Assembly: GCF_009389715.1 (NCBI RefSeq)
Contig: NC_052395.1
Coordinates: 20,808,493-20,872,492 of the forward strand
Length of the DNA stretch: 64,000 bases
Source of the DNA: Phoenix dactylifera
Taxonomy: Eukaryota; Streptophyta; Magnoliopsida; Arecales; Arecaceae
Direction: 5' to 3'
In this document: in pieces, positions 1 through 64,000 of the stretch
How the letters are laid out: the number at the start of each line of letters is the position of its first letter
Numbering within the stretch: the stretch's first letter is position 1
Notes under the pieces: model-generated
The model's input: the letters and a program-made list of their open reading frames with translations, nothing else
Told to the model about the DNA's origin: nothing
Database searches by the model: none
Position numbers and translations under genes: made by a program

Positions 1-101
1 CCAAACAAACGTCATGTGCCACATCATGAAAACCTTTCAGTATTTCAATTAAAGCTCTCCATAGAATCAACAGTGGCTTTTAGTTAGAAGTGTAGCTTAT
101 T

Positions 102-185
102 ATGGATCAATTGCAGAAACAAAACGAGGAGGACCTCCTCCGGCAGCAAAACTCCGACAAAGTGCTTGTCAAAAGAAACGGATAA
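102..185 (+). CDS. Small coding-like ORF or terminal exon, unrecognised
   Basis: An ATG at 102 opens 27 codons that end in TAA at 183-185. The peptide is rich in Gln, Glu, Asn and Lys (QKQNEEDLLRQQ in the middle, KRNG at the end) and looks like the tail of a coiled coil. The sequence ATTGCAG at 110-116 is also a good splice acceptor, so this may equally be the last exon of a gene whose earlier exons lie left of the window. A stop lies in frame just upstream of the ATG. I do not recognise a family. The sequence around it is AT-rich and has no other coding character. Confidence 0.22.
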   Translation: MDQLQKQNEEDLLRQQNSDKVLVKRNG

Positions 186-1876
186 ACTTATCTCCTTCTA
201 TTTGTATCTAATTCAATTTTGGCAAGTGGATTTTATTCTTTTTTCTTAGTTCTTTGCCTGCTATAAATGTCTTCATATAATCAACATTCTAAATATATAT
301 ATTAATTCTTAGTAGAATAACACAAAAATTATAGGCAGACTTCTTCAAAGTTTCCCAACTCTAGCATACCCTCATCTACTTGTCTTTATTTCATCATTGC
401 AATGCTCATACATTCTGTATGTCCTTTCGATTGTTTTTATTCTGCAATTGGTGCGTGCGATGCTCTTCTCTTTGAACAACCCATAAAATATACAAGGAAA
501 TTATGAGTAATAAATTAATTGTAATTTTTCCAGCATCTTAGTTTTTGTGTGCACTTTGTATCCTGCATCAACCGGGATTAGCAGGAGAGATTTCGGGCTT
601 AAAAATTTGAAAAGTATTTTTCGCAATATCTAGGCTTGCATAATTAATTCCACCAAAGATATTTTTGTCACATCTTTCAAAAAGATTAGGATATTATTTA
701 GATTTTTTGATCTTATATAAATACCTAAAATTTATACAGCAAATAATCTGTGAAACTAAACACATCCTTGCATATATAGATTCTTATAATTTTTCAGATT
801 TTTTCTCCGAAAAGTCTTGTCTTTTTTTTTTTTGAATTCTCCGTCAACCGATGCAGCCTTTTGTTTCTGTTTACTTGTTTATTTTTGTGACCAAACAGTC
901 CATGAAGACCGAGTTGAAGCTACAAGTTACTGGTGAAATAATGGGAACACATGCATTTATAAACAAGAAAATTATTTCCTTGCAACTTTTTTTTCTTTTC
1001 AAATCCATTCCCCAATGCTGGAAATATGACACGCCAGATGAGGTCAAATCATGGCACATGAAATGTCAACTAGGATGTTCCATGAATCAGGCAGCGAATC
1101 TTACCTTTCCATTAAAATTTATACAAGAAAATCTTACAGCTAAAATTAAGTTCTTAGAAGAACGGATCGATATATGAGACCAGGTGGAAACATTCTCCTC
1201 CCAATTAATGCCTTTAGCCTGGCCTCCATTTTCCCAACTCCATCAACAAACAAATCATTGGCCTTCTTTTCTTTTCTATGTGCAAGCACAAGCAAAGTAA
1301 ATATCCGGTTTCTTTTCCTTTTTTTTTTTTTTTTTTTTTGGTTGAAACGAGCCACTCAGGAGAATGTATGCTCCTATGCAAGCATCTAAAGCCACCATCG
1401 ATCAAAGTTCCAGCAACATAAAGCAAAAGCTTACGATCTTTGCGCCGAGTCTCCTTCCATGCACATGCGATCTGGCCCACCCCAATCTACAGGAGGACAT
1501 TCTCCTCGGCACGCTAAAACTAAACTCATCTCAAACTCGAAAGGGGCAGCGCAAAAGTAATGGTGGTAGAGAAGTTTAGTAAAATGATAGAAAGAGAAGG
1601 AAGGCTGCTAAGTATTCTTTCCTTTTTCTCCTGTACCAGTGTTACCATCTCGCGGTAAAAACGGGGAGGACCAAGGTGGCCAAAAGGACAGAGGCTATGC
1701 ATGCGTAGAAGTAGGGGGAAGGCGGGGGGGCCCTTGTCATGTCGCCGGTGCTTCCCTTACTGACGGTTTTCCTGGATTTAAACGTCAAATCACATCATCT
1801 CTCTCTTCGATCATCTGCTTCCTTCGTTTTGGCCGTCGGATGGCTTTTCAGGGCCAGAGGCTGGCAGGCTCTCCCA
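186..1876. other. Intergenic DNA upstream of the HIPP gene
   Basis: AT-rich sequence with several T homopolymers (for example near 822-832 and 1319-1339). I see no convincing coding exon, RNA gene or mobile element. It probably holds distal regulatory sequence for the gene that starts near 1.9 kb. Confidence 0.4.
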
Positions 1877-1884
1877 TATATATT
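1877..1884 (+). promoter_or_regulatory. Possible TATA box of the HIPP gene
   Basis: TATATATT lies about 250 bp upstream of the HIPP start codon, just before the duplicated leader segment and the CT tract. The start of transcription would fall near 1,910. This is judged by position and sequence only. Confidence 0.35.
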
Positions 1885-1927
1885 GAGTAGAGCACCCTTG
1901 TGGGGGTTTAATGAGAGCTTGTAGCAG

Positions 1928-1967
1928 CCATTCATGAAGGAGTAGCCAACCATTCATGAAGGAGTAG
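1928..1967 (+). repeat. 18-bp near-tandem duplication in the HIPP leader
   Basis: CCATTCATGAAGGAGTAG occurs at 1928-1945 and again at 1950-1967 with four bases between. It lies between the putative TATA box and the CT tract, so it is probably transcribed as 5' UTR. Confidence 0.7.
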
Positions 1968-2036
1968 TCCTCTTTGTAGCCAACCCTTTTCACCACCATC
2001 GCCACCACCCTTTCTTTCAAGGAGTAGTGGTGGCTT

Positions 2037-2038
<2 letters not shown>

Positions 2039-2081
<43 letters not shown>
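2039..2081 (+). repeat. (TC)n microsatellite in the 5' leader
   Basis: About 21 uninterrupted TC units end 53 bp before the HIPP start codon. CT-rich leaders are common in plant genes and may affect transcription or translation; that role is inferred. Confidence 0.85.
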
Positions 2082-2083
<2 letters not shown>

Positions 2084-2134
2084 CCAGAGTTATATTTTCT
2101 AGTTTTCTCAGAAGACACATCAACAGTAGTGGAA

Positions 2135-4170
2135 ATGACTAAAGATGATAACTTTAAGCTCCTCAAGATACAGGTATCACATCCTTTCCTCCCGTTCTCC
2201 TCTCTTTCTCGGTGTATAATATCCTTATAGCGCGCCTCCAGAAAGCGAAGAATGTGAACGGGAGCTATTTTGATGGGTTTGTTTGTATATATGTTGTTTC
2301 TTGCAGACGTTCATCCTCAAAGTGAACATACACTGCGATGGATGTAAGCAGGAGGTGAAGAAGATTCTTCAAAGGATCGAAGGTACTTTGTTTTCATATA
2401 GCTGTCTTTTCAAGAAAGAAAAAAGTGAGAAAAGTGCCAAAACTTAAGGTGTTTTATTACTTGATGGATTTTATTTTGTTTTATAAATATGGTTTCTTAT
2501 TTCTTCTTAAATTCGACAGTAAACCAAGGTCTGAAATATCTTGACATGGAAATAAGTAGTTGAAATATTCAAGAGTTGTCTGGGTATCCATTTTATTCAT
2601 TTTCTTTTACTGTCTCTAACCTTCTGAGTACGACAGTGGCGAGGATGGATAGCGTTGTCCTTCCACCTCTACAGTAAACAAATTGATAGATTTCTTAGCA
2701 CACATGGAGGTTGTCCTTCTTTTCTGCTTCTTGTGGTTCAGGGCCTTTGTTTGTGTTGATGCGTGACAATCTATTAAGAATTTAAAATATGGAATTGTTC
2801 ATCAACGAAGATATATCCTTTCTTTTTTGTTTCTTCCTCCCCCTCATCCTAGAATTTATTTTCCTCCGATATGTAAGAATTGTAGTGAGAAATAAAGTTT
2901 TGATAGTTTCTTCTCGCTGTTTGGTCATTACCCCAGCTCAAAACTTTGCAATCAGAGAAACAAATATAAGATAATAGTAGTGACATTGCAAGAGGGCAAA
3001 CTCTGGATACTCCCGGTCCTGTATGACCATCTTGTTCGGCTTGTGCACACATATCTGATCCTTTCTCCATCTCATTCAGGAGTCTATACTGTGAGCATAG
3101 ATGCAGAGCATCAGAAGGTGACGGTCTCAGGAAATGTGGACTCCAAGACCCTGCTCAAGAAGCTGGCCAGATCAGGCAAGCATGCAGAGCTCTGGACTCA
3201 GAAGCCCAACAACCAGAGCCACAAGCCCAACCAGCAGCACCAAGCAGCTGCCCATTCCCTTAAAGATGGCACCAAGAACAACAGAGGCAACCCCAACCAG
3301 GCCTTCTTTCAAGGCCTCAAAGCCTTCAAGAACCAGCACGACAAGCTTGATTCCTTCAGCTCCGACGACGACGACTGCGAAGACGACGACGCCGACGCCG
3401 ACGACGACGACGACGAGGATGACGTTGACGAGCTTCGGATCCTTGGTGAGAAGATGAATCAGCTCAATCTACTGAGGCAGGCAAATAATGCGGCAACAGC
3501 AGCAGCAGCAGCTAATGCCAAGAAAAATGGCATTGCTGGTGGGAATGGCAACAATGGAGCAGGAAAGAAAGGTGGTGGAAACCCCAACCAGAATGCAGGG
3601 CGCAAGGGCCCAAATGGGCCACCAGACCAGAAGGTCTTAAACGCCGCACTCCCCAACAACAAGATGGGCAATGCTGCCCACTTGGGTGGCGGCAGTCTTA
3701 ATGCAGGGGAAGGCAGGAGGGTGAGCGACATCAATGGCCTGATGGGCGCCATGGGAGGGCTCCAAGGTCTTGGTGGGAACAATGGCTTGGGGTTCCACCA
3801 AGCCCAGCAGCAGCAGCAGCAGCTAGGGACCACCTTCCCCACAGGCTTCCCAGCGAATGGTGGTGGTGTTGGGGGGCTTGGTGGGGCTCATCAGACACCC
3901 ATGATGGGGAACCTGCAAACCTATCAGAATCATCCATCCGCCATGGTGATGAACCCCAGAGGAGGACTCAACAACAGCAGCATGCTGATGAACGAAAGCA
4001 GGTACATGCAACCCCAGATGATGCACAACAGGGCTCCTCAAATCCCTCCATACACTGGCTATTACTATCCCTACCATCCAAGTCCCTATCTCTACCACCA
4101 GCCAGAGACTGGAGACTACGGTGCCCATCTTTTCAGTGATGAGAACACCAGTAGTTGTGCTGTCATGTAA
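2135..4170 (+). CDS. Heavy-metal-associated isoprenylated plant protein (HIPP), 3 exons
   Basis: Exons are 2135-2173, 2307-2382 and 3080-4170, all with GT-AG introns and continuous frame, giving 401 residues. Residues about 13-75 form an HMA fold; the metal site is H-C-D-G-C on the first loop, and the domain ends with [21 protein letters not shown] linker follows, then a long Asp/Glu run (near residues 135-165), an Ala run, a Gly/Asn-rich region and a Pro/Tyr/Met-rich tail. The C terminus CAVM is a CaaX box, so farnesylation and membrane anchoring are expected. HIPPs bind metals or partner proteins and are found only in vascular plants. The acidic run and total length match the long subgroup that includes Arabidopsis HIPP32-37 (from memory, not checked). 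The start at 2135 is chosen because the short first exon ([13 protein letters not shown]) leads directly into the HMA strand, as in relatives. Its metal or partner is unknown. Confidence 0.93.
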
Positions 4171-4750
4171 AAGGTTATAGATGCACTAGGATCTGAAGGG
4201 TGCGAAGTATGTGATAAAAAAGTACTAGGTACTGTTGGTGTTTTTTTTTTTTGGCTTTTTTCCTGTTGTTTAAGGCTTGCTATAAATGGTTCGTATGGTG
4301 CTCTATTTGACGCCGATGGCAACCTGTGGTATTTATTTGAAGCAGGTATTAAAAGTTTATAATCCTATATATCTTTCCTATGAGCTGCCTTTTGTACACT
4401 GACTTGTTTTCTTTTTTTGGGTTTTGGAGACTGTGCTTGTGGGCTTCTAAGCTCTAATTATGATGTCCATGGGACACTGGCATGGTATGTGGCTTGGTGC
4501 ATGGCATATTGAATGGATTGTTGATGAGAGGGGGCTGGTCAACCAAGGGTTTTGCTGGCAGAATTTGTCTCTTGCCTTTTATACAGGAGATATCATGACA
4601 GTGGAGTAGCTTGCAGCATCCCATGTGACATAAGATTTTCATGGTGGATAAGTTAATAATGAAGTACTGAAATATGATATCTTCATTGTATCAGAGCTTT
4701 TGATTCTGCCGAGTATAAAAGTCTGCCACCTGATTATTACTCATGCAATT
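4171..4750 (+). other. 3' UTR and downstream flank of the HIPP gene
   Basis: AT-rich sequence follows the stop codon, with several T-rich stretches and AATAAT/AATATGA-like elements around 4,650-4,680. I could not place the poly(A) site exactly. No further ORF with coding character is seen here. Confidence 0.4.
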
Positions 4751-7187
4751 TGGGTAAGAGAGTGTTTTAGTTGATTATTTGTAATCAAATTCATATTCCT
4801 TCATCTTCTTGGAACCTCAATGATTTTGAATTTTCAAAAACAAGTTTCTTTGGTTGATCGTTAGAAGTTTTAAGAGAATTGAGGCAATTTTCTAAATTTC
4901 GATTGTGAGACGAGAAAGGTTTTGTTAAGTTGAATGAGCTGACCTTTTTTTTTTTTTTTTTTTGCAGACATGCCTTTAATTTGAAACAGATGATACGGGG
5001 TTTGAGAAAACTGTATTTTTTCCTTTGCACTTGGATTTTAGACTTGCGCTTAAACCCCGAAGCTTGAACTTTTGTTACCTTGGGTTCGCTGCTTCATGGT
5101 GAAGAGCTAAATGCGAGCAAGCTGATGGATTCATAGGGTTGCCCGGGTGCTTGTCCTGCAGTTGTCACTTTGCCCACAACTGCTCCTATGTCCAAGACAC
5201 CGACAACCCATGATGGCCCCACCGTTGCTAAATTAACAAGCATCCTCGCAAGCTCGTAGCCTAGGAGTTGATGGTTCCAAGGACAGGCAATAGGTATTGT
5301 GAGGATCCTATGTCACCTAATTAAGGATAGATCTTTAGTACGCTTGAGACATATCCTCAGAGAGAGAGAGAGAGAGAGAGAGAGCTACTAGTTTAGTTTC
5401 ACTAATTCTGAAGTCCTCCAAGCTTGTTAGGTAAGTATAGTATTGCTCATAACAAAGAATGCGAGTGCTGACGGCCAAAGTAGACACTATTTGGAGTGAT
5501 CGAGCAGCTAGCCATCAATTCATGTGACACCTTTGAGATATCTGTAAAGCCTGAAAATTTTCATCTGCTCTCTTTCCTTCGAGACCTAAGAATGGGTAAG
5601 GAGTTCCCCATCGCATATAAAGCTTGTTTTCTACTTTGGACTCCTCTTGCAGGAAAGCTGTTCGGGTGATCTGCCAAAATTTATCCACCCTCCATCACAA
5701 GATGTATATATGTAATGTTTTCTGTCATAGCGGAACACTCATAATTCTTATTGAAAAAAGGAAGGAAAATATGCACAAGCGAAGCGAACAATAACTTAAT
5801 TGCTTCAATTTCTCATGAACCAATTTGCAGAAATACAATTAGAGATTATAGTTTCGGTGACCAAAAAGGTGATAGGAACATGCCAAGGAAACAAGCGCAT
5901 TGAAAGTGACTTTGCATTAAAGTAATAAATGCCACTTCTTTCCTCCGTCAACTAAAATTCACTGTCTGAAAGCCAGACGGCATCTACCTCCTTTGAAAAA
6001 GAGGCAGCCAAGGGGGGAATACAAGGACTGAGAAGCCATGGCCATGTGACGTACCCACTGGTCCTCCCACTTTTGGGTGGAAAAGAGATTTCATAAATGT
6101 AAAGGGGAGAGAGAGAAGGGCATGGACTCCAAACCAAAGAGTAGTAGACTACACAAAAGCTGGGATTAACTGTTAAAAGGTGGACATCCAAAGCGCTACC
6201 AACTACAAAACCTCTTTGCTAGCCTCTTGCTTTTGGTACAAGTGAAACGATACGAGGACAGGGAGCGTGAGAATTTAGGTAGGTACTTTTTTTTAAAAAA
6301 AATTTATGGATGAATCAGAGTTGCTTGGTGAGAAGAGCCCATCGCCCTTTGACTTGTGCGCACGGAGCGTGGTAGTTGCAGCACGCGGGCCTGGTTTCAG
6401 GTCCCACGCCATATCCTCCATTCACAATGGCCAAATCCACGACCATATCTAATGTCCTGTATTCATTCGTGTCACGGGTTGCTTGAAGTTCTATAACCGG
6501 AGCTGCATGCATACAGATTATTTAAATATCCGTAACCCAAGTTGCATGATAAATTGAATTGCTCATCACGCTGCAACACAATATTATCTGGTGGTACAAA
6601 TCAAAATAACTACGAGACTAATTACAGCCACTTAAGTAAATTTTTTTAATTTTTTTTCTTCTTCTCTCTCCTTCACTTCGGTCCTTTTTAAAACCTGTAG
6701 CTATGCAACCTATCCTCTCCTAGGCCAGGTGACTTCGATGCTGTATGTACGTTGAGTGCTCTAACTTTGTATCCACCCGCAACATGCTCGACAGAATGTT
6801 TATTAAAGATGTTTTTTTTTTCTAAACTAATTTTAAAATACTAATGAACTTCCTTGTAAGCCAATTACTATAATTTAGGTCGCAGTGCAATTTCTACCAA
6901 AAGACCCTAAACACTCCTTGATGGGGAAAGCATGATAGTCAAAAGCAAAGCAGTTAATGATATTGGTGTTTCTACCAGCTGATCACTTAAAAAAAATTAT
7001 ATTTATCAGACCAACGGAACCGGGACAAATTAATGATACCTCTTTAGTTCGCCATCTCCATACTCCATTATCCCCGTACATATGCAGTTGTCTGTAGATA
7101 CTGGCGGTACCAAAACCTGATATAAGATTTTGATCTGTGGTAAAACATATATTTCGGATAGGAGTACAAACACCCCCGACCCCAGCC

Positions 7188-7189
<2 letters not shown>
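4751..7189. other. Intergenic DNA with a short (GA)n tract
   Basis: No gene could be supported. A (GA)n microsatellite lies at about 5,360-5,384. A GC-richer patch at 6,330-6,500 has a short minus-strand open frame, but nothing in it resembles a known protein. The rest is AT-rich non-coding sequence. Confidence 0.4.
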
Positions 7190-7231
<42 letters not shown>

Positions 7232-7233
7232 AA
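7190..7233 (+). repeat. C32-A12 compound homopolymer
   Basis: A run of about 32 C is followed directly by about 12 A. Exact length is unreliable in any assembly. The opposite strand is an uninterrupted G run able to form G-quadruplex structures. Confidence 0.8.
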
Positions 7234-7493
7234 GCATCATGCAACAGTATGCATCAAGAAAAATCATGAAGACATGGGATATGGTTGTTAGCGACAGGCA
7301 GTCAATGTCATGTCACGCCCGGTACTAATGCAGCTGGAACATTCATATTTCATGATGGTATTGAATAATAGATTGGCAGATAGACTGATCACTGTTAAGA
7401 TCTCTCGTGTCCCATTTGTAATAAATCTCCTTTCCAGTTTCATTTTCAGGAAGGCATGTTACAAATTTTACGAATTGTAACGTGCCATGCTGC

Positions 7494-7497
<4 letters not shown>

Positions 7498-7586
<89 letters not shown>
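7498..7586. repeat. (TA)n microsatellite, about 44 units
   Basis: A pure alternating TA tract of about 89 bp. It lies at the 3' end of the LINE fragment on the minus strand, where a poly(A) tail would be expected, so it may have grown from a TA-rich tail. Confidence 0.85.
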
Positions 7587-7588
<2 letters not shown>

Positions 7589-7839
7589 AGGCGGATGATT
7601 TTTACCGTCTTAATGCGCACATATAAAAAAAAAAAAAAAAAATCAAAAGACAATAAAAGCTTCCTCTCTCCGACCCATAGAATGTCTCTAGCAAGGTTAG
7701 CTACATACGAAGCCACCCAATCAGCAGCTTCGTTGGCTTCTCTGCAAACATACATAGCCTGAAAGGCTACCTCGCCACAAATTATGGCCGAGTTATCCCC
7801 TGCAACGCCTGCCACATTTTTTCTCCGTTGGTCCCCCAA
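7587..7839 (-). mobile_element. LINE (L1-type) 3' end: RNase H-like fragment
   Basis: The minus strand encodes CREANEAADWVASYVAN, the signature tail of the RNase H-like domain found at the C terminus of plant L1-type LINE ORF2 proteins, where this helix precedes a short 3' UTR. The open frame runs into a T run and a short 3' UTR before the TA tract. Only the last part of the element is present; the upstream limit past 7,839 is unclear. A second fragment of the same family lies at 24.2-24.5 kb, with a matching 3' UTR, which supports the call. Confidence 0.65.
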
Positions 7840-10532
7840 ACTTTCTGTTCTTTACAAACTCCATCACTCAACCATCACCTCATGCAAGGGTTCAAACCTT
7901 GGACCTACAAACCTTTAACCTAAGTCAGATCCTAATCCATGCTAATTGTATCCCGCCACCTCTCCATTCTTAACCTAGCCTATTAGGATCTAGATGCATG
8001 CATCTCTACTTATATCCTCCTATTTTCATATTAAACTTACTAAATTCAGACCAAAATTGGCCAAACTCAAAATCGACCAAACCACTCTGGTACACATCCG
8101 CTTCATGCTTTCAAAAACTTCCAACTAGAAAAAAACATCTCTAACCTTTTCAGTTTGACCCAAAAGTATGGGTTACTTGATAAGGTTGTATAATTCTAGC
8201 TTTTAAGTATACTTGCTTTTGTATGATTCACTAATCCAGCTAAAGTTTTCTTCTTTTTTTTTTTTTTAATTCAAGTATAAATTTAGAAACAGCATATGCT
8301 TTCTTAGAATAAATCCTAAGATCTTTCTAGAGTTTAGTGCGGAGAGTGCTTGATTTCCTCAGCCGAGTCCCCGTCGCCTGGGCAAAGTCTTCATTTTCTT
8401 CTACAACAGTATCCGGGTGTGCACATGCGAACGGAGGGCGATTCGTGCACGGTAGTTCGGCGGATCTCTGGGATAGATGCTTTGCTTGAAGTTAACCTGG
8501 CAAGGGGGCTCTGAGTCTCTGACGTAAACAATACACAATTGCGAAATTGTTAATCTGCCACACCATCCCAAAATGATTGAAGACCTGCCCTCAGACGTGT
8601 CTCAAACATAGGGAAGGGCTAGAGCTCTCAACCCCAGCCAAAAAAAGTCGCCAATCCTAAGCACGAATTGCCAGTCCTAATTACCATACACGAACAAGAA
8701 ATCACAAGCCTCAAACCAAATTTTAGGGACTAGCAGATTTAGCCGAAGATTCCAAAAAGACCATTTTCTGCAGTTTTTGCAATCCTGTGGTCAATTAAAA
8801 TATAGACAAAGGATCCCTTGGTGCGACAGATTACCAGCCATAATTGCTGTTCCAAGCTTCATTTCATGCATACCCTAAAAGCCCTAAAAGATGCTAGGAC
8901 CATTTTGATCAGACCTTGTTCCTCTTGGGACATCATAAATAATATTAAGCAGCCATTTTATTATCACTTGTATCAGAAAATAGGGGAGATCCAGATGCTT
9001 AACTTATACAGGCTCGTTAAGCGTTAGCAAATTTTCAGGAAAAGAAAAACTTCAAGATAATGGAATTCTAGATCTTTACCCGCAGAAATTGCTTTCCAAG
9101 GGAAGGCTACTTAAAATTCATCAGATAACAATACAACTATGTGTCTCTCAAGGACATAAATGGATTGAGCTAAAGTTTGGTGGGAGAGACCACCACGGGA
9201 TTTAACTCCTGCAGTGCAAAAAGTACAGACTGGAGCAAGAAGGTCAATTTGAAACATGTATATAGCCATGGGGAGGTTAATCCAACAAGGATTTGCTTTC
9301 AACCATTGTTCAAGCACAAGGCAGTCCAAGAAACACCTATTCTGGTTTACCCTTGTGATGGTGCATAACAAACTCGTCTAAAATCTGACAATGCCAGTAT
9401 TGAGGAGTTTATTTCACCAATTTTCTTTCTTTTCGTTCTGGGAAACGGAGGTCCAGTCCTTGGATTAATTGCCATGAAACATTAGTGCCATCTTTACCAG
9501 GCATTGAATCCCTGGCTCTTGGTTTTCATGGCCATCTTATTTTCAATACCAAGATCGTGCACGAGTGTATATAAAGCGGGGATTACTCTTAATCGAAACA
9601 GGCAGACCTTCGTTTCGAAACACACACCGTTCAAGGACTGAACCCTGTGGCAAAAGCAGAAAATAACAAAATATATAGTAGAAAATAACAAAATATATAG
9701 AGCAACCAAACTCAATGAATATCAACAGAAATTTGCCTGTGTCCGGACCAGTTTTCATTTTTGTAATTTCAGTTCTAAGCAAAACTACAGTCCAAAATAC
9801 ATAAAATTTAAGACTATTAACAACAAGGACAACTACATATGCCTATCTACACTGCTCTAGTTAGTCATAGTTATCTATAGGTTACCCTACTTCTTAACAA
9901 ATTGCAACCAATGAATATTAAAGCAATAAAGAACAGCTTCATCAAATTCGGAAAAAAAAAAAATCAAATGCTAATAATATTACTCCCACATAAACCTAGA
10001 AAACCACATGTACAATGCCAGTTAACCACATATAAGAGCATTCTAGAAACCATTTGGAACAATCCACAATCCACTTGAAACATTACCAATCATATTAAAC
10101 AATCATTGTATGATCTACTTTGTCGGTTCATCAAACATTACAGGAAAAAGATTATATGATTTTGTGCATATCTAAGCTACTTAAACTATCCAGGTTTGTC
10201 ATTTCAAGCTGCGCATGTGTATAGAGAGACTAATAGTGCTACAAATTAGGTGGCTTCATATGTTGACAATAACATAGGCGCTGTGCTGGGGAATACTTGA
10301 CTCATCTGCGCCCTCTCAAATGCGAAGGGTTGTATCCATGCTAGGGCTGTGTAAGGTTGGCGTTTTACCCCAAAAAAGAAAAAAAAATCTAGGTTACGGT
10401 TTCTAGGGGCAGTATTTGGTTTCAAATTATGATTGAAATGAAGGGTTTAAAGCTTAGGTGGTTTCTATCAAATAATAGAGCCAATCTAATATAACCTTCT
10501 CAGAAGACAATAGGGATGATAATGTGTGCGTG

Positions 10533-10543
10533 TTTTTTTTTTT

Positions 10544-10578
<35 letters not shown>

Positions 10579-10579
10579 G
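10533..10579 (+). repeat. T20-C-G26 compound homopolymer
   Basis: A run of 20 T, one C, then about 26 G. It is the same kind of structure as the C32-A12 tract at 7.2 kb, read on the other strand. Length is uncertain. Confidence 0.8.
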
Positions 10580-11104
10580 TGTTGTGGGTTGTTGCAAGAT
10601 AAAAAGATGGTGGAGAAAACTGAGGCTGGAAGAGTCCATAAAATGGAAAAGGAAAAATGTGGAAACCACTATATCGAAAAAAGAAATAGCACTCCTGCAA
10701 CAAGTCTTCAAATAGTCTAAAAAACAGTATAGCATTGAATGAGTCTTCAAATAGTCTTGGATAACCACTCAAACTTCTATAAATAATAATAAGCCACTAA
10801 AACAAGGAATAGGATACAGTAACTAAAATGTGGGCAGTGGTCACAAACCATTACAAAAATCATCATCAGCAGCAGCACCATCATCATCAAAGCCTTACAT
10901 ATCAAATATGAGATTTACTATAGAGCATAAGTCTAAAGTTTAAGAATGATAGAATATCATGAATTCACTAACAATAATGCATCAAGTTCGTCATTGTTAA
11001 AATGAGATGTATTAAAATATGCTCTTTCCCACTTATCACACACAAAAAAAGGTTTAGTTTGCCTTTTCCCGTCCAGTCTAGGAAAGAAGAAATTTGGCTC
11101 CCTT

Positions 11105-11345
11105 CAAGGGCAAAGAACCTCCAGTTAGTCCACTTCAAGCAGGAACCAGCCTCCATTGTCAATGGGAACCAACCTCCAATTGGCCCATTTCAGGAGGGGA
11201 ATCAGACTCCTTTATATCTTCTAGAAGAAGAAGAAGAAGAAGACAGTTTTTCAAGCTCTAAGCTTCTTCACAGCCAACAACATCGACAAAGAACTCTAAA
11301 TGGGAGGCTGGTTTCCTCTCTAAGTGGACCAATTGAAGGTTGATT
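11105..11345. repeat. Imperfect inverted repeat, arms about 55 bp
   Basis: The left arm near 11,108-11,165 (with GTCCACTT and AACCAGCCTCC) matches the reverse complement of the right arm near 11,293-11,345. About 130 bp separate them, including a GAA-repeat. It could be a remnant foldback element or a transcribed hairpin; nothing decides between these. Confidence 0.5.
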
Positions 11346-14300
11346 CTCGTTACAAAGAACCGGATTTCCTCTTTTTCAGACTCCAAGGAAAAAGGCACAC
11401 AACTTACATAGATAACCCTTGCAACTAAGCATTTCCATCACCTAATATTATGTATGATTGAACAACTACTACATGCCACCATCATTCCTGAAAAAAAACT
11501 ACATGCCACCATCAAGTCACATGCATAGGAAGAACATCATGTCCTTCAACATTGCAAGTCCAGCTGAATGGATATCTAGAACACCAATTTGTAAATATTC
11601 ATGAACACAGACTACTTCTTGAAGCTACATATGCTGGAAACAATCATATGCAATATAAACCACAACTTTATTAAGGCATAATCTGCTATTTATGCCAAAG
11701 TATGAATAATGAACAGAACATCAATAGCAATGAAACAAGATGAATATCCACAGAAATTTGCACATGTTCAAACTTGCACTCGTTTTCATAACTTTTGTCC
11801 TGTGCAATAAGCCACTTTCCTTCCAAAGAGCACAAACTTTAAAATCATAAACATACATGAGTGTATATCTCGATCAATTTTTCGTTTTCCTTTTATGAAG
11901 AGCGCATTGTGTCTGAACTAAACCAATAATCAGCAAATCTACTCCAGAAACATAATAATGCTAAAAGAGATTGGCGAGAAGCACATGACTCACCACATTC
12001 TGAAGAATTGTTTATACATATATCTTAGTGCTCAGCACGGAATGCATGTTTTGGTATATCATGTCAAAATCAGCAGGCAAAAAGATGCATGACATAATAC
12101 AATAATACAATACACATCAGAAGATAGATTGACAAAATACAAAGATGAGCACACATGTTTGGATATGGCAAATACATGCTTGATAATTTTAAGCACATTA
12201 GATGCTACAAATCAGGATGTCATTGCTTTTTGACTCATTTCCGGTAAGTGCCACATAAAATATAAATCATATCAACAAAAACAACTTTCACTGTAATGTC
12301 AAAGGAACATTAATCTAAAAAGAAGGTTTTATAAAAATACGCATGCAACATAAGTTTGGGTGTAATATACCTGGCACATATGGGTAACCTAGTATAACAT
12401 TAGATGCACTATGTCAATGAGCGGTATTGATTGTACTAGTTACATAATCCCCTTAGTTAAAAAGGCTTTTTTGTGATTGTGAAATATTTTCATGGTCCTA
12501 TAACATAATACAATACACACTAATATATCCAGTCATGTGCCTCTCACAAATGGGTTCATATGAGACTCATCTAAAGGACCTTTCTTGAAGGAAGCATGGG
12601 CATGAAGTTTTGACCATCATGATTAAAGGGGGGATCTAGAAAGAAGACCTCCTTGCCACCAAATGAAACAACTCGAAAACAACAAATACAGGAAGTAGAT
12701 ACCAAAACTATAATGAACTAAACAGAGACATTGTAATTTGGGATTTCTAATATCAATAATTCAATTAGGCAACAAGATGAAAAGGGGATTTTGTTGCTAG
12801 CAAAATGAATAGTGGGTAGGTATGAGTTTGCATGCCGATGTGACCTCAAGGGAGAAGGGCAATGGATGTAGGTATTTCTTCCAATAGAAACTGTCTGGTA
12901 CTTGAGGTTTGGTTTGGGATAAGTCCACATAAATAAGCAACACATAGCACCAAGAAGAATGGCAAAAACATCAGTATAAACCCACAGAAACACGGAGTAT
13001 CAAGAAAATGGCAGAAACATCAATATATACCCTTGATATTTTGAAATCCCCACTGAATTTGGGGTAGATTTGGTTTGAGTGCCCAACTGAATGGGCACTG
13101 CATTACATAGTTTGCAGATGGCAGGCTAGTGATCATGTGGCCTATAAGGGTTGGGTGGCTACCCCTGGCTGTGTAGTCTACACTAGCCTACAGGCTAAAC
13201 TACCAGAACAAATGGCAAAGAAGATTGTGCACTTCTAATTTTTCATTCTTTCCTCTAATGAGGGTAAGGGAATTCCTTTACATATCCATTTTTTCTACTT
13301 TGTTTTATGCTAAAGATGTAATAAATAGCTGCTAAGGTTCAAGATTTCAAGTGAGACAAAAACTTCGGCAGATAGGTGAGTAGATTACCCAATAAATCAG
13401 TAACCTAGCAGGCTGAAATGGCAACCAATAAATGAAAATAAAAAGAGGTAATGTTTTATACAAAGTAATTTTAATTATTACATGACCTACCAAGCATCAC
13501 CATTAGGTTGTCCCCTTCCTTTTCTTCAACAATCTGCCAAAATTTGAACTCTTCTTCTTCCTTTCTTTGATTTTAAGATAAATTTAAAGCATATACATTG
13601 ATGCTAGCCTAGAAGATCCATTAAATATTTTATTTCTCCTTTCCTTCAAATTCTTCAATTTCCTAGTTTCCTCTTTTAAGATCTTGTGAAAATTACATGA
13701 TCTTTTCATCTAAGGAAAAAAAAAAGATGGTGAGATAACAACTAAGAAATCAGCATCTCTTTTATTTTCTCCTTTATTATGATATGAAATGTACAATAAG
13801 ACTCGCCAACATGTTTATAAAGGTTAACTAGAATCAACTTTTTGACTTCTAAACCAACATACTGCATTATAAAGTACAATTTCAATTAAATACCACATTT
13901 TTGATGTTACTAGACTAACCTCAAATAACCAACTTTATCTTTTCATTTGGGGATAGTGAATGATTAGATAACGAGATAAAAATCGTTTAGGAACTTTTAC
14001 AAGCTTTTAATCATTTTTTTCTTTTTAAATTAGAATAGGTCAAAGAAGCATTGCTGTGAATTTGTTCACAGATAACTTGACAAAGCTTGTTGTAGTAAGG
14101 GACTAGTACAGTCACATTAAGGAGTCATATTTATCAGCTAAGTGTTGGTTTAGTTTTTCGAATTATACAGGCAGAAAGAAATCATGTTTGATGCGATGGC
14201 ATTGAAAATAAAATATCAAAAATTAACAAGTCAAAAAAATATGAGAACCCACTCTCCAATAACATTAACAAAGTAGCTGAGGACATACATAATTAGTTAG

Positions 14301-14572
14301 TGGAATTAGTGCCCACTAACTAACCATCATCAAATAAGCACCAGTAACTGCCAACTGTTTTCGTTAACTCAACCAACTATATAAGATAAATGATTGAAAA
14401 AAAGTAATCAACAGCCTCTTTCTTCACTGGGGAAAAAAAAATTCTGCCACTGAAATTTAACTATCTAAATTGGATAGGATAATACCAAAACCTGAAGAAT
14501 AGGCCATGAAATACACAGCCAGTCACCAGTTGAACTCAGAAAAAATAGATATCTAGCTCCTTCAAAACCCCA

Positions 14573-16249
14573 TCAATCAGTTTCATGTCTCAACTTAGTC
14601 CTCTTGATCTTCTTCACCACCTTGTCTTCCCATCTGTTTGTCATTCCATCCTTTCCCTTTTTCACTTTTGCATTCTCCTTGGTCACCTTCATCACCTTCT
14701 TTGACGTAGTCATTCCATTATAACTTTCTTCTGCACCACCATCCTTGTGACCACGATCATCGTCCTCACGACCATCATTCTTGCTACTCTTAGCCTTCTC
14801 CTTTTTCATCTTATCATCTTTCTTTAACTTCTTCATTGCACCCACTTTCTCCACTTCATCATCTCCGGAGAGAATATCAACATCACCATCTTTACCAGCA
14901 TCATAATTTCCATCTGTCACTGAGTCAACAGCACTACTACCTTTCCTGCCTTTCTTATCCTTTTCCTTCTTCACCTCTCCATCCTTCTTCAGCTCCTTCT
15001 TCTTTGCCACGGCCACCATTGACTCACCCTTTCCTTTTCTGTTGCCCTCTTCCTCCCTATGATTCTTATTATCATCTTCTCTCTTCCCCTTCTTCTTCTT
15101 CTGTTTTCCATCTCCCACCTGCACACCCTCCTTTGTCTTATTCTTCTCTGTCTTATCCTTATTCATCGTTTCCTCCATCCTTGCTTCCCCTCCCTCTTCT
15201 TCCAGGATGCCCTCGTCCTCGCTCTCGCCATTTAAAAATTCTTCATATCCAAGGTCAAGATCATCTGATGTGTCCATGTATGGCACTTCGTGGATCCTCC
15301 TTCCCTTCTTGGGCATCTCCTCCTTCATCTTTGGCTTCTCTTCTTCCTGAACAACCTCTCCTTCTCCGATGGGATCTTCAGCAGCATCTTTCTCCATCTC
15401 ATCCTTCTTCTGAGGCACGCGAGGCACAGGCACCTCGATCTTCAGGCCCAGCTCGGGTACCGCCTGGTAGATGGGAAGGGCGACGGAGTTGACCGCCTTG
15501 ACATGGAGCGAGCGCACATTGGCCCACGTCTTGGGCACATGCGCCATGGCCCCCTCGGTGGCAGCCATGACGTTGTCGACGATCTGGTCGCGGGACATGG
15601 AGAGGCGGCCGACCTTGAGGACGCTGCACGAGCCGGCGCGGAGGTGGAGGAGGGTGGCGTGGAGGCAGGCGCGGAGCTGCTCGGGCCAGCCGGGGCGGTA
15701 GAGGTCGAGGGCGAGGGGGAGCTTCTTGTTCTTGAAGAAGTGCTTGCCGAGGAGGCGAGGGAGGAGGGGAAGGACGGCGCGGTCGGCGAAAAAGAGGTCG
15801 TGGGAGTCGCAAAGGCGGCGGCGGGCCTCGAAGGGGCGGTAGTCGGCGGCGAGGGCGGAAAGCGGGATGGCGTCGGAGAGAGGGAGGGAGAGGCAGCGGG
15901 CGCGATCGAGGGCGGCGGCGGCGGTGGTGAGACAAGAGGAGGAACGACGTCGGCCGGAGCGATCGCGGTCGTCAAGAAAGAGGCAGGCGGAGGTGGAGGC
16001 GAGGTCGTGGAGGGGGTGAGGGAGGGGGATGCGGTAGGGGTTAATGCGGGACTTGGGAGGGATGCGCTTGAGGGTGAGGACGAGGTAGAGAAGGTCGTCG
16101 TCCGGGTCGAGGAGCTGGGCTTTCTGCTGCTGCTCCGTCCGCGACCGCATCCACTTGAGGAGGGCGTCCACCGCCTTCCCCACCGCCTCGCGACTGATCA
16201 TCCGGTAAGAAGAAGAAAAAGATAATTCGGTTGTTGCAGCGCCCGCCAT
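14573..16249 (-). CDS. Ribosomal L1 domain-containing nucleolar protein, RSL1D1-like
   Basis: A single uninterrupted exon encodes 558 residues. Residues about 15-265 form a ribosomal L1-like domain: it opens with MISREAVGKAVDALLKWM and closes with KTWANVRSLHVKAVNSVALP followed by IYQAVPELGLKIEVPVP, a very well conserved block in plant and animal RSL1D1/Utp30-type proteins. The remaining half is Lys/Glu-rich and low in complexity, as in its relatives, which act in the nucleolus during pre-rRNA processing. The start is the ATG at 16249 (MAGAATTE). The frame stays open upstream to a TTG but has no ATG there, so the hydrophobic upstream stretch is taken as 5' UTR. The 5' half is strikingly GC-rich (GCG/CGG/CTC codons), the 3' half much less so. 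A telo-box lies 130 bp upstream. Family confidence is high; the precise orthologue is not assigned. Confidence 0.9.
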   Translation of the reverse strand: MAGAATTELSFSSSYRMISREAVGKAVDALLKWMRSRTEQQQKAQLLDPDDDLLYLVLTLKRIPPKSRINPYRIPLPHPLHDLASTSACLFLDDRDRSGRRRSSSCLTTAAAALDRARCLSLPLSDAIPLSALAADYRPFEARRRLCDSHDLFFADRAVLPLLPRLLGKHFFKNKKLPLALDLYRPGWPEQLRACLHATLLHLRAGSCSVLKVGRLSMSRDQIVDNVMAATEGAMAHVPKTWANVRSLHVKAVNSVALPIYQAVPELGLKIEVPVPRVPQKKDEMEKDAAEDPIGEGEVVQEEEKPKMKEEMPKKGRRIHEVPYMDTSDDLDLGYEEFLNGESEDEGILEEEGGEARMEETMNKDKTEKNKTKEGVQVGDGKQKKKKGKREDDNKNHREEEGNRKGKGESMVAVAKKKELKKDGEVKKEKDKKGRKGSSAVDSVTDGNYDAGKDGDVDILSGDDEVEKVGAMKKLKKDDKMKKEKAKSSKNDGREDDDRGHKDGGAEESYNGMTTSKKVMKVTKENAKVKKGKDGMTNRWEDKVVKKIKRTKLRHETD

Positions 16250-16379
16250 TGATTGGTTAATGAGAAAGAACAGGAGGACGGTGATGATAGAGGAGAATGA
16301 TAGCAAGATGAGCGGGGAAGGAGGAGGAAGGAGGCTTTCTGCTGCCGCCTTGCTCGTCTCCGTCTAATGCTGCTCCAAA

Positions 16380-16388
16380 AAACCCTAA
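16380..16388 (-). promoter_or_regulatory. Telo-box upstream of the L1-domain gene
   Basis: AAACCCTAA lies about 131 bp upstream of the start codon (written on the + strand). Telo-boxes are frequent near the transcription start of plant ribosomal-protein and ribosome-biogenesis genes, which agrees with the gene's predicted role. Confidence 0.6.
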
Positions 16389-16780
16389 GCTTTGGGGTTG
16401 TGGACGGACGAAGGAATCTCGGTTCAGGCAGACCGGGCTCGTCCCAAGGATTGAACGAAAACTGGTTTGGCTTAAGACGGTCAGGAGCCACTGGGTCCGG
16501 TCGGGTCACGCTGCATACGAACTCGTAAGAAGAGGTTGTTCTCTTTGCTGCGCCGCACTCTTCTCACCGTTGATCACCAGAATATTGAGCCAAGTGTTTG
16601 CAAATAAATAAACGAGACGATACGCGTTGCTGAAAGAAAAAAAAGGGGAACAACTGCCACTCTTCTCTCCTGCTGTCTTCTTTACTGCCCTGAATTCGTG
16701 GAGGGGGTCCAAATTTTCAACATCTCAGTTCCTGAGGCAAAGCTGAAAGAAGCCTAGACTAGCTTCAGTCACGCGAGGGC

Positions 16781-16865
16781 CAATACCATTTTATCATAGG
16801 ATGACTCAGCAATTGTGGTTGGCTAATGCCATCCTACCATAGGATGACTTAGTAATTGTGGTCAG
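16781..16865 (+). repeat. 43-bp tandem duplication
   Basis: Two adjacent copies, 16781-16822 and 16823-16865, share CATAGGATGACT followed by AATTGTGGT and differ at several transitions. No gene overlaps them. Confidence 0.7.
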
Positions 16866-19800
16866 TTGTATCTGGGAGCATCCTAGAGAGGTAGGATGCC
16901 ACCATCCCCTACTTCGAAATATTTAGAATATGATTGTGAATGAATCATCTTTGGTGCAGACTAAATAGTTTCTTTTATGACGGATCACTCAGATAAAAAA
17001 TTTTGGACCATTGAGCCGAAGCTGCCTCAAACACTCCAAGATCTTTTTTTTTTTTCTGATTTTCTTAGATGCATTCATACTAGAGTTACATAAATCATTG
17101 GTTGTATCAAAAAATATATATATATATATACATAAAAAAAAAGGAGCAGAAGGCTAGAACACCTGTCCTCTTCCGTAATCATATTGGAACTTTACCAAGA
17201 AAGCTGGCAATTAAACAGGGAAATGGAACAGCAAAAAGCATGGGCACCGGTTGCCTTTGAACCAGTGCGATCCCTGTAATTGAGGTAAAAACAGCACATA
17301 AAGTTCAAATTTTCCCCCACCCATTTGGCCAGATGTACACCCTTCGAGATAAATTAATAACCATCTGTTTTCTCCTGAAGCATGATTCTGAAGTACCAAC
17401 GAATTTCTGCATCCATTCAAGAAATACCACCCATACCACCTGGCCGACATGCAAATAACCATCACCCTAAAACTATTCTGCTTCCAATTTATGTCCGAAG
17501 CACGATACAAATTGCTGCTGTTCAAAACCATTATGGGGATTCATGGCCTCAAATACTGTGCTGATAAAAAAAAAAGGGAAAATACTAGTCCGATGCATCA
17601 GCGTGGTAGGTGAAATACTAGAAGAATTTGCAGCTGTGCACTGCAAATAAGCATAAATAAGAAAAAGAATTGGACTGCACTGAATTAGTCATTTAACTGA
17701 ACTTGAAATTAAACATATATAGAATTGCCTGAATCATTCACTGGATATGTCAATATTATGATACAAAAGTATATGCAGATGCTCCCGGACCAAATGGCTT
17801 CATTCCCTAATTCTCCAAATTAACATGTCCTCATCGAATGCCATACAACCACTTTTAGTATCAAGGACAAGAGAATCCAGCGATCAACGCAAGAACGCAT
17901 GATTGCTGCAGCTCAAATCACCTTCATACCTAAAAGTGAGGAAAATTCTGTTAGGAGGAAAACAATTTAAAAAAGGGTACAATTCATATGATTCAGAAAA
18001 CAAGCAGAAAGAAAAATGTTGGCCATGTTTTTTAATAGCAACATGTACTGAATTCCACAGGTCATAAAAATTTTTGCAAGCTCGCTAAGACATCGAGCTG
18101 CAGCTCTTAGAAGTATCGTCAAAGAGTGAAAAGTTTAACTCGTTGCTATCACTCGATGCAACTTCTAGAAATCCAAGTATCCAAGTTCCATATTCATTCA
18201 ACAATATCAATAGGACTAAAAACGGAGGAAAAGAAAACATTAAAAGCAGAACTATCATGACACAAATAGGAGCTACCATTTATAGTAACATGACTAAAAC
18301 TAAAACTTGGAAAACAATGAGATGAGAAATCATGTCAAATCCATCAAACTATCAAAGCAAGTTACATGGGACAGATACTTCATTCAAATGCCTAATATAA
18401 TCAACAATAGGCCTACAATGAAAATGACAGGAGATTAATTACAATTTTAATAGCTTTATGACATATCTGGCACCTTTTTTTTTATTTTTTGAGTTTGTCA
18501 GCCGAAAAAAAATAAAGTTACTACCACTGGAATCGTTCTTGTGAGTTGTATGTAGACAAATAAAATTCTGAACTGAACTTATTCATGTTTTCAAACTTTT
18601 AGTTCCCCTAAAGCATATTTTAAACTATGTTTATGAGAAAAGCCAATAGATCCAAAATGTCTAGCGAACTGCGTACGAAACTGAAACAATATATAACAAC
18701 TAACCCATCTCTCTATAGGACAGATCTCAGGTTCACACCTCTTGGTGGTGAATAACCACCATTTTTCTCAAAAAGAACAAAAGGACTTGGAGATTTGTTC
18801 AAGTTTTGTTATTTCCCCAATTTCTGCTCTCCTTCTTCTGGCTCACATCTCTCTAGTGTCATCCTAGCCCATGGTGGGCTGTCAGTGCTTATCTTTGTTA
18901 TGTGCTGCATTGCTGCCACATATACTTCTTATGGTGATTTTTTAAAAAATAAAGAACCGATTTGGTATCCCACAGGCAATCTAATGCCCAGCCTCTTATC
19001 GTTGGGGGTCAAATGGGTTTTTTATTTTTCTACCTTCCCCCTCTATTTGTTCAAATATTAAAATGCACTTGGAGTCCTGCAAATTTCTTACACTTTAGCA
19101 AATCCTCACCTACCAGTTTCTCATAGGGATCTGACAATAAGGTATAATCAAATTCTGGCTAAACTAAATTCATAGCTTATGCTATGTGAACACAGGGACT
19201 CATTGCTTTCACATTTCCTTCTGTAAGAAAATAAGAGGAAAAAGCATTACCATCTCTCAATCTGTATACAAGACATCCCTAAATTAAATATTTACAACGT
19301 ATCAATTATGTTTCAACACCATTCCAGGGATGATCAGTTCAACCCCTAGCTCCCTAACTAATTAGAAATTGATTAATTCATATAACTGACAAGAATATCA
19401 CTCTTTGTTCCATACTAAAGAATGGTCACAAGCATGCGTAAAAAGGTACAATACCGGTAACGACTGATGGAAATTAAATGGCAGTCACCAGCATGAATCA
19501 CAAAATTTAAGATTGATTATCTAAATATATATTCCTAATCAGAACTTAAAACCTTGTTCAAGCACAAAATCATATGACTTTTCACGAAGCTTTTGATGCC
19601 TTCACTAATTGAACAAACTCTTAAGAGCAACCAAAGCCCACTTTAATTATCATGAGATTCATGTGGGAAACATGCTGGATTCAATTTCGGAAGAATCCAA
19701 CTCTCCAGCAGTCTTAAGAATCCATGATCCAAGAATCTAATACGTATAGTGTTTGAGACATTTCCCACTTGCAAATATGTGTGGGCACAAATTTTCCAAG

Positions 19801-22200
19801 ATGGATGAGCATATCCAGTGAACTAGCTAAGAGGAGTGTTGGCACTTGCTCCTCTTCTCAGCAAAGGCACAACACATGCTCGCAAGCATACAAAAGCTTT
19901 GCATTCACTGGAGGAATTTACTCTGACCCATTACAAACTTGAGCATATATTAGGGACTTCACAAGGCTTGTAGGCTTGTAGGTTGACATCCAATGATTTT
20001 TTTAGTTTGCCATTAGAATGACAATTTGATATTTAAGAACTCTATGAAATAGGCTGTTAACCAAGCAAATAATATGTTGCATTAGTTTGGTAATAAACAA
20101 TGTAAACAAAGTGAAGAAAATTGGAAGTACAGGAAACATTAAGCTTAATTGCATAATGCAAACATCCAAATGTTGTTGTAAGTGCAATAAATAAATAATT
20201 TTTTTAAAAAATTGAACTAAAAGTTGAGTTATAAGGCTAAAAAGTTGAGTAGTTAAAGCTAAAGGACAAGATACATCTATTGTCTAGAAACTTTAAAAGG
20301 ATTAAGAAAAAGTACATGATATATGTAAACATTACACAATTCTTATATTTACTAGAATTTAATTGTTTATCCTTGACAGAATTTTTAAATATTCTTGGTC
20401 CCCTTGACGAATGGGAGGCTTACCTTTTAACCTTTTCTTATAAACGAAGCCATTTTGTCCACTTCAGTCCTTACCTGTTTGCCTCCTCCCTCCCTCAATC
20501 TTGGCCTCCACCACGACACTCATGGTGGCTAAATCATAAGCCATGCATCGACTGGCTTGACAGGCCATTTCCTTCTCCAAAATCCCTCACTATTAATTTA
20601 TTCCCAAATCCGTTCCTATTTTGATCCTCCCATCTACCATTTGAAGTATCTCCTTCCTAGTCCCACTATAGCCCCAGGCAACGCTGCTGGTAGCAGTTTG
20701 ACCACCCTTCACCCTTAAATTATCATGGCGCATGCAAGTGGTGTCGTTGTCCAAATGCTAGAAGGCAACCACCATAAGGGCATACTAGCTTGCCTTGTCG
20801 GGCTACAAGATCCACCATTTCCCGATGGCCTGCTAGATTCACCATCTGTCACCTGTATTTACCATATCAACCCACTCTTTCATCCTGTTGGCCATCATCA
20901 ACAAAGAGAGAGACGGTGACAAAATTGGCTATTTACATGATTTGAGCACCAAATGGTCTCCGCACCATCAACAAAAGCTTGATGGTGATTGTACTAGTAA
21001 AGGAAGAGGACAAAAAGGAATTAGAGATCAACTTTTGAGATGGGGTTTTCATGTCCCGTATCTTTTATAGCATTTGATTGCGAGTTGACACAGTGGAGTC
21101 AAATTGCCGAACTGCCCCAAGTGAACATGTTGAATAATTTTTAGGCAAATCCAGCCCCCAAATTGGTTGACCCATGATGCCAACAGGTAACGGGTCAAAT
21201 AGGTTAACTTGCTTGGGCTAAATGGAGTTCAGAAAACTGCTTATATCTCATCGATCTCTGATGCTTTCTTGTATGGTCTTCATGTCTTTATATTTCATTA
21301 TTTACCATCTAATCCTTTTTCTAGAAGAATACACTGCAGATTTCTGCACTCGCTGTCTTCTTGAACTTTTCATTTACTTTTGAAAGAAAACTTCTGCTAC
21401 AATGCATATACATTTCTGATTCATGGTATTTCTACATACCTTTATAAGTTACTATTACACATACCACCTAACCTTATACCATTATTATTTCCTTGTGTTG
21501 CCAATCAAGCCGTCACCAAGCACTGGAGCTTCTATTTATTTCGGAAAGTAAATGTCTCTACAGCTTATAGTGATAGATGTTAATTAGTTTGCAAAATAGT
21601 TAGTTTTTTGTGCATGTATGTGTTCTATCATGTTTTACAAATATGAAGGAGGTAACTGCGGGCCATCCGCTTTGGTGCTTGAGGTGAGAAGATTGGCTGC
21701 AAGGAGCTCATCGACACCCTCAAATTCAAAGGAAGGTAAAGAGATAAGGGTAAAAAGATAAGTACCTAAAAGTAAGCATCACATAGTCAAAGGACACGAT
21801 TTATAGCTATTCAAGCCAGAAACAGAGAAAACAAAGACACAGATAGTATCAGTAAACATTTTTTCTTAAAATACAAAAAAAAAAACCTTGCGAGGTAGTG
21901 ATAATAACTAAGTTGACGCGTTTGTTCCACAAAAAATGGAGTTTCCCAGTGGCATATAGTGAGTTTCCCCCTCCTTACTGCTAGTGTCTGACCATGGCGT
22001 ACTTACTTTTCCTTCCACCACTTTTTGTTTTTTCTTCTCAATAATTTTAAAAAAAAAACCCCTTAGTGTCGTGTGTAGTCTCCAGCAACAGCAAGTTCCT
22101 TCTCTGTTTATTAGTATATTATTGCCGTTGCCAATGCAGGCACTAATGCCATCCAACAAACTAACAAAATGATCTTTCTTTTAAGAACTACCAAACGATA
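16866..22200. other. Region with scattered exon-like pieces but no assembled gene
   Basis: Mostly AT-rich, with T/A homopolymers and no long ORF. A minus-strand segment at 21,650-21,713 reads like a short exon (GVDELLAANLLTSSTKADG). It is compatible with a minus-strand multi-exon gene starting near 22.4 kb and ending near 17.9 kb, but I could not join the pieces in frame or recognise the product. A plus-strand patch at 20.4-21.1 kb is GC-richer and has nothing recognisable. Confidence 0.3.
17884..18164 (-). other. Two alternative terminal-exon candidates, minus strand
   Basis: At 17884-17929 a good acceptor (CACTTTTAG) precedes a short frame ending in CSNHAFLR and a stop. At 18085-18164 another acceptor (GGATTTCTAG) precedes a frame ending in FDDTSKSCSSMS and a stop. 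Both look like real C-terminal exons and may be alternative ends of one transcript. No family is recognised. Confidence 0.22.
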
Positions 22201-22324
22201 AATCCTAGTGATTCGTAAGAAATCAAACCCATTATCGACCATTCTCTGCAACCAGCCACCGCTGAAAAGTGCATGCAAAAAGAGAAAAGAAGACAGTAGA
22301 GGAAAGAGAAGTTGTCATACGGAC

Positions 22325-22413
22325 CTTCTTCTTCTCCGCGCACGACGACCTCCTATGGATGAAGAGGTAGATGAGGAGGAGGAGGAGGAGGAGGAGAAGG
22401 GGCCCATTGCCAT
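22325..22413 (-). CDS. Possible first coding exon of an unrecognised minus-strand gene
   Basis: The sequence CCATGG at 22410-22415 gives an ATG in good context. It opens MAMGPF followed by a Ser run and a basic stretch (GGRRARRRRR), then a possible GT donor after 22325. The composition is that of a plastid or mitochondrial targeting peptide. A telo-box-like AAACCCTAA lies at 22525-22533, and a purine-rich leader with GAGAG lies further upstream, as expected of a promoter/5' UTR. Downstream exons were not identified with confidence. An alternative frame through the same exon gives a Leu-rich membrane anchor, so the reading frame itself is uncertain. Confidence 0.25.
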
Positions 22414-22524
22414 GGGAGCCGGAAACGCCTCCGTGGGTCCGAATCGCCGACAAGGTTTAGCCTGGTGGGGGATGGGAAGCAGAATGATATAAAAAAAAAC
22501 ACAGAAACCCCTTCCCTCATTCAA

Positions 22525-22533
22525 AAACCCTAA
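22525..22533 (-). promoter_or_regulatory. Telo-box-like motif
   Basis: AAACCCTAA (written on the + strand) lies about 110 bp upstream of the candidate ATG at 22413. It supports a minus-strand promoter here, weakly. Confidence 0.4.
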
Positions 22534-22649
22534 ACAGAAAATTGAAGAAAAAGCACTATTATAGCCACTACCTCTCTCTGCTTTGGCTGGCTTGCTTGCT
22601 TGCTTTTTAGGCGGAGAGCAAGAGAAAGAAAGACGGAGGTCAGAGAGAG

Positions 22650-23190
22650 ACAGTGTCACTGTCAGCTGTTTTTTGCCCTGCTGAGCCTGTCTGCTCTATT
22701 CCTTTTCCTTGTTTTTTTTCCTCACGTCTAGTTTTTTATTATTATTTGCGTGCTTTCAAGAAAAAGGAAGAGGGAGGCCACGAATCCCCAGACATAAACG
22801 GGATTTTCCCGCATCTAAGCAAATGAGAGCGAGGAAGAAAAAGAAACCCGCCATTGGCAGAGCGCTGGTAATTAATTCTTCTTCTTAGATTAGCTCCTCC
22901 TCCAGCTGCGCCCCTTGCGCGTACTGTCGACGCGGAGGCCTCTGCGGACTTCCGTCGAGCAGGATTTGCGCGGCCGCGGCGCCGTTGGTACGACTCCGCC
23001 GCTCGGCCTGGCCTCGCCTGCTCCTTTCTCGAGGGCGATTGCTACCTGATGGAATGGAACAAGCTAGGTTAGGTTGGGTTTGATTCGGCCTTGGTTGCCC
23101 TCTTCTTGTAGGCCAGTCCATTAATTTTAGATCCGTCCGTTTACCGTATTTTTTTTTTCCTTTTTTTCCTTTTAATGAAAGTATCATGCC
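22650..23190. other. GC-rich patch of unknown nature
   Basis: Between about 22,880 and 23,050 the GC content is high, with restriction-like palindromes and open frames on both strands. It may be a promoter/CpG-rich region or an orphan exon. Nothing recognisable is encoded. Confidence 0.25.
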
Positions 23191-23250
23191 ATAAGCCTAA
23201 AACCCTTTTTTTTCGTTATTGGGCAATAAATTATGCAGCCAAATATTTTT

Positions 23251-23676
23251 TATGAAGTCATACTTTTTTTTTTTTTTTTTTTTTTTTGCTTGAAAAAAAG
23301 GGGAAGGGGGGGAGGAAGGGACAAGCCCACCCCCGCGTAGCAACCCCAACCACTGGGCCCCCACCCCGCCAGGAGAATGTTCGATGCGGGTAGACCGAGT
23401 CGTGTGTTGGGCACCCCGACCTATTTTACTCATACCCTCCCCACCCGTGGGCCGGCTCAGTTACCCGACCCGACCCTCCGTGTGAGTACGTCACACCTGG
23501 CACCACCCAGGCTACCAGCCGACCAGTAGCGCTTCCAGACCCCGTGTCCAGGCATGGGGCATCCGGTCCCCAAATTTAATCGACGCCCGCGCGTTTCGAA
23601 CCTGGAACCACTTGGTTGGAAGCAAACGCTCCGTTCCAACTGGGCTACCACCTTGGTGGTATGAAGTCATACTTTT
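23251..23676 (-). mobile_element. tRNA-derived SINE with perfect 17-bp TSD
   Basis: The element body is 23268-23659 on the minus strand. Its 5' end carries pol III boxes: an A-box-like GTAGCCCAGTTGG and a B-box-like GGTTCGAAACG about 35 bp on. A body of about 300 bp follows and ends in a poly(A) tail (the + strand T run at 23264-23287). The flanks are a perfect 17-bp target site duplication, TATGAAGTCATACTTTT, at 23251-23267 and 23660-23676. These four features define a SINE mobilised by a LINE. A diverged copy lies at 50.5-50.9 kb on the other strand. I cannot name the family. Confidence 0.9.
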
Positions 23677-24162
23677 AAAACATCATCCCGAGGAGTTAGA
23701 AATTTTTTTTTATAACCATAACTATAACTCTATATATATATATATAAACTGAGATTAAAACAAATATATTTGAACTAGCTAGTGCATTTTTGAGTTTTAG
23801 GCAGCATTCTGATGAACACGCCACCATCAGAATATATCATCTGCATTGTCTCGGCATTGCACCATATCGATTGCATTCAAGAAGCATCCATGTTTAGACT
23901 AAATGATACTCTCATCATATCAAAGTGCTTCATGGAAAAAAAAAAATCAAGGTTTTTAAACCTGACAAACAAGAATTACTGCTTATTTTGTATATTAAAG
24001 CTTGCAACATCACTTAAACGAATTATGATCTCAGATAGACCTGGAATCCACCTTATTATGTTTGTAATTTATGTATCTTAGTTAATTATGAATTGCATAG
24101 AAAAAGATGAGTTCTTTGATTACTTGGTTTAAAAATGTTGTCATTGTAGTGCTCTTTTTATC
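23677..24162. other. AT-rich intergenic stretch
   Basis: Nothing supported. A plus-strand open frame at 23,812-24,081 has no recognisable motif or codon bias. Confidence 0.35.
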
Positions 24163-24489
24163 TTTTTTTTTTTTTTCTTACGATGGATAATTCATACGAC
24201 GCGTGCATGAATATATCCAATAGAAAAAAAAAAACGGGAATATCACGAAGCTCCCGAGGCAGCTTCCCATCTCCTGTCCACACGGTATTGCTGGCGTGGT
24301 TAGCCACGTAGGTGGCCATTTAGTCCCAGCCTCATTGGCTTCTCTAAATACATGCCAATTGATATATAAATAATCTCTTAAATCCGTACAAAGAAAAGAA
24401 AAGTTTTTATGATCCAACTTTTGTAGCATTAAAATCAAATGCTTGTCTAATTTTAATTTGTCCACTACATTTGCAATGAACACCAGCAA
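24163..24489 (-). mobile_element. LINE (L1-type) 3' end with poly(A) tail
   Basis: The minus strand encodes NWHVFREANEA and, after a frame change and a stop, MATYVANHASNTVWTGDG and LPRELRDIP in another frame. These are the last blocks of an RNase H-like domain of a plant LINE ORF2. A short 3' UTR follows, related to that of the fragment at 7.6 kb, then a poly(A) tail (+ strand T run at 24163-24176). The frameshift shows it is dead. Confidence 0.7.
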
Positions 24490-25826
24490 AACACTTCTAA
24501 GACCTTGACATATACGACTTGCCAGAACTTACAGCCATGTGTTTATTGTTATACTCTGATTCAGCTTTGAGAAGTGTGCATACTAATAATTCCATTAAGC
24601 TGTTGTCTGAGATACATGTTCCATAACGAACTACTTTAACATCTCAATTGTCTCCATGACCATGGATTTGTTTTGTAGAATAAATATCTAATTTATTTAT
24701 TTATTTATCAAATAAAAGACCTGGAAATACTCCTCGAAATGCTTTCATGCAACTCTAGGCAAGGTGCTTCCATGGGGCACCTGCCAGACTCAAGTAAAAT
24801 ATGAAATGAAGTTGGCAAATGCTGGTGACTTCATGGTATTTTTTACTCAAGAGCTTATAAATAGTTCAAGTTAACCGGGGATCTGAAAATAATTTTTCGC
24901 ATTCATGTTTGAAGTGCATCATCTCAGCTCAAGGTATATAAATATTTCTTAGCATAACTTATTCAAGGCTTGATTGGTTTAGTGTTAGTGGGTTGAGCAG
25001 GAGCTTACTTTCCTGGAGTGGCTTAAGCTGCTCTTGTTCAAAGCCACTTTAAACCATTTCTCTAAGTTAGACTATCGCAGGAACTCCATTTTGTTCCACC
25101 TGGAGCCAACCAAGCACTCAAAATGGACTCCCCTAACCTGAACCAAGTCTGGATATATACCTATCTACAAAGAACCTAACATGCATACAAAATGAAGTTC
25201 ATATAACTAGCTGATTTCAATAATAGAACTCTAAGTTCCATATTTATCAACTTTAAATGGCGCTTTCACCCTAAACCCTAAAACCTTAAATTATAAATAA
25301 CTAAAAGTATCAACCAGGGTTTAGGAATATTTTTTTCCCACAATATATTTTACATTATGAAGTGAATTTGATAAAAACTTGCTTTAATAAAAGCTAGTTA
25401 TTTGAAGATTTCCAATTCATCCATAAGACTAAGGGTGCAAATGGGTCGGGTCGACCCGTGACCCGACCCGACTTGATCCGTGTAGACCCGACCCGACCCA
25501 AATTTTAGGATCCGCGGGTCTGGGTCGGATCCTAAAATTAGACCCGAAACATTTTCTGTGTCGGATTAGGGTTTACTGAACGGATCCGATCCGATCTGAA
25601 TGGACCCGAAGATAGAGAGAGAGAAAGGAAGAAAATGATTCGAGTCCATTCGGGTACATAACGTGTGCATATCCGAGTACTCTCAGATGGGTACATCGAG
25701 CCATGTCGCATGAAATCTATGTATATGCTTTTTTTAATTATTTTAATGATTAACTCGTAATTGGAATCTTTGGGACCCATGCTTTGGACAGGCATGGGCA
25801 GGCAAAACTGTGCTCCTTAAAAAATT
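24490..25826. other. Intergenic DNA left of the copia element
   Basis: AT-rich and without a gene, except for a GC-rich palindromic block at about 25,438-25,560 and two short AACCCTAAA motifs near 25,270. Confidence 0.4.
25438..25560. repeat. GGGTCGGGTC palindromic low-complexity block
   Basis: Alternating GGGTCGGGTC and GACCCGACCC runs produce nested inverted repeats, followed by a second palindrome around GGATCCGCGGGTC. Such blocks are common, unclassified repeats in plant DNA and are sometimes found near ends of hAT-type elements; no TSD or partner terminus was found. Confidence 0.5.
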
Positions 25827-28448
25827 TGAAAGTGAATCCTAGGTTCTTTGGTGTTAAGCATGCTGATTTTTTTTTTAAAAAAAAAACATGGCTGAACCTG
25901 ATCGGGTTGCCTACGTACCCCTTCATAAGGGGATCAAGCCATACGTAGTTCTTTTTAAGTTTTAAAACGCAGCGGAAAAATCGAATCAAACAATTTAATT
26001 CATGCATGCTTACAAGATCAAATCTAGAAATCAGCACCTTAAGAACACATAGGATTATGTCGGAATCGTTTAAACAATTATGCTAAAACTTTCATGCATG
26101 ATTAACTATCAGATCTGAAACTTAAAAACTCTATTCCAATTAATCTCTGAATATCCATTGAATGGATTCTGGAGATATCTCCGTGAGGAGCCCCAAAAGA
26201 GGGTAAAACCTCGGGGAATCAGACCTAGATCTTGACACCATAATAAAAAATTAATGTAGGATTAATACCTTTTATGATGGATGAAACTTGTGGATCTGAT
26301 CCTCGACTTCGCAGCCACGCACACGAATGGCCTCTACGAGAAGTCCACGCGAAGTTCCTGAAGAGATCCAATCCTGCGGAAGTGCTAGCTTGCGCAGAAT
26401 TTCTTGAGGCTGAAATTTGATCTTCCCAACGCTATCAACTTTTGATCCGCCTTCTTGGAAGAACTTGGAGGAAAGGTTTAAAGGGATTGAAGAGGACTTA
26501 GATCTGATCTAAAGACTCTTATCAGGGACCCCTAAAACTAATGGCGCGATGGACTTAGAGGAGGAAGAAGTCAGCTAGATTGAATGCATAATTTTTTCAT
26601 GCATGAACTAGGGTTCCTCTCTTTTCTTTTCCCTTTTTTTCTTCTTCTTTTTCTCTCTTTTTTTCTTTGAATTCGACCACCAGCTAATGGAGGTCCTTTT
26701 ATTGTTGCTATCCCCTCTAACTTCATGCCAACCATCCCATATTTGTGGAGGATTTTGTGGGGTTTTGAATTTTGAATTCAAAATTCAAGTTCATGTGCCA
26801 TTACATGATGAAGCTTGATCTAATCTAAACCATTCATCATGTTGCCACTTTCCTCTTTCAATTTCGAAATTTCCATGCCCCCAATCAGATTAGAGGGTCA
26901 CGTGGTGATTTTGTGGTGATTAAATTCGAAATTCAACCTTAATTAGAAGTGAGATAAAGATAAGGATGACATATGCCATGAAGAGAGAGAATTTGATCTT
27001 ATCCAATTCTTTTCATGAATTTATCTCTCCATTTCGACCCATCTAATGATGAAAGAGGTCTCTGATGTTTCCAAGTGTCCTATGGCACCATTAAATAAAT
27101 TAAATTAAATTTTAATCATATTAAAAATCAATTTATGGTGCCATGCATGGATATGTAACAAGTGGATTTCAAGATCCGAACAGTTTCAGATCAAACCCAT
27201 TTAATTTAATTAAATCCTAACAATTAGAATGATCCAATTACCATGAGTTGATCCTAATCCAATTAGGTCAATCCCTAATTAAGCATAAATTTAATCTAAT
27301 TTAATTTGGTCAACCTAAGTCCTCTTGATTCAGACCTAATCCAATCAGGTCAAAAATCCTAATTGAGCCCAGAATTGAATCTAATTCAATTTGGCTCATC
27401 CTTAGTCTAATTACTCAATCCAATTGAGTTCATTAGCAATCTAATTACTAATTAATCCTCCGATAATTACTTTAATTATTTTATAAGATAATTTGCCAAT
27501 CGAATTGACCAAATTACCCCTGAATGATTCTTAATCATTCATCAGCCTTCTTGATCAATCAGGAATCTTCTATGCGTGTGACCTCATAGGTTCGAACCTA
27601 AGCCGGTAGTATAGGAACGACTTCATACACTAATCGATGTGACCATCTAGCAATGGTACCCGACGTCCGGATAGGCCGAATATATGCGAAGCAAATATTC
27701 TGGAATTCTGAACTATGGTTACTGTATAATTCAATCCCTTTGACTCCTAATGTCAGGATGACTTAGAGCTCACTGTCAACCCTATAATTAGTACATCCAT
27801 TATGTGATTAACTTTAGATATCCCGTGACTCCTCACTGAGATTACCCTGGCCAAGGTTTTGCTAAATTAATCACAAGACATTATCTCCTGTTTCCAGGAG
27901 GGGTCAATTCCATCTTAACTCACAACAGACTACGCAAGTACTTGACTGCACTCAGTGACCTTCCGTCACTGAATTAGAAATTCAGGTAGTCCGGTACCAA
28001 AGTACAGTGAGTTGCTTGCTAGTCACAGGTTGCGGTCTCAGGTCAGAGGGCCAAACTTATACCCATATCCACTCGGAACATCTCTCGACAGTAGAGCATT
28101 CCGGAATTGGTCACGTTCAGTGAAATGTACTCCTACACTTCACCTGTATGGCATACCAGTGTCTCCACACTCCTTGGTTAAGAGGACAACCAACGTATAT
28201 GTCACACAACGACCTAATCTCGATAATGTTGTCGTCCTAGTAACAACATATCATTTGGTCGCGAACAAGTTTAAGGACTCAAAGACAAATCCTCCTTTAT
28301 CATAACATAAGTCCTAAGGACTTCATCATATAAGAGTTCATTTGAAGATGTAAAATGATGAATAATGCCAAAAAATACTTTATTGATTTGTCAATTCATT
28401 TAATCATCAGCATGCTGACGATTGACATTTAGGATACAATTCCCAACA
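25827..28448 (-). repeat. 3' LTR of the copia element, 2,622 bp
   Basis: On the minus strand it begins TGTTGGGAATTGTATCC and ends CCTAGGATTCACTTTCA, i.e. TG...CA. It has many short AATTAGGTCAA/AATCTAATTCAA-like degenerate repeats in its 27.2-27.5 kb part. An open frame at 28,012-28,305 on the + strand is kept in both LTRs, but it looks incidental. Confidence 0.93.
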
Positions 28449-28460
28449 ACTCCCACTTAG
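28449..28460 (-). other. Polypurine tract of the copia element
   Basis: On the minus strand AAGTGGGAG lies directly upstream of the 3' LTR start, right after the pol stop codon region. This is the usual position and composition of the plus-strand primer. Confidence 0.75.
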
Positions 28461-28461
28461 C

Positions 28462-31400
28462 CTAAAGCCAATCGGCACAGTATCTAATACCCATCTTCGA
28501 CTTGTGTTCGTTGAACTCTTTGATGCCGAGGACTTTGGTAAATGGATCAGCCAGATTTTCTTTTGTGTCAATCTTCTGAAGATCAATATCACCTCATTCG
28601 ACGATCTCTCGAACCAAATGGTAGCGACGTAGAATATGCTTGGTCCGCTGATGTGCTTTGGGTTCTCTTGCTTGAGCTATTGCTCCAGTATTGTCACAAT
28701 ATATAGACACTGGACCATCAATGGAGGGTATCACTCCAAGCTCGGTGATGAACTTTCGCAACCATACAGCTTCCTTAGCGGCATCAGATGCTGCGATATA
28801 TTCTGCTTCACATGTAGAATCTGCCACTGTATGCTGCGTGGAACTCTTCCAGCAGATGGCCCCACCCTTAAGAGTAAAGATATATCCCGACACGCTCTTG
28901 CTATCATCTTGATCTGACTGAAAACTTGAGTCGGTATATCCCTCAAGTTTTAAGTCAGAATCACCGTAGACCAGCCACTGATCTTTAGTATTTCTCAAAT
29001 ACTTAAGGATGGTTTTTACAACCTTCCAGTGGTTGCTACCTGGATCAGACTGGTATCTGTTCACTACTCCTAGTGAGTATGCCACGTCTGGTCTAGTACA
29101 TGTCATGGCATACATTATAGATCTCACTGCCGAAGCATATGGAATTCTATCCATACTCTCTCTTTCTTGAGGGGTTGTCGGACAATCCCTTTTAGAGAGA
29201 TTAATTCCATGGCCCATCGAAAGATAGCCTTTCTTAGAATTAATCATACTGAACCTCTTCAGTATAGTATCAATGTATGTGGATTGGGATAATCTAAGCA
29301 ATCTTCTAGATCTATCTCTATAGATCTTCATCCCTAGGATGTAAGATGCTTCTCCCAAATCCTTCATGGCAAATTGAGATGATAGCCAAACTTTATTCCT
29401 TGTAATGCAGGAATGTTATTCCCGATTAAAAGAATGTCATCCACATACAAAACAAGAAATATGATAACTGAACCATTTGCCCATTTATAAATGCAAGGTT
29501 CCTCTTCATTCTTAATGAAGCCATATGATTTGATCATCTTATCAAATCGTATGTTCCAACTCCGTGAAGCTTGCTTTAATCCATAAATGAATTTTTGAAG
29601 CTTGCACACCTTAGACTCATCTGCAGATATAAAACCTTCAGGTTGCATCATATACACCTCCTCTTCTAAATCTCCATTTAGAAAAGCGGTTTTAACATCC
29701 ATCTGCCAGATCTCATAATCTAAGTGTGCTGCTATTGCAAGCATAATCCGAATGGATTTGAGCATTGCCACAGGAGAAAATGTCTCGTCATAGTCAATAC
29801 CATAACGTTGACGATATCCCTTGGCAATCAGACGGGCTTTATAAGTCTCTACTTTTCCGTCTGCGCCCCATTTTTTTTTGAAAATCCACTTACACCCTAT
29901 GGGTTTAATCCCTTCGGGTGCGTCAACTAATGTGCATACATCATTGACCTTCATGGATTCCATTTCGGATTGCATGGCTCCAAGCCATGCATCAGAGTCA
30001 TGCCTCTGCATAGCATCCATATAGGTGATCAGATCCTCATCATTTTCATCAAGTTCGACAGGATCCCCATCCCGGACCAAGAAACCGTAGTATCTGTCCG
30101 GCTGACGTGGTACTCTACCTGATCGCCTTAATGGTGCATCTAAGATGGGTTCTGGATCTGATCTAATCAAATCCGACTCAATTGGTTTAGTGGATGGTGT
30201 CGGATCTTCTACATGTTGAACTTCCCTAAGCTCAACATTAGAGCTTTTAGTTCCTTCACTAAGGAATTCTTTCTCTAAGAAAACAGCTCTATTACTTACG
30301 AACAATTTTTGTTCTTCAGCAAAGTAGAAGTAATATCCTTTAGTTTCTTTAGGATAACCAATAAAGAAACATCTGTCAGACTTGGGTTCAAGTTTGTCTG
30401 TTTTCAAACGTTTGACATATGCCGGACACCCCCAAACCCTAAGGTGAGAGAGCATTGGCTTACGTCCAGTCCACATCTCATGTGGTGTTTTATTTACAGA
30501 CTTACTTAGAACCTTATTTAGAATGTAGCAGGCCGACTCAAGTGCATATCCCCAAAAGGATATGGGCAGACTCGCAAACCCCATCATGGATCGAACCATG
30601 TCTAACAGAGTTCGATTTCTTCTTTCTGATACACCATTATACTGTGGTGTACCAGGAGGAGTCCATTGGGAGAGAATCCCATTCTCTCCTAAATATGTCA
30701 AAAACTCATTGGAAAGGTATTCGCCTCCTCGATCTGATCGAAGAGTTTTAATACTCTTTCCAGTTTGTTTTTCTACTTCATTACGATACAATTTGAACAT
30801 TTCAAATGCTTCAGATTTATGTCTCATTAAATAGACATAACCATACCTAGAAAGGTCGTCTGTAAACGTAATGAAATATGAATACCCACCTCTAGCATCT
30901 GTGCTCATTGGCCCACATACATCAGAATGTACAAGGATCAATAAATCACTGGCTCGTTCACCTTTTCCGATAAAAGGTGATTTGGTCATCTTACCAAGAA
31001 GACATGACTCACAGGTTGTCAATGATTCACAATCATTAACATTGAGGATTCCCTCTTTACTTAACATGTTCATCCTGTTCTTGTTAATATGACCTAGCCT
31101 ATGATACCAAAGGTAGACATCCGTGATATTATCTATTCTAGGATGCTTACTTGACGTGTACATTACTTTAACAGGTTGTGATAACAAGTAGATGCCATTG
31201 CTCAATTGTCCATTCATTACAGTAACACCATTCATAATGATATCACAAGAATATTTCTTTAATGAAATTTCATAACCGTTCATGGCCAAAAGGCCTACGG
31301 AAATTACATTCAATAAGAATGTAGGACAATAGTGACAATCACTCAAGATAACTACATGAGAATTGAAAACAAGTTTGAGATTTCCTAAAGCTAGAACTGG

Positions 31401-31814
31401 AACAGATCTTCCATCTCCAACATTCAGGAATCTCTCGCTGTTTTCAAATCTCTCATTGACCTGAAGTCCTTGCAACGAATTGCATATATTAAACGGACTT
31501 CTAGTATCTAATACCCAGGTTGAATTATCACATATAGAGATACAAGGTGTTATCATATAAATACCTTGATCAGCAACTGATTGCCCTTTTCTCTTGCTTA
31601 GCCTGTTCGGGTCAAGTGAGGTAAGGTACTGAGGATAATTTCTCTTCCAATACCCCTGCTTCTTACAATAGAAGCATTCTGCCTGACTTTGGTCATCCTT
31701 AATCCTTTTGGTCTGACTATGCTGAGTTTTCAACTTTCTATACCAATTATTGAAGTTGGGACCAGTCAACTTGTCATTATCCAATAATGAGCGAAGTGAC
31801 AAACTTGTGGCCAT
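28462..31814 (-). pseudogene. Copia gag-pol remnant with gag deletion, frameshift and nonsense codon
   Basis: ATG at 31814. The first 29 residues are a typical copia gag start (LTGPNFNNWYRKLK), then the frame jumps to the zinc knuckle, so most of Gag is deleted. In the knuckle two ligands are changed (Tyr at residues 55 and 60, where His and Cys are usual). The protease has DTR where DTG is required (residues 103-105). The GAG-pre-integrase, integrase (HSDVCGPM, SDRGGEYL, PQYNGVSER) and reverse transcriptase (LVLYVDDILL) look normal. A one-base length change near 29,390 shifts the frame after the RT, and RNase H (SDQDDSKSVSG, AEYIAAS, IYCDNTGA) continues at 29367. A TGA at 28594-28596 cuts the last 44 residues, probably from a CpG transition. 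No autonomous activity is expected. Confidence 0.93.
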
Positions 31815-31979
31815 TTCTACATAAAAGAAAATTTGGCTATTAGTATATGAATTGACTAAACACAGTAGACTTGGACTTTAGTCTAAAGATACTCCCACTA
31901 TTTTATACAAATTGGTAGCCTCTACCTCCAATTCGAAAAATTACTCCTAATTCTTTAGTGGGCACTAGAACCCAATAGA

Positions 31980-32290
31980 TCGCATATAGGCCCGAGTGTG
32001 GCTCGGCTAACCCATATGCACCTATTGGTAGGTTCTAAACCAGTTGCTTCACCAAGCAACTTCTAGTGATAATTTTGTCCTAGGTTCTTCGGCAGGCGTG
32101 TGGCGCCTCCACCGAATACCCTAGTCAGGTCCAACCATTAAATGATAGGGTTAAGTCTAATCAACTAATAGACGACTAAGCCCGAGTGTGGCTCGGCTCA
32201 CCTGACCGCCTATTGAAGGTACACTTAACTCATCATATATTGAATGACAATTCCAATGCTTGATAAGTACCAGGCGTGTCGCGCCTCCAA
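31980..32290 (-). other. Copia leader: alternating conserved-loop hairpins
   Basis: Between PBS and gag lie four short hairpins about 90-100 bp apart. In + strand notation they are CCGAG-TGTGG-CTCGG (about 31,992), AGGCG-TGTGG-CGCCT (32,094), CCGAG-TGTGG-CTCGG (32,182) and AGGCG-TGTCG-CGCCT (32,272). The 32,094 hairpin has an added outer stem TTCGG/CCGAA (32,088-32,116). In RNA sense the loop is CCACA or CGACA. The repeat unit of about 180 bp is otherwise diverged, so the stems look constrained. Role unknown; packaging, dimerisation or translation control are possible. Confidence 0.65.
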
Positions 32291-33520
32291 TAATTATCAA
32301 AATATTGGACCCATTATCACCCAACTTAATGGGAGGCTATGACCTAGTTATCCCCATAATCATTTCATTTTAAGGACCTAATAATTTTAGAGGATTTCTT
32401 AATTAGGATAGATAAGAAGATCCGGTTAGTCTAATTTCTCCCACTGACTTCACCAAATCAGATTAGACTCAAACCGGTTAAGGAGGCACCTAAATCAGTC
32501 AAACTGATTTTCCTTATAGGCATGGGCTAACTCGAATCATTAAGTGATCCAATCAAAATGTAATTGACCATGTCGGCCAGGTAAGTAAGATCGGTGGAAG
32601 GGATATGCCATTAACTCGACAAAGACGAATCAGTGCGAGTAGCTCCCAATTAAAAACCACCGATCAAAACTGCCAAACTTACCTTAGACACCGACTGGTT
32701 AATTAATTTCGATTTGATTACTCAAATGACTCGGGCTACACCTCTGAGCCGAAATCAAGTTCCATCTTGGTCTAATCAAAGACATAGACTTGATCCATCT
32801 ACAACTATTGTAAATTGACCTAGAATTTTCTTGACCTAATCTAATTACTACTTAATTAGATTCGATCAATTAATTCTATTTGTCCATATATGATTCTAAC
32901 CTTAGGTCTAACCCAATCCTAGAAACTTGATTCAAGCTAACCCATATGCCCAAATAATTATGCAATGTCAATTAATTGAGTTACAATTCTATTTCATAAT
33001 ACTTAATTCTCAATTAAGTTTAGACTTATGAAAGTTTTGATCATTGCATATTTCTTTTTAATTACATATTAATTACAATCTTTCAGTTCTTAAAACATAT
33101 TTTCAGATCTGAGTTTTTGTAATTAATCACATATAATCAGATTTAATTCATGTATAAATCATTATATTTAATGTTCATGCATCACATATACATAACAACA
33201 TGAATTAATACAAACAACATACATCTTATGTATTTATATTTTTACTTTTATTTTCAGATCTGATTTGTTCATTAAAATCAGAGATCATATGAATCATAAA
33301 TTTTATTTAGATCTAATCTAAACAATATTATGATTTCAGATTTATTTATGTTACAAATCTTAACACAAACATGCATCATATGCATTCAAAATTTCAGATC
33401 TAGTTAATCATGCATAATCAGCAATTAAATCAATCATAAAAAGTACTTTAGATCTAATCTAAGCATGCTCATGATTTCAGATTTAATTACAAAAATTAAA
33501 ACATAAAAGTTTAAACATGA

Positions 33521-33537
33521 ACCTGGCTCTGACACCA
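33521..33537 (-). other. Primer binding site, initiator Met-tRNA type
   Basis: On the minus strand TGGTGTCAGAGCCAGG starts one base after the 5' LTR. It matches the 3' end complement of plant initiator tRNA-Met (TGGTATCAGAGC) with a single A-to-G change. Confidence 0.85.
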
Positions 33538-33538
33538 C

Positions 33539-36019
33539 TGAAAGTGAATCCTAGGTTCTTTAGTGTTAAGCATGCTGATTTTTTTTTTTAAAAAAAAAGC
33601 ATGGCTGAACCTGATCGGGTTGCCTACGTACCCCTTCATAAGGGGGATCAAGCCATACGTAGTTTTTTTTAAGTTTTAAAACGCAGCGAAAAAATCGAAT
33701 CAAATAATTTAATTCATGCATGCTTACAAGATCAAATCTAGAAATCAGCATCTTAAGAACACATAGAATTATGCCGGAATCGTTTAAACAATTATGCTAA
33801 AACTTTCATGCATGATTAACTATCAGATCTGAAACTTAAAAACTCTATTCCAATTAATCTTCGAATATCCATTGAATGGATTCTGGAGATATCTCCGTGA
33901 GGAGCCCCAAAAGAGAGTAAAACCTCGGGGAATCGGACCTAGATCTTGACACCATAATAAAAGATTAATGTAGGATTAATACCTTTTATGATGGATGAAA
34001 CTTGTGGATCTGATCCTCGACTTCGCAGTCATGCACACGAATGGCCTCTACGAGAAGTTCACGCGAAGTTCCTGAAGAGATCCAATCCTGCGGAAGTGCT
34101 AGCTTACGCAGAATTTCTTGAGGCTGAAATTTGATCTTCCCAATGCTATCAACTTTTGATCCGCCTTCTTGGAAGAACTTGGACAAAGGGTTTAAAGGGA
34201 TTGAAGAGGACTTAGATCTGATCTAAAGACTCTTATCAGGAACCCCTAAAACTAATGGCGCGATGGACTTAGAGGAGGAAGAAGTCAGCTAGATTGAATG
34301 CAGAATTTTTTCATGCATGAACTAGGGTTCCTCTATTTTCTTTTCCCTTTTTTTCTTCTTCTTTTTCTCTCTTTTTTTCTTTGAATTCGACCACCAGCTA
34401 ATGGAGGTCCTTTTATTGTTGCTATCCCCTCTAACTTCATGCCAACCATCCCATATTTGTGGAGGATTTTGTGGGATTTTGAATTTTGAATTCACGATTC
34501 AAGTTCATGTGCCATTACATGATAAAGCTTGATCTAATCTAAACCATTCATCATGTTGCCACTTTCCTCTTTCAATTTCGAAATTCCCATGCCCCCAATC
34601 AGATTAGAGGGTCACGTGGTGATTTTGTGGTGATTAAATTCGAAATTCAACCTTAATTAGAAGTGAGATAAAGATAAGGATGACATATGCCATGAAGAGA
34701 GAGAATTTGATCTTATCCAATTCTTTTCATGAATTTATCTCTCCATTTCGACCCATCTAATGATGAAAGAGGTCTCTGATGTTGCCAAGTGTCCCATGGC
34801 ACCATTAAATAAATTAAATTAATTTTTAATCATATTAAAAATCAATTTATGGTGCCATGCATGGATATGTGACAAGTGGATTTCAAGATCCAAACAGTTT
34901 CAGATCAAACCCATTTAATTTAATTAAATCCTAACAATTAGAATGATCCAATTACCATGAGTTGATCCTAATCCAATTAGGTCAATCCCTAATTAAGCAC
35001 AAATTTAATCTAATTTAATTTGGTCAACCTAAGTCCTCTTGATTCAGACCTAATCCAATCAGGTCAAAAATCCTGATTGAGCCCAGAATTGAATCTAATT
35101 CAATTTGGCTCATCCTTAGTCTAATTACTCAATCCAATTGAGTTCATTAGCAATCTAATTACTAATTAATCCTCCGATAATTATTTTAATTATTTTATAA
35201 GATAATTTGCCAATCGAATTGACCAAATTACCCATGAATGATTCTTAATCATTCATCAGCCTTTTTGATCAATCAGGAATCTTCTATGCGTGTGACCTCA
35301 TAGGTTCGAACCTAAGCCGGTAGTATAGGAATGACTTCATACACTAATCGATGTGACCATCTAGCAATGGTACCCGACGTCCGGATAGGCCGAATATATG
35401 CGAAGCAAATATTCTGGAATCCTGAACTATGGTTACTGTATAATTCAATCCCTTTGACTCCTAATGCCAGGATGACTTAGAGCTCACTGTCAACCCTATA
35501 ATTAGTACATCCATTATGTGATTAACTTTAGTTATCCCGTGACTCCTCACTGAGATTACCCTGGCCAAGGTTTTGCTAAATTAATCACAAGACATTATCT
35601 CCTGTTTCCAGGAGGGGTCAATTCCATCTTAACTCACAACTGACTACGCAAGTACTTGACTGCACTCAGTGACCTTCCGTCACTGAATTAGAAATTCAGG
35701 TAGTCTGGTACCAAAGTACAGTGAGTTGCTTGCTAGTCACAGGTTGCGGTCTCAGGTCAGAGGGCCAAACTTATACCCATATCTACTCGAAACATCTCTC
35801 GACAGTAGAGCATTCCGGAATTGGTCACGTTCAGTGAAATGTACTCCTACACTTCACCTGTATGGCATACCAGTGTCTCCACATTCCTTGGTTAAGAGGA
35901 CCACCAACGTATATGTCACACAACGACCTAATCTCGATAATGTTGTCGTCCTAGTAACAACATATCATTTGGTCGCGAACAAGTTTAAGGACTCAAAGAC
36001 AAATCCTCCTTTATCATAA
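33539..36019 (-). repeat. 5' LTR of the copia element, truncated (2,481 bp)
   Basis: It matches 25827-28305 nearly base for base, then stops at TTATCATAA and passes into a poly(A) run and unrelated AT-rich sequence. The missing 143 bp would include the start of the U3 region, so promoter function is doubtful. Confidence 0.93.
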
Positions 36020-36129
36020 AAAAAAAAAAAATACAGAGAGTCCAGAATAATTAAAATAAAAAATTCATAGGAGTACAGAGAAATAAGTATACTAAAGAGT
36101 TTCAAAGTATGTATATATATATATATATA

Positions 36130-36500
36130 TATATAGAAAAACTAAATAGAGCTGTGTATTTTTTTTGAGTAAGTTATAAAAACCTCTCTAAAATTAGAAA
36201 TAAATTATATTTACACTCAATAATATAAAAAATTTATACTTATCCTTTTGAGATTTATTTTTATTCAATACTTTAACCTTTGACTTAATAGAATGTTAGT
36301 CAAACTATTAATTTTTAATAGGACCCAAATGCCACGTCAAATTTTTTTTAACGACCAAAATAATCTTACAAAACTCTTAAGATTTGTATTTTCACACTTA
36401 TATCCAATATTTTGTAAAACCTATACTTACATCCAGTTAAATTGAAAAAACAACGTTAGTGAAATCATTTAACTATTATAAAAAATCAAAATTATCTTTA
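36130..36500 (-). repeat. AT-rich dispersed repeat, copy 1
   Basis: The minus strand matches 53,870-54,230 (+): both have blocks such as GATAAGTATA, ATTTTTTA and TAAATATAATTTA in the same order over about 170 bp. A second, related block (GATATAAGTGT) lies on the other side of the core in the two copies, as in a phase-shifted tandem repeat. No protein is encoded. Confidence 0.6.
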
Positions 36501-37128
36501 TAAGAAAATAAGTCTCCTCTTTTACTTTTTTGACTCTCAGATCTTTTCGAAGTCTTCCATCTTTAAGAGTATTCTTCTCTTTGAGATTGAACATGTATGT
36601 TTCTTTCTCGCTTTGCCACCCCACCATGAGCGTCTCTTCCTAACAAGCGACCAACAACAAGCTCCCTATCCAATCGGCGTCCGACAACTAGCATTCTTCA
36701 CGGCCAGCATCCGATAACAAGCATCCTTCCTAATTGGATTTTATTCTCATTTCCTCGCCCACCACGTCATAGAGATCGGAGATGTCGGTATATTATTTGT
36801 TGATTTGAGTTATACTTGTCCAATACTGTAGACATGATATTTTAACATTGTTGCTGTGGATGATAATTCCTATGTTTGCATATAGAACTATGATAGCTCT
36901 ATTAGCTTATCATCAAAAGCATCTAAATTAGTATGTGTATGAGAATTCTTCTTTTTGGATGGTGCATCGGTTGCGGTTTTATGGTCTGGCTCGGACCATA
37001 GACAGGCTGGCTCAAGCGAGATCAAGCTCTAGACCCATGGTGCCTCACGGTTGTTCTCCTCCTTGGATGCATGTTATATCACATAAGGCTAGTTTGATCA
37101 TTTTTCAAATTTTTATAATATACTGGTA
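36501..37128. other. Left part of a decayed MULE, unassigned
   Basis: No gene could be supported. CT-rich and GC-mixed sequence at 36.5-36.8 kb could be the 5' leader or terminal region of the element whose transposase remnant lies at 37.1 kb. Confidence 0.3.
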
Positions 37129-37300
37129 TTGCGACGCCATTCTTCAGACCAACCCCGGCAGCATAGTGAAGTATGAAATAAGTGAAGGTCGATTCAGACG
37201 CCTATTTATTTCATTTCAGGCTTCACTAACGGGTCTCATAAAAGGATGATGACATCTGATTTTTATAGATGGAACATTTATAATGTATAAGAATGGAGGT
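37129..37300 (+). pseudogene. MuDR/MURA-like transposase fragment
   Basis: The translation reads NPGSIVKYEISEGRFRRLF and ISFQASLTG, then two stops, then HLIFIDGTFIMYKNGG in the same frame. In MuDR-type transposases this is the stretch just before and including the first catalytic Asp (in IDGT). Stops and the lack of downstream DDE blocks show it is a dead fragment. It is followed by a repeat region and, on the opposite strand, Ulp1 protease fragments, the same order as in the next element. Confidence 0.55.
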
Positions 37301-37559
37301 GTAATACTTGGAATACTTGTGGCGTTTTTGCATCAGATTTACGTGTATCATTTTCGTGAACCAATAGGAATACTTGTGTTCTTATTCTTGCTGTTGGTGC
37401 AGGCAGAAAGCCACAATCATACAAAACTTCGGGGATCATATATATGTCTGATGTAGCGTACCTTTAATAAGATAACAATGGCTTCATAATAAATTCCCTG
37501 CAGATGTTACCCTGTCTCTGTACCGATTATTAGTTACCATTGCAATTAGTCAATTTAGC

Positions 37560-38310
37560 TTGGTACACAGTTATGTAACCCTAACACAATATTATAAAAG
37601 ATTTGAAAACAGTTAATACAACATGGTGCACACTTAATATAGCTTGTTGTATGCATATGTTCTTGTTTTCCTCGCTAGTGTACACTTCTGAAGATTGCAT
37701 TAGCTTTGAAACAAATTCCCTAACTCAACTCCCAACAAATAAACATTTTAAGTTTCTATTTATGATTTATGAAGTTATAAATGGAGTAAACTATTCCACC
37801 GGCACGTTGGAATATCTGAAGCTGTGGTCCGATACGAACTTTTTTTTTTTGTAATTTGTGGTTCATTTGAGATATGTTCTTGTTGCTCGTGTTCTAATTT
37901 AGCCTCGAACATAGTTAACTTATTATTGCAATTAGGTAAGTAAGCTTGGTATATAGGTAATATAGCATGACACACATTTAAGTTAACATGCATACAAAAT
38001 TAAGTAAAACTAGCATATAGTTAAGTAACCCTCGCACACAGTTAAGTTAGCCCAGCATACAACGTTGGCCTGCGTGCGGATCTGCTGGACGCGCACTGGC
38101 CCGTAGATGCTGGGCTACGCACGGCCAGCTGGTGCCGTGGATGTTGTTAAAGATTGTTTAAACACAGTTAATATCCCTAGTAACTGGGCAAGCATCTATA
38201 TATTTTGTAGTCTAACTTAGCCCGGTAGAGTTAATTTAGCAAAGTACACAGTTAATATAGCATGGCATCCAGTTAAGAGCACGACATCAAAGACATAATT
38301 TGGCCAATCA
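37560..38310 (+). repeat. Degenerate ACACAGTTAAGT-type repeat region
   Basis: Many copies of ACAGTTAA, GTTAAGTAACC and AGCATGGCACACA at irregular spacing. The same motif set fills 41.8-42.2 kb. In both places it lies between a + strand remnant and a - strand Ulp1 3' end. Confidence 0.55.
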
Positions 38311-38402
38311 TCTCAAAAAAATCAATATGATCATCTTATTTGTTTCAATGTTATATTACACAAAAAATAAAAATATCCAGAAGCTATTTTACAGTGCATG
38401 CT

Positions 38403-38640
38403 CTAATCTCTCTTTGTACATAACTTCACGTCGTACCATGACCAAAACCTGTCATATATAATGCAACGGTCATTTAACAAAATATAGTCTGCAATCCACC
38501 TCCTTCCTACATATATTTAACAAGATATTTTACATGCTCTAATCTCTCTTCCTACATAACTTCTCATTGTATCATGACTAGAACCTATCTTATGTAACGT
38601 AGCGGTCATTTAACAAAATATTGCTTGCAATCCATCTCCT
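38403..38640 (-). pseudogene. Two tandem Ulp1-type protease C-terminal exon fragments
   Basis: Copy 1 (38403-38504) reads RWIADYILLNDRC and DRFWSWYDVKL to a stop, matching the end of the Ulp1 remnant at 42.8 kb (ILLNSGC, DRFWSMYGLK). Copy 2 (38539-38640) has the same block with three internal stops. The duplicated unit is about 135 bp. Both lie downstream of the catalytic residues, so nothing functional remains. Confidence 0.6.
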
Positions 38641-39120
38641 GCATACAATTAACATTTTTTTGAACATAGTTAACAAAATTCATAATTCACAGTAATTCAG
38701 AACCTATATCTCGCAACGCAAGAATAATGCTGGATTCTCAACTGTCTCAGTGTACTTTAGATGAAAAAGCTCCGTGACACGAAAGTACACGTTCATGACC
38801 TATACTTAATAAAACAATATGTTAAAATAGCAAATAATATAAACTTAAGTGAATTGGTGCCATCTAAGATGTCTGCATCACAAATATATTCAAACAATAA
38901 TTTTCAATAATATCAACTCAAAATTAGAAACACATAATTGAGTAAAACATTTTGTGTTAGTGAATGATCTTAAAAACTATAACAAAGAACAGAAATAGCA
39001 TTGAATAGCGATCAATGAAAGATATTCATGATTTTTCCATGACAAATATGTCAAATGTGCCATCAACCTCTCTATCTATTAATTTCTCAAATCCTAACTA
39101 ATCCTGCAATTTAAAAACAA
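38641..39120. other. Remnant MULE sequence, no gene
   Basis: AT-rich sequence between the Ulp1 fragments and the inverted arm at 39.1 kb. No motif recognised; presumably the shortened interior of the left MULE. Confidence 0.3.
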
Positions 39121-40331
39121 ATGCCCTAGAATACTATATAACAATTTGGTGTTCGATAAAAAATTGGAGAAATTATGCTGGAACGGTTGACAAACCTGTT
39201 GAAGGGCTCCAGAGACGACTCAGGGATGGTTTAGGAAATAATATCGAGCGAAGCTTCAACTACCATCGAGTTGGGCGAAGTCGGGAGCTTTAGGAAAAGC
39301 TTCTAGAACAGCCGTCAACAAAATGCCATGGAGTCCTAATTCTCAGTCGGACAATGGAGAGAAAATAAAGTTGAACTCACAAAATTGGGGTGGGAAACTA
39401 GGAAATACGAGAAGAGTGGAAAAGCGGATGAGCGGGAGAGCGGAAGAGTTTTCTCCTCCGATTAGGAGAATAGATTAACAGTAGAAAAATAGAGAATGGA
39501 TTGCCGGTAGGTTCGAGAGTCAGACTTAGGCTTGGAAACAAGAAAAGAAAGAAAGAGTGGAAGGGCAGAAGACGAGGGGGTATTTTCATCTCAAGAATAA
39601 AGCTGGTTACATATCGGCACAATGCTGGACCGGTTGTTATAAAACCAGTCAACAGGGATTAAAAATTAGAGACTGGTCCAAGGATGGACCGGCCATTAAT
39701 TTCTCCTAATTTTTTTGGGGAAGTTGCTTAGTGGTCCAAACTTAGACCCGGCTATAACGAATAGTCCATGTTGACTGCTTTTTTAACAAGCAGTCCATTG
39801 ACATTTCGAAATGCCATAAGGAGACCAAAATACCCCTGACCCTTCCACTCTTCCGTCGTTCCTTGTATGCTTCTTTGTTCATTTGAACAAGCCCTATTTC
39901 TCTTCACCGATTCCAGCCCTCGTTTCGTCCCCAAAGTTCGGATCCTCTCTTCGAACGAAAAAATGTCCTCTTCTTCTCGCCCGATTCCGCTTGATTTTTA
40001 CGCCCCGATTTCAGACCCTACAACTGCAAACCATGTCCCACTGGTATTCGATCTTCCTCTTTTCCCCTATTAAGCCGTTCTCCTCATCGAAAAGGAGAAC
40101 CCTTCCGACTCGATTTTTCGAAGCAAGGAGATATTTTCCGTCCGGTCTCGGAGTCGACCTTCGAACTGACTTCGCCCTGTTTGTTTGTAGCGAAAGCTTC
40201 GGTGGACATTGCTCTCTCCAACCTTTCCTGAGGTATCTTTGCATTCCTTCAACAGGTTTGTCAACCGTTGCTGCATACTTTCTCCAATTATTTTTTTGAA
40301 CACCAACATGATATGCAGTATTGTAGGGCAT
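39121..40331. repeat. Head-to-head MULE termini: long inverted repeat
   Basis: 39121-39300 matches the reverse complement of 40331-40150 (both contain ACGGTTGACAAACCTGTTGA and begin ATGCCCTA). Further inward, 39,550-39,700 read on the minus strand resembles 39,735-39,880 read on the plus strand (TGTTGACTG, TAACAA, AAAATACCCC, CTTCCACTCTT). So two related element ends face each other with a junction near 39.7 kb. The right-hand copy includes an ATG at 39963 with a short Ser-rich frame ending before a possible donor. Confidence 0.6.
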
Positions 40332-40659
40332 TACTTTTTAAATTGTGGAAATGGTTAGGATTTGCCGAATTAATGGACAGAGAGATTGTGGGAGCACATT
40401 TGAAATATTTATTATGAAAAAATATGACTATTCCGTGCTAATTGTGTTCTTTGTTATAGTTTTTAAGATGATTCATTTTGAGTTGATAATATTCAAATTT
40501 TTTTTTATGACTATATCTATGATGCAGACATCTTAGATTGCCCCAAAGCAGATTATAGGCAAAAAACTTGTTGTTGGCCCCAGTAATATGGTGAATGGAA
40601 GGTGTTACTTCACCCACTTTGTAAGTTTTATGGTCACCCTAATTCTGTGTATGTCTCGT

Positions 40660-41760
40660 GAATAGAAGGATAGGGTGAGTGGCACTCCTTTTGGGCACAT
40701 GCTAGGTCTACCGTATATAAAACAAAGTAGGCCTGTGTTGGACACATTGCTGTCCTTTTGGGATGATGTTGAGGAAGATTTTTGGTTTGGTAGGGTTCTG
40801 GTGCCTTTTGTAGGGAGTAATTTGGCACCAATCCTTGGTTTGAGTGCCACGGGTGATGAGGTGGAACTGCATAAAAAGAGGAGGGTTACGTCTGACCTTA
40901 TCACCCGATTTTTTGAGGGTGACCACAAAAAAGCCGATAGATATGCAATTAAAAATAGATTACAATACCTTGTTGGTAAGAGCAGATGACAAGATGTGGA
41001 GGATTTCATAAAATTATAAGTTCTATATCTCTTTGGGACTATCCTCTTCCCAACATTACACTACTATGTTCCTAAGGTATTATGTTTATATGTTGATGAT
41101 TTAGACCGCTTAGGTTCATATAGTTGGGGTCTTGTCGTTTTCTCTTTTCTTCGCCAGCAGATACCTAGTATAGCCGATAGTGTGAAAACAAGAAACATCA
41201 CAGGTGAAGGATCTGCTAGATACATGGACGGCTGCACGGTCGCTCTGGTGGTAAGCATCTTAATGTTTTTTTTAAAAAATTTATTGTTACGATATATATA
41301 TTTACTTGTAATTTGATGTTTACAATGGTTTTTGCCAGATATGGGCTGTTGAGCATGCGAACATCATTGTTGAAAGCCACCGGCCATCGTTCATGTATCA
41401 CGTCTTTTACGTTGGAACAACACCCCATTCCCTCGCAGGGTGGTCATGATTGCCGATGTTATGAAGAACCTAAAACGTTTTGAGGTTTGAATGTTAATTT
41501 CTTACGTTGCAAATATTTTAACTTGTTCCTAAAATCAAGTGTTCGCTCGCTTTAGGTTATTGAGAAGCTACAACCTAGAGAGGAGAAGTTGCACCTTCTC
41601 TCGCAAGGAAGGCCACAATTAGTTCGGCCAATAGAGATGCGAAGGGATGAAGAACTGCAACAATTTGTGCATGTTGGAACTCATGTATCCACATACTGTG
41701 ACATAGCATTTCCGAAACTTACAACCATTTTTGATTTGGCGCGCACCTTTCACTTGCCGA
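40660..41760 (+). pseudogene. PMD/DUF1985-like gene fragment of a decayed MULE
   Basis: Pieces read GTPFGHMLGLPY, LLSFWDDVEEDFWFG and ILGLSATGDEVEL up to a stop at 40987, then DFIKL-stop-VLYLFGTILFP and DLDRLGSYSWGLVVFSFL to a donor at 41251. They continue after an acceptor at 41338 with IWAVEH, then a frameshift, and after another acceptor at 41555 with VIEKLQPREEKLHLL. The pattern (FWD..., ILGL..., LFPT..., Y.WG..., IW..EH) is that of the plant mobile domain/DUF1985 type N-terminal region often linked to Ulp1 proteases in MULEs. At least two stops and one frameshift make it a pseudogene. The exact domain name is uncertain. Confidence 0.5.
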
Positions 41761-41769
41761 CACGTTCCT

Positions 41770-42190
41770 ATCTAGTCTGTACACAGTTATTAAAGCATGG
41801 CACACATTTAGGTATTATCCTGTCACACATTTTAGACTTATTTTCACACAATAAGCTGTTCTTGGAACACACTTCTTAAAGCCTGGCACACTTTGAGTTA
41901 TTATCTGCACACGGTAAAGTATGCTTGGAAGACATTTATTATAGTTTGAAACATTTCTGCACACAGTTAAGTATGTTCACTAAGATACTTTATAAATCCA
42001 ATACGCACATTTCAGAGTTCTATGCACACAATTCACACAATAGAGTATGCTTCGCACTCACTTCTTAAAGTCTGGCACACATTTAGTTATAGACTGCACA
42101 CAGTAAAGTATGCTTTGAACACACTTGTTCCTTCTGGCACCCATTTAATTCTGTGATGCCCTGGAAGGTGTAAGCATATGTTATTGTTTT
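41770..42190 (+). repeat. CACACAGTAAAGTATGCTT-type repeat region, copy 2
   Basis: Imperfect repeats built on GGCACACATTTAGTTAT, CTGCACACAGT and AAGTATGCTTGGAACAC. It parallels the repeat at 37.6-38.3 kb and again separates convergent gene remnants. Confidence 0.55.
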
Positions 42191-42807
42191 CCAACTGAAA
42201 TCTCAAAATGGAGCAAAATGACACGCTGAATTTTATCAAACTGAGTTACGCTTTAGTTACTAGATTTGTTGGTGTTCTTTATCGTTAGTTTAGTGCCCGT
42301 TGATAATATTGCAGTTCTGTACCTACAAATGGATTTTTAACTATTTGGAGATTGCATTTGATTTTAAACAAATTTTCAAACTAAATTACCAAATTGGAGG
42401 AACACATATTCAATTGGCACACTGATTTTCTAAAAGTGTGATAAACATTTAAGCATATCCTGCATATGTTTCTGTTTACGGCCTCATGACTACATTACAA
42501 CCATGCCGACACACTGTTGAAAGTGTGTGCCGGCACAGATTATGAAACTCTTTTACAACCTATAATAAGTCACCAACTCACCATGAACACCTATTTCAGC
42601 AATGAGCATGACAAGAAGTAGAAAAGGAAGCCAATCATCTGAACATAACAGGGATTAATAATATTATCTATTAGAATGTTACATTACATAGAAGATGAAA
42701 ATGCCCTTGGACAATTATCTTTTATAACACATTTACAATAATCTTTTACAACATATTTACAATCATCTTTTACAACACATTAACAATCATCTTTTACAAC
42801 ACATAGT
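42191..42807. other. Spacer before the Ulp1 remnant
   Basis: AT-rich, with four short tandem copies of ATCTTTTACAACACAT-like sequence at about 42,717-42,802. No gene. Confidence 0.4.
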
Positions 42808-43392
42808 CTAAGCTCTCTTTCTACCTGACTTCAGTCCGTACATTGACCAAAATCTATCAAACGCAATGCAGCCCGAATTTAATAGAATACTCCCTGCAAC
42901 CCAGCTCTTGTATAAAGAAATATCTTTGAATTCTTTCTGCAATGGTCTCGAGCTACCTCGTATAAGTGTCTCTGCAAATATAAGCATGTATGCCCCGCAG
43001 TCGACACTATCAGCCTTTTGTTGTGCACATTGTCGAATTTCACGATATGCTAATTCAGGGATACGGTATCCGACATAGTCGTTTAGCCACGTTCGCACAA
43101 AAGATGCCTGCAATAATATGAAGAATACAAAATTTTTAGAAGAAACCTGTAATAAAAAAAAAATCAGTAATATTATATTGTACAAGTGATACCAACATAT
43201 CTAACAGCGTCGTCCGCAACGTTGAAACCCCACAAGGAGTTGTAGCAATCGAAACGCTGCTCCTTCAAGTCTAGAGAAAGTAGATACCAATGTCATCCCA
43301 TATTCATCGGAATTAATAGATATCTACACTTTTCAAGATCGGTAACACTGAATTCCCGTAGCCATATTTGAAGACTAGGGTGCAATGACTCT
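42808..43392 (-). pseudogene. Ulp1/C48-type SUMO protease pseudogene fragment
   Basis: Exon A (about 43392-43197) reads LHPSLQIWLREFSVTD and YLLIPMNMG, a TGA stop, then HWYLLSLDLKEQRFDCYNSL. Exon B (43110-42808) reads ASFVRTWLNDYVGYRIPEL, then QQKADSVDCGAYMLIFAETL, and ends GRKRA. In C48 peptidases the catalytic triad is His (here in HWYL), Asp (RFDCYNS) and Cys (DCGAY), with the oxyanion Gln before it (QQK); all four are visible. The stop sits right before the catalytic His, so the copy is dead. GT-AG boundaries flank a 86-bp intron. The element is separate from the intact MULE to its right, since the target duplication of that MULE lies at 43,691. Confidence 0.75.
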
Positions 43393-43947
43393 ACGATTTT
43401 TTTCGTAACATCAATGGTTATCCCTAAATCCAACGGTAGATGCTAACGCGGGCTATTTTTTCCCTATGTTTCCGCTTCAAACGCTCTCCGTTTTAAGATC
43501 TTCGGTAACATGGGGGCACTTACGGTAACCTGGGGACACTTTCGGTACTGTATTTTAACGAAAACAGTAAATCAGGGACCGGAATTTAGAGAACCAGTTA
43601 GTCGTGGACCGGAAGTGTTAGTTTTGGTCAACAGGGAACAGTGGAGTCTTTAGAGGGATGGGAAAGTAATTTCCCAAATTTTTTCTTCAATATTTTCATG
43701 GGGGGTTCTATATACACCCCCCCTATTGCTAAGGACACCCCCCAAAAATCAAAAAAAAAAAACCCAAACTAACCTTTAGTGTAATTACCATATTGCCCTT
43801 GAAATTTTCTCAGTACACCCCCCCTTCCTCCTCCTCCGTTTCGTTTTGAAAAGAAAAAAAAAACACCCCTCAAACCCCCCTTAAACCCCTCGATCCATTT
43901 ACATCGTTTAGGCGATCTTTGAAGGAGATTTAAGCCCCATTCGAAGC

Positions 43948-46900
43948 ATGGACAAGCAACTAGTGATTTGGGACGAAGAATCGGCCGCAAAGGTACGTGT
44001 TCCACCTTGTTTCGAAATTTTTTTTTTTTCACGGTTCGTGCTCCGTTCGGCACTGGATCGCCGAACAAAAGGCTTCTGTTCGGCTGAACAGTGCCGAACT
44101 TCTGTTCGGCTGCACAGTGCCGAACAGAAGGCTTCTGTCCGGCACTGTGCAGCCGAACAGAAGGGTTCTGTCCGGCTCTGTGCAGCCGAACAGAAGCCTT
44201 CTGTTCGGCACTGTGCAGCCGAACAGAAGGCTTCTGGTGCCAAATCGCGTGCCATGCTGAATTTTGTGCCGAACAGATCCTCTGATTCATTAATTCTTGG
44301 TGATAAATTATTTTATATGTAGGGCTATGCTACAACCGAATCGAGTATAATTGGATCAGAATTTGTACTGGATTACACAAGCGAATTTACAACTTACGAG
44401 GTATTATAATGTATTGTGCAATTTTGTATTAGTTTAGCGAGCTATTTTTACAACTGTGTACTTACATAAATTGTTTAATGTATAGATCTTCAAGAGTAGA
44501 GAGGACTTGTGTAATTGGTGTCGTGAAGCTGGGAGGCGAAATGGTTTTGTTGTTGTAATCAAATCATCCGATGCAGGTACCATTTCTAAGAAACCCAGAA
44601 TTACGTTAGGTTGTGAGAGGGGTGGGACGTACCGAACCAAAAAAGAAAAGCGAATAAAGACTGCCTGTGGGACAAAGAAGTGTGGATGCCCTTTTGCATT
44701 AAGAGGAAAAAAATTGGATACTGCGGATGATTGGATATTACTGGTCGTATGTGGAGTGCACAATCATCCCGCTGCAGAGAATCTGGAGGGGCACTCATAT
44801 GCAGGGAGATTATCTGAGCAGGAGACGGAATTGTTAGTGGATATGTCGAATAGTTTGGTTCGTCCAAAGGACATATTATCCACATTGAAGGAAAGAGATG
44901 CCCTCAATGTTACGACTATCAAGACTATCTACAATGTACGTCAACGGTTTAAGGTTGTAGAGAAAGCCGGGAGGTCTGAAATGCAACATCTATTAGGTAA
45001 ATTATCAGAGGCTAAATATATTGAGTGGCATAGAAATTGTACTAATACGGATGTTGTGCATGACTTATTTTGGGCACACCCTGGCAGCATTGATTTGTTC
45101 CGTGCATTTCCCCGTGTGTTGATAATGGATTGCACGTACAAGACGAATAGGTATCGTCTTCCGCTCTTAGAGATTGTGGGGGTGACATCTACTGACATGA
45201 CATTTTCAATTGCTTTTGTATACTTAAATTCTGAGCGGGAAGAAAGCTATACTTGGGCATTAGAGAGATTGCGCAGTGTCATAGCTGATGATGTTTTGCC
45301 TGAGTTGATTGTTACAGATAGAGACTTGGCTTTGATGAATGCAATTCATAGAGTATTTCCTACTGCTAGACATTTATTATGTAGATGGCATATTAGTAGG
45401 AATGTTTTGGCCAAGTGCAAAAAAATTTTCGAATTGAAGGAGAAATGGGATAAATTTATTATGAGTTGGAATGTACTAGTGCTGTCCTCCACGGAAGACG
45501 AGTATAATGATCGCTGGAGTGCACTGCAGAGAGAGTTCGGTACCTATCCAGATGCACTACAGTATGTGTCAGATACTTGGCTGAGCAAATACAAGGAAAG
45601 ATTTGTTGCGGCGTGGACGGATACATGCAGGCACTACGGAAATGTGACGACAAATAGGTATCACAAATAAAGACTCATTTAATTTTAATTTGCCTCAATT
45701 GTTATATCTAACTTTCATTTGTTTACTAGGGTCGAGAGTGCACATGCAAAGCTCAAAAAGCAGCTTGGATCAAGCCAAGGAAGTTTCGAGTCATCTTGGA
45801 CTAGAATACATGGATTGATTGAGTTGCAGCACAGCTCCGTTAAAGCCTCATTGGAGAAGAGTTTATTGGTAGTGCAGCACAACTTCAAGCCAGCTGAATT
45901 CAAAGAGTTGCGAGGTTTCATATCTATAAGTGCGTTAAATCATGTCCTCGCCCAATCGAAACGAGCCAATTCAGTTGGGTTTGATGATTCAAATTGTGGG
46001 AGCGCTATTCGACGCACACATGGTATACCATGTGCTCACCAGATTGCGCGGTACAGGGTGGAAGGTCGGCCCATTCCTCTCGACTGCATAGATCCTCATT
46101 GGAGGAAACTTGATATTGTGCCTACCCCCCCCCCCCCCCCCGTGCAGCCAATTCAGTTGAGTTGTGATGCAGAGTTAGATTTGATTGCGCTACGATTCAA
46201 GAAGTTAGATGGGGCTTCTCAATTGCAGATGATCAAGAAGTTACGAGAGATTGCAAGTCCAGATAGTACACCTCTTTTAGAGCCTGCAAAACGGAAGACC
46301 GGTTCACGTGGGCGCGCTTCAATGAAGGTTGATACGTCTACTCGACGTGACCCGTCTGCGTTTGAGTTGGTTCTATCTGGACAGGATAGTTATTCACCTG
46401 GTGTTGAGAAAGTTACCATCCGCAATCCATCTACTCAGATTCAAAAGAGGCGGCCCAAGCAAAAGGTAAGTACCAAATATTTATTTCCTTACAATAGGTA
46501 TCACAACGTCTACGGGACGGTCCGTGCCGTGCCGGTATGTGATGTGCCGATACGGGACATGTCGGGACGTGCCGTGCCGAGATGTGCCGATACGGGACAT
46601 GTCGGGACGTGCCGTGCCGAGATGTGCCGATACGGGACATGTCGGGACGTGCCGTGCCGAGATGTGCCGATACGGGATGTGCCGTGCCGAGATGTGCCGA
46701 TACGGGACATGTCGGTACGTGCCGTGCCGAGATGTGCCGATACGGGACATGTCGGGACGTGCCGTGCCGTGCCGGTACGGGATGTGCTGAGACGGATAAC
46801 TATTTGGATATTTCTGCCATTGTTACATATTTTCTATCATTTGATATTATTTGCAGGTTTTTCGTACTAGAGCCCAGTCACATACGCCCATTATCTATAT

Positions 46901-47600
46901 TGATGCTATTCCTTCTGCCTTGAGACCATACATCCAGCATATCAAGGATGTAAAAGCTGATGGGAATTGCGGATTTAGGGCAATAGCTGACTTACTGGGA
47001 TTTGGAGAAGATGACTGGGTGCGTGTTAGGAAGGATTTATTGCAAGAGTTGCAATGTCATTCGGACCACTATCGCACATTATATGGTGTGGAAGGGACGA
47101 TTGCTGAGATCACTCATGCATTATCATATTATGATGATTGTCCACCATATGACAGATGGATGACTATGCCGGACATGGGTCATCTTATAGCATCCTGCTA
47201 TAATGTTGTCCTATACCATCTCTCGTTGCAACAATGTCTGACCTTCCTACCTCTCCGTTCTGTGCCAGTACCTCTTCTATCCCGCAAAGATATCGCTATC
47301 GGATTCGTAAATGGAAATCATTTTGTTGAGGTACTACGTTCACAACACTTGCGAATATTTAATTTTACTTATTTAATTTTGCTTATTTATAATTTTGTAG
47401 CTATTAATATTTTCTTATTTCTAATTTTGAAGGTGTTCTTGTTGCCGGGACATCCCGTTCCGCCAGTAGCGACCAACTGGCGAAAATATCATCTTCCTTG
47501 TGCTACCGGATGGGAAAATTCATATGAAGCCCGGATTCAACAGTTCAAAGAGAGCATCTCACCTAATGTTATAATTAGCGAGACAGTAGAGTTAGATTGA
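43948..47600 (+). CDS. FAR1-like MULE transposase fused to an OTU cysteine protease, 6 exons
   Basis: Exons 43948-43992, 44323-44400, 44486-45657, 45730-46465, 46857-47330 and 47433-47600 join in frame across GT-AG introns into 890 residues without a stop. Residues about 42-140 are a FAR1-type zinc-binding domain (CNWCREAG, KCGCPFAL, VHNHP). Residues about 245-440 are the MULE DDE domain: D256 (LIMDCTYKTNRY), D319 (VTDRDLAL), a CRWH motif and E434 in TNRVESAH. A SWIM finger follows (NCGSAIRRTHGIPCAH); one usual Cys is Ser. After a Pro run coded by a C17 tract comes an OTU fold: D712 and C715 in ADGNCGFRA, and H832 in GNHFVEV. OTU proteins cleave ubiquitin chains; FAR1/MULE proteins bind and move DNA. 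Exon joins are my inference and should be tested. The 3' end (ETVELD) lies 48 residues after the OTU His. Confidence 0.85.
44040..44240 (+). repeat. Palindromic GTTCGGC/GCCGAAC minisatellite in intron 1
   Basis: About five alternating copies of CAGTGCCGAACAGAAGGCTT and its complement (CTTCTGTTCGGCACTG) fill most of the first intron. Adjacent units can fold back on each other. The motif CAGTGCCGAAC recurs near the right end at about 49,059. Confidence 0.8.
46541..46770 (+). repeat. Six-copy 40-bp tandem array in intron 4
   Basis: Units start at 46541, 46581, 46621, 46661, 46691 and 46731. Five are 40 bp and the fourth has lost 10 bp. Each reads GATGTGCCGATACGGGACAT then GTCGGGACGTGCCGTGCCGA. 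Units are nearly identical, so expansion is recent. The array sits between the transposase exons and the OTU exons. Confidence 0.9.
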
Positions 47601-47882
47601 TTGTTTATATATGTACAATTTTTGAAAGTTGTAAATTTTTTTGGGCTCTTAGAGTCATGTACTGTGAAACTCCATCATCAATATAAATCAAAAAATATCT
47701 GTCTTCGCATTGTTAGATTGATTGTTATATGCACTGTTATATTTGTGTAAAATAGAACGGGCCAGGCTTTACAAAGATTAGACGTAAATGTACCAAAAAT
47801 ATATATTTTTCATTAATATCAACAGTTTCAAATTACACAAAAAAAAAGTCGAAGCTACATAATCAAAATAAAGGCTCCATCA
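47601..47882. other. Spacer between convergent MULE genes
   Basis: AT-rich 280-bp spacer with AATAAA-like signals for both strands (for example ATCAATATAAATC near 47,680 and CAAAATAAAGGC near 47,865). It probably holds both 3' ends. Confidence 0.5.
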
Positions 47883-48416
47883 TCAATCCCTATGACGCCG
47901 TCGTCGACGCGTGTACTGCTGTACGTCCGAATGAGAGGGTGCTGGATCCGAATGAGAGGGTGCTGTACTCGGGCCAGGCTCATCACCCAGAAGTAACTGA
48001 TGCATCTGACAAATAGCATGAAATAGGTGCCCGGCACCTAGTGACGTAGCCTCTGAGGGACCCATCCGTACAATGTCGGTACTGATACCGAGTGCATCTG
48101 CAATACGCCGCCGGTGCATGTCAGCATCATCATGACCTCCCCTAGCTCCAGAATGAGTACTCGAGCGCAGATGAGGAGGCTGAACTGCAACGTGCGTGAT
48201 ACGGAGATACCACTCCATGTATCCCGGTACGCTGTCTGATGGCCGGGTAACTGGGTGGCTCCTGCTCGCCTGGCTCAGCACGTGGTCCTCCCACCGCTCC
48301 CAAAGCTGATCCATATAGGAGTAATGTATCCGGAGCAGGCTCGGGAGAAGCAATCCTAGCACGACGTCTCCTAGCTGACGCCGTAGGTCTAACTCTGGAG
48401 GGACCGGGATCCATGT
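47883..48416 (-). pseudogene. Plant mobile domain (PMD) protein, terminal exon only
   Basis: After a good acceptor (CTATATTTTCAG), 177 codons run open to a TGA at 47885-47883. The start reads TWIPVPPELDLRRQLGDVV, then YSYMDQLWERWEDHVL and SVPGYMEWYLRITHVAVQPP, the usual closing blocks of PMD proteins (the MAIN/MAIL1-related family, which occurs in host genes and in MULEs). The tail is Ser/Pro-rich with ARRRRRHRD-like basic residues at the end. I found no upstream exons in 48.4-49.6 kb, so the N-terminal PMD core appears lost. An ATG at 48414 in another frame would give an unrelated 90-residue frame, judged spurious. It is convergent to the transposase-OTU gene. Confidence 0.6.
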
Positions 48417-49533
48417 CTGAAAATATAGAAATTCAATGTTAGACTATATCAAAGAAAATAATTCAATTGCATACATAAATGATAAATGATAAAACAAGCC
48501 AAAAAAGAAACAAGTTACTTCTTGGAATCTACATGATTGGGTTTTGTGATAAATAATTCAATGTTACTTCAATTGCATACATAAATGATAATTCAAAAGT
48601 ATACGACTCGTAAACTCAAGACATAACTCAATAATAGACTTTACCTAAAACTATGCCGCAGTTCTTAGTTTTTGTTTTTAGTTTTTGTTCGTTAACTAAT
48701 GTTGTGGTTTTATTATTTGATAGAGCATTTGATATGAGATAATCATTCCAAGATCAAGAATGACATCGATGAAGGTAACAAGATCATCATATTTGGATGC
48801 ACCATGTTAATGCTATATGATAATGATTCTAAATTATCCCTACTTCTCAAATTACTATCTAATCTAGTAATGAAAAACTTGTCCTTGATGTTGGGTATCC
48901 AATTCACCCTAAGGACGTGATCTAGGCTAAAATTTGGGAATAAAAATAATCCTTAGTCTAGCAACAGAAAAAAAAAAAAATTTGGATTCGGCCCCATGGG
49001 GACCAAGATACATTGGGTCGGCCCCATGGGGCCGAACCGAAGGCACTGGTTCAAAGAACCAGTGCCGAACGATTTGGGGAGGCGGGGGGGGGGAGCTACC
49101 TCGAGGTGGTCGTGGAGGCGCCGGCGAGGTGCTCGTTGCTCGAGAGATGGCCGGGGAGGTGGTTCCAGGAGAAGCCGGCGAGGTGGTCGGAGATCGGGAG
49201 AATGCCGGCGACGAGAGGGAGAAGGGAGAACGGGGGGGTTTTGGGCGTTGGCGAGGTGCTTTGGGCGGAACAGTTCAAAGGGAGACGGAGGGGGTTTGGC
49301 CGCCGGCGAGGTGCTTGAGGCGAGGTTTTTTGGGCGGAAGGGAGAAGCCGGCGGGTGTTTTGGAGGGGAAGAGCGGGGTGGGGGGGGTTTGGGGGGTGTA
49401 GAGAGCAATTTAGGTGAGGGGGTGGGGAGGGTGGGGGGTAATTTAGAAATTTTTAATTTTTTAGGGGTGTCCTTAGCAAATGGGGGGGGGGGGGGGGGGG
49501 GTGTAGAGAGTATTTAATTTTTTTTTAATTTTT
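48417..49533. other. Right subterminal region of the MULE
   Basis: 48.4-48.95 kb is AT-rich and non-coding. From about 48,960 it is very G-rich, with repeats of CCGGCGAGGTG and GGCCCCATGGGG, an inverted CACTGGTTCAAAGAACCAGTG at 49,042-49,064, and a run of 20 G at 49,482-49,501. Open frames on both strands reflect composition, not coding. Confidence 0.5.
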
Positions 49534-49588
49534 GGGGGGGTGTCCTGAGCAATAGGGGGGGGTGTATATAGAACCACCCTATTTTCAT

Positions 49589-50464
49589 TCATTTATAATG
49601 GATCTCTTGTAAACACTTTCAAGCTACGAGAAGCTTGAGATATGAATATCTTCTTTCCGTTGAACAAATATAATTTTTTAGTTCCATCATTTTGTTTTGT
49701 ATTATCTTTATCTTTTGTCATAAAGTCAAATTCCCAAACGCATGTCCTAAAATATATCACAAAAATGAAAAAGAAAATCATCCATACCTTTTTTTTTCCA
49801 ATACCTCCCAAGCCAAATCAAGCAGGAGCTACTTCGAAGTTTCTGCCGTGGTGGGCGAACCTGCCATTGGAAAATCAGATCCATAGTCATCAGCACTGGC
49901 ATGAAACCTTGGGCTTCGTAAAAACAAGGTGAGACCATGGGAGACGGAAAGAGAAGAAACGGGATGGAATAGAGGAGGAAAGGAAGAGGATACTGGCTAG
50001 AGATAGACATATCAAGAACCATCCAAATCTGATCCGTTAGTCTGGGAGCAAAAACCCAAGCTGATAATTCGATAGATCATTAGGATCTTTCGAATCCCAG
50101 TCCAGATCTTTGTCGAACTGAACAGATCAGCTAGCAGAGCTAGGGCTTGTGAGGGGCTGAGGCGGAGAGTCCTACCTGCACGGCATGGTGTCGGACGGCG
50201 GCGGATCTGTCGGTGGCTGGAAAATTTCATTGGTTTGGAAGAGGGAAAGTGAGAGACGAGGCGATGCCCGGGAGTTGTTTTGCGAGGTTGAGGTGAAGAA
50301 GAGGGCGAAGAGGAATATCGGCGCACATAAATTTCTAGTTTCCGAGAACCAAGCGAGTCTTAAAAACCCTAGCCTCCTCTTTTTCTACTTTTTGTTTTGG
50401 ATACCGCGTAACGGCCAGCAGCGGCAGCCTCACGCCGTTACAGTTTCATCAGACTGAATAGCTC
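49589..50464 (-). other. Possible minus-strand promoter and first exon
   Basis: AAACCCTAG-type telo motif near 50,361-50,371, a purine/CT-rich leader, then an ATG at 50186 and a good donor (CCGTGCAG followed by GTAGGA) after 50176. This would give a first coding exon of only 11 bases, so the gene could not be followed. The MULE inserted about 0.6 kb downstream. Confidence 0.2.
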
Positions 50465-50903
50465 GCGGAGAGTACTCAGCCCAGCCCATATCATCACAAG
50501 GCTGCTGCATCCCCTCTAAAACCATTGTTGGCTAAGCCCTCCAAGTTCGAAACGCGCATGTGTTGATTGAATTATAGAGATCGAATATTTTCTACTTGGA
50601 TGCGGAGTCTGAGAGGGCTTATTGGTCCGCTGCTAGCCTCGGTGGTGCTAGATGTGACGTACTCACATGGAGAGTAACCGTGCTGGAGCTTAGACAAGTG
50701 ACGAGCCGAGCCCACGGATGGAAAGGATATGAGTAAAACCGACTGGCATGCCCAACACACGGTTATTTCTGCCCGTATTGAATATTCTCTTGGCATGGTG
50801 GAGGCTCAGTGGGGTTTGTTACATGGGGGTGGGCTTGTTCCTTCCTCCCCTCTTTCTCTTTTTTTTTAGCCAAAAAAAAGAAAGAAAGAAAGAAAGAAAG
50901 AAG
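50465..50903 (+). mobile_element. tRNA-derived SINE, diverged second copy
   Basis: Colinear with the SINE at 23.3-23.7 kb but on the + strand. Shared blocks include the B-box AAGTTCGAAACGCGC, then GTGACGTACTCACA, GAGCC.GCCCACGG, TATGAGTAAAA, GCCCAACACACG and GGGGGTGGGCTTG. It ends in a poly(A)-like AAAGAAAGAAAG tail. The 5' third is more diverged. I found no clear TSD. Confidence 0.8.
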
Positions 50904-52608
50904 GGGAGTTGTTTTCATTTGGTACATTTCTCAAGAAAATAACATCCACAAATTCTCTTTTTATTTTGTATATTTCTCTTTTTTTGCAAGTCATCATTAC
51001 CTATAAATGGGAACCCACTTGCCACTTGATCGGTATTGCAACTGTAATTCTATTTAACATCTTTTGCAAACCTTGTATACGTATAAATCTTTATTACTTC
51101 GTAGTTCGTATGCATCGTAATCCTAATTTTTGATGCAAGGGCTTGCTTTCGCCACTGCCATTATTAGCCATAAGCTCAGAATTTTCTTGGTACGCACGCA
51201 AGTTTTATACGTAGTTGACCCAAGCCGAGAAACTCTCTCTGCATGAAACATTTAGAAATGTCGTTTGCAATCAGCTGGTTGCATCTTTTATGCAATTCTG
51301 GCATCTATTTGTACCTCTCTTTTTTTAAATTGGTAAGATAGACATGATGCACATAACATGTATAAATACATCCAGGAGAATCAGCATACAAAATCGAGAA
51401 GAAGGAAGAGATAAGTGGAGATCCCACGAGATAACCTCTGTGAGTATTAATATCACCAAGAGTATCCATATTTCACAAGTGAATATTAACAGGTCCAAAA
51501 TAAAGCGACCCTTTTCTCCGGATCCTACTATTTATGGAAAAAAGAAAAACACAATCCCGTTAAATCCTGTTGTGTTTTTTTCTTTTTTTGTCCTGAGGTA
51601 CTCACTTTAAAAATCAATAGATTAGAGCTTATAACACTTGCAAATAAGTATTATGAGAAGCGTTCAGATGGTTAAAATTGCTCTCCCTCAAAATACAATT
51701 CAATCCTCTTTGGTAAGCTTTTACTGCTTAAATCAAATCTAACGTTCTTTATGTTCATCCACAGAGCCTTTGTGTTCATCTACAGAGCCTTTTTGTATGG
51801 TTGATGAATACCATTTTGTGGTATTTTATCCTTGCCATGGCTTTCGCAGGCCAGAAGTTAGTAGTCCTGAATCCTGAGGCACGCTGCAATTTACTCCTTT
51901 TAGTGGCCGATACAAGCGAGTTTCATATGACCTGTCAAAAATTGGCTAATGGTTTTGCATTTTGCATTGGTAATGCAATAGAAAATGTGCTTTATAAAAA
52001 CAAAGGAAAGCAAAAATAAGAACCTGCCATGCCAAAATTTGATGCCACTGAGATGGAGATAATAATAGCAGTGCCTCAAGAAATGCATCCCGATCGCGTC
52101 AAAGCTACCGACTTTGAGAGAAACTTCAACAATTTTTGCAAGCATTTATTTCCAGTTCATAAAATAGCAAATTAAATAACTGAAATCTTTCTTTACAGAA
52201 TTGTAATTCTGATTTTTCTTTACTTGCAACTGCACCTATGACTCCCTCCAGGAGTGCCAAGAGATGCAACTATTCGTGGATTCAGTCTATAGTTGTCAAG
52301 ACTCAGAATGAAAGGACCTTATGCACACCTTCAGACTTTAGCTATAACTTGGAGCTGTTATCAAAATTCTCAGTTCTAGTAATGGCAGCATGTACGGAAC
52401 CATCACATGAAGCACTGGCTTTGCCCTTGAATTAAAGAAAGGTCGTATGGCAGATAGGTAGAGAAAAGGCATACGTTTCATATTTTCAAGTCTTGATATT
52501 TCCAAAATGAATCTTCAAAAATCACCTCTGCATCCATGAGAGATTACTTGAAAGGAATGCTAAGAGACCAGGCTGTCAAGTATCATCAGGAGCAGCTCAA
52601 TGCATTTG
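50904..52608. other. Intergenic DNA, no gene supported
   Basis: AT-rich. A minus-strand stretch at 52,020-52,145 has coding-like composition (SLKVGSFDAIGMHF) and a possible donor, but no family or partner exon was identified, other than perhaps the exon-like piece at 52.8 kb. Confidence 0.3.
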
Positions 52609-52757
52609 GAGGCCTAAGGCGAACTCACTAAGAAGGACTTTTTTTCTTTTTCTTTTATCTTTGAGATCTTTCCTGCAGTGGCCCGGCCTAAGGCGAACTC
52701 ACTAAGAAGGACCTTTTTCCTTTCTATTTTATCTTTGCGGCCTTTCTTGTGGTGAGT
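52609..52757 (+). repeat. 75-bp tandem duplication with GGCCTAAGGCGA core
   Basis: Copy 1 starts at about 52,609 and copy 2 at about 52,685. Both read GGCCTAAGGCGAACTCACTA, AGAAGGAC, then T/C-rich sequence with TTTATCTTTG. The following CCTTAGGCGACCGCCTCAGT resembles the inverted core. Confidence 0.7.
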
Positions 52758-52824
52758 CTTTTTTGGGCCGGGGCCTTAGGCGACCGCCTCAGTCGCCTAA
52801 GGGTTAGGCCAGCCCTCAGTATCA

Positions 52825-52881
52825 TCATCTAGCTTCGGCAGCAATAGCAAAGTTGTAAGCTTTATCCTTGACCTTCCTTGC
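52825..52881 (-). other. Terminal-exon-like segment
   Basis: A strong acceptor (CTTTCTTCTGCAG) precedes 18 codons reading ARKVKDKAYNFAIAAEAR and a stop. This looks like a genuine C terminus, but I found no joined upstream exon and do not recognise it. Confidence 0.25.
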
Positions 52882-53094
52882 CTGCAGAAGAAAGCATACA
52901 ATTGGGGAGAAGAAAAAGTTAACTTCAGTACATGAGAAAAAAGTCGAAACAAGAAGCACTCTAACAAACTCATAATTATCAATTCTTGACCAAGATTTAA
53001 ACATCATTGTTATAGATTTTTTCCTTTCATCCAATAGAAGATGTCAAACCTTTGGATTTGGAGGACCATAATTTCAACTTGCATATTGATACGC

Positions 53095-53175
53095 CACCCA
53101 TATCGGTACCGATACCGAACCGATATGGTACGGTACGCTTGGTACCATCCGGTATAGTATGGTATGGTATACCAT
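53095..53175. repeat. GGTACCG/CGGTACC palindromic repeat
   Basis: Runs of ATCGGTACCGATACCGAACC and GGTACGGTACG-type units, strongly self-complementary. Similar low-complexity blocks are frequent in plant DNA. It recalls the 40-bp units of the MULE intron array only in composition. Confidence 0.5.
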
Positions 53176-53869
53176 GGTGGTGAGTTCTTCAAAGGCATCT
53201 AGTCACAAAAAACCTAGATTGTTTGCAAATACTAAAAGGGATACCAAGACATACTTATGTATGCATCCAGCAAGTCACATGTAAATCACTTAATTTTTGA
53301 TTCCAATTAATCCAACATAGAATCATACTCAAAATTGGACTTGATAATAAGAAAATATGCTAGAATTATTCTACTACAAATATAAAAACTTGGCTAAATT
53401 TGATATTGTCTGAAATGAAAAAATAATTAAAAAATCCATTGAATTTGCCTTAGAAAATGTTGTAGTATTTGCTTGCAAATCCATAGGCTCCTACAATGTT
53501 TGGCATGGTTTGGCCAGTCATAGTATGTGTTGGCTGTATCCCATGCAGAGTTGATGATGGATTGAGCTTGGGCATAGAAAAAGGTCTAATTTTAAATAGG
53601 CCTGGCCAAAAGTCCGATTAAAAATGAATAGAGTTTTAGCCCGTGGCCCAGTCTGTGATCAGCTATAATCCCATGCTACATCAGTTCTCTCCTGGAAGAA
53701 CATGAGTTTTGTTTGCATATTTCCCGAACAATTAACATGTAAAGTCGATGGTATTTATATTTTTTTTGAAAAAATAAATGAAATCTATGTCAGTTAAATG
53801 AATTATGAATACAATCCCGAATTGGATTGATAACTAACGTCAGAAAGTCAGTACAAAAAAAAAAAGTAC
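53176..53869. other. AT-rich intergenic DNA
   Basis: No exon, RNA gene or element end could be supported here. Confidence 0.4.
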
Positions 53870-54230
53870 GTGGATGGCTATTGTATAAAATATAAATCTA
53901 CGTAGCCGTATATATAATATGGCATTTAGGTCTCATTTAAGTTAACTATTTGGCTAATATTCTGTTAAGTTATGAGTTAAATTGTTGGATAAAAATAAAT
54001 ATCAGGAAGATAAGTATAGATTTTTTAAATTATTAGATATAAATATAATTTACCTCTAATCTTAATAGTTTTTGTAATTTACTTACCACTTAGGAGCAAT
54101 TTTGACTTCACAAGTGATGTGAACATGTTTACTAATACTGTTAATTTAACTTAATATAAGTATATTTTTTTAAATTAATAAATTAGTAGATATAAGTGTA
54201 ATAAATATTTATTTATTTTAATGTATGCCT
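53870..54230 (+). repeat. AT-rich dispersed repeat, copy 2
   Basis: Same family as 36,130-36,500 but on the other strand. It contains two related halves (core 53,915-54,090 and a second block 54,095-54,210), each with ACTAATA..., ATAAGTATA and ATTTTTTAAATTA, so it is internally repeated. Confidence 0.6.
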
Positions 54231-54239
54231 CTTGCCCCC

Positions 54240-57200
54240 TGTGGAAAAGAAAATCTTTCGCGAGATGGATGAGTCATGGCCGTCTATACTTCCCCCTCAC
54301 GTGGATCGCACCTGCTAATACTTGTCCCTTGGTCCGTAGCCCTTGCCGACATAACCGTTTCTTTCCCACCTCGTAATATCCTCAGACCGTTCGGAATCCG
54401 GCGATCGTCGCAGCGACGATCATCGCGTCGGCTTTCTTCTGGATCGGTGCTCCTGCATCCATGTCGACACCACCGAGGACGAGAACGACGAGGAGGAGAT
54501 GAAAACGCGGTCCTCCTCGGAGGCAAGATGCGCAATCCATCTCCGCCTTTTTCTCTTTTTTTTTGGGCTTTTCTTTGAAATATAGATATGGTTCTTGATT
54601 TCGGTTTTATATGGTGTTTTCCTTTAACTCCTATTTTTCGTGCTTATTTCTTGAATTCTCGGTTCTTGATTTCTAGTCCAGGTTTTGGTGGAATCTGGAT
54701 TGAGTTCTAGAGTTTTGATGTTATATTAATTTCTGCCCTAACTGTGATATTTTATGTTTTTAATATTGTTCTACGTGATTTTTTTTTTTTCAATTTTAGA
54801 TTTCAATCATCTTTTGTGCCCTGTTGAATGGTAATGGATTTTTTTTTAAAAAAAAAGGATCCAATTGGCTTTTGAGTTGGGAGTTGGATTTGGAATTTAA
54901 ATATACGGCTATCCCATTTATACTCAAATCTTGATTATTATTTTTTTTGTTATCGTTTGCCATGCTTTTCCCGGATGTTACTTCTTTGCAATCTTTCTGA
55001 AGAGTTCGAGATGATATTCTGGTTAGTTATTATAGTCCATATTTGTGTTTATCTTTGTCTATGTCTGCCACATAATGCACCTGCTTAAATGTGAATGCAG
55101 TTATTTAATACAACTTCTGTTGTCTGCCTTTTTCTTCTTGGGATGATATATCTGTGCGGCCTTTTAGGATAATTCAATTTTGGACGATATATTACTGGGG
55201 TCTACCCTTGCGGTTAACTCTGTTTACTGCAGATGTTTTTTTTTTTTGAATGATGTTTGCTGCAGATGTTGGATCTGTTTTTGTCTTGTAGAATCACAAG
55301 AGTTGTGGATGAGTGGCAGTCTCTTATTAGGCTCAATGTTCTGTAATTTCTTGACTATGTCCTCCAAGGATACGACCTGCAGTTTCTTTCAAGGATAATT
55401 TAACTTTAGATGAAAGGATGTAATGTGATATTATTTTGCTCTTTATTTGTTTAAACCATGTAGTTAATGGATCTTCCAAGATCTTATAGTTTGCTTTAAT
55501 AAATTAATTTATGTTAATTGATTTTAGTTTTTTAGTACGCTTAAACTGGTGATGCAATTGTGTTGTGATTTTGGTACCCATGGTATTTTTCTGCTTTAGA
55601 TTATTGGAAGTGCTGTCCATTTAGTACTTTATAGAGAAGTTGAATGCACTGACTTTGTATTTTGTAATATAGAAAAGAATAAAGATATGAAAAATTATTT
55701 AAAAAACTGTAAATGCATGGGATGTACATTTGAATATGTTCAAATATATAAATTATAACCTATTGGCTGACCCAAATAGTGGAGACATGTCTTGATGGCT
55801 ATGGTTATAAATCATAACCATTATTTTACAAAAATAGAGGCTTTAATATTCCACCTGTCAAATATTCTACGGAAAAAAAACCTGTAAGCTTCTAGTAAGG
55901 AAACTTTATTGAAAAAAATAATTCAGAACGGTTAATCTTTGTGAACTTGAACTCAGCACATGCAATGCATGTGACTGGTTAAGAATAAATGATTTGATTG
56001 ATCTTGCGATCTTATAATCTAATGTCATGTTCCTCAGCTAGTGCAATGCATATAACTTATACGAGGAGTAATTTAATGGGTCATTGATTTATCTAATTTT
56101 ACGTCCACATTTTTCCTTTTGTCACTCCAAGAACCGTGCTAATTATGGTCTGTCTAATAGGCCTCTCGTCTACAACCGTGCTGACCAATCAATCACAAGA
56201 TCTCTCTCTCTCTCTCTCTCTGACACACACATTCTGTGGGTATTTTCCTTCTAATTTGGGGTTCAGTTTTAATTTGGGGCCAAAATGCCAATTTTGCCCT
56301 TAACGGTTCATGAAATCATGTCTTGCAGCCGTTTCAGGGAGGTGTTGGGGGAGAGGAAGTTTTTTTTCCTGTTTACTTATTTATCTTTAATTTAACATTC
56401 AGAAATTCAGTTTTATATTTTATATTTTCCATTTTCGTTTATTTTTATATCTGTTTGGCTATCTTGTTTTAAGAACTGCTTCACAGCTGCCATGCCATTT
56501 GACAAGAGGGGATTGGCGTGTCTGACAGCTCGGTGTGATGCAGCTGGGGGCTGTGGTGTAAAGTGCCAATCCTCTTATGACACGTGGCCTTGGAGTTTTT
56601 TTTGTGGTATTTGATTTGGGGCCTCTAAGTATTTTTAGATTTAAAATTCAGTTTCTCAGTTTTTAGTACCTATTGTTTTGTAAATTTTCTTTTTTTGTGT
56701 TTGTCTGAAATTTCAGTTTATAATTTCTTTTCAAATTCAATTTTGTTGTTTATTTTTGTTATATTTTAAGTTATTTTCTGTTTATTTTCCAGCTTCATGT
56801 TCATTTTCTCAAGTTTTCTTTTTCTATTTTCTATTTCTGGTTTTTATTTTTTATCCATTATTTGTTTCTATCCATTTGTTTTTTTGAATTTTGTGTAATT
56901 TTTTATATTATAAATTTAGTTTTATATTTCATTTTATTTTTTATTTTCTCTTTAATTTCATTTGTCATTTCCACTTTCACAAATTCAGTTTGTATTACCA
57001 TTTTTAACTTTTACCTTTTTTCTTGATCTTCAGTTTGTTTTGGATACTTCTTTTATTTTCCTTTTTATTTGATTTTTTTACTTTTTGCTTATTTTCTATC
57101 TGTGCATTCACTCGGTTTCCTTTTTTTTTAATTTTATTTTATTATTTGTTCATTATCTGTTTTTATCTATTCAATCTTTCAGTTTTGGATCCAGGTTTAT

Positions 57201-57340
57201 ATTCTCTTCTTCTTCTCTTTTTTTTCTTTTCTCCCATAAATCCTATCTCATACTTGTGTTTTTGCTTTTTTTAGTTTGTTTGTTTTCTTCTCTTTTTCTG
57301 CATTTCATATAGATTTCTGCTTTTGTTTTTGGAGGATAGT
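54240..57340 (+). other. GC-rich island followed by a T-rich, gene-less stretch
   Basis: 54,280-54,540 is GC-rich with CG dinucleotides, and a frame there reads HVDTTEDENDEEEMKTRSSS; it could be a first exon or CpG-type promoter. From 54,570 to 57,340 the + strand is strongly T-rich without useful ORFs, as in long plant introns or 5' regions. A (TC)n tract lies at about 56,199-56,221. No product is recognised. Confidence 0.3.
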
Positions 57341-58598
57341 AGATTCTTCTGAGATGGATAGAGGAAATGGAGTTATTACCTTGCAAAAATAAACATTTTT
57401 TAAGAATAAGCCCTTGGTTACTTGGTTTTATGGATTATGCATACTTAATGCTGGATCTTCTCTTCAAAACAAACAACAGGAAGTCAAAATGTCTATTTTC
57501 AGAGTTAATTGGTTCACTTTTGCTTAAGGAGGTTTTAATGGCAACATAACATTTGTTGCTTTCTTCTGAGGACTTCTTGTGATAAATAATAAATGACTGT
57601 AGCTATATCCTTGTAAGAATCACCTAGAAATGACTTTAATATATTATAAGAATCATTGCTGAGGTTTTTAAGATGGTCAGAGGGACAAAAAACTATTGCT
57701 TTTGTCAGAAATATCTTTGTCTTTGGTTTGAAATGGTTACATGTGTTCAATCTTCTCTCTAAGTGCTCCCAAAATGGATAGAAACACTGACCATCTTGTT
57801 CTTGATTGGATTGTTTCACAGTTCTTGGTGTTAGAGGATTGCAAGTATGTTTGAAATTGAAATGAAAAATTTGCAATTTCACTGAATCTCACTGCTAGTG
57901 GGCTTTCCAGTATTTGTTGATCCATTCTTTCACAGATATTTAGTCAACGATCAAAGTCATAATATAATTTACTATTATGCTGTGTTCAATGATTAAAAAT
58001 AAATCCCTTATTTTATAAATCTATGACTGATGATCTTCAGATGTTTTTTTTATAATTTTTTTTTTTACTTTTTGTAATGGTTGAACTTTTATGTTAATAT
58101 TTTGATAGCACTATTGTTGCTTATATCATATTCTTGTGGGCATGGTGTTCCTGTAACTGTGTTGATGCTCTGTAGATATTATAGAGGATGATGGTACGGA
58201 TCTTTTGCTTTGGCAATCAGGAATGCTATAGCAGGTTTGCAATAAATTAGATTTCTTTTAACTGAATCTATATCCTTGTAAGAATCATCTATTTGTCGAT
58301 TTGTTTTTACTTAAGTTGGCTATTGTGCTCTAAAGTTTCTTGGTATCTCTGAGATGGATGAAGAGAACTGATGCTATGATCTTGTCAAAATCATCTCATT
58401 CTTTTTGTTCGGTTGGTTGTCATGTGTCACTCGGTCGTCTGGACTTCCTTGTTGGGATTCTTTAAGATGGCTAACTGAGAAGAAAAACGGCAATGCAATA
58501 TTGTCAGAAATGTCTGCTTATTTTGTTTAAATTGGTGCATTAAACTTGATTTCCTCTTGCCGGCATATCTGGATGAATAGAGCCATTTGATCATCTCG

Positions 58599-58629
<31 letters not shown>

Positions 58630-58650
58630 ATGTGGCGTTATAATTTAATT

Positions 58651-58800
58651 GCAGGAATTTTTGATATTGGAAACATGTACTATAAGAAATTGGATATTTT
58701 TTGTTAGGAAAGTTAGCCAGTATTTGTCCATATTGTCTGAGGCTGATAGTGTCTTTTTTCCTATCATCTTCTGCAGGAATTTTTGATATTGGAAACATGT
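58651..58800 (+). repeat. Perfect 28-bp direct repeat, 122 bp apart
   Basis: GCAGGAATTTTTGATATTGG plus AAACATGT occurs at 58651-58678 and 58773-58800. Each follows a T/C-rich stretch and could act as a splice acceptor plus exon start. Confidence 0.85.
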
Positions 58801-61017
58801 GCTATATGAGATCAGATTTACTGATGTTGTTGAGAGAGGTTTTTGTATCTTGTGCTTTACAACTGCTATTATTTTGATTCTCTTTTCTCTAGTGGCTGAT
58901 CTACTGCAGCAGTCTATTGGCAGGGCTTCTTTTGCCTATTTCAGTTCAAAATGTTTCTACATGCTTCTTTGGTCTCTAGCAATTTGGAGGATGGGTCTGT
59001 CTTTTATAGGCATTTCTGGTGTTGCAGTATTCCATGATATCATCAGTTCGTTTGGATGGGAAGTGGTAGTTTTGAAGGTATCCTTATTTAGTTGATCTCC
59101 ATGAAGAAATTATGTAGTATGATGTTATTGTTTTCTCTTCCCTAGCAGTATATATATATATTAAGTAATGGTAGGTTTGAAGAATAACAATTCTCCTGTA
59201 GCTTTATTTTTTCAGCTGGCTTCCCTGTCTTTAATCTATTTGTGGCATGAGATACAATTGTTGTAGGATTTTTTTTTTCTTTTGAGAAAAATTTATTTAA
59301 TGCAAAGCATGTAAAATGTAAGCATCTGCTAAACTTTGTCAATTGGCATGTTTTTCAGCTTGTAGATCTCTCTCTCTCTAGGGGGATGCAACTTTGGTTC
59401 TTGATAAAAATGAAGTTCTGCAATCTGTAAGTTCATTCTTGCTTTGAGCTTTTTTTGGGTGTTAGTACATGTGTATGCAGATTTCTGATTTTTTTCCTTG
59501 TCACCTAATTATTAAGTTTGTGCATCATGGGTGTTCTCTTGCTGATCCAATCTGTGTGTCTAAAATCTGCAAATTTTACTCCAAGTAGCTTTTATGAGTG
59601 TTATCAGAAACTTTTTTTTTTGTCGTTGTTGTGCATGTATATTCACATATATGGTAAGGTAATGTTTCTGGCGAATTTTTAAGATACAATAATGCATGAT
59701 CAAATTGCTCCTGATTTAATTACATGGCTTCGTGATATGGTTTTGGTGATATATGAAGATGGAACTTGAATGGGAAGTGTTCTTTATTTTCCTTATTGAT
59801 GATTCAGTCCTTAGAATTGGTGATTCTTGTAACCTTATGGTTTCTGCAGGCCTATATTTGATAAATGAGATCATGCAGTTTTCTAGTAGATAAGGATCAT
59901 GATCCGACTTCTTTGATACTAATCATATGTTTTCCTTATCCACGGTTTGCTCTAGATTCAGGATCTTTGAGGAGTGAGGCCTTAATTATTTTGCCTCTTT
60001 TGTATTTCCAGATATTGGTGACGTTTGCTTCTCTGCTTAATTTGAAAAGGCAGCAGAAATCAGCCTCTGTAGTGGATGCATTTTTTGGATGTTGATTGAT
60101 TCTTGGAGTTCTTATTTTTCCACATCGGTTTGTATTTTTGGTGGTTTTATTTACCTTTAATTTGTTTATTTTTTTTATGGTCGTGGTTCATCTAAACTCT
60201 TAAAGGTTTAATGCTATGGTGTTGCTATATGGTGAACATGAATATACATACTAAAATTATTGACCATATAAAAACAATCTGGTTCATCTCACTTGAAAAC
60301 AAATGGCATTCAGTATTTTCTTGCAGGTAACTTAAAGATGGCTAGATAAACAAAGTTGCTTGCTGTAGCTTGTACAAATCTGTATGGTCACTTTTGGTTG
60401 GAGCAGTATTGGGTTTTCTGAGATGTACCTGGGACCGAGACAGTTGATTTTTTTGCCACTTATTCTTTTCATTTTCATTTGTTGTTATATGACATTTTAA
60501 TTTCTTATAGGGGTCTCTAAGATGACTGGTGTTTGTTGATGGCAACAAATTACGTACATTTTAATTTTCTTCTAGGCATTTCTAAGGTGCATAGATAATA
60601 TTTAAGCTATAAACTAATTTCACTACAGTCATCTCAAATGATGTTTGATCTTTCGTTCTAAGGTAACCTCTTCCAGTTGTTCTTTTGAATCAATCTTTCA
60701 TGTTGCTAAGCAATATAAAAAAGTTTTTCCCCTCTGCGTAGTTGAAGTCAGTGTCCTTGAGAAGCAGTTTCCTATCTGAGTTTCTGCAGTAATTGAATTT
60801 TGATTTCTTCTCTTACTGATCTGCTGGAACAATCTTTTAGCAGGGGCTCTTCCTATTATTTTAGTCTGAGATGCATCTGGACTGTCCACATGTACATGTT
60901 TGCTAAAAGGTTGTGGTGGATGATGGTCTTTACTCTTCTTGCAGTTTAGAACTTTAGAAGTTACAGTATGTTTTTTCTATCATATGGCATTATTAGTGGT
61001 AGTTTACAAGATTACTT

Positions 61018-61765
61018 AGCCCCGTTTGGCAGAGCTTTTGGTTGGCCAGAAAGCACTTTCTGACGCTCCAAAAATACTTTTGGATGGAATAGAGGTGTTT
61101 GGTAAAAAAAATCTAGCAGCTGTTTTTGCTTTGCCAAAAAGCTAAAATAACTTCTTGGGAGAAACTCCAAAATGAAGCTTCTTCGAAAAAGCACTTTTAG
61201 CCTGCATTAGAAAACTATTTTGATTTATAATTTTTTTGGACCAACATACCCATGATAAAAATGTTATAATTACAGAAAATGTCCCTTTATATTATTAATA
61301 TAGAATGATAATAATTATAATATTTATATCTTTATTATGGTATTATAGTATAAATATAATATTATATTATATTATATCATAATACATTGATATGTTATGT
61401 TATATAATATCAAATTATGTTATATTATTATGCTATAGTATACAATATTATATTATTATATTATAATGATATAATATTATATTATAGTAATATTATACTA
61501 TATTATATATTTATGTATTAATACATATTATATTTTATTATGCTTTGTTGTATAATACTATGAAATGTCCTTTATAGTCATTTTGTCATATCGAAAATAT
61601 TTTCTTAGTTTGTTTACCAAATACATATTAAAGTTCTACAGCACTTTAGAAATGTAGTTACCAAACAACAAATGACTTTTTATAAAAGCTCTACTTCAAA
61701 AATCTCTACTTTAAAATGCTCTGCCTCCAAAAGCTCTACTGCCAACAGTTCTGCCAAACGGGGCT
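61018..61765. mobile_element. MITE with AGCCCCGTTTGGC inverted termini, 748 bp
   Basis: The left end AGCCCCGTTTGGCAGAGCTT matches the complement of the right end (AGCCCCGTTTGGCAGAACTG) and diverges inward, though GCTTTTGG recurs. The centre (61,300-61,560) is almost pure A/T with ATTATATTATA. No coding capacity. A short TTACT lies at both edges but with one base of offset, so the TSD and superfamily (hAT or PIF-like) are not settled. Confidence 0.75.
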
Positions 61766-61849
61766 TTACTCTAGTTGACATCCATCCAGAGATTATGGGA
61801 GATGATGTTATCTCATTTCCCTGGCTGTGCACTATTCTATGGTATGTTG

Positions 61850-62298
61850 AGTGATGTGAGGATCCGTGCATGCGTATGTTTAGTCCCACATTGGTTATTC
61901 GTTGGGTAGATCTTGGGTATATATACAGGATCAAGGAACCCAATTAGTAACTTCCGACTAGCCATTTTGGGTGAGGTCCTGAGTTGTTACAAATGGTATC
62001 AGAGCGGACCCGGCTTATAATCTATGTGGACTAGGGAACACTGCAGCACGGATCCATTGGGGCTAACCATGAGACGATCGTGGTGTTTGTGATTAGATTT
62101 GAATGGATTTGAACCTTTAGCCTGACGAGGACGTCAGGGCTTGAACGGAAGGAGTATGTGAGGACCCGTGCGGGCGTGTGTTTAATCCTACATCGGTTAT
62201 TCGCTGGGTAGATCTTGGGTATTTATACAGGATCAAGGAACCCAATTAGTAACTTCCGGCTAGCTATTTTGGGTGAGGTCCTGAGTTGTTACAAGTGA
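61850..62298 (+). mobile_element. Complete TRIM (miniature LTR element) with 5-bp TSD
   Basis: LTRs of 137 bp at 61855-61991 and 62157-62293, both TGTGAGGA...GTTGTTACA, differing at about a dozen sites. PBS TGGTATCAGAGC (initiator tRNA-Met type) lies at 61994-62005 and a polypurine stretch GGAAGGAG at 62147-62154. The internal region is 165 bp and non-coding. The TSD AGTGA lies at 61850-61854 and 62294-62298. Orientation follows from PBS and PPT. Confidence 0.93.
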
Positions 62299-62451
62299 TG
62301 TCTTATATTTTTCTGATCTTGCCTTGCAAGTGGTACTCTTTAAAATAACTATTCTCCTTTAGTTCTAATTTTTTAGTAGGCAATCTGTTATGCCATGAGA
62401 GGCATTTGATGTTGTTGAGAGGATTTTTCTTTTAATTGTTAATGTCCGGTA

Positions 62452-62465
62452 CCCCCCCCCCCCCC
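62452..62465 (+). repeat. Poly(C) tract
   Basis: About 14 C following CCGGTACC; length uncertain. Confidence 0.7.
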
Positions 62466-63589
62466 TCTAAAAATTTATCTGCATTCGGACATGCATGCAC
62501 ATATGCAAGCAGGTGCGCACACACATGGATGTGAACTTTAGTTGCTTGTGATAATGAAGTTGCATGATCCATAAGTTCTTGCATTTCAGTGGAATACATG
62601 TATGTGCAGATATTTGACTTGGTTATTGTTGTTGAGTTATTCAACTTGTTCTCTCACATGGGGGTGATTTTACATCACAAATTGTTTTCCTTTCTTAAAT
62701 CTGCTTGTTCTCTCCAAGCAACTTCTTGTTTACGTGTTTCTGTGTATGTTATCATCCTTATGTATATTGTTGTTGTCTTTTCCTTACTGCTATTCCTAAA
62801 TTCATATCTTGTTACAGATTTGACAAGTTAAGGAATCAAACAAATATCTCTGAATTTAATATGATAGTGCAAGAATCTCTGCTGCTCTTCCCTTTAAACC
62901 CTATATGTGACAATAATCTGCGGCATGGGTTTTCCTGATATCTGGACAAGGAGTACTTGGTGTCATTTTTTGGTTTCCTGCTACCTTTTTTGATAGTTTA
63001 TCTTTGAAATTTGTGGTTCTTGGGACTTTATGGTTACCGAAGACCTATCTTTGTTAAATGAGATCTTGTCTATTTGACTCCTGGGATAGCATTTCGGGTT
63101 CTCCAAGGTGTTCATGCTTCCAAAGGATGATGATGATGATGTCTACTCCTTTGCCTAATATAGAAGGGCAGCAGAAAAAGGCCTTTTAGGAGGTTACTTT
63201 CATTAGAATGTATGTTGATGGTGGGAATTCTTTATGATATTTTTTGTGATTAAGGATATTTTCTATAACATAGTTAATTTGTTATAATTATGTTTCATCT
63301 AAATTTTAATATATTCGATGCATTTAACATATTTCTCGCAAGATGAATAGAGAACCGAATCTATTGATCTAGCAAGAATTTGCTTTTTAATATTTTGGAA
63401 TAAAAATCAAATTCTTAATATTTTCTTATAGGGAACTTTGAATGACTAGCGAAAACAAAAGTTCTGATATTGTAAGTGTCGAGATTAAGAAAGATCGAAC
63501 TGTCCCGAACTGCCCGATTCGGAGTGTATCACGTACAGGCAGCAGATCGGGATGGTCTAATAATAAAATTGAGAAATCAGCGAGCGTTA

Positions 63590-63657
63590 AGAGAGGGAGA
63601 AGGAAAGAGAGAAAAAGAGAGAGAGAGGAGAGGATGGGGCAAGGGAGGGAGAGGGTT

Positions 63658-63688
<31 letters not shown>

Positions 63689-63752
63689 GGGGGGGGGGGA
63701 GTGAGGGAGAGGGCTTTCCTTGGCCCTGTTCTGGCGGCTGCTGCTCATCGCC

Positions 63753-63796
<44 letters not shown>

Positions 63797-63945
63797 GTCC
63801 TCTCTTTTCTTCGCCCTCCCCTCCATTCGCCTCTCTCTCCGCCGCGCTCTCCCGTTCTCTCGCTACCTCCCTCTCCCTCTCCCCCCTCTCTCTTTCTCTT
63901 TTTCTCTCTCTTCTTCTTCTCTTTCCTTTCTTGCCAGTTTTTCTA
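63590..63945 (+). repeat. (GA)n - G22 - (TC)n compound low-complexity region
   Basis: (GA)-rich from 63,595, a run of about 22 G at 63678-63699, then (TC)20 at 63755-63794 and further CT-rich sequence to 63,945. Complementary GA and CT halves could pair. Open frames on both strands come from composition. Confidence 0.75.
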
Positions 63946-64000
63946 TCAACTCATGCTGGAATGGCATGAGGATGTACGGTATGTACTGCCGGTCTACTGA

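Follow-up and report, generated by a model that had tools for sequence, protein, structure and literature searches.

A young Mutator-like element family of date palm with an OTU-like tail on its FAR1-type transposase and an antisense Plant Mobile Domain gene

Ginger1 DDE transposases of Hydra, Aplysia and the pea aphid have OTU or Ulp1 tails (PMC2836005), and OTU or VTD deubiquitinases are carried by Helitrons and Helentrons (PMC9741609). A 2022 paper set in a herpesvirus/Helitron context describes the activity of transposon OTU domains as untested (PMC9741609). Among Mutator-like elements (MULEs) of plants, Ulp1 is present in Kaonashi/KIU of the VANDAL group and in MULEs of melon, rice and grapevine (PMC13317346, PMC2528002); an earlier annotation of the present locus, made from its letters (the sequence-only reading), had rightly described this capture as published. 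VANDAL-group MULEs encode anti-silencing VANC proteins, some with Ulp1 (PMC13317346), and an antisense Plant Mobile Domain (PMD) gene is found in the plant MULE clades MUDR, MUDRAVI2 and MULE-Solanaceae_1 (PMC6446971).

The locus described here lies within a 64,000-nucleotide stretch of Phoenix dactylifera (date palm) DNA, hereafter the window, in which a Mutator-like element at 43,700-49,579 is bounded by terminal inverted repeats (TIRs) and carries a predicted transposase-OTU gene. With moderate confidence, it is taken to represent a young, high-copy MULE family encoding a FAR1-MULE-SWIM transposase with a ubiquitin-removing OTU-like tail, together with an antisense PMD gene.

The element and its transposase gene

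The two TIRs of the element (Table 1) align over 62 bases with 92% identity. Of the 21 copies that were examined, the stretch available spans both TIR cores in 8 and both flanks as well in 7 of those; with the best of 36 offset pairs scored per TIR pair, a perfect 9-bp target-site duplication (TSD) was found in all seven testable copies (the window copy and 6 others), and all of these TSDs are different. The TIRs, 9-bp TSD, PF10551 DDE domain and dispersed copies identify the element as a MULE. A C48 fragment is present at 42808-43200, outside the TIRs of the element.

Six exons at 43,948-47,600, separated by five GT-AG introns, join to 890 amino acids without an internal stop, as the sequence-only reading had drawn them, and it had also correctly placed D256, D319, E434, D712, C715 and H832. 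The gene is predicted to be spliced and expressed in this form. Intron 1 ranges from 237 to 370 bp among copies where it is measurable, and intron 4 from 251 to 521 bp among copies with usable borders. Intron 5 is in frame and stop-free, so its retention would leave the frame open.

Table 1. Features of the element and its two genes, in window coordinates
Feature	Position	Strand	Basis
Left 9-bp target-site duplication, TATTTTCAT	43691..43699	.	perfect match to 49580-49588
Left terminal inverted repeat, about 60 bp	43700..43760	+	43700-43759 vs reverse complement of 49518-49579
Exon 1, ATG start of predicted transposase-OTU gene	43948..43992	+	GT donor; in-frame join
33-bp minisatellite in intron 1	44060..44236	.	
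Exon 2	44323..44400	+	AG/GT borders
Exon 3: FAR1 domain and most of MULE DDE core (D256, D319)	44486..45657	+	Pfam
Exon 4: E434, SWIM-like motif, Pro-rich linker, basic stretch	45730..46465	+	motif positions
C17 run (coding poly-C tract) separating SWIM motif from OTU-like tail	46125..46141	+	
40-bp minisatellite in intron 4	46541..46769	.	
Exon 5: OTU-like domain, DGNCGFR (D712, C715) and NHF (H832)	46857..47330	+	motifs, weak PDB matches
Intron 5, 102 bp, in frame, stop-free	47331..47432	+	ORF 46845-47600 open
Exon 6: C-terminus and stop	47433..47600	+	in-frame join
Antisense PMD gene remnant, comprising its start and its C-terminal end	47883..48443	-	
Inner TIR-like copy (second), near right end	49450..49488	-	
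Right terminal inverted repeat	49518..49579	-	pairs with left TIR
Right 9-bp target-site duplication, TATTTTCAT	49580..49588	.	identical to left one

The TIRs, the TSD and the Pfam matches bear out the proposed MULE-borne, FAR1-type DDE transposase. Pfam MULE (PF10551) is matched at E 3.8e-27 on the joined protein and E 1.1e-27 on the exon-3 piece (44486-45655), and FAR1 reaches 29.4 bits on that piece, over its cut-off of 28.1, and 27.9 bits, just under it, on the joined protein. Residues 256 and 319 are D and residue 434 is E in every copy whose fetched stretch includes the exon; the stretches fetched for L059 and L061 are without exon 3, and the L read at 319 in them is meaningless. The SWIM-like motif of the window reads C521-G-S523-x9-C533-A-H535, with Ser replacing the second Cys (C523S), whereas Cys523 is encoded in 20/20 compared copies. 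CGC...CAH is visible in 15/20 fetched copies, the remaining 5 being without such a reading in the projected frame. Among the MULE, SWIM and OTU domains named for the protein at the outset, MULE alone was recognized by Pfam: the window protein has no match to Pfam SWIM, and the OTU profile PF02338 leaves the tail unmatched even with E allowed to reach 10. The Pfam table of the transposase contains no integrase family, Ulp1 (C48) has no match in the transposase protein or in four scanned PMD gene pieces, and a PDB search with the transposase returned a single unrelated chain (E 0.87).

The OTU-like tail and the Plant Mobile Domain gene

The tail contains a D712-G-N-C715 loop and N-H832-F, and D712, C715 and H832 are kept in 37/37 projected sequences, all found via exon 5. 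In OTUs the third catalytic residue is Asp or Asn, usually two positions after the His, and the Asp of the DGNC loop (Asp712 here) is not the usual third residue. By this criterion the tail departs from OTUs, with Val834 two after the His in 37/37 projected sequences and Asn there in two host OTUs. The Otubain family C65 is matched below threshold (E 0.02 on exon 5, with 14.8 of 24.3 bits; E 0.11 on the joined protein). With phmmer, OTU chains in PDB are retrieved at E 0.0074-0.28 (E 0.003-0.2 with exon 5 alone), and at E up to 10 OTU domains account for 4/8 matches (three so named and 6dx5, labelled RNA polymerase, which we take to be a viral OTU) and for 0/2 matches of a reversed-tail control. 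An unrelated undecaprenyl pyrophosphate synthase (E 0.17) outranks OTUD1 in the search with the tail, and three alphavirus E2 chains come next (E 4-5). Against a profile of two host OTUs the tail scores 10.9 bits, best of 1,000 (top of 999 shuffles, 3.6), through a match confined to the stretch around DGNC; its OTU homology comes mainly from about 60 residues there. AlphaFold predictions made without homologues were unusable for both the tail translated across intron 5 (46857-47597; mean pLDDT 46) and most of exon 5 (46887-47330; mean pLDDT 38). The tail resembles OTUs weakly, the label being drawn from a motif and weak homology, and it may fold as an active OTU and remove ubiquitin.

The viral contigs searched contained no relatives. 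Codon-varied DGNCGFRA patterns occur at one place in the genome, coinciding with a known tail match, and the other pattern search was empty. PF02338 is found at 13 places in the genome, none of them a tail place among the matches listed. The eight best MULE matches, 22-28% identical to the transposase of the element, are probably host FAR1-related genes, and DGNC is absent from their longest ORFs (1.5 kb on each side examined). The string DGRCRY is present in three of the eight (L003, L004 and L006). That the tail lies far from both PF02338 and the host OTUs suggests that it has long evolved apart and is no fresh capture.

A fuller member of the family has two converging genes, one for the transposase with its OTU-like tail and one, on the opposite strand, for a PMD protein. 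PF10536 is matched in ORFs of L048 and L045 (E 2e-10 to 6e-33), and in 17/20 fetched copies the middle PMD piece is matched in full and its neighbours wholly or for the most part. Compared with L047, the window copy lacks 1,383 bp at 48333/48334, a deletion that has removed the PMD core; of the three L048 PMD pieces, this copy matches only residues 76-216 of the last. Owing to this deletion and to C523S, the window copy looks partly decayed and probably represents a damaged member. A second helper protein may be supplied by the convergent PMD gene.

Copies of the family and the role of the tail

The family is young and present in high copy number in the 773-Mb genome. Among the matches listed, 92 of 150 MULE matches are followed on their own strand, 0.9-5.4 kb downstream, by a listed tail exon, and 43 of 150 tail matches, the window included, are 100% identical over 158 amino acids, which indicates a recent burst. 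The proposed in-frame fusion to the tail is upheld by 7/20 fetched copies, which hold the same frame to the end (887-889 amino acids, DGNC included), a proportion that is not a genome-wide rate, since the 20 were picked for a tail exon 100% identical to that of the window. One of these seven, L046, is without GT at the projected exon-4 donor, and 13/20 fail to read through despite selection for a perfect tail exon. As family copies keep the same frame and the downstream tail exon, chance fusion is excluded. The N/S counts differ little from the neutral ratio in exons 3, 4a and 6 and are lower in exon 4b, and therefore do not demonstrate purifying selection; for the tail the comparison is uninformative, given little divergence among copies chosen by exon 5, and that choice explains why exon 5 shows no amino-acid changes. 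The poly-C tract ranges from about C6 to C28 among copies, is interrupted in a few, and is in frame in 12/28; the reading frame of the window into its tail depends on the run of 17 C.

It is very unlikely that the locus holds two genes, one for a transposase that stops after SWIM and an independent one that is OTU-like. The two parts are separated by intron 4 with its minisatellite, and 6/20 copies (L041, L044, L045, L047, L049 and L050) stop at 573-576, right past the poly-C tract; a single frame nevertheless spans both parts in seven copies. An independent ATG for the OTU part, which the sequence-only reading had named as a sign of two genes, was looked for, and exon 5 has no in-frame Met before DGNC. 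The frame of that exon opens only at 46,845, which makes a gene starting there unlikely, and the nearest upstream in-frame Mets (599 and 630) are both in exon 4. A stronger rival, still unlikely, is that the element is as described and its tail is a captured passenger without catalysis, at most a docking surface, retained only because the family is young. This would agree with the weak OTU match (no PF02338, C65 sub-threshold), with Val two after the His, with poly-C frame changes that often cut the tail off (16/28 out of frame) and with N/S near neutrality for exons 3, 4a and 6. Against it stand the Cys, His and DGNC loop kept throughout the projected sequences, all found via exon 5, and the long separate history to which the distance of the tail from PF02338 and host OTUs may point.

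In the favoured reading of a ubiquitin-removing tail, the transposase would most likely use its FAR1 and SWIM zinc domains to bind the TIRs and its DDE core to cut, with the 9-bp duplication as the result. The tail would most likely strip ubiquitin, or a modifier like it, either off the transposase itself or off proteins present where transposition takes place, and this may give the transposase a longer life or allow easier repair and escape from silencing. It is improbable that the tail and the PMD protein instead act on host chromatin (e.g. ubiquitinated histone H2A/H2B), lifting silencing and not protecting the transposase, a proposal with which the PMD partner gene in 17/20 fetched copies and the VANC proteins and Ulp1 of VANDAL MULEs (PMC13317346) would accord. 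It seems farthest from likely that an active deubiquitinase acts in cis while the poly-C tract serves as a mutable switch between a long, OTU-bearing, long-lived transposase and a short, tail-less one of about 575 amino acids; were this so, length changes among sister copies would let the family tune its own dose. Near-identical copies, some read-through and others tail-less, could be compared directly to learn whether the protease aids transposition, and whether its target is the transposase or chromatin.

Comparison with known systems

Plant proteins combining MULE and OTU exist in databases, and a literature search of open-licence papers found no published description of a MULE-OTU fusion. 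The sequence-only reading had called the fusion far less discussed than Ulp1 capture, and had made it newer than it is, the OTUs of Ginger1 and Helitrons being known (PMC2836005, PMC9741609). Ginger1 shares with the date palm family TIRs, multiple copies and a single protein in which a DDE transposase precedes a protease-type domain (OTU or Ulp1 in Ginger1, OTU-like here), but its transposase is of the Gypsy-integrase type (H2C2 zinc finger, GPY/F), not MULE/FAR1, and it is found in animals; the excerpts of its description mention no PMD gene, whereas the date palm family has one (PMC2836005). Ulp1-bearing MULEs are likewise plant Mutator-like elements with a ubiquitin/SUMO-type cysteine protease, differing in that the protease is Ulp1 (C48) there and an OTU-like domain here; KIU is one of three genes in non-TIR elements, whereas the date palm element has TIRs and carries its tail as part of the transposase (PMC13317346, PMC2528002). 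The antisense-PMD clades resemble the family in their MULE transposase with SWIM (a SWIM-like motif in the window copy), 9-bp TSD and opposite-strand PMD gene; the word OTU is absent from the paper that describes them, whose table, in the excerpted part, assigns FAR1 to two elements of oomycetes (PMC6446971). Helitrons also place a deubiquitinase-type domain on a transposon protein, and their VTDs have been shown to be active, though on a rolling-circle RepHel and not a DDE enzyme (PMC9741609). DDE transposases with OTU tails, Ulp1 MULEs and antisense-PMD MULEs are already published, and the MULE-OTU combination is a variant on these. A ubiquitin/SUMO-type protease is, as far as the cited excerpts go, carried by unrelated classes of element: Ginger1, Helitrons, Ulp1-bearing MULEs and CACTAs, and, with its OTU-like tail, the date palm family.

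A probable single gene inside a Mutator-like element

The six-exon, in-frame gene proposed by the sequence-only reading, a FAR1-type MULE transposase with a C-terminal OTU-like part (the tail), is borne out by GT-AG introns and a predicted 890-aa product without an internal stop, and the DDE and OTU residues it named were all found at the positions assigned to them. A Pfam search recovered MULE (E 3.8e-27), with FAR1 at or just under the cut-off, but no OTU profile. An independent ATG for the OTU part would make two genes instead of a fusion, but the exon-5 frame, which opens at 46,845, holds no Met ahead of DGNC, and the closest in-frame ones upstream (residues 599 and 630) both lie in exon 4. 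Intron 5 (102 bp) contains no stop; a transcript retaining it would stay in frame and gain 34 residues a short way past the catalytic His. Introns 1 and 4 contain minisatellites, which accompany intron-length differences between copies.

The gene lies between terminal inverted repeats (TIRs) of ~60 bp, 92% alike and flanked by a perfect 9-bp target-site duplication (TSD), TATTTTCAT; together these form a Mutator-like signature. Across 21 copies (the window plus 20 loci fetched from the same assembly), the sequence examined spans both TIR cores in 8, and in seven of these it also covers both flanks. With the best of 36 border offsets taken, all seven show perfect 9-bp TSDs, each of different sequence, which shows dispersed insertion.

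Fuller copies (L048, L051 and L056) reach 6.7-6.8 kb. In such copies a Plant Mobile Domain (PMD) gene occupies the minus strand (PF10536 E 2e-31 in the best ORF of L048 and 6e-33 in that of L045). Scored by sequence match to three L048 ORF pieces, 17/20 fetched copies (L048 included) match the middle piece over its full length and the outer two largely or completely; L043 retains parts, and L042 and L053 match none of the three. Only the two ends of this gene remain in the window. Just left of the element, outside the TIRs, the Ulp1 and PMD/DUF1985-like fragments are probably remains of another transposon.

Features of the window (nucleotide positions)
Feature	Position	Strand	Basis
Simple-repeat tract, probably	7498-7585		88-bp stretch equal to its own reverse complement
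Probable young LTR retrotransposon	25827-36019		Direct repeats 25827-28305 and 33539-36019 (2.48 kb each, 97.9% alike); between them long minus-strand ORFs (837 and 273 aa), Copia gag-pol-like on reading
Weak PMD/DUF1985-like fragment	41020-41316	+	E 0.023
Ulp1 (C48) protease fragment	42808-43200	-	E 0.0007, just under cut-off
Transposon containing the gene	43,700-49,579		TIRs and 9-bp TSD
Left end of the element	43700-43947		
Exons of the gene	43948-47600	+	
Poly-C tract	46125-46141	+	Coding C17 run in exon 4, between SWIM motif and tail
Tail exon (exon 5)	46857-47330	+	
PMD deletion point	48,333/48,334		1,383 bp absent relative to copy L047

Copy number, reading frame and selection

The 773-Mb assembly (2,391 contigs), likely of plant origin to judge by its FAR1, PMD and Copia-like genes, holds 172 first-look candidates for the tail exon, 150 of them scored; 43 of the scored matches, window included, are identical over all 158 residues. 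The MULE domain gave 452 first-look candidates, and at 92 of the 150 matches listed a listed tail exon follows in the same orientation, 0.9-5.4 kb downstream. Among the remaining 58 are other MULE-related genes, such as the eight best MULE matches, which are 22-28% identical to the window transposase, and places where the tail, if any, falls outside the tail matches listed. On average the 21 copies differ pairwise by 0.77% in exon 3 and by 2.33% in the 300 bases that follow the stop; judged from these sequences, the family is a young burst. For the element's left end, first-look candidates number 1,426 (40 scored), and this figure, set against those for the MULE domain and tail exon, hints at many tail-less or non-autonomous, internally deleted copies.

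The 20 fetched copies head the tail-exon list, each with a 100% tail exon, and thus are not a random sample. Transposase, SWIM and tail read through in seven of them (887-889 aa), including L046, which has no GT at the projected exon-4 donor. In six the frame stops at residues 573-576, directly after the poly-C tract. It is broken elsewhere in the other seven, and in two of these (L039 and L042) the fetched sequence lacks exons or has them in the wrong order. Tract length, in the window and at homologous places, sets whether the tail is in frame. The tract was sought in 37 sequences (36 loci and the window); in the 28 with both anchors its length ranges between roughly C6 and C28, a few tracts carry interruptions, and 12 are in frame. 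Part of this variation could come from homopolymer errors in the assembly. Outside the tract, changes in exons 3-6 found in the window only are K163N, a silent change at R224, and C523S. Since C523S removes a SWIM zinc ligand kept in 20/20 compared copies, the window copy is probably impaired, though open to the end.

Amino-acid-changing and silent counts (N/S) are 45/16 in exon 3, 10/5 in exon 4a and 12/4 in exon 6, with neutral ratios near 2.6, and lower in exon 4b (8/7; neutral 2.36). Exon 5 (0 N, 5 S) is uninformative on selection because the copies were picked by best exon-5 protein match. Small insertions, gaps or a stop occur in six divergent tail loci that were selected for low identity: the tail of L063 has nine amino-acid and six silent codon changes, and the other five have 0 or 1 amino-acid change outside gaps, the one in L064 being a stop.

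An OTU-like tail and its known relatives

The proposed OTU domain is supported by its motifs and by weak sequence matches to PDB chains, but not by its family profile. The motifs come in the order usual for OTUs: DGNC with Cys715, then NHF with His832 further downstream. Searched against PDB up to E 10, the tail matched eight sequences, four of them OTU domains: 6dx5 (E 0.0074; titled RNA-dependent RNA polymerase, which we take to be a viral OTU), OTUD5 twice (0.03) and OTUD1 (0.28). The others were undecaprenyl pyrophosphate synthase (0.17) and three alphavirus E2 chains (4-5); the reversed tail, as control, matched two chains, neither an OTU. A two-sequence host-OTU profile scored the tail at 10.9 bits against 3.6 for the best of 999 shuffles, with 611/1,000 sequences reported and the tail alignment limited to the stretch around DGNC. 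On the other side, PF02338 gave no match to the tail up to E 10, a C65 match fell below cut-off, Val stands where two host OTUs have Asn, and predicted structures yielded no usable model, which was counted against the assignment. The tail is therefore labelled OTU-like, not filed as a proven OTU deubiquitinase.

In a putative mechanism, holding the TIRs would fall to the FAR1 and SWIM zinc domains, and cutting and joining to the DDE core; the tail would trim ubiquitin off the transposase or its surroundings. Helitron VTD deubiquitinases show activity in vitro, and the suggestion made for them is that they keep proteins required for transposition from being degraded by the proteasome (PMC9741609); for Ginger1, activation of DNA repair factors was suggested (PMC2836005). 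Both ideas would fit this OTU-like tail. The literature search, covering open-licence papers, found no FAR1-MULE-OTU combined with antisense PMD. The single pairings are already published, namely DDE with OTU in Ginger1 (PMC2836005), MULE with Ulp1 in several plants (PMC13317346, PMC2528002) and MULE with antisense PMD in several plant clades (PMC6446971).
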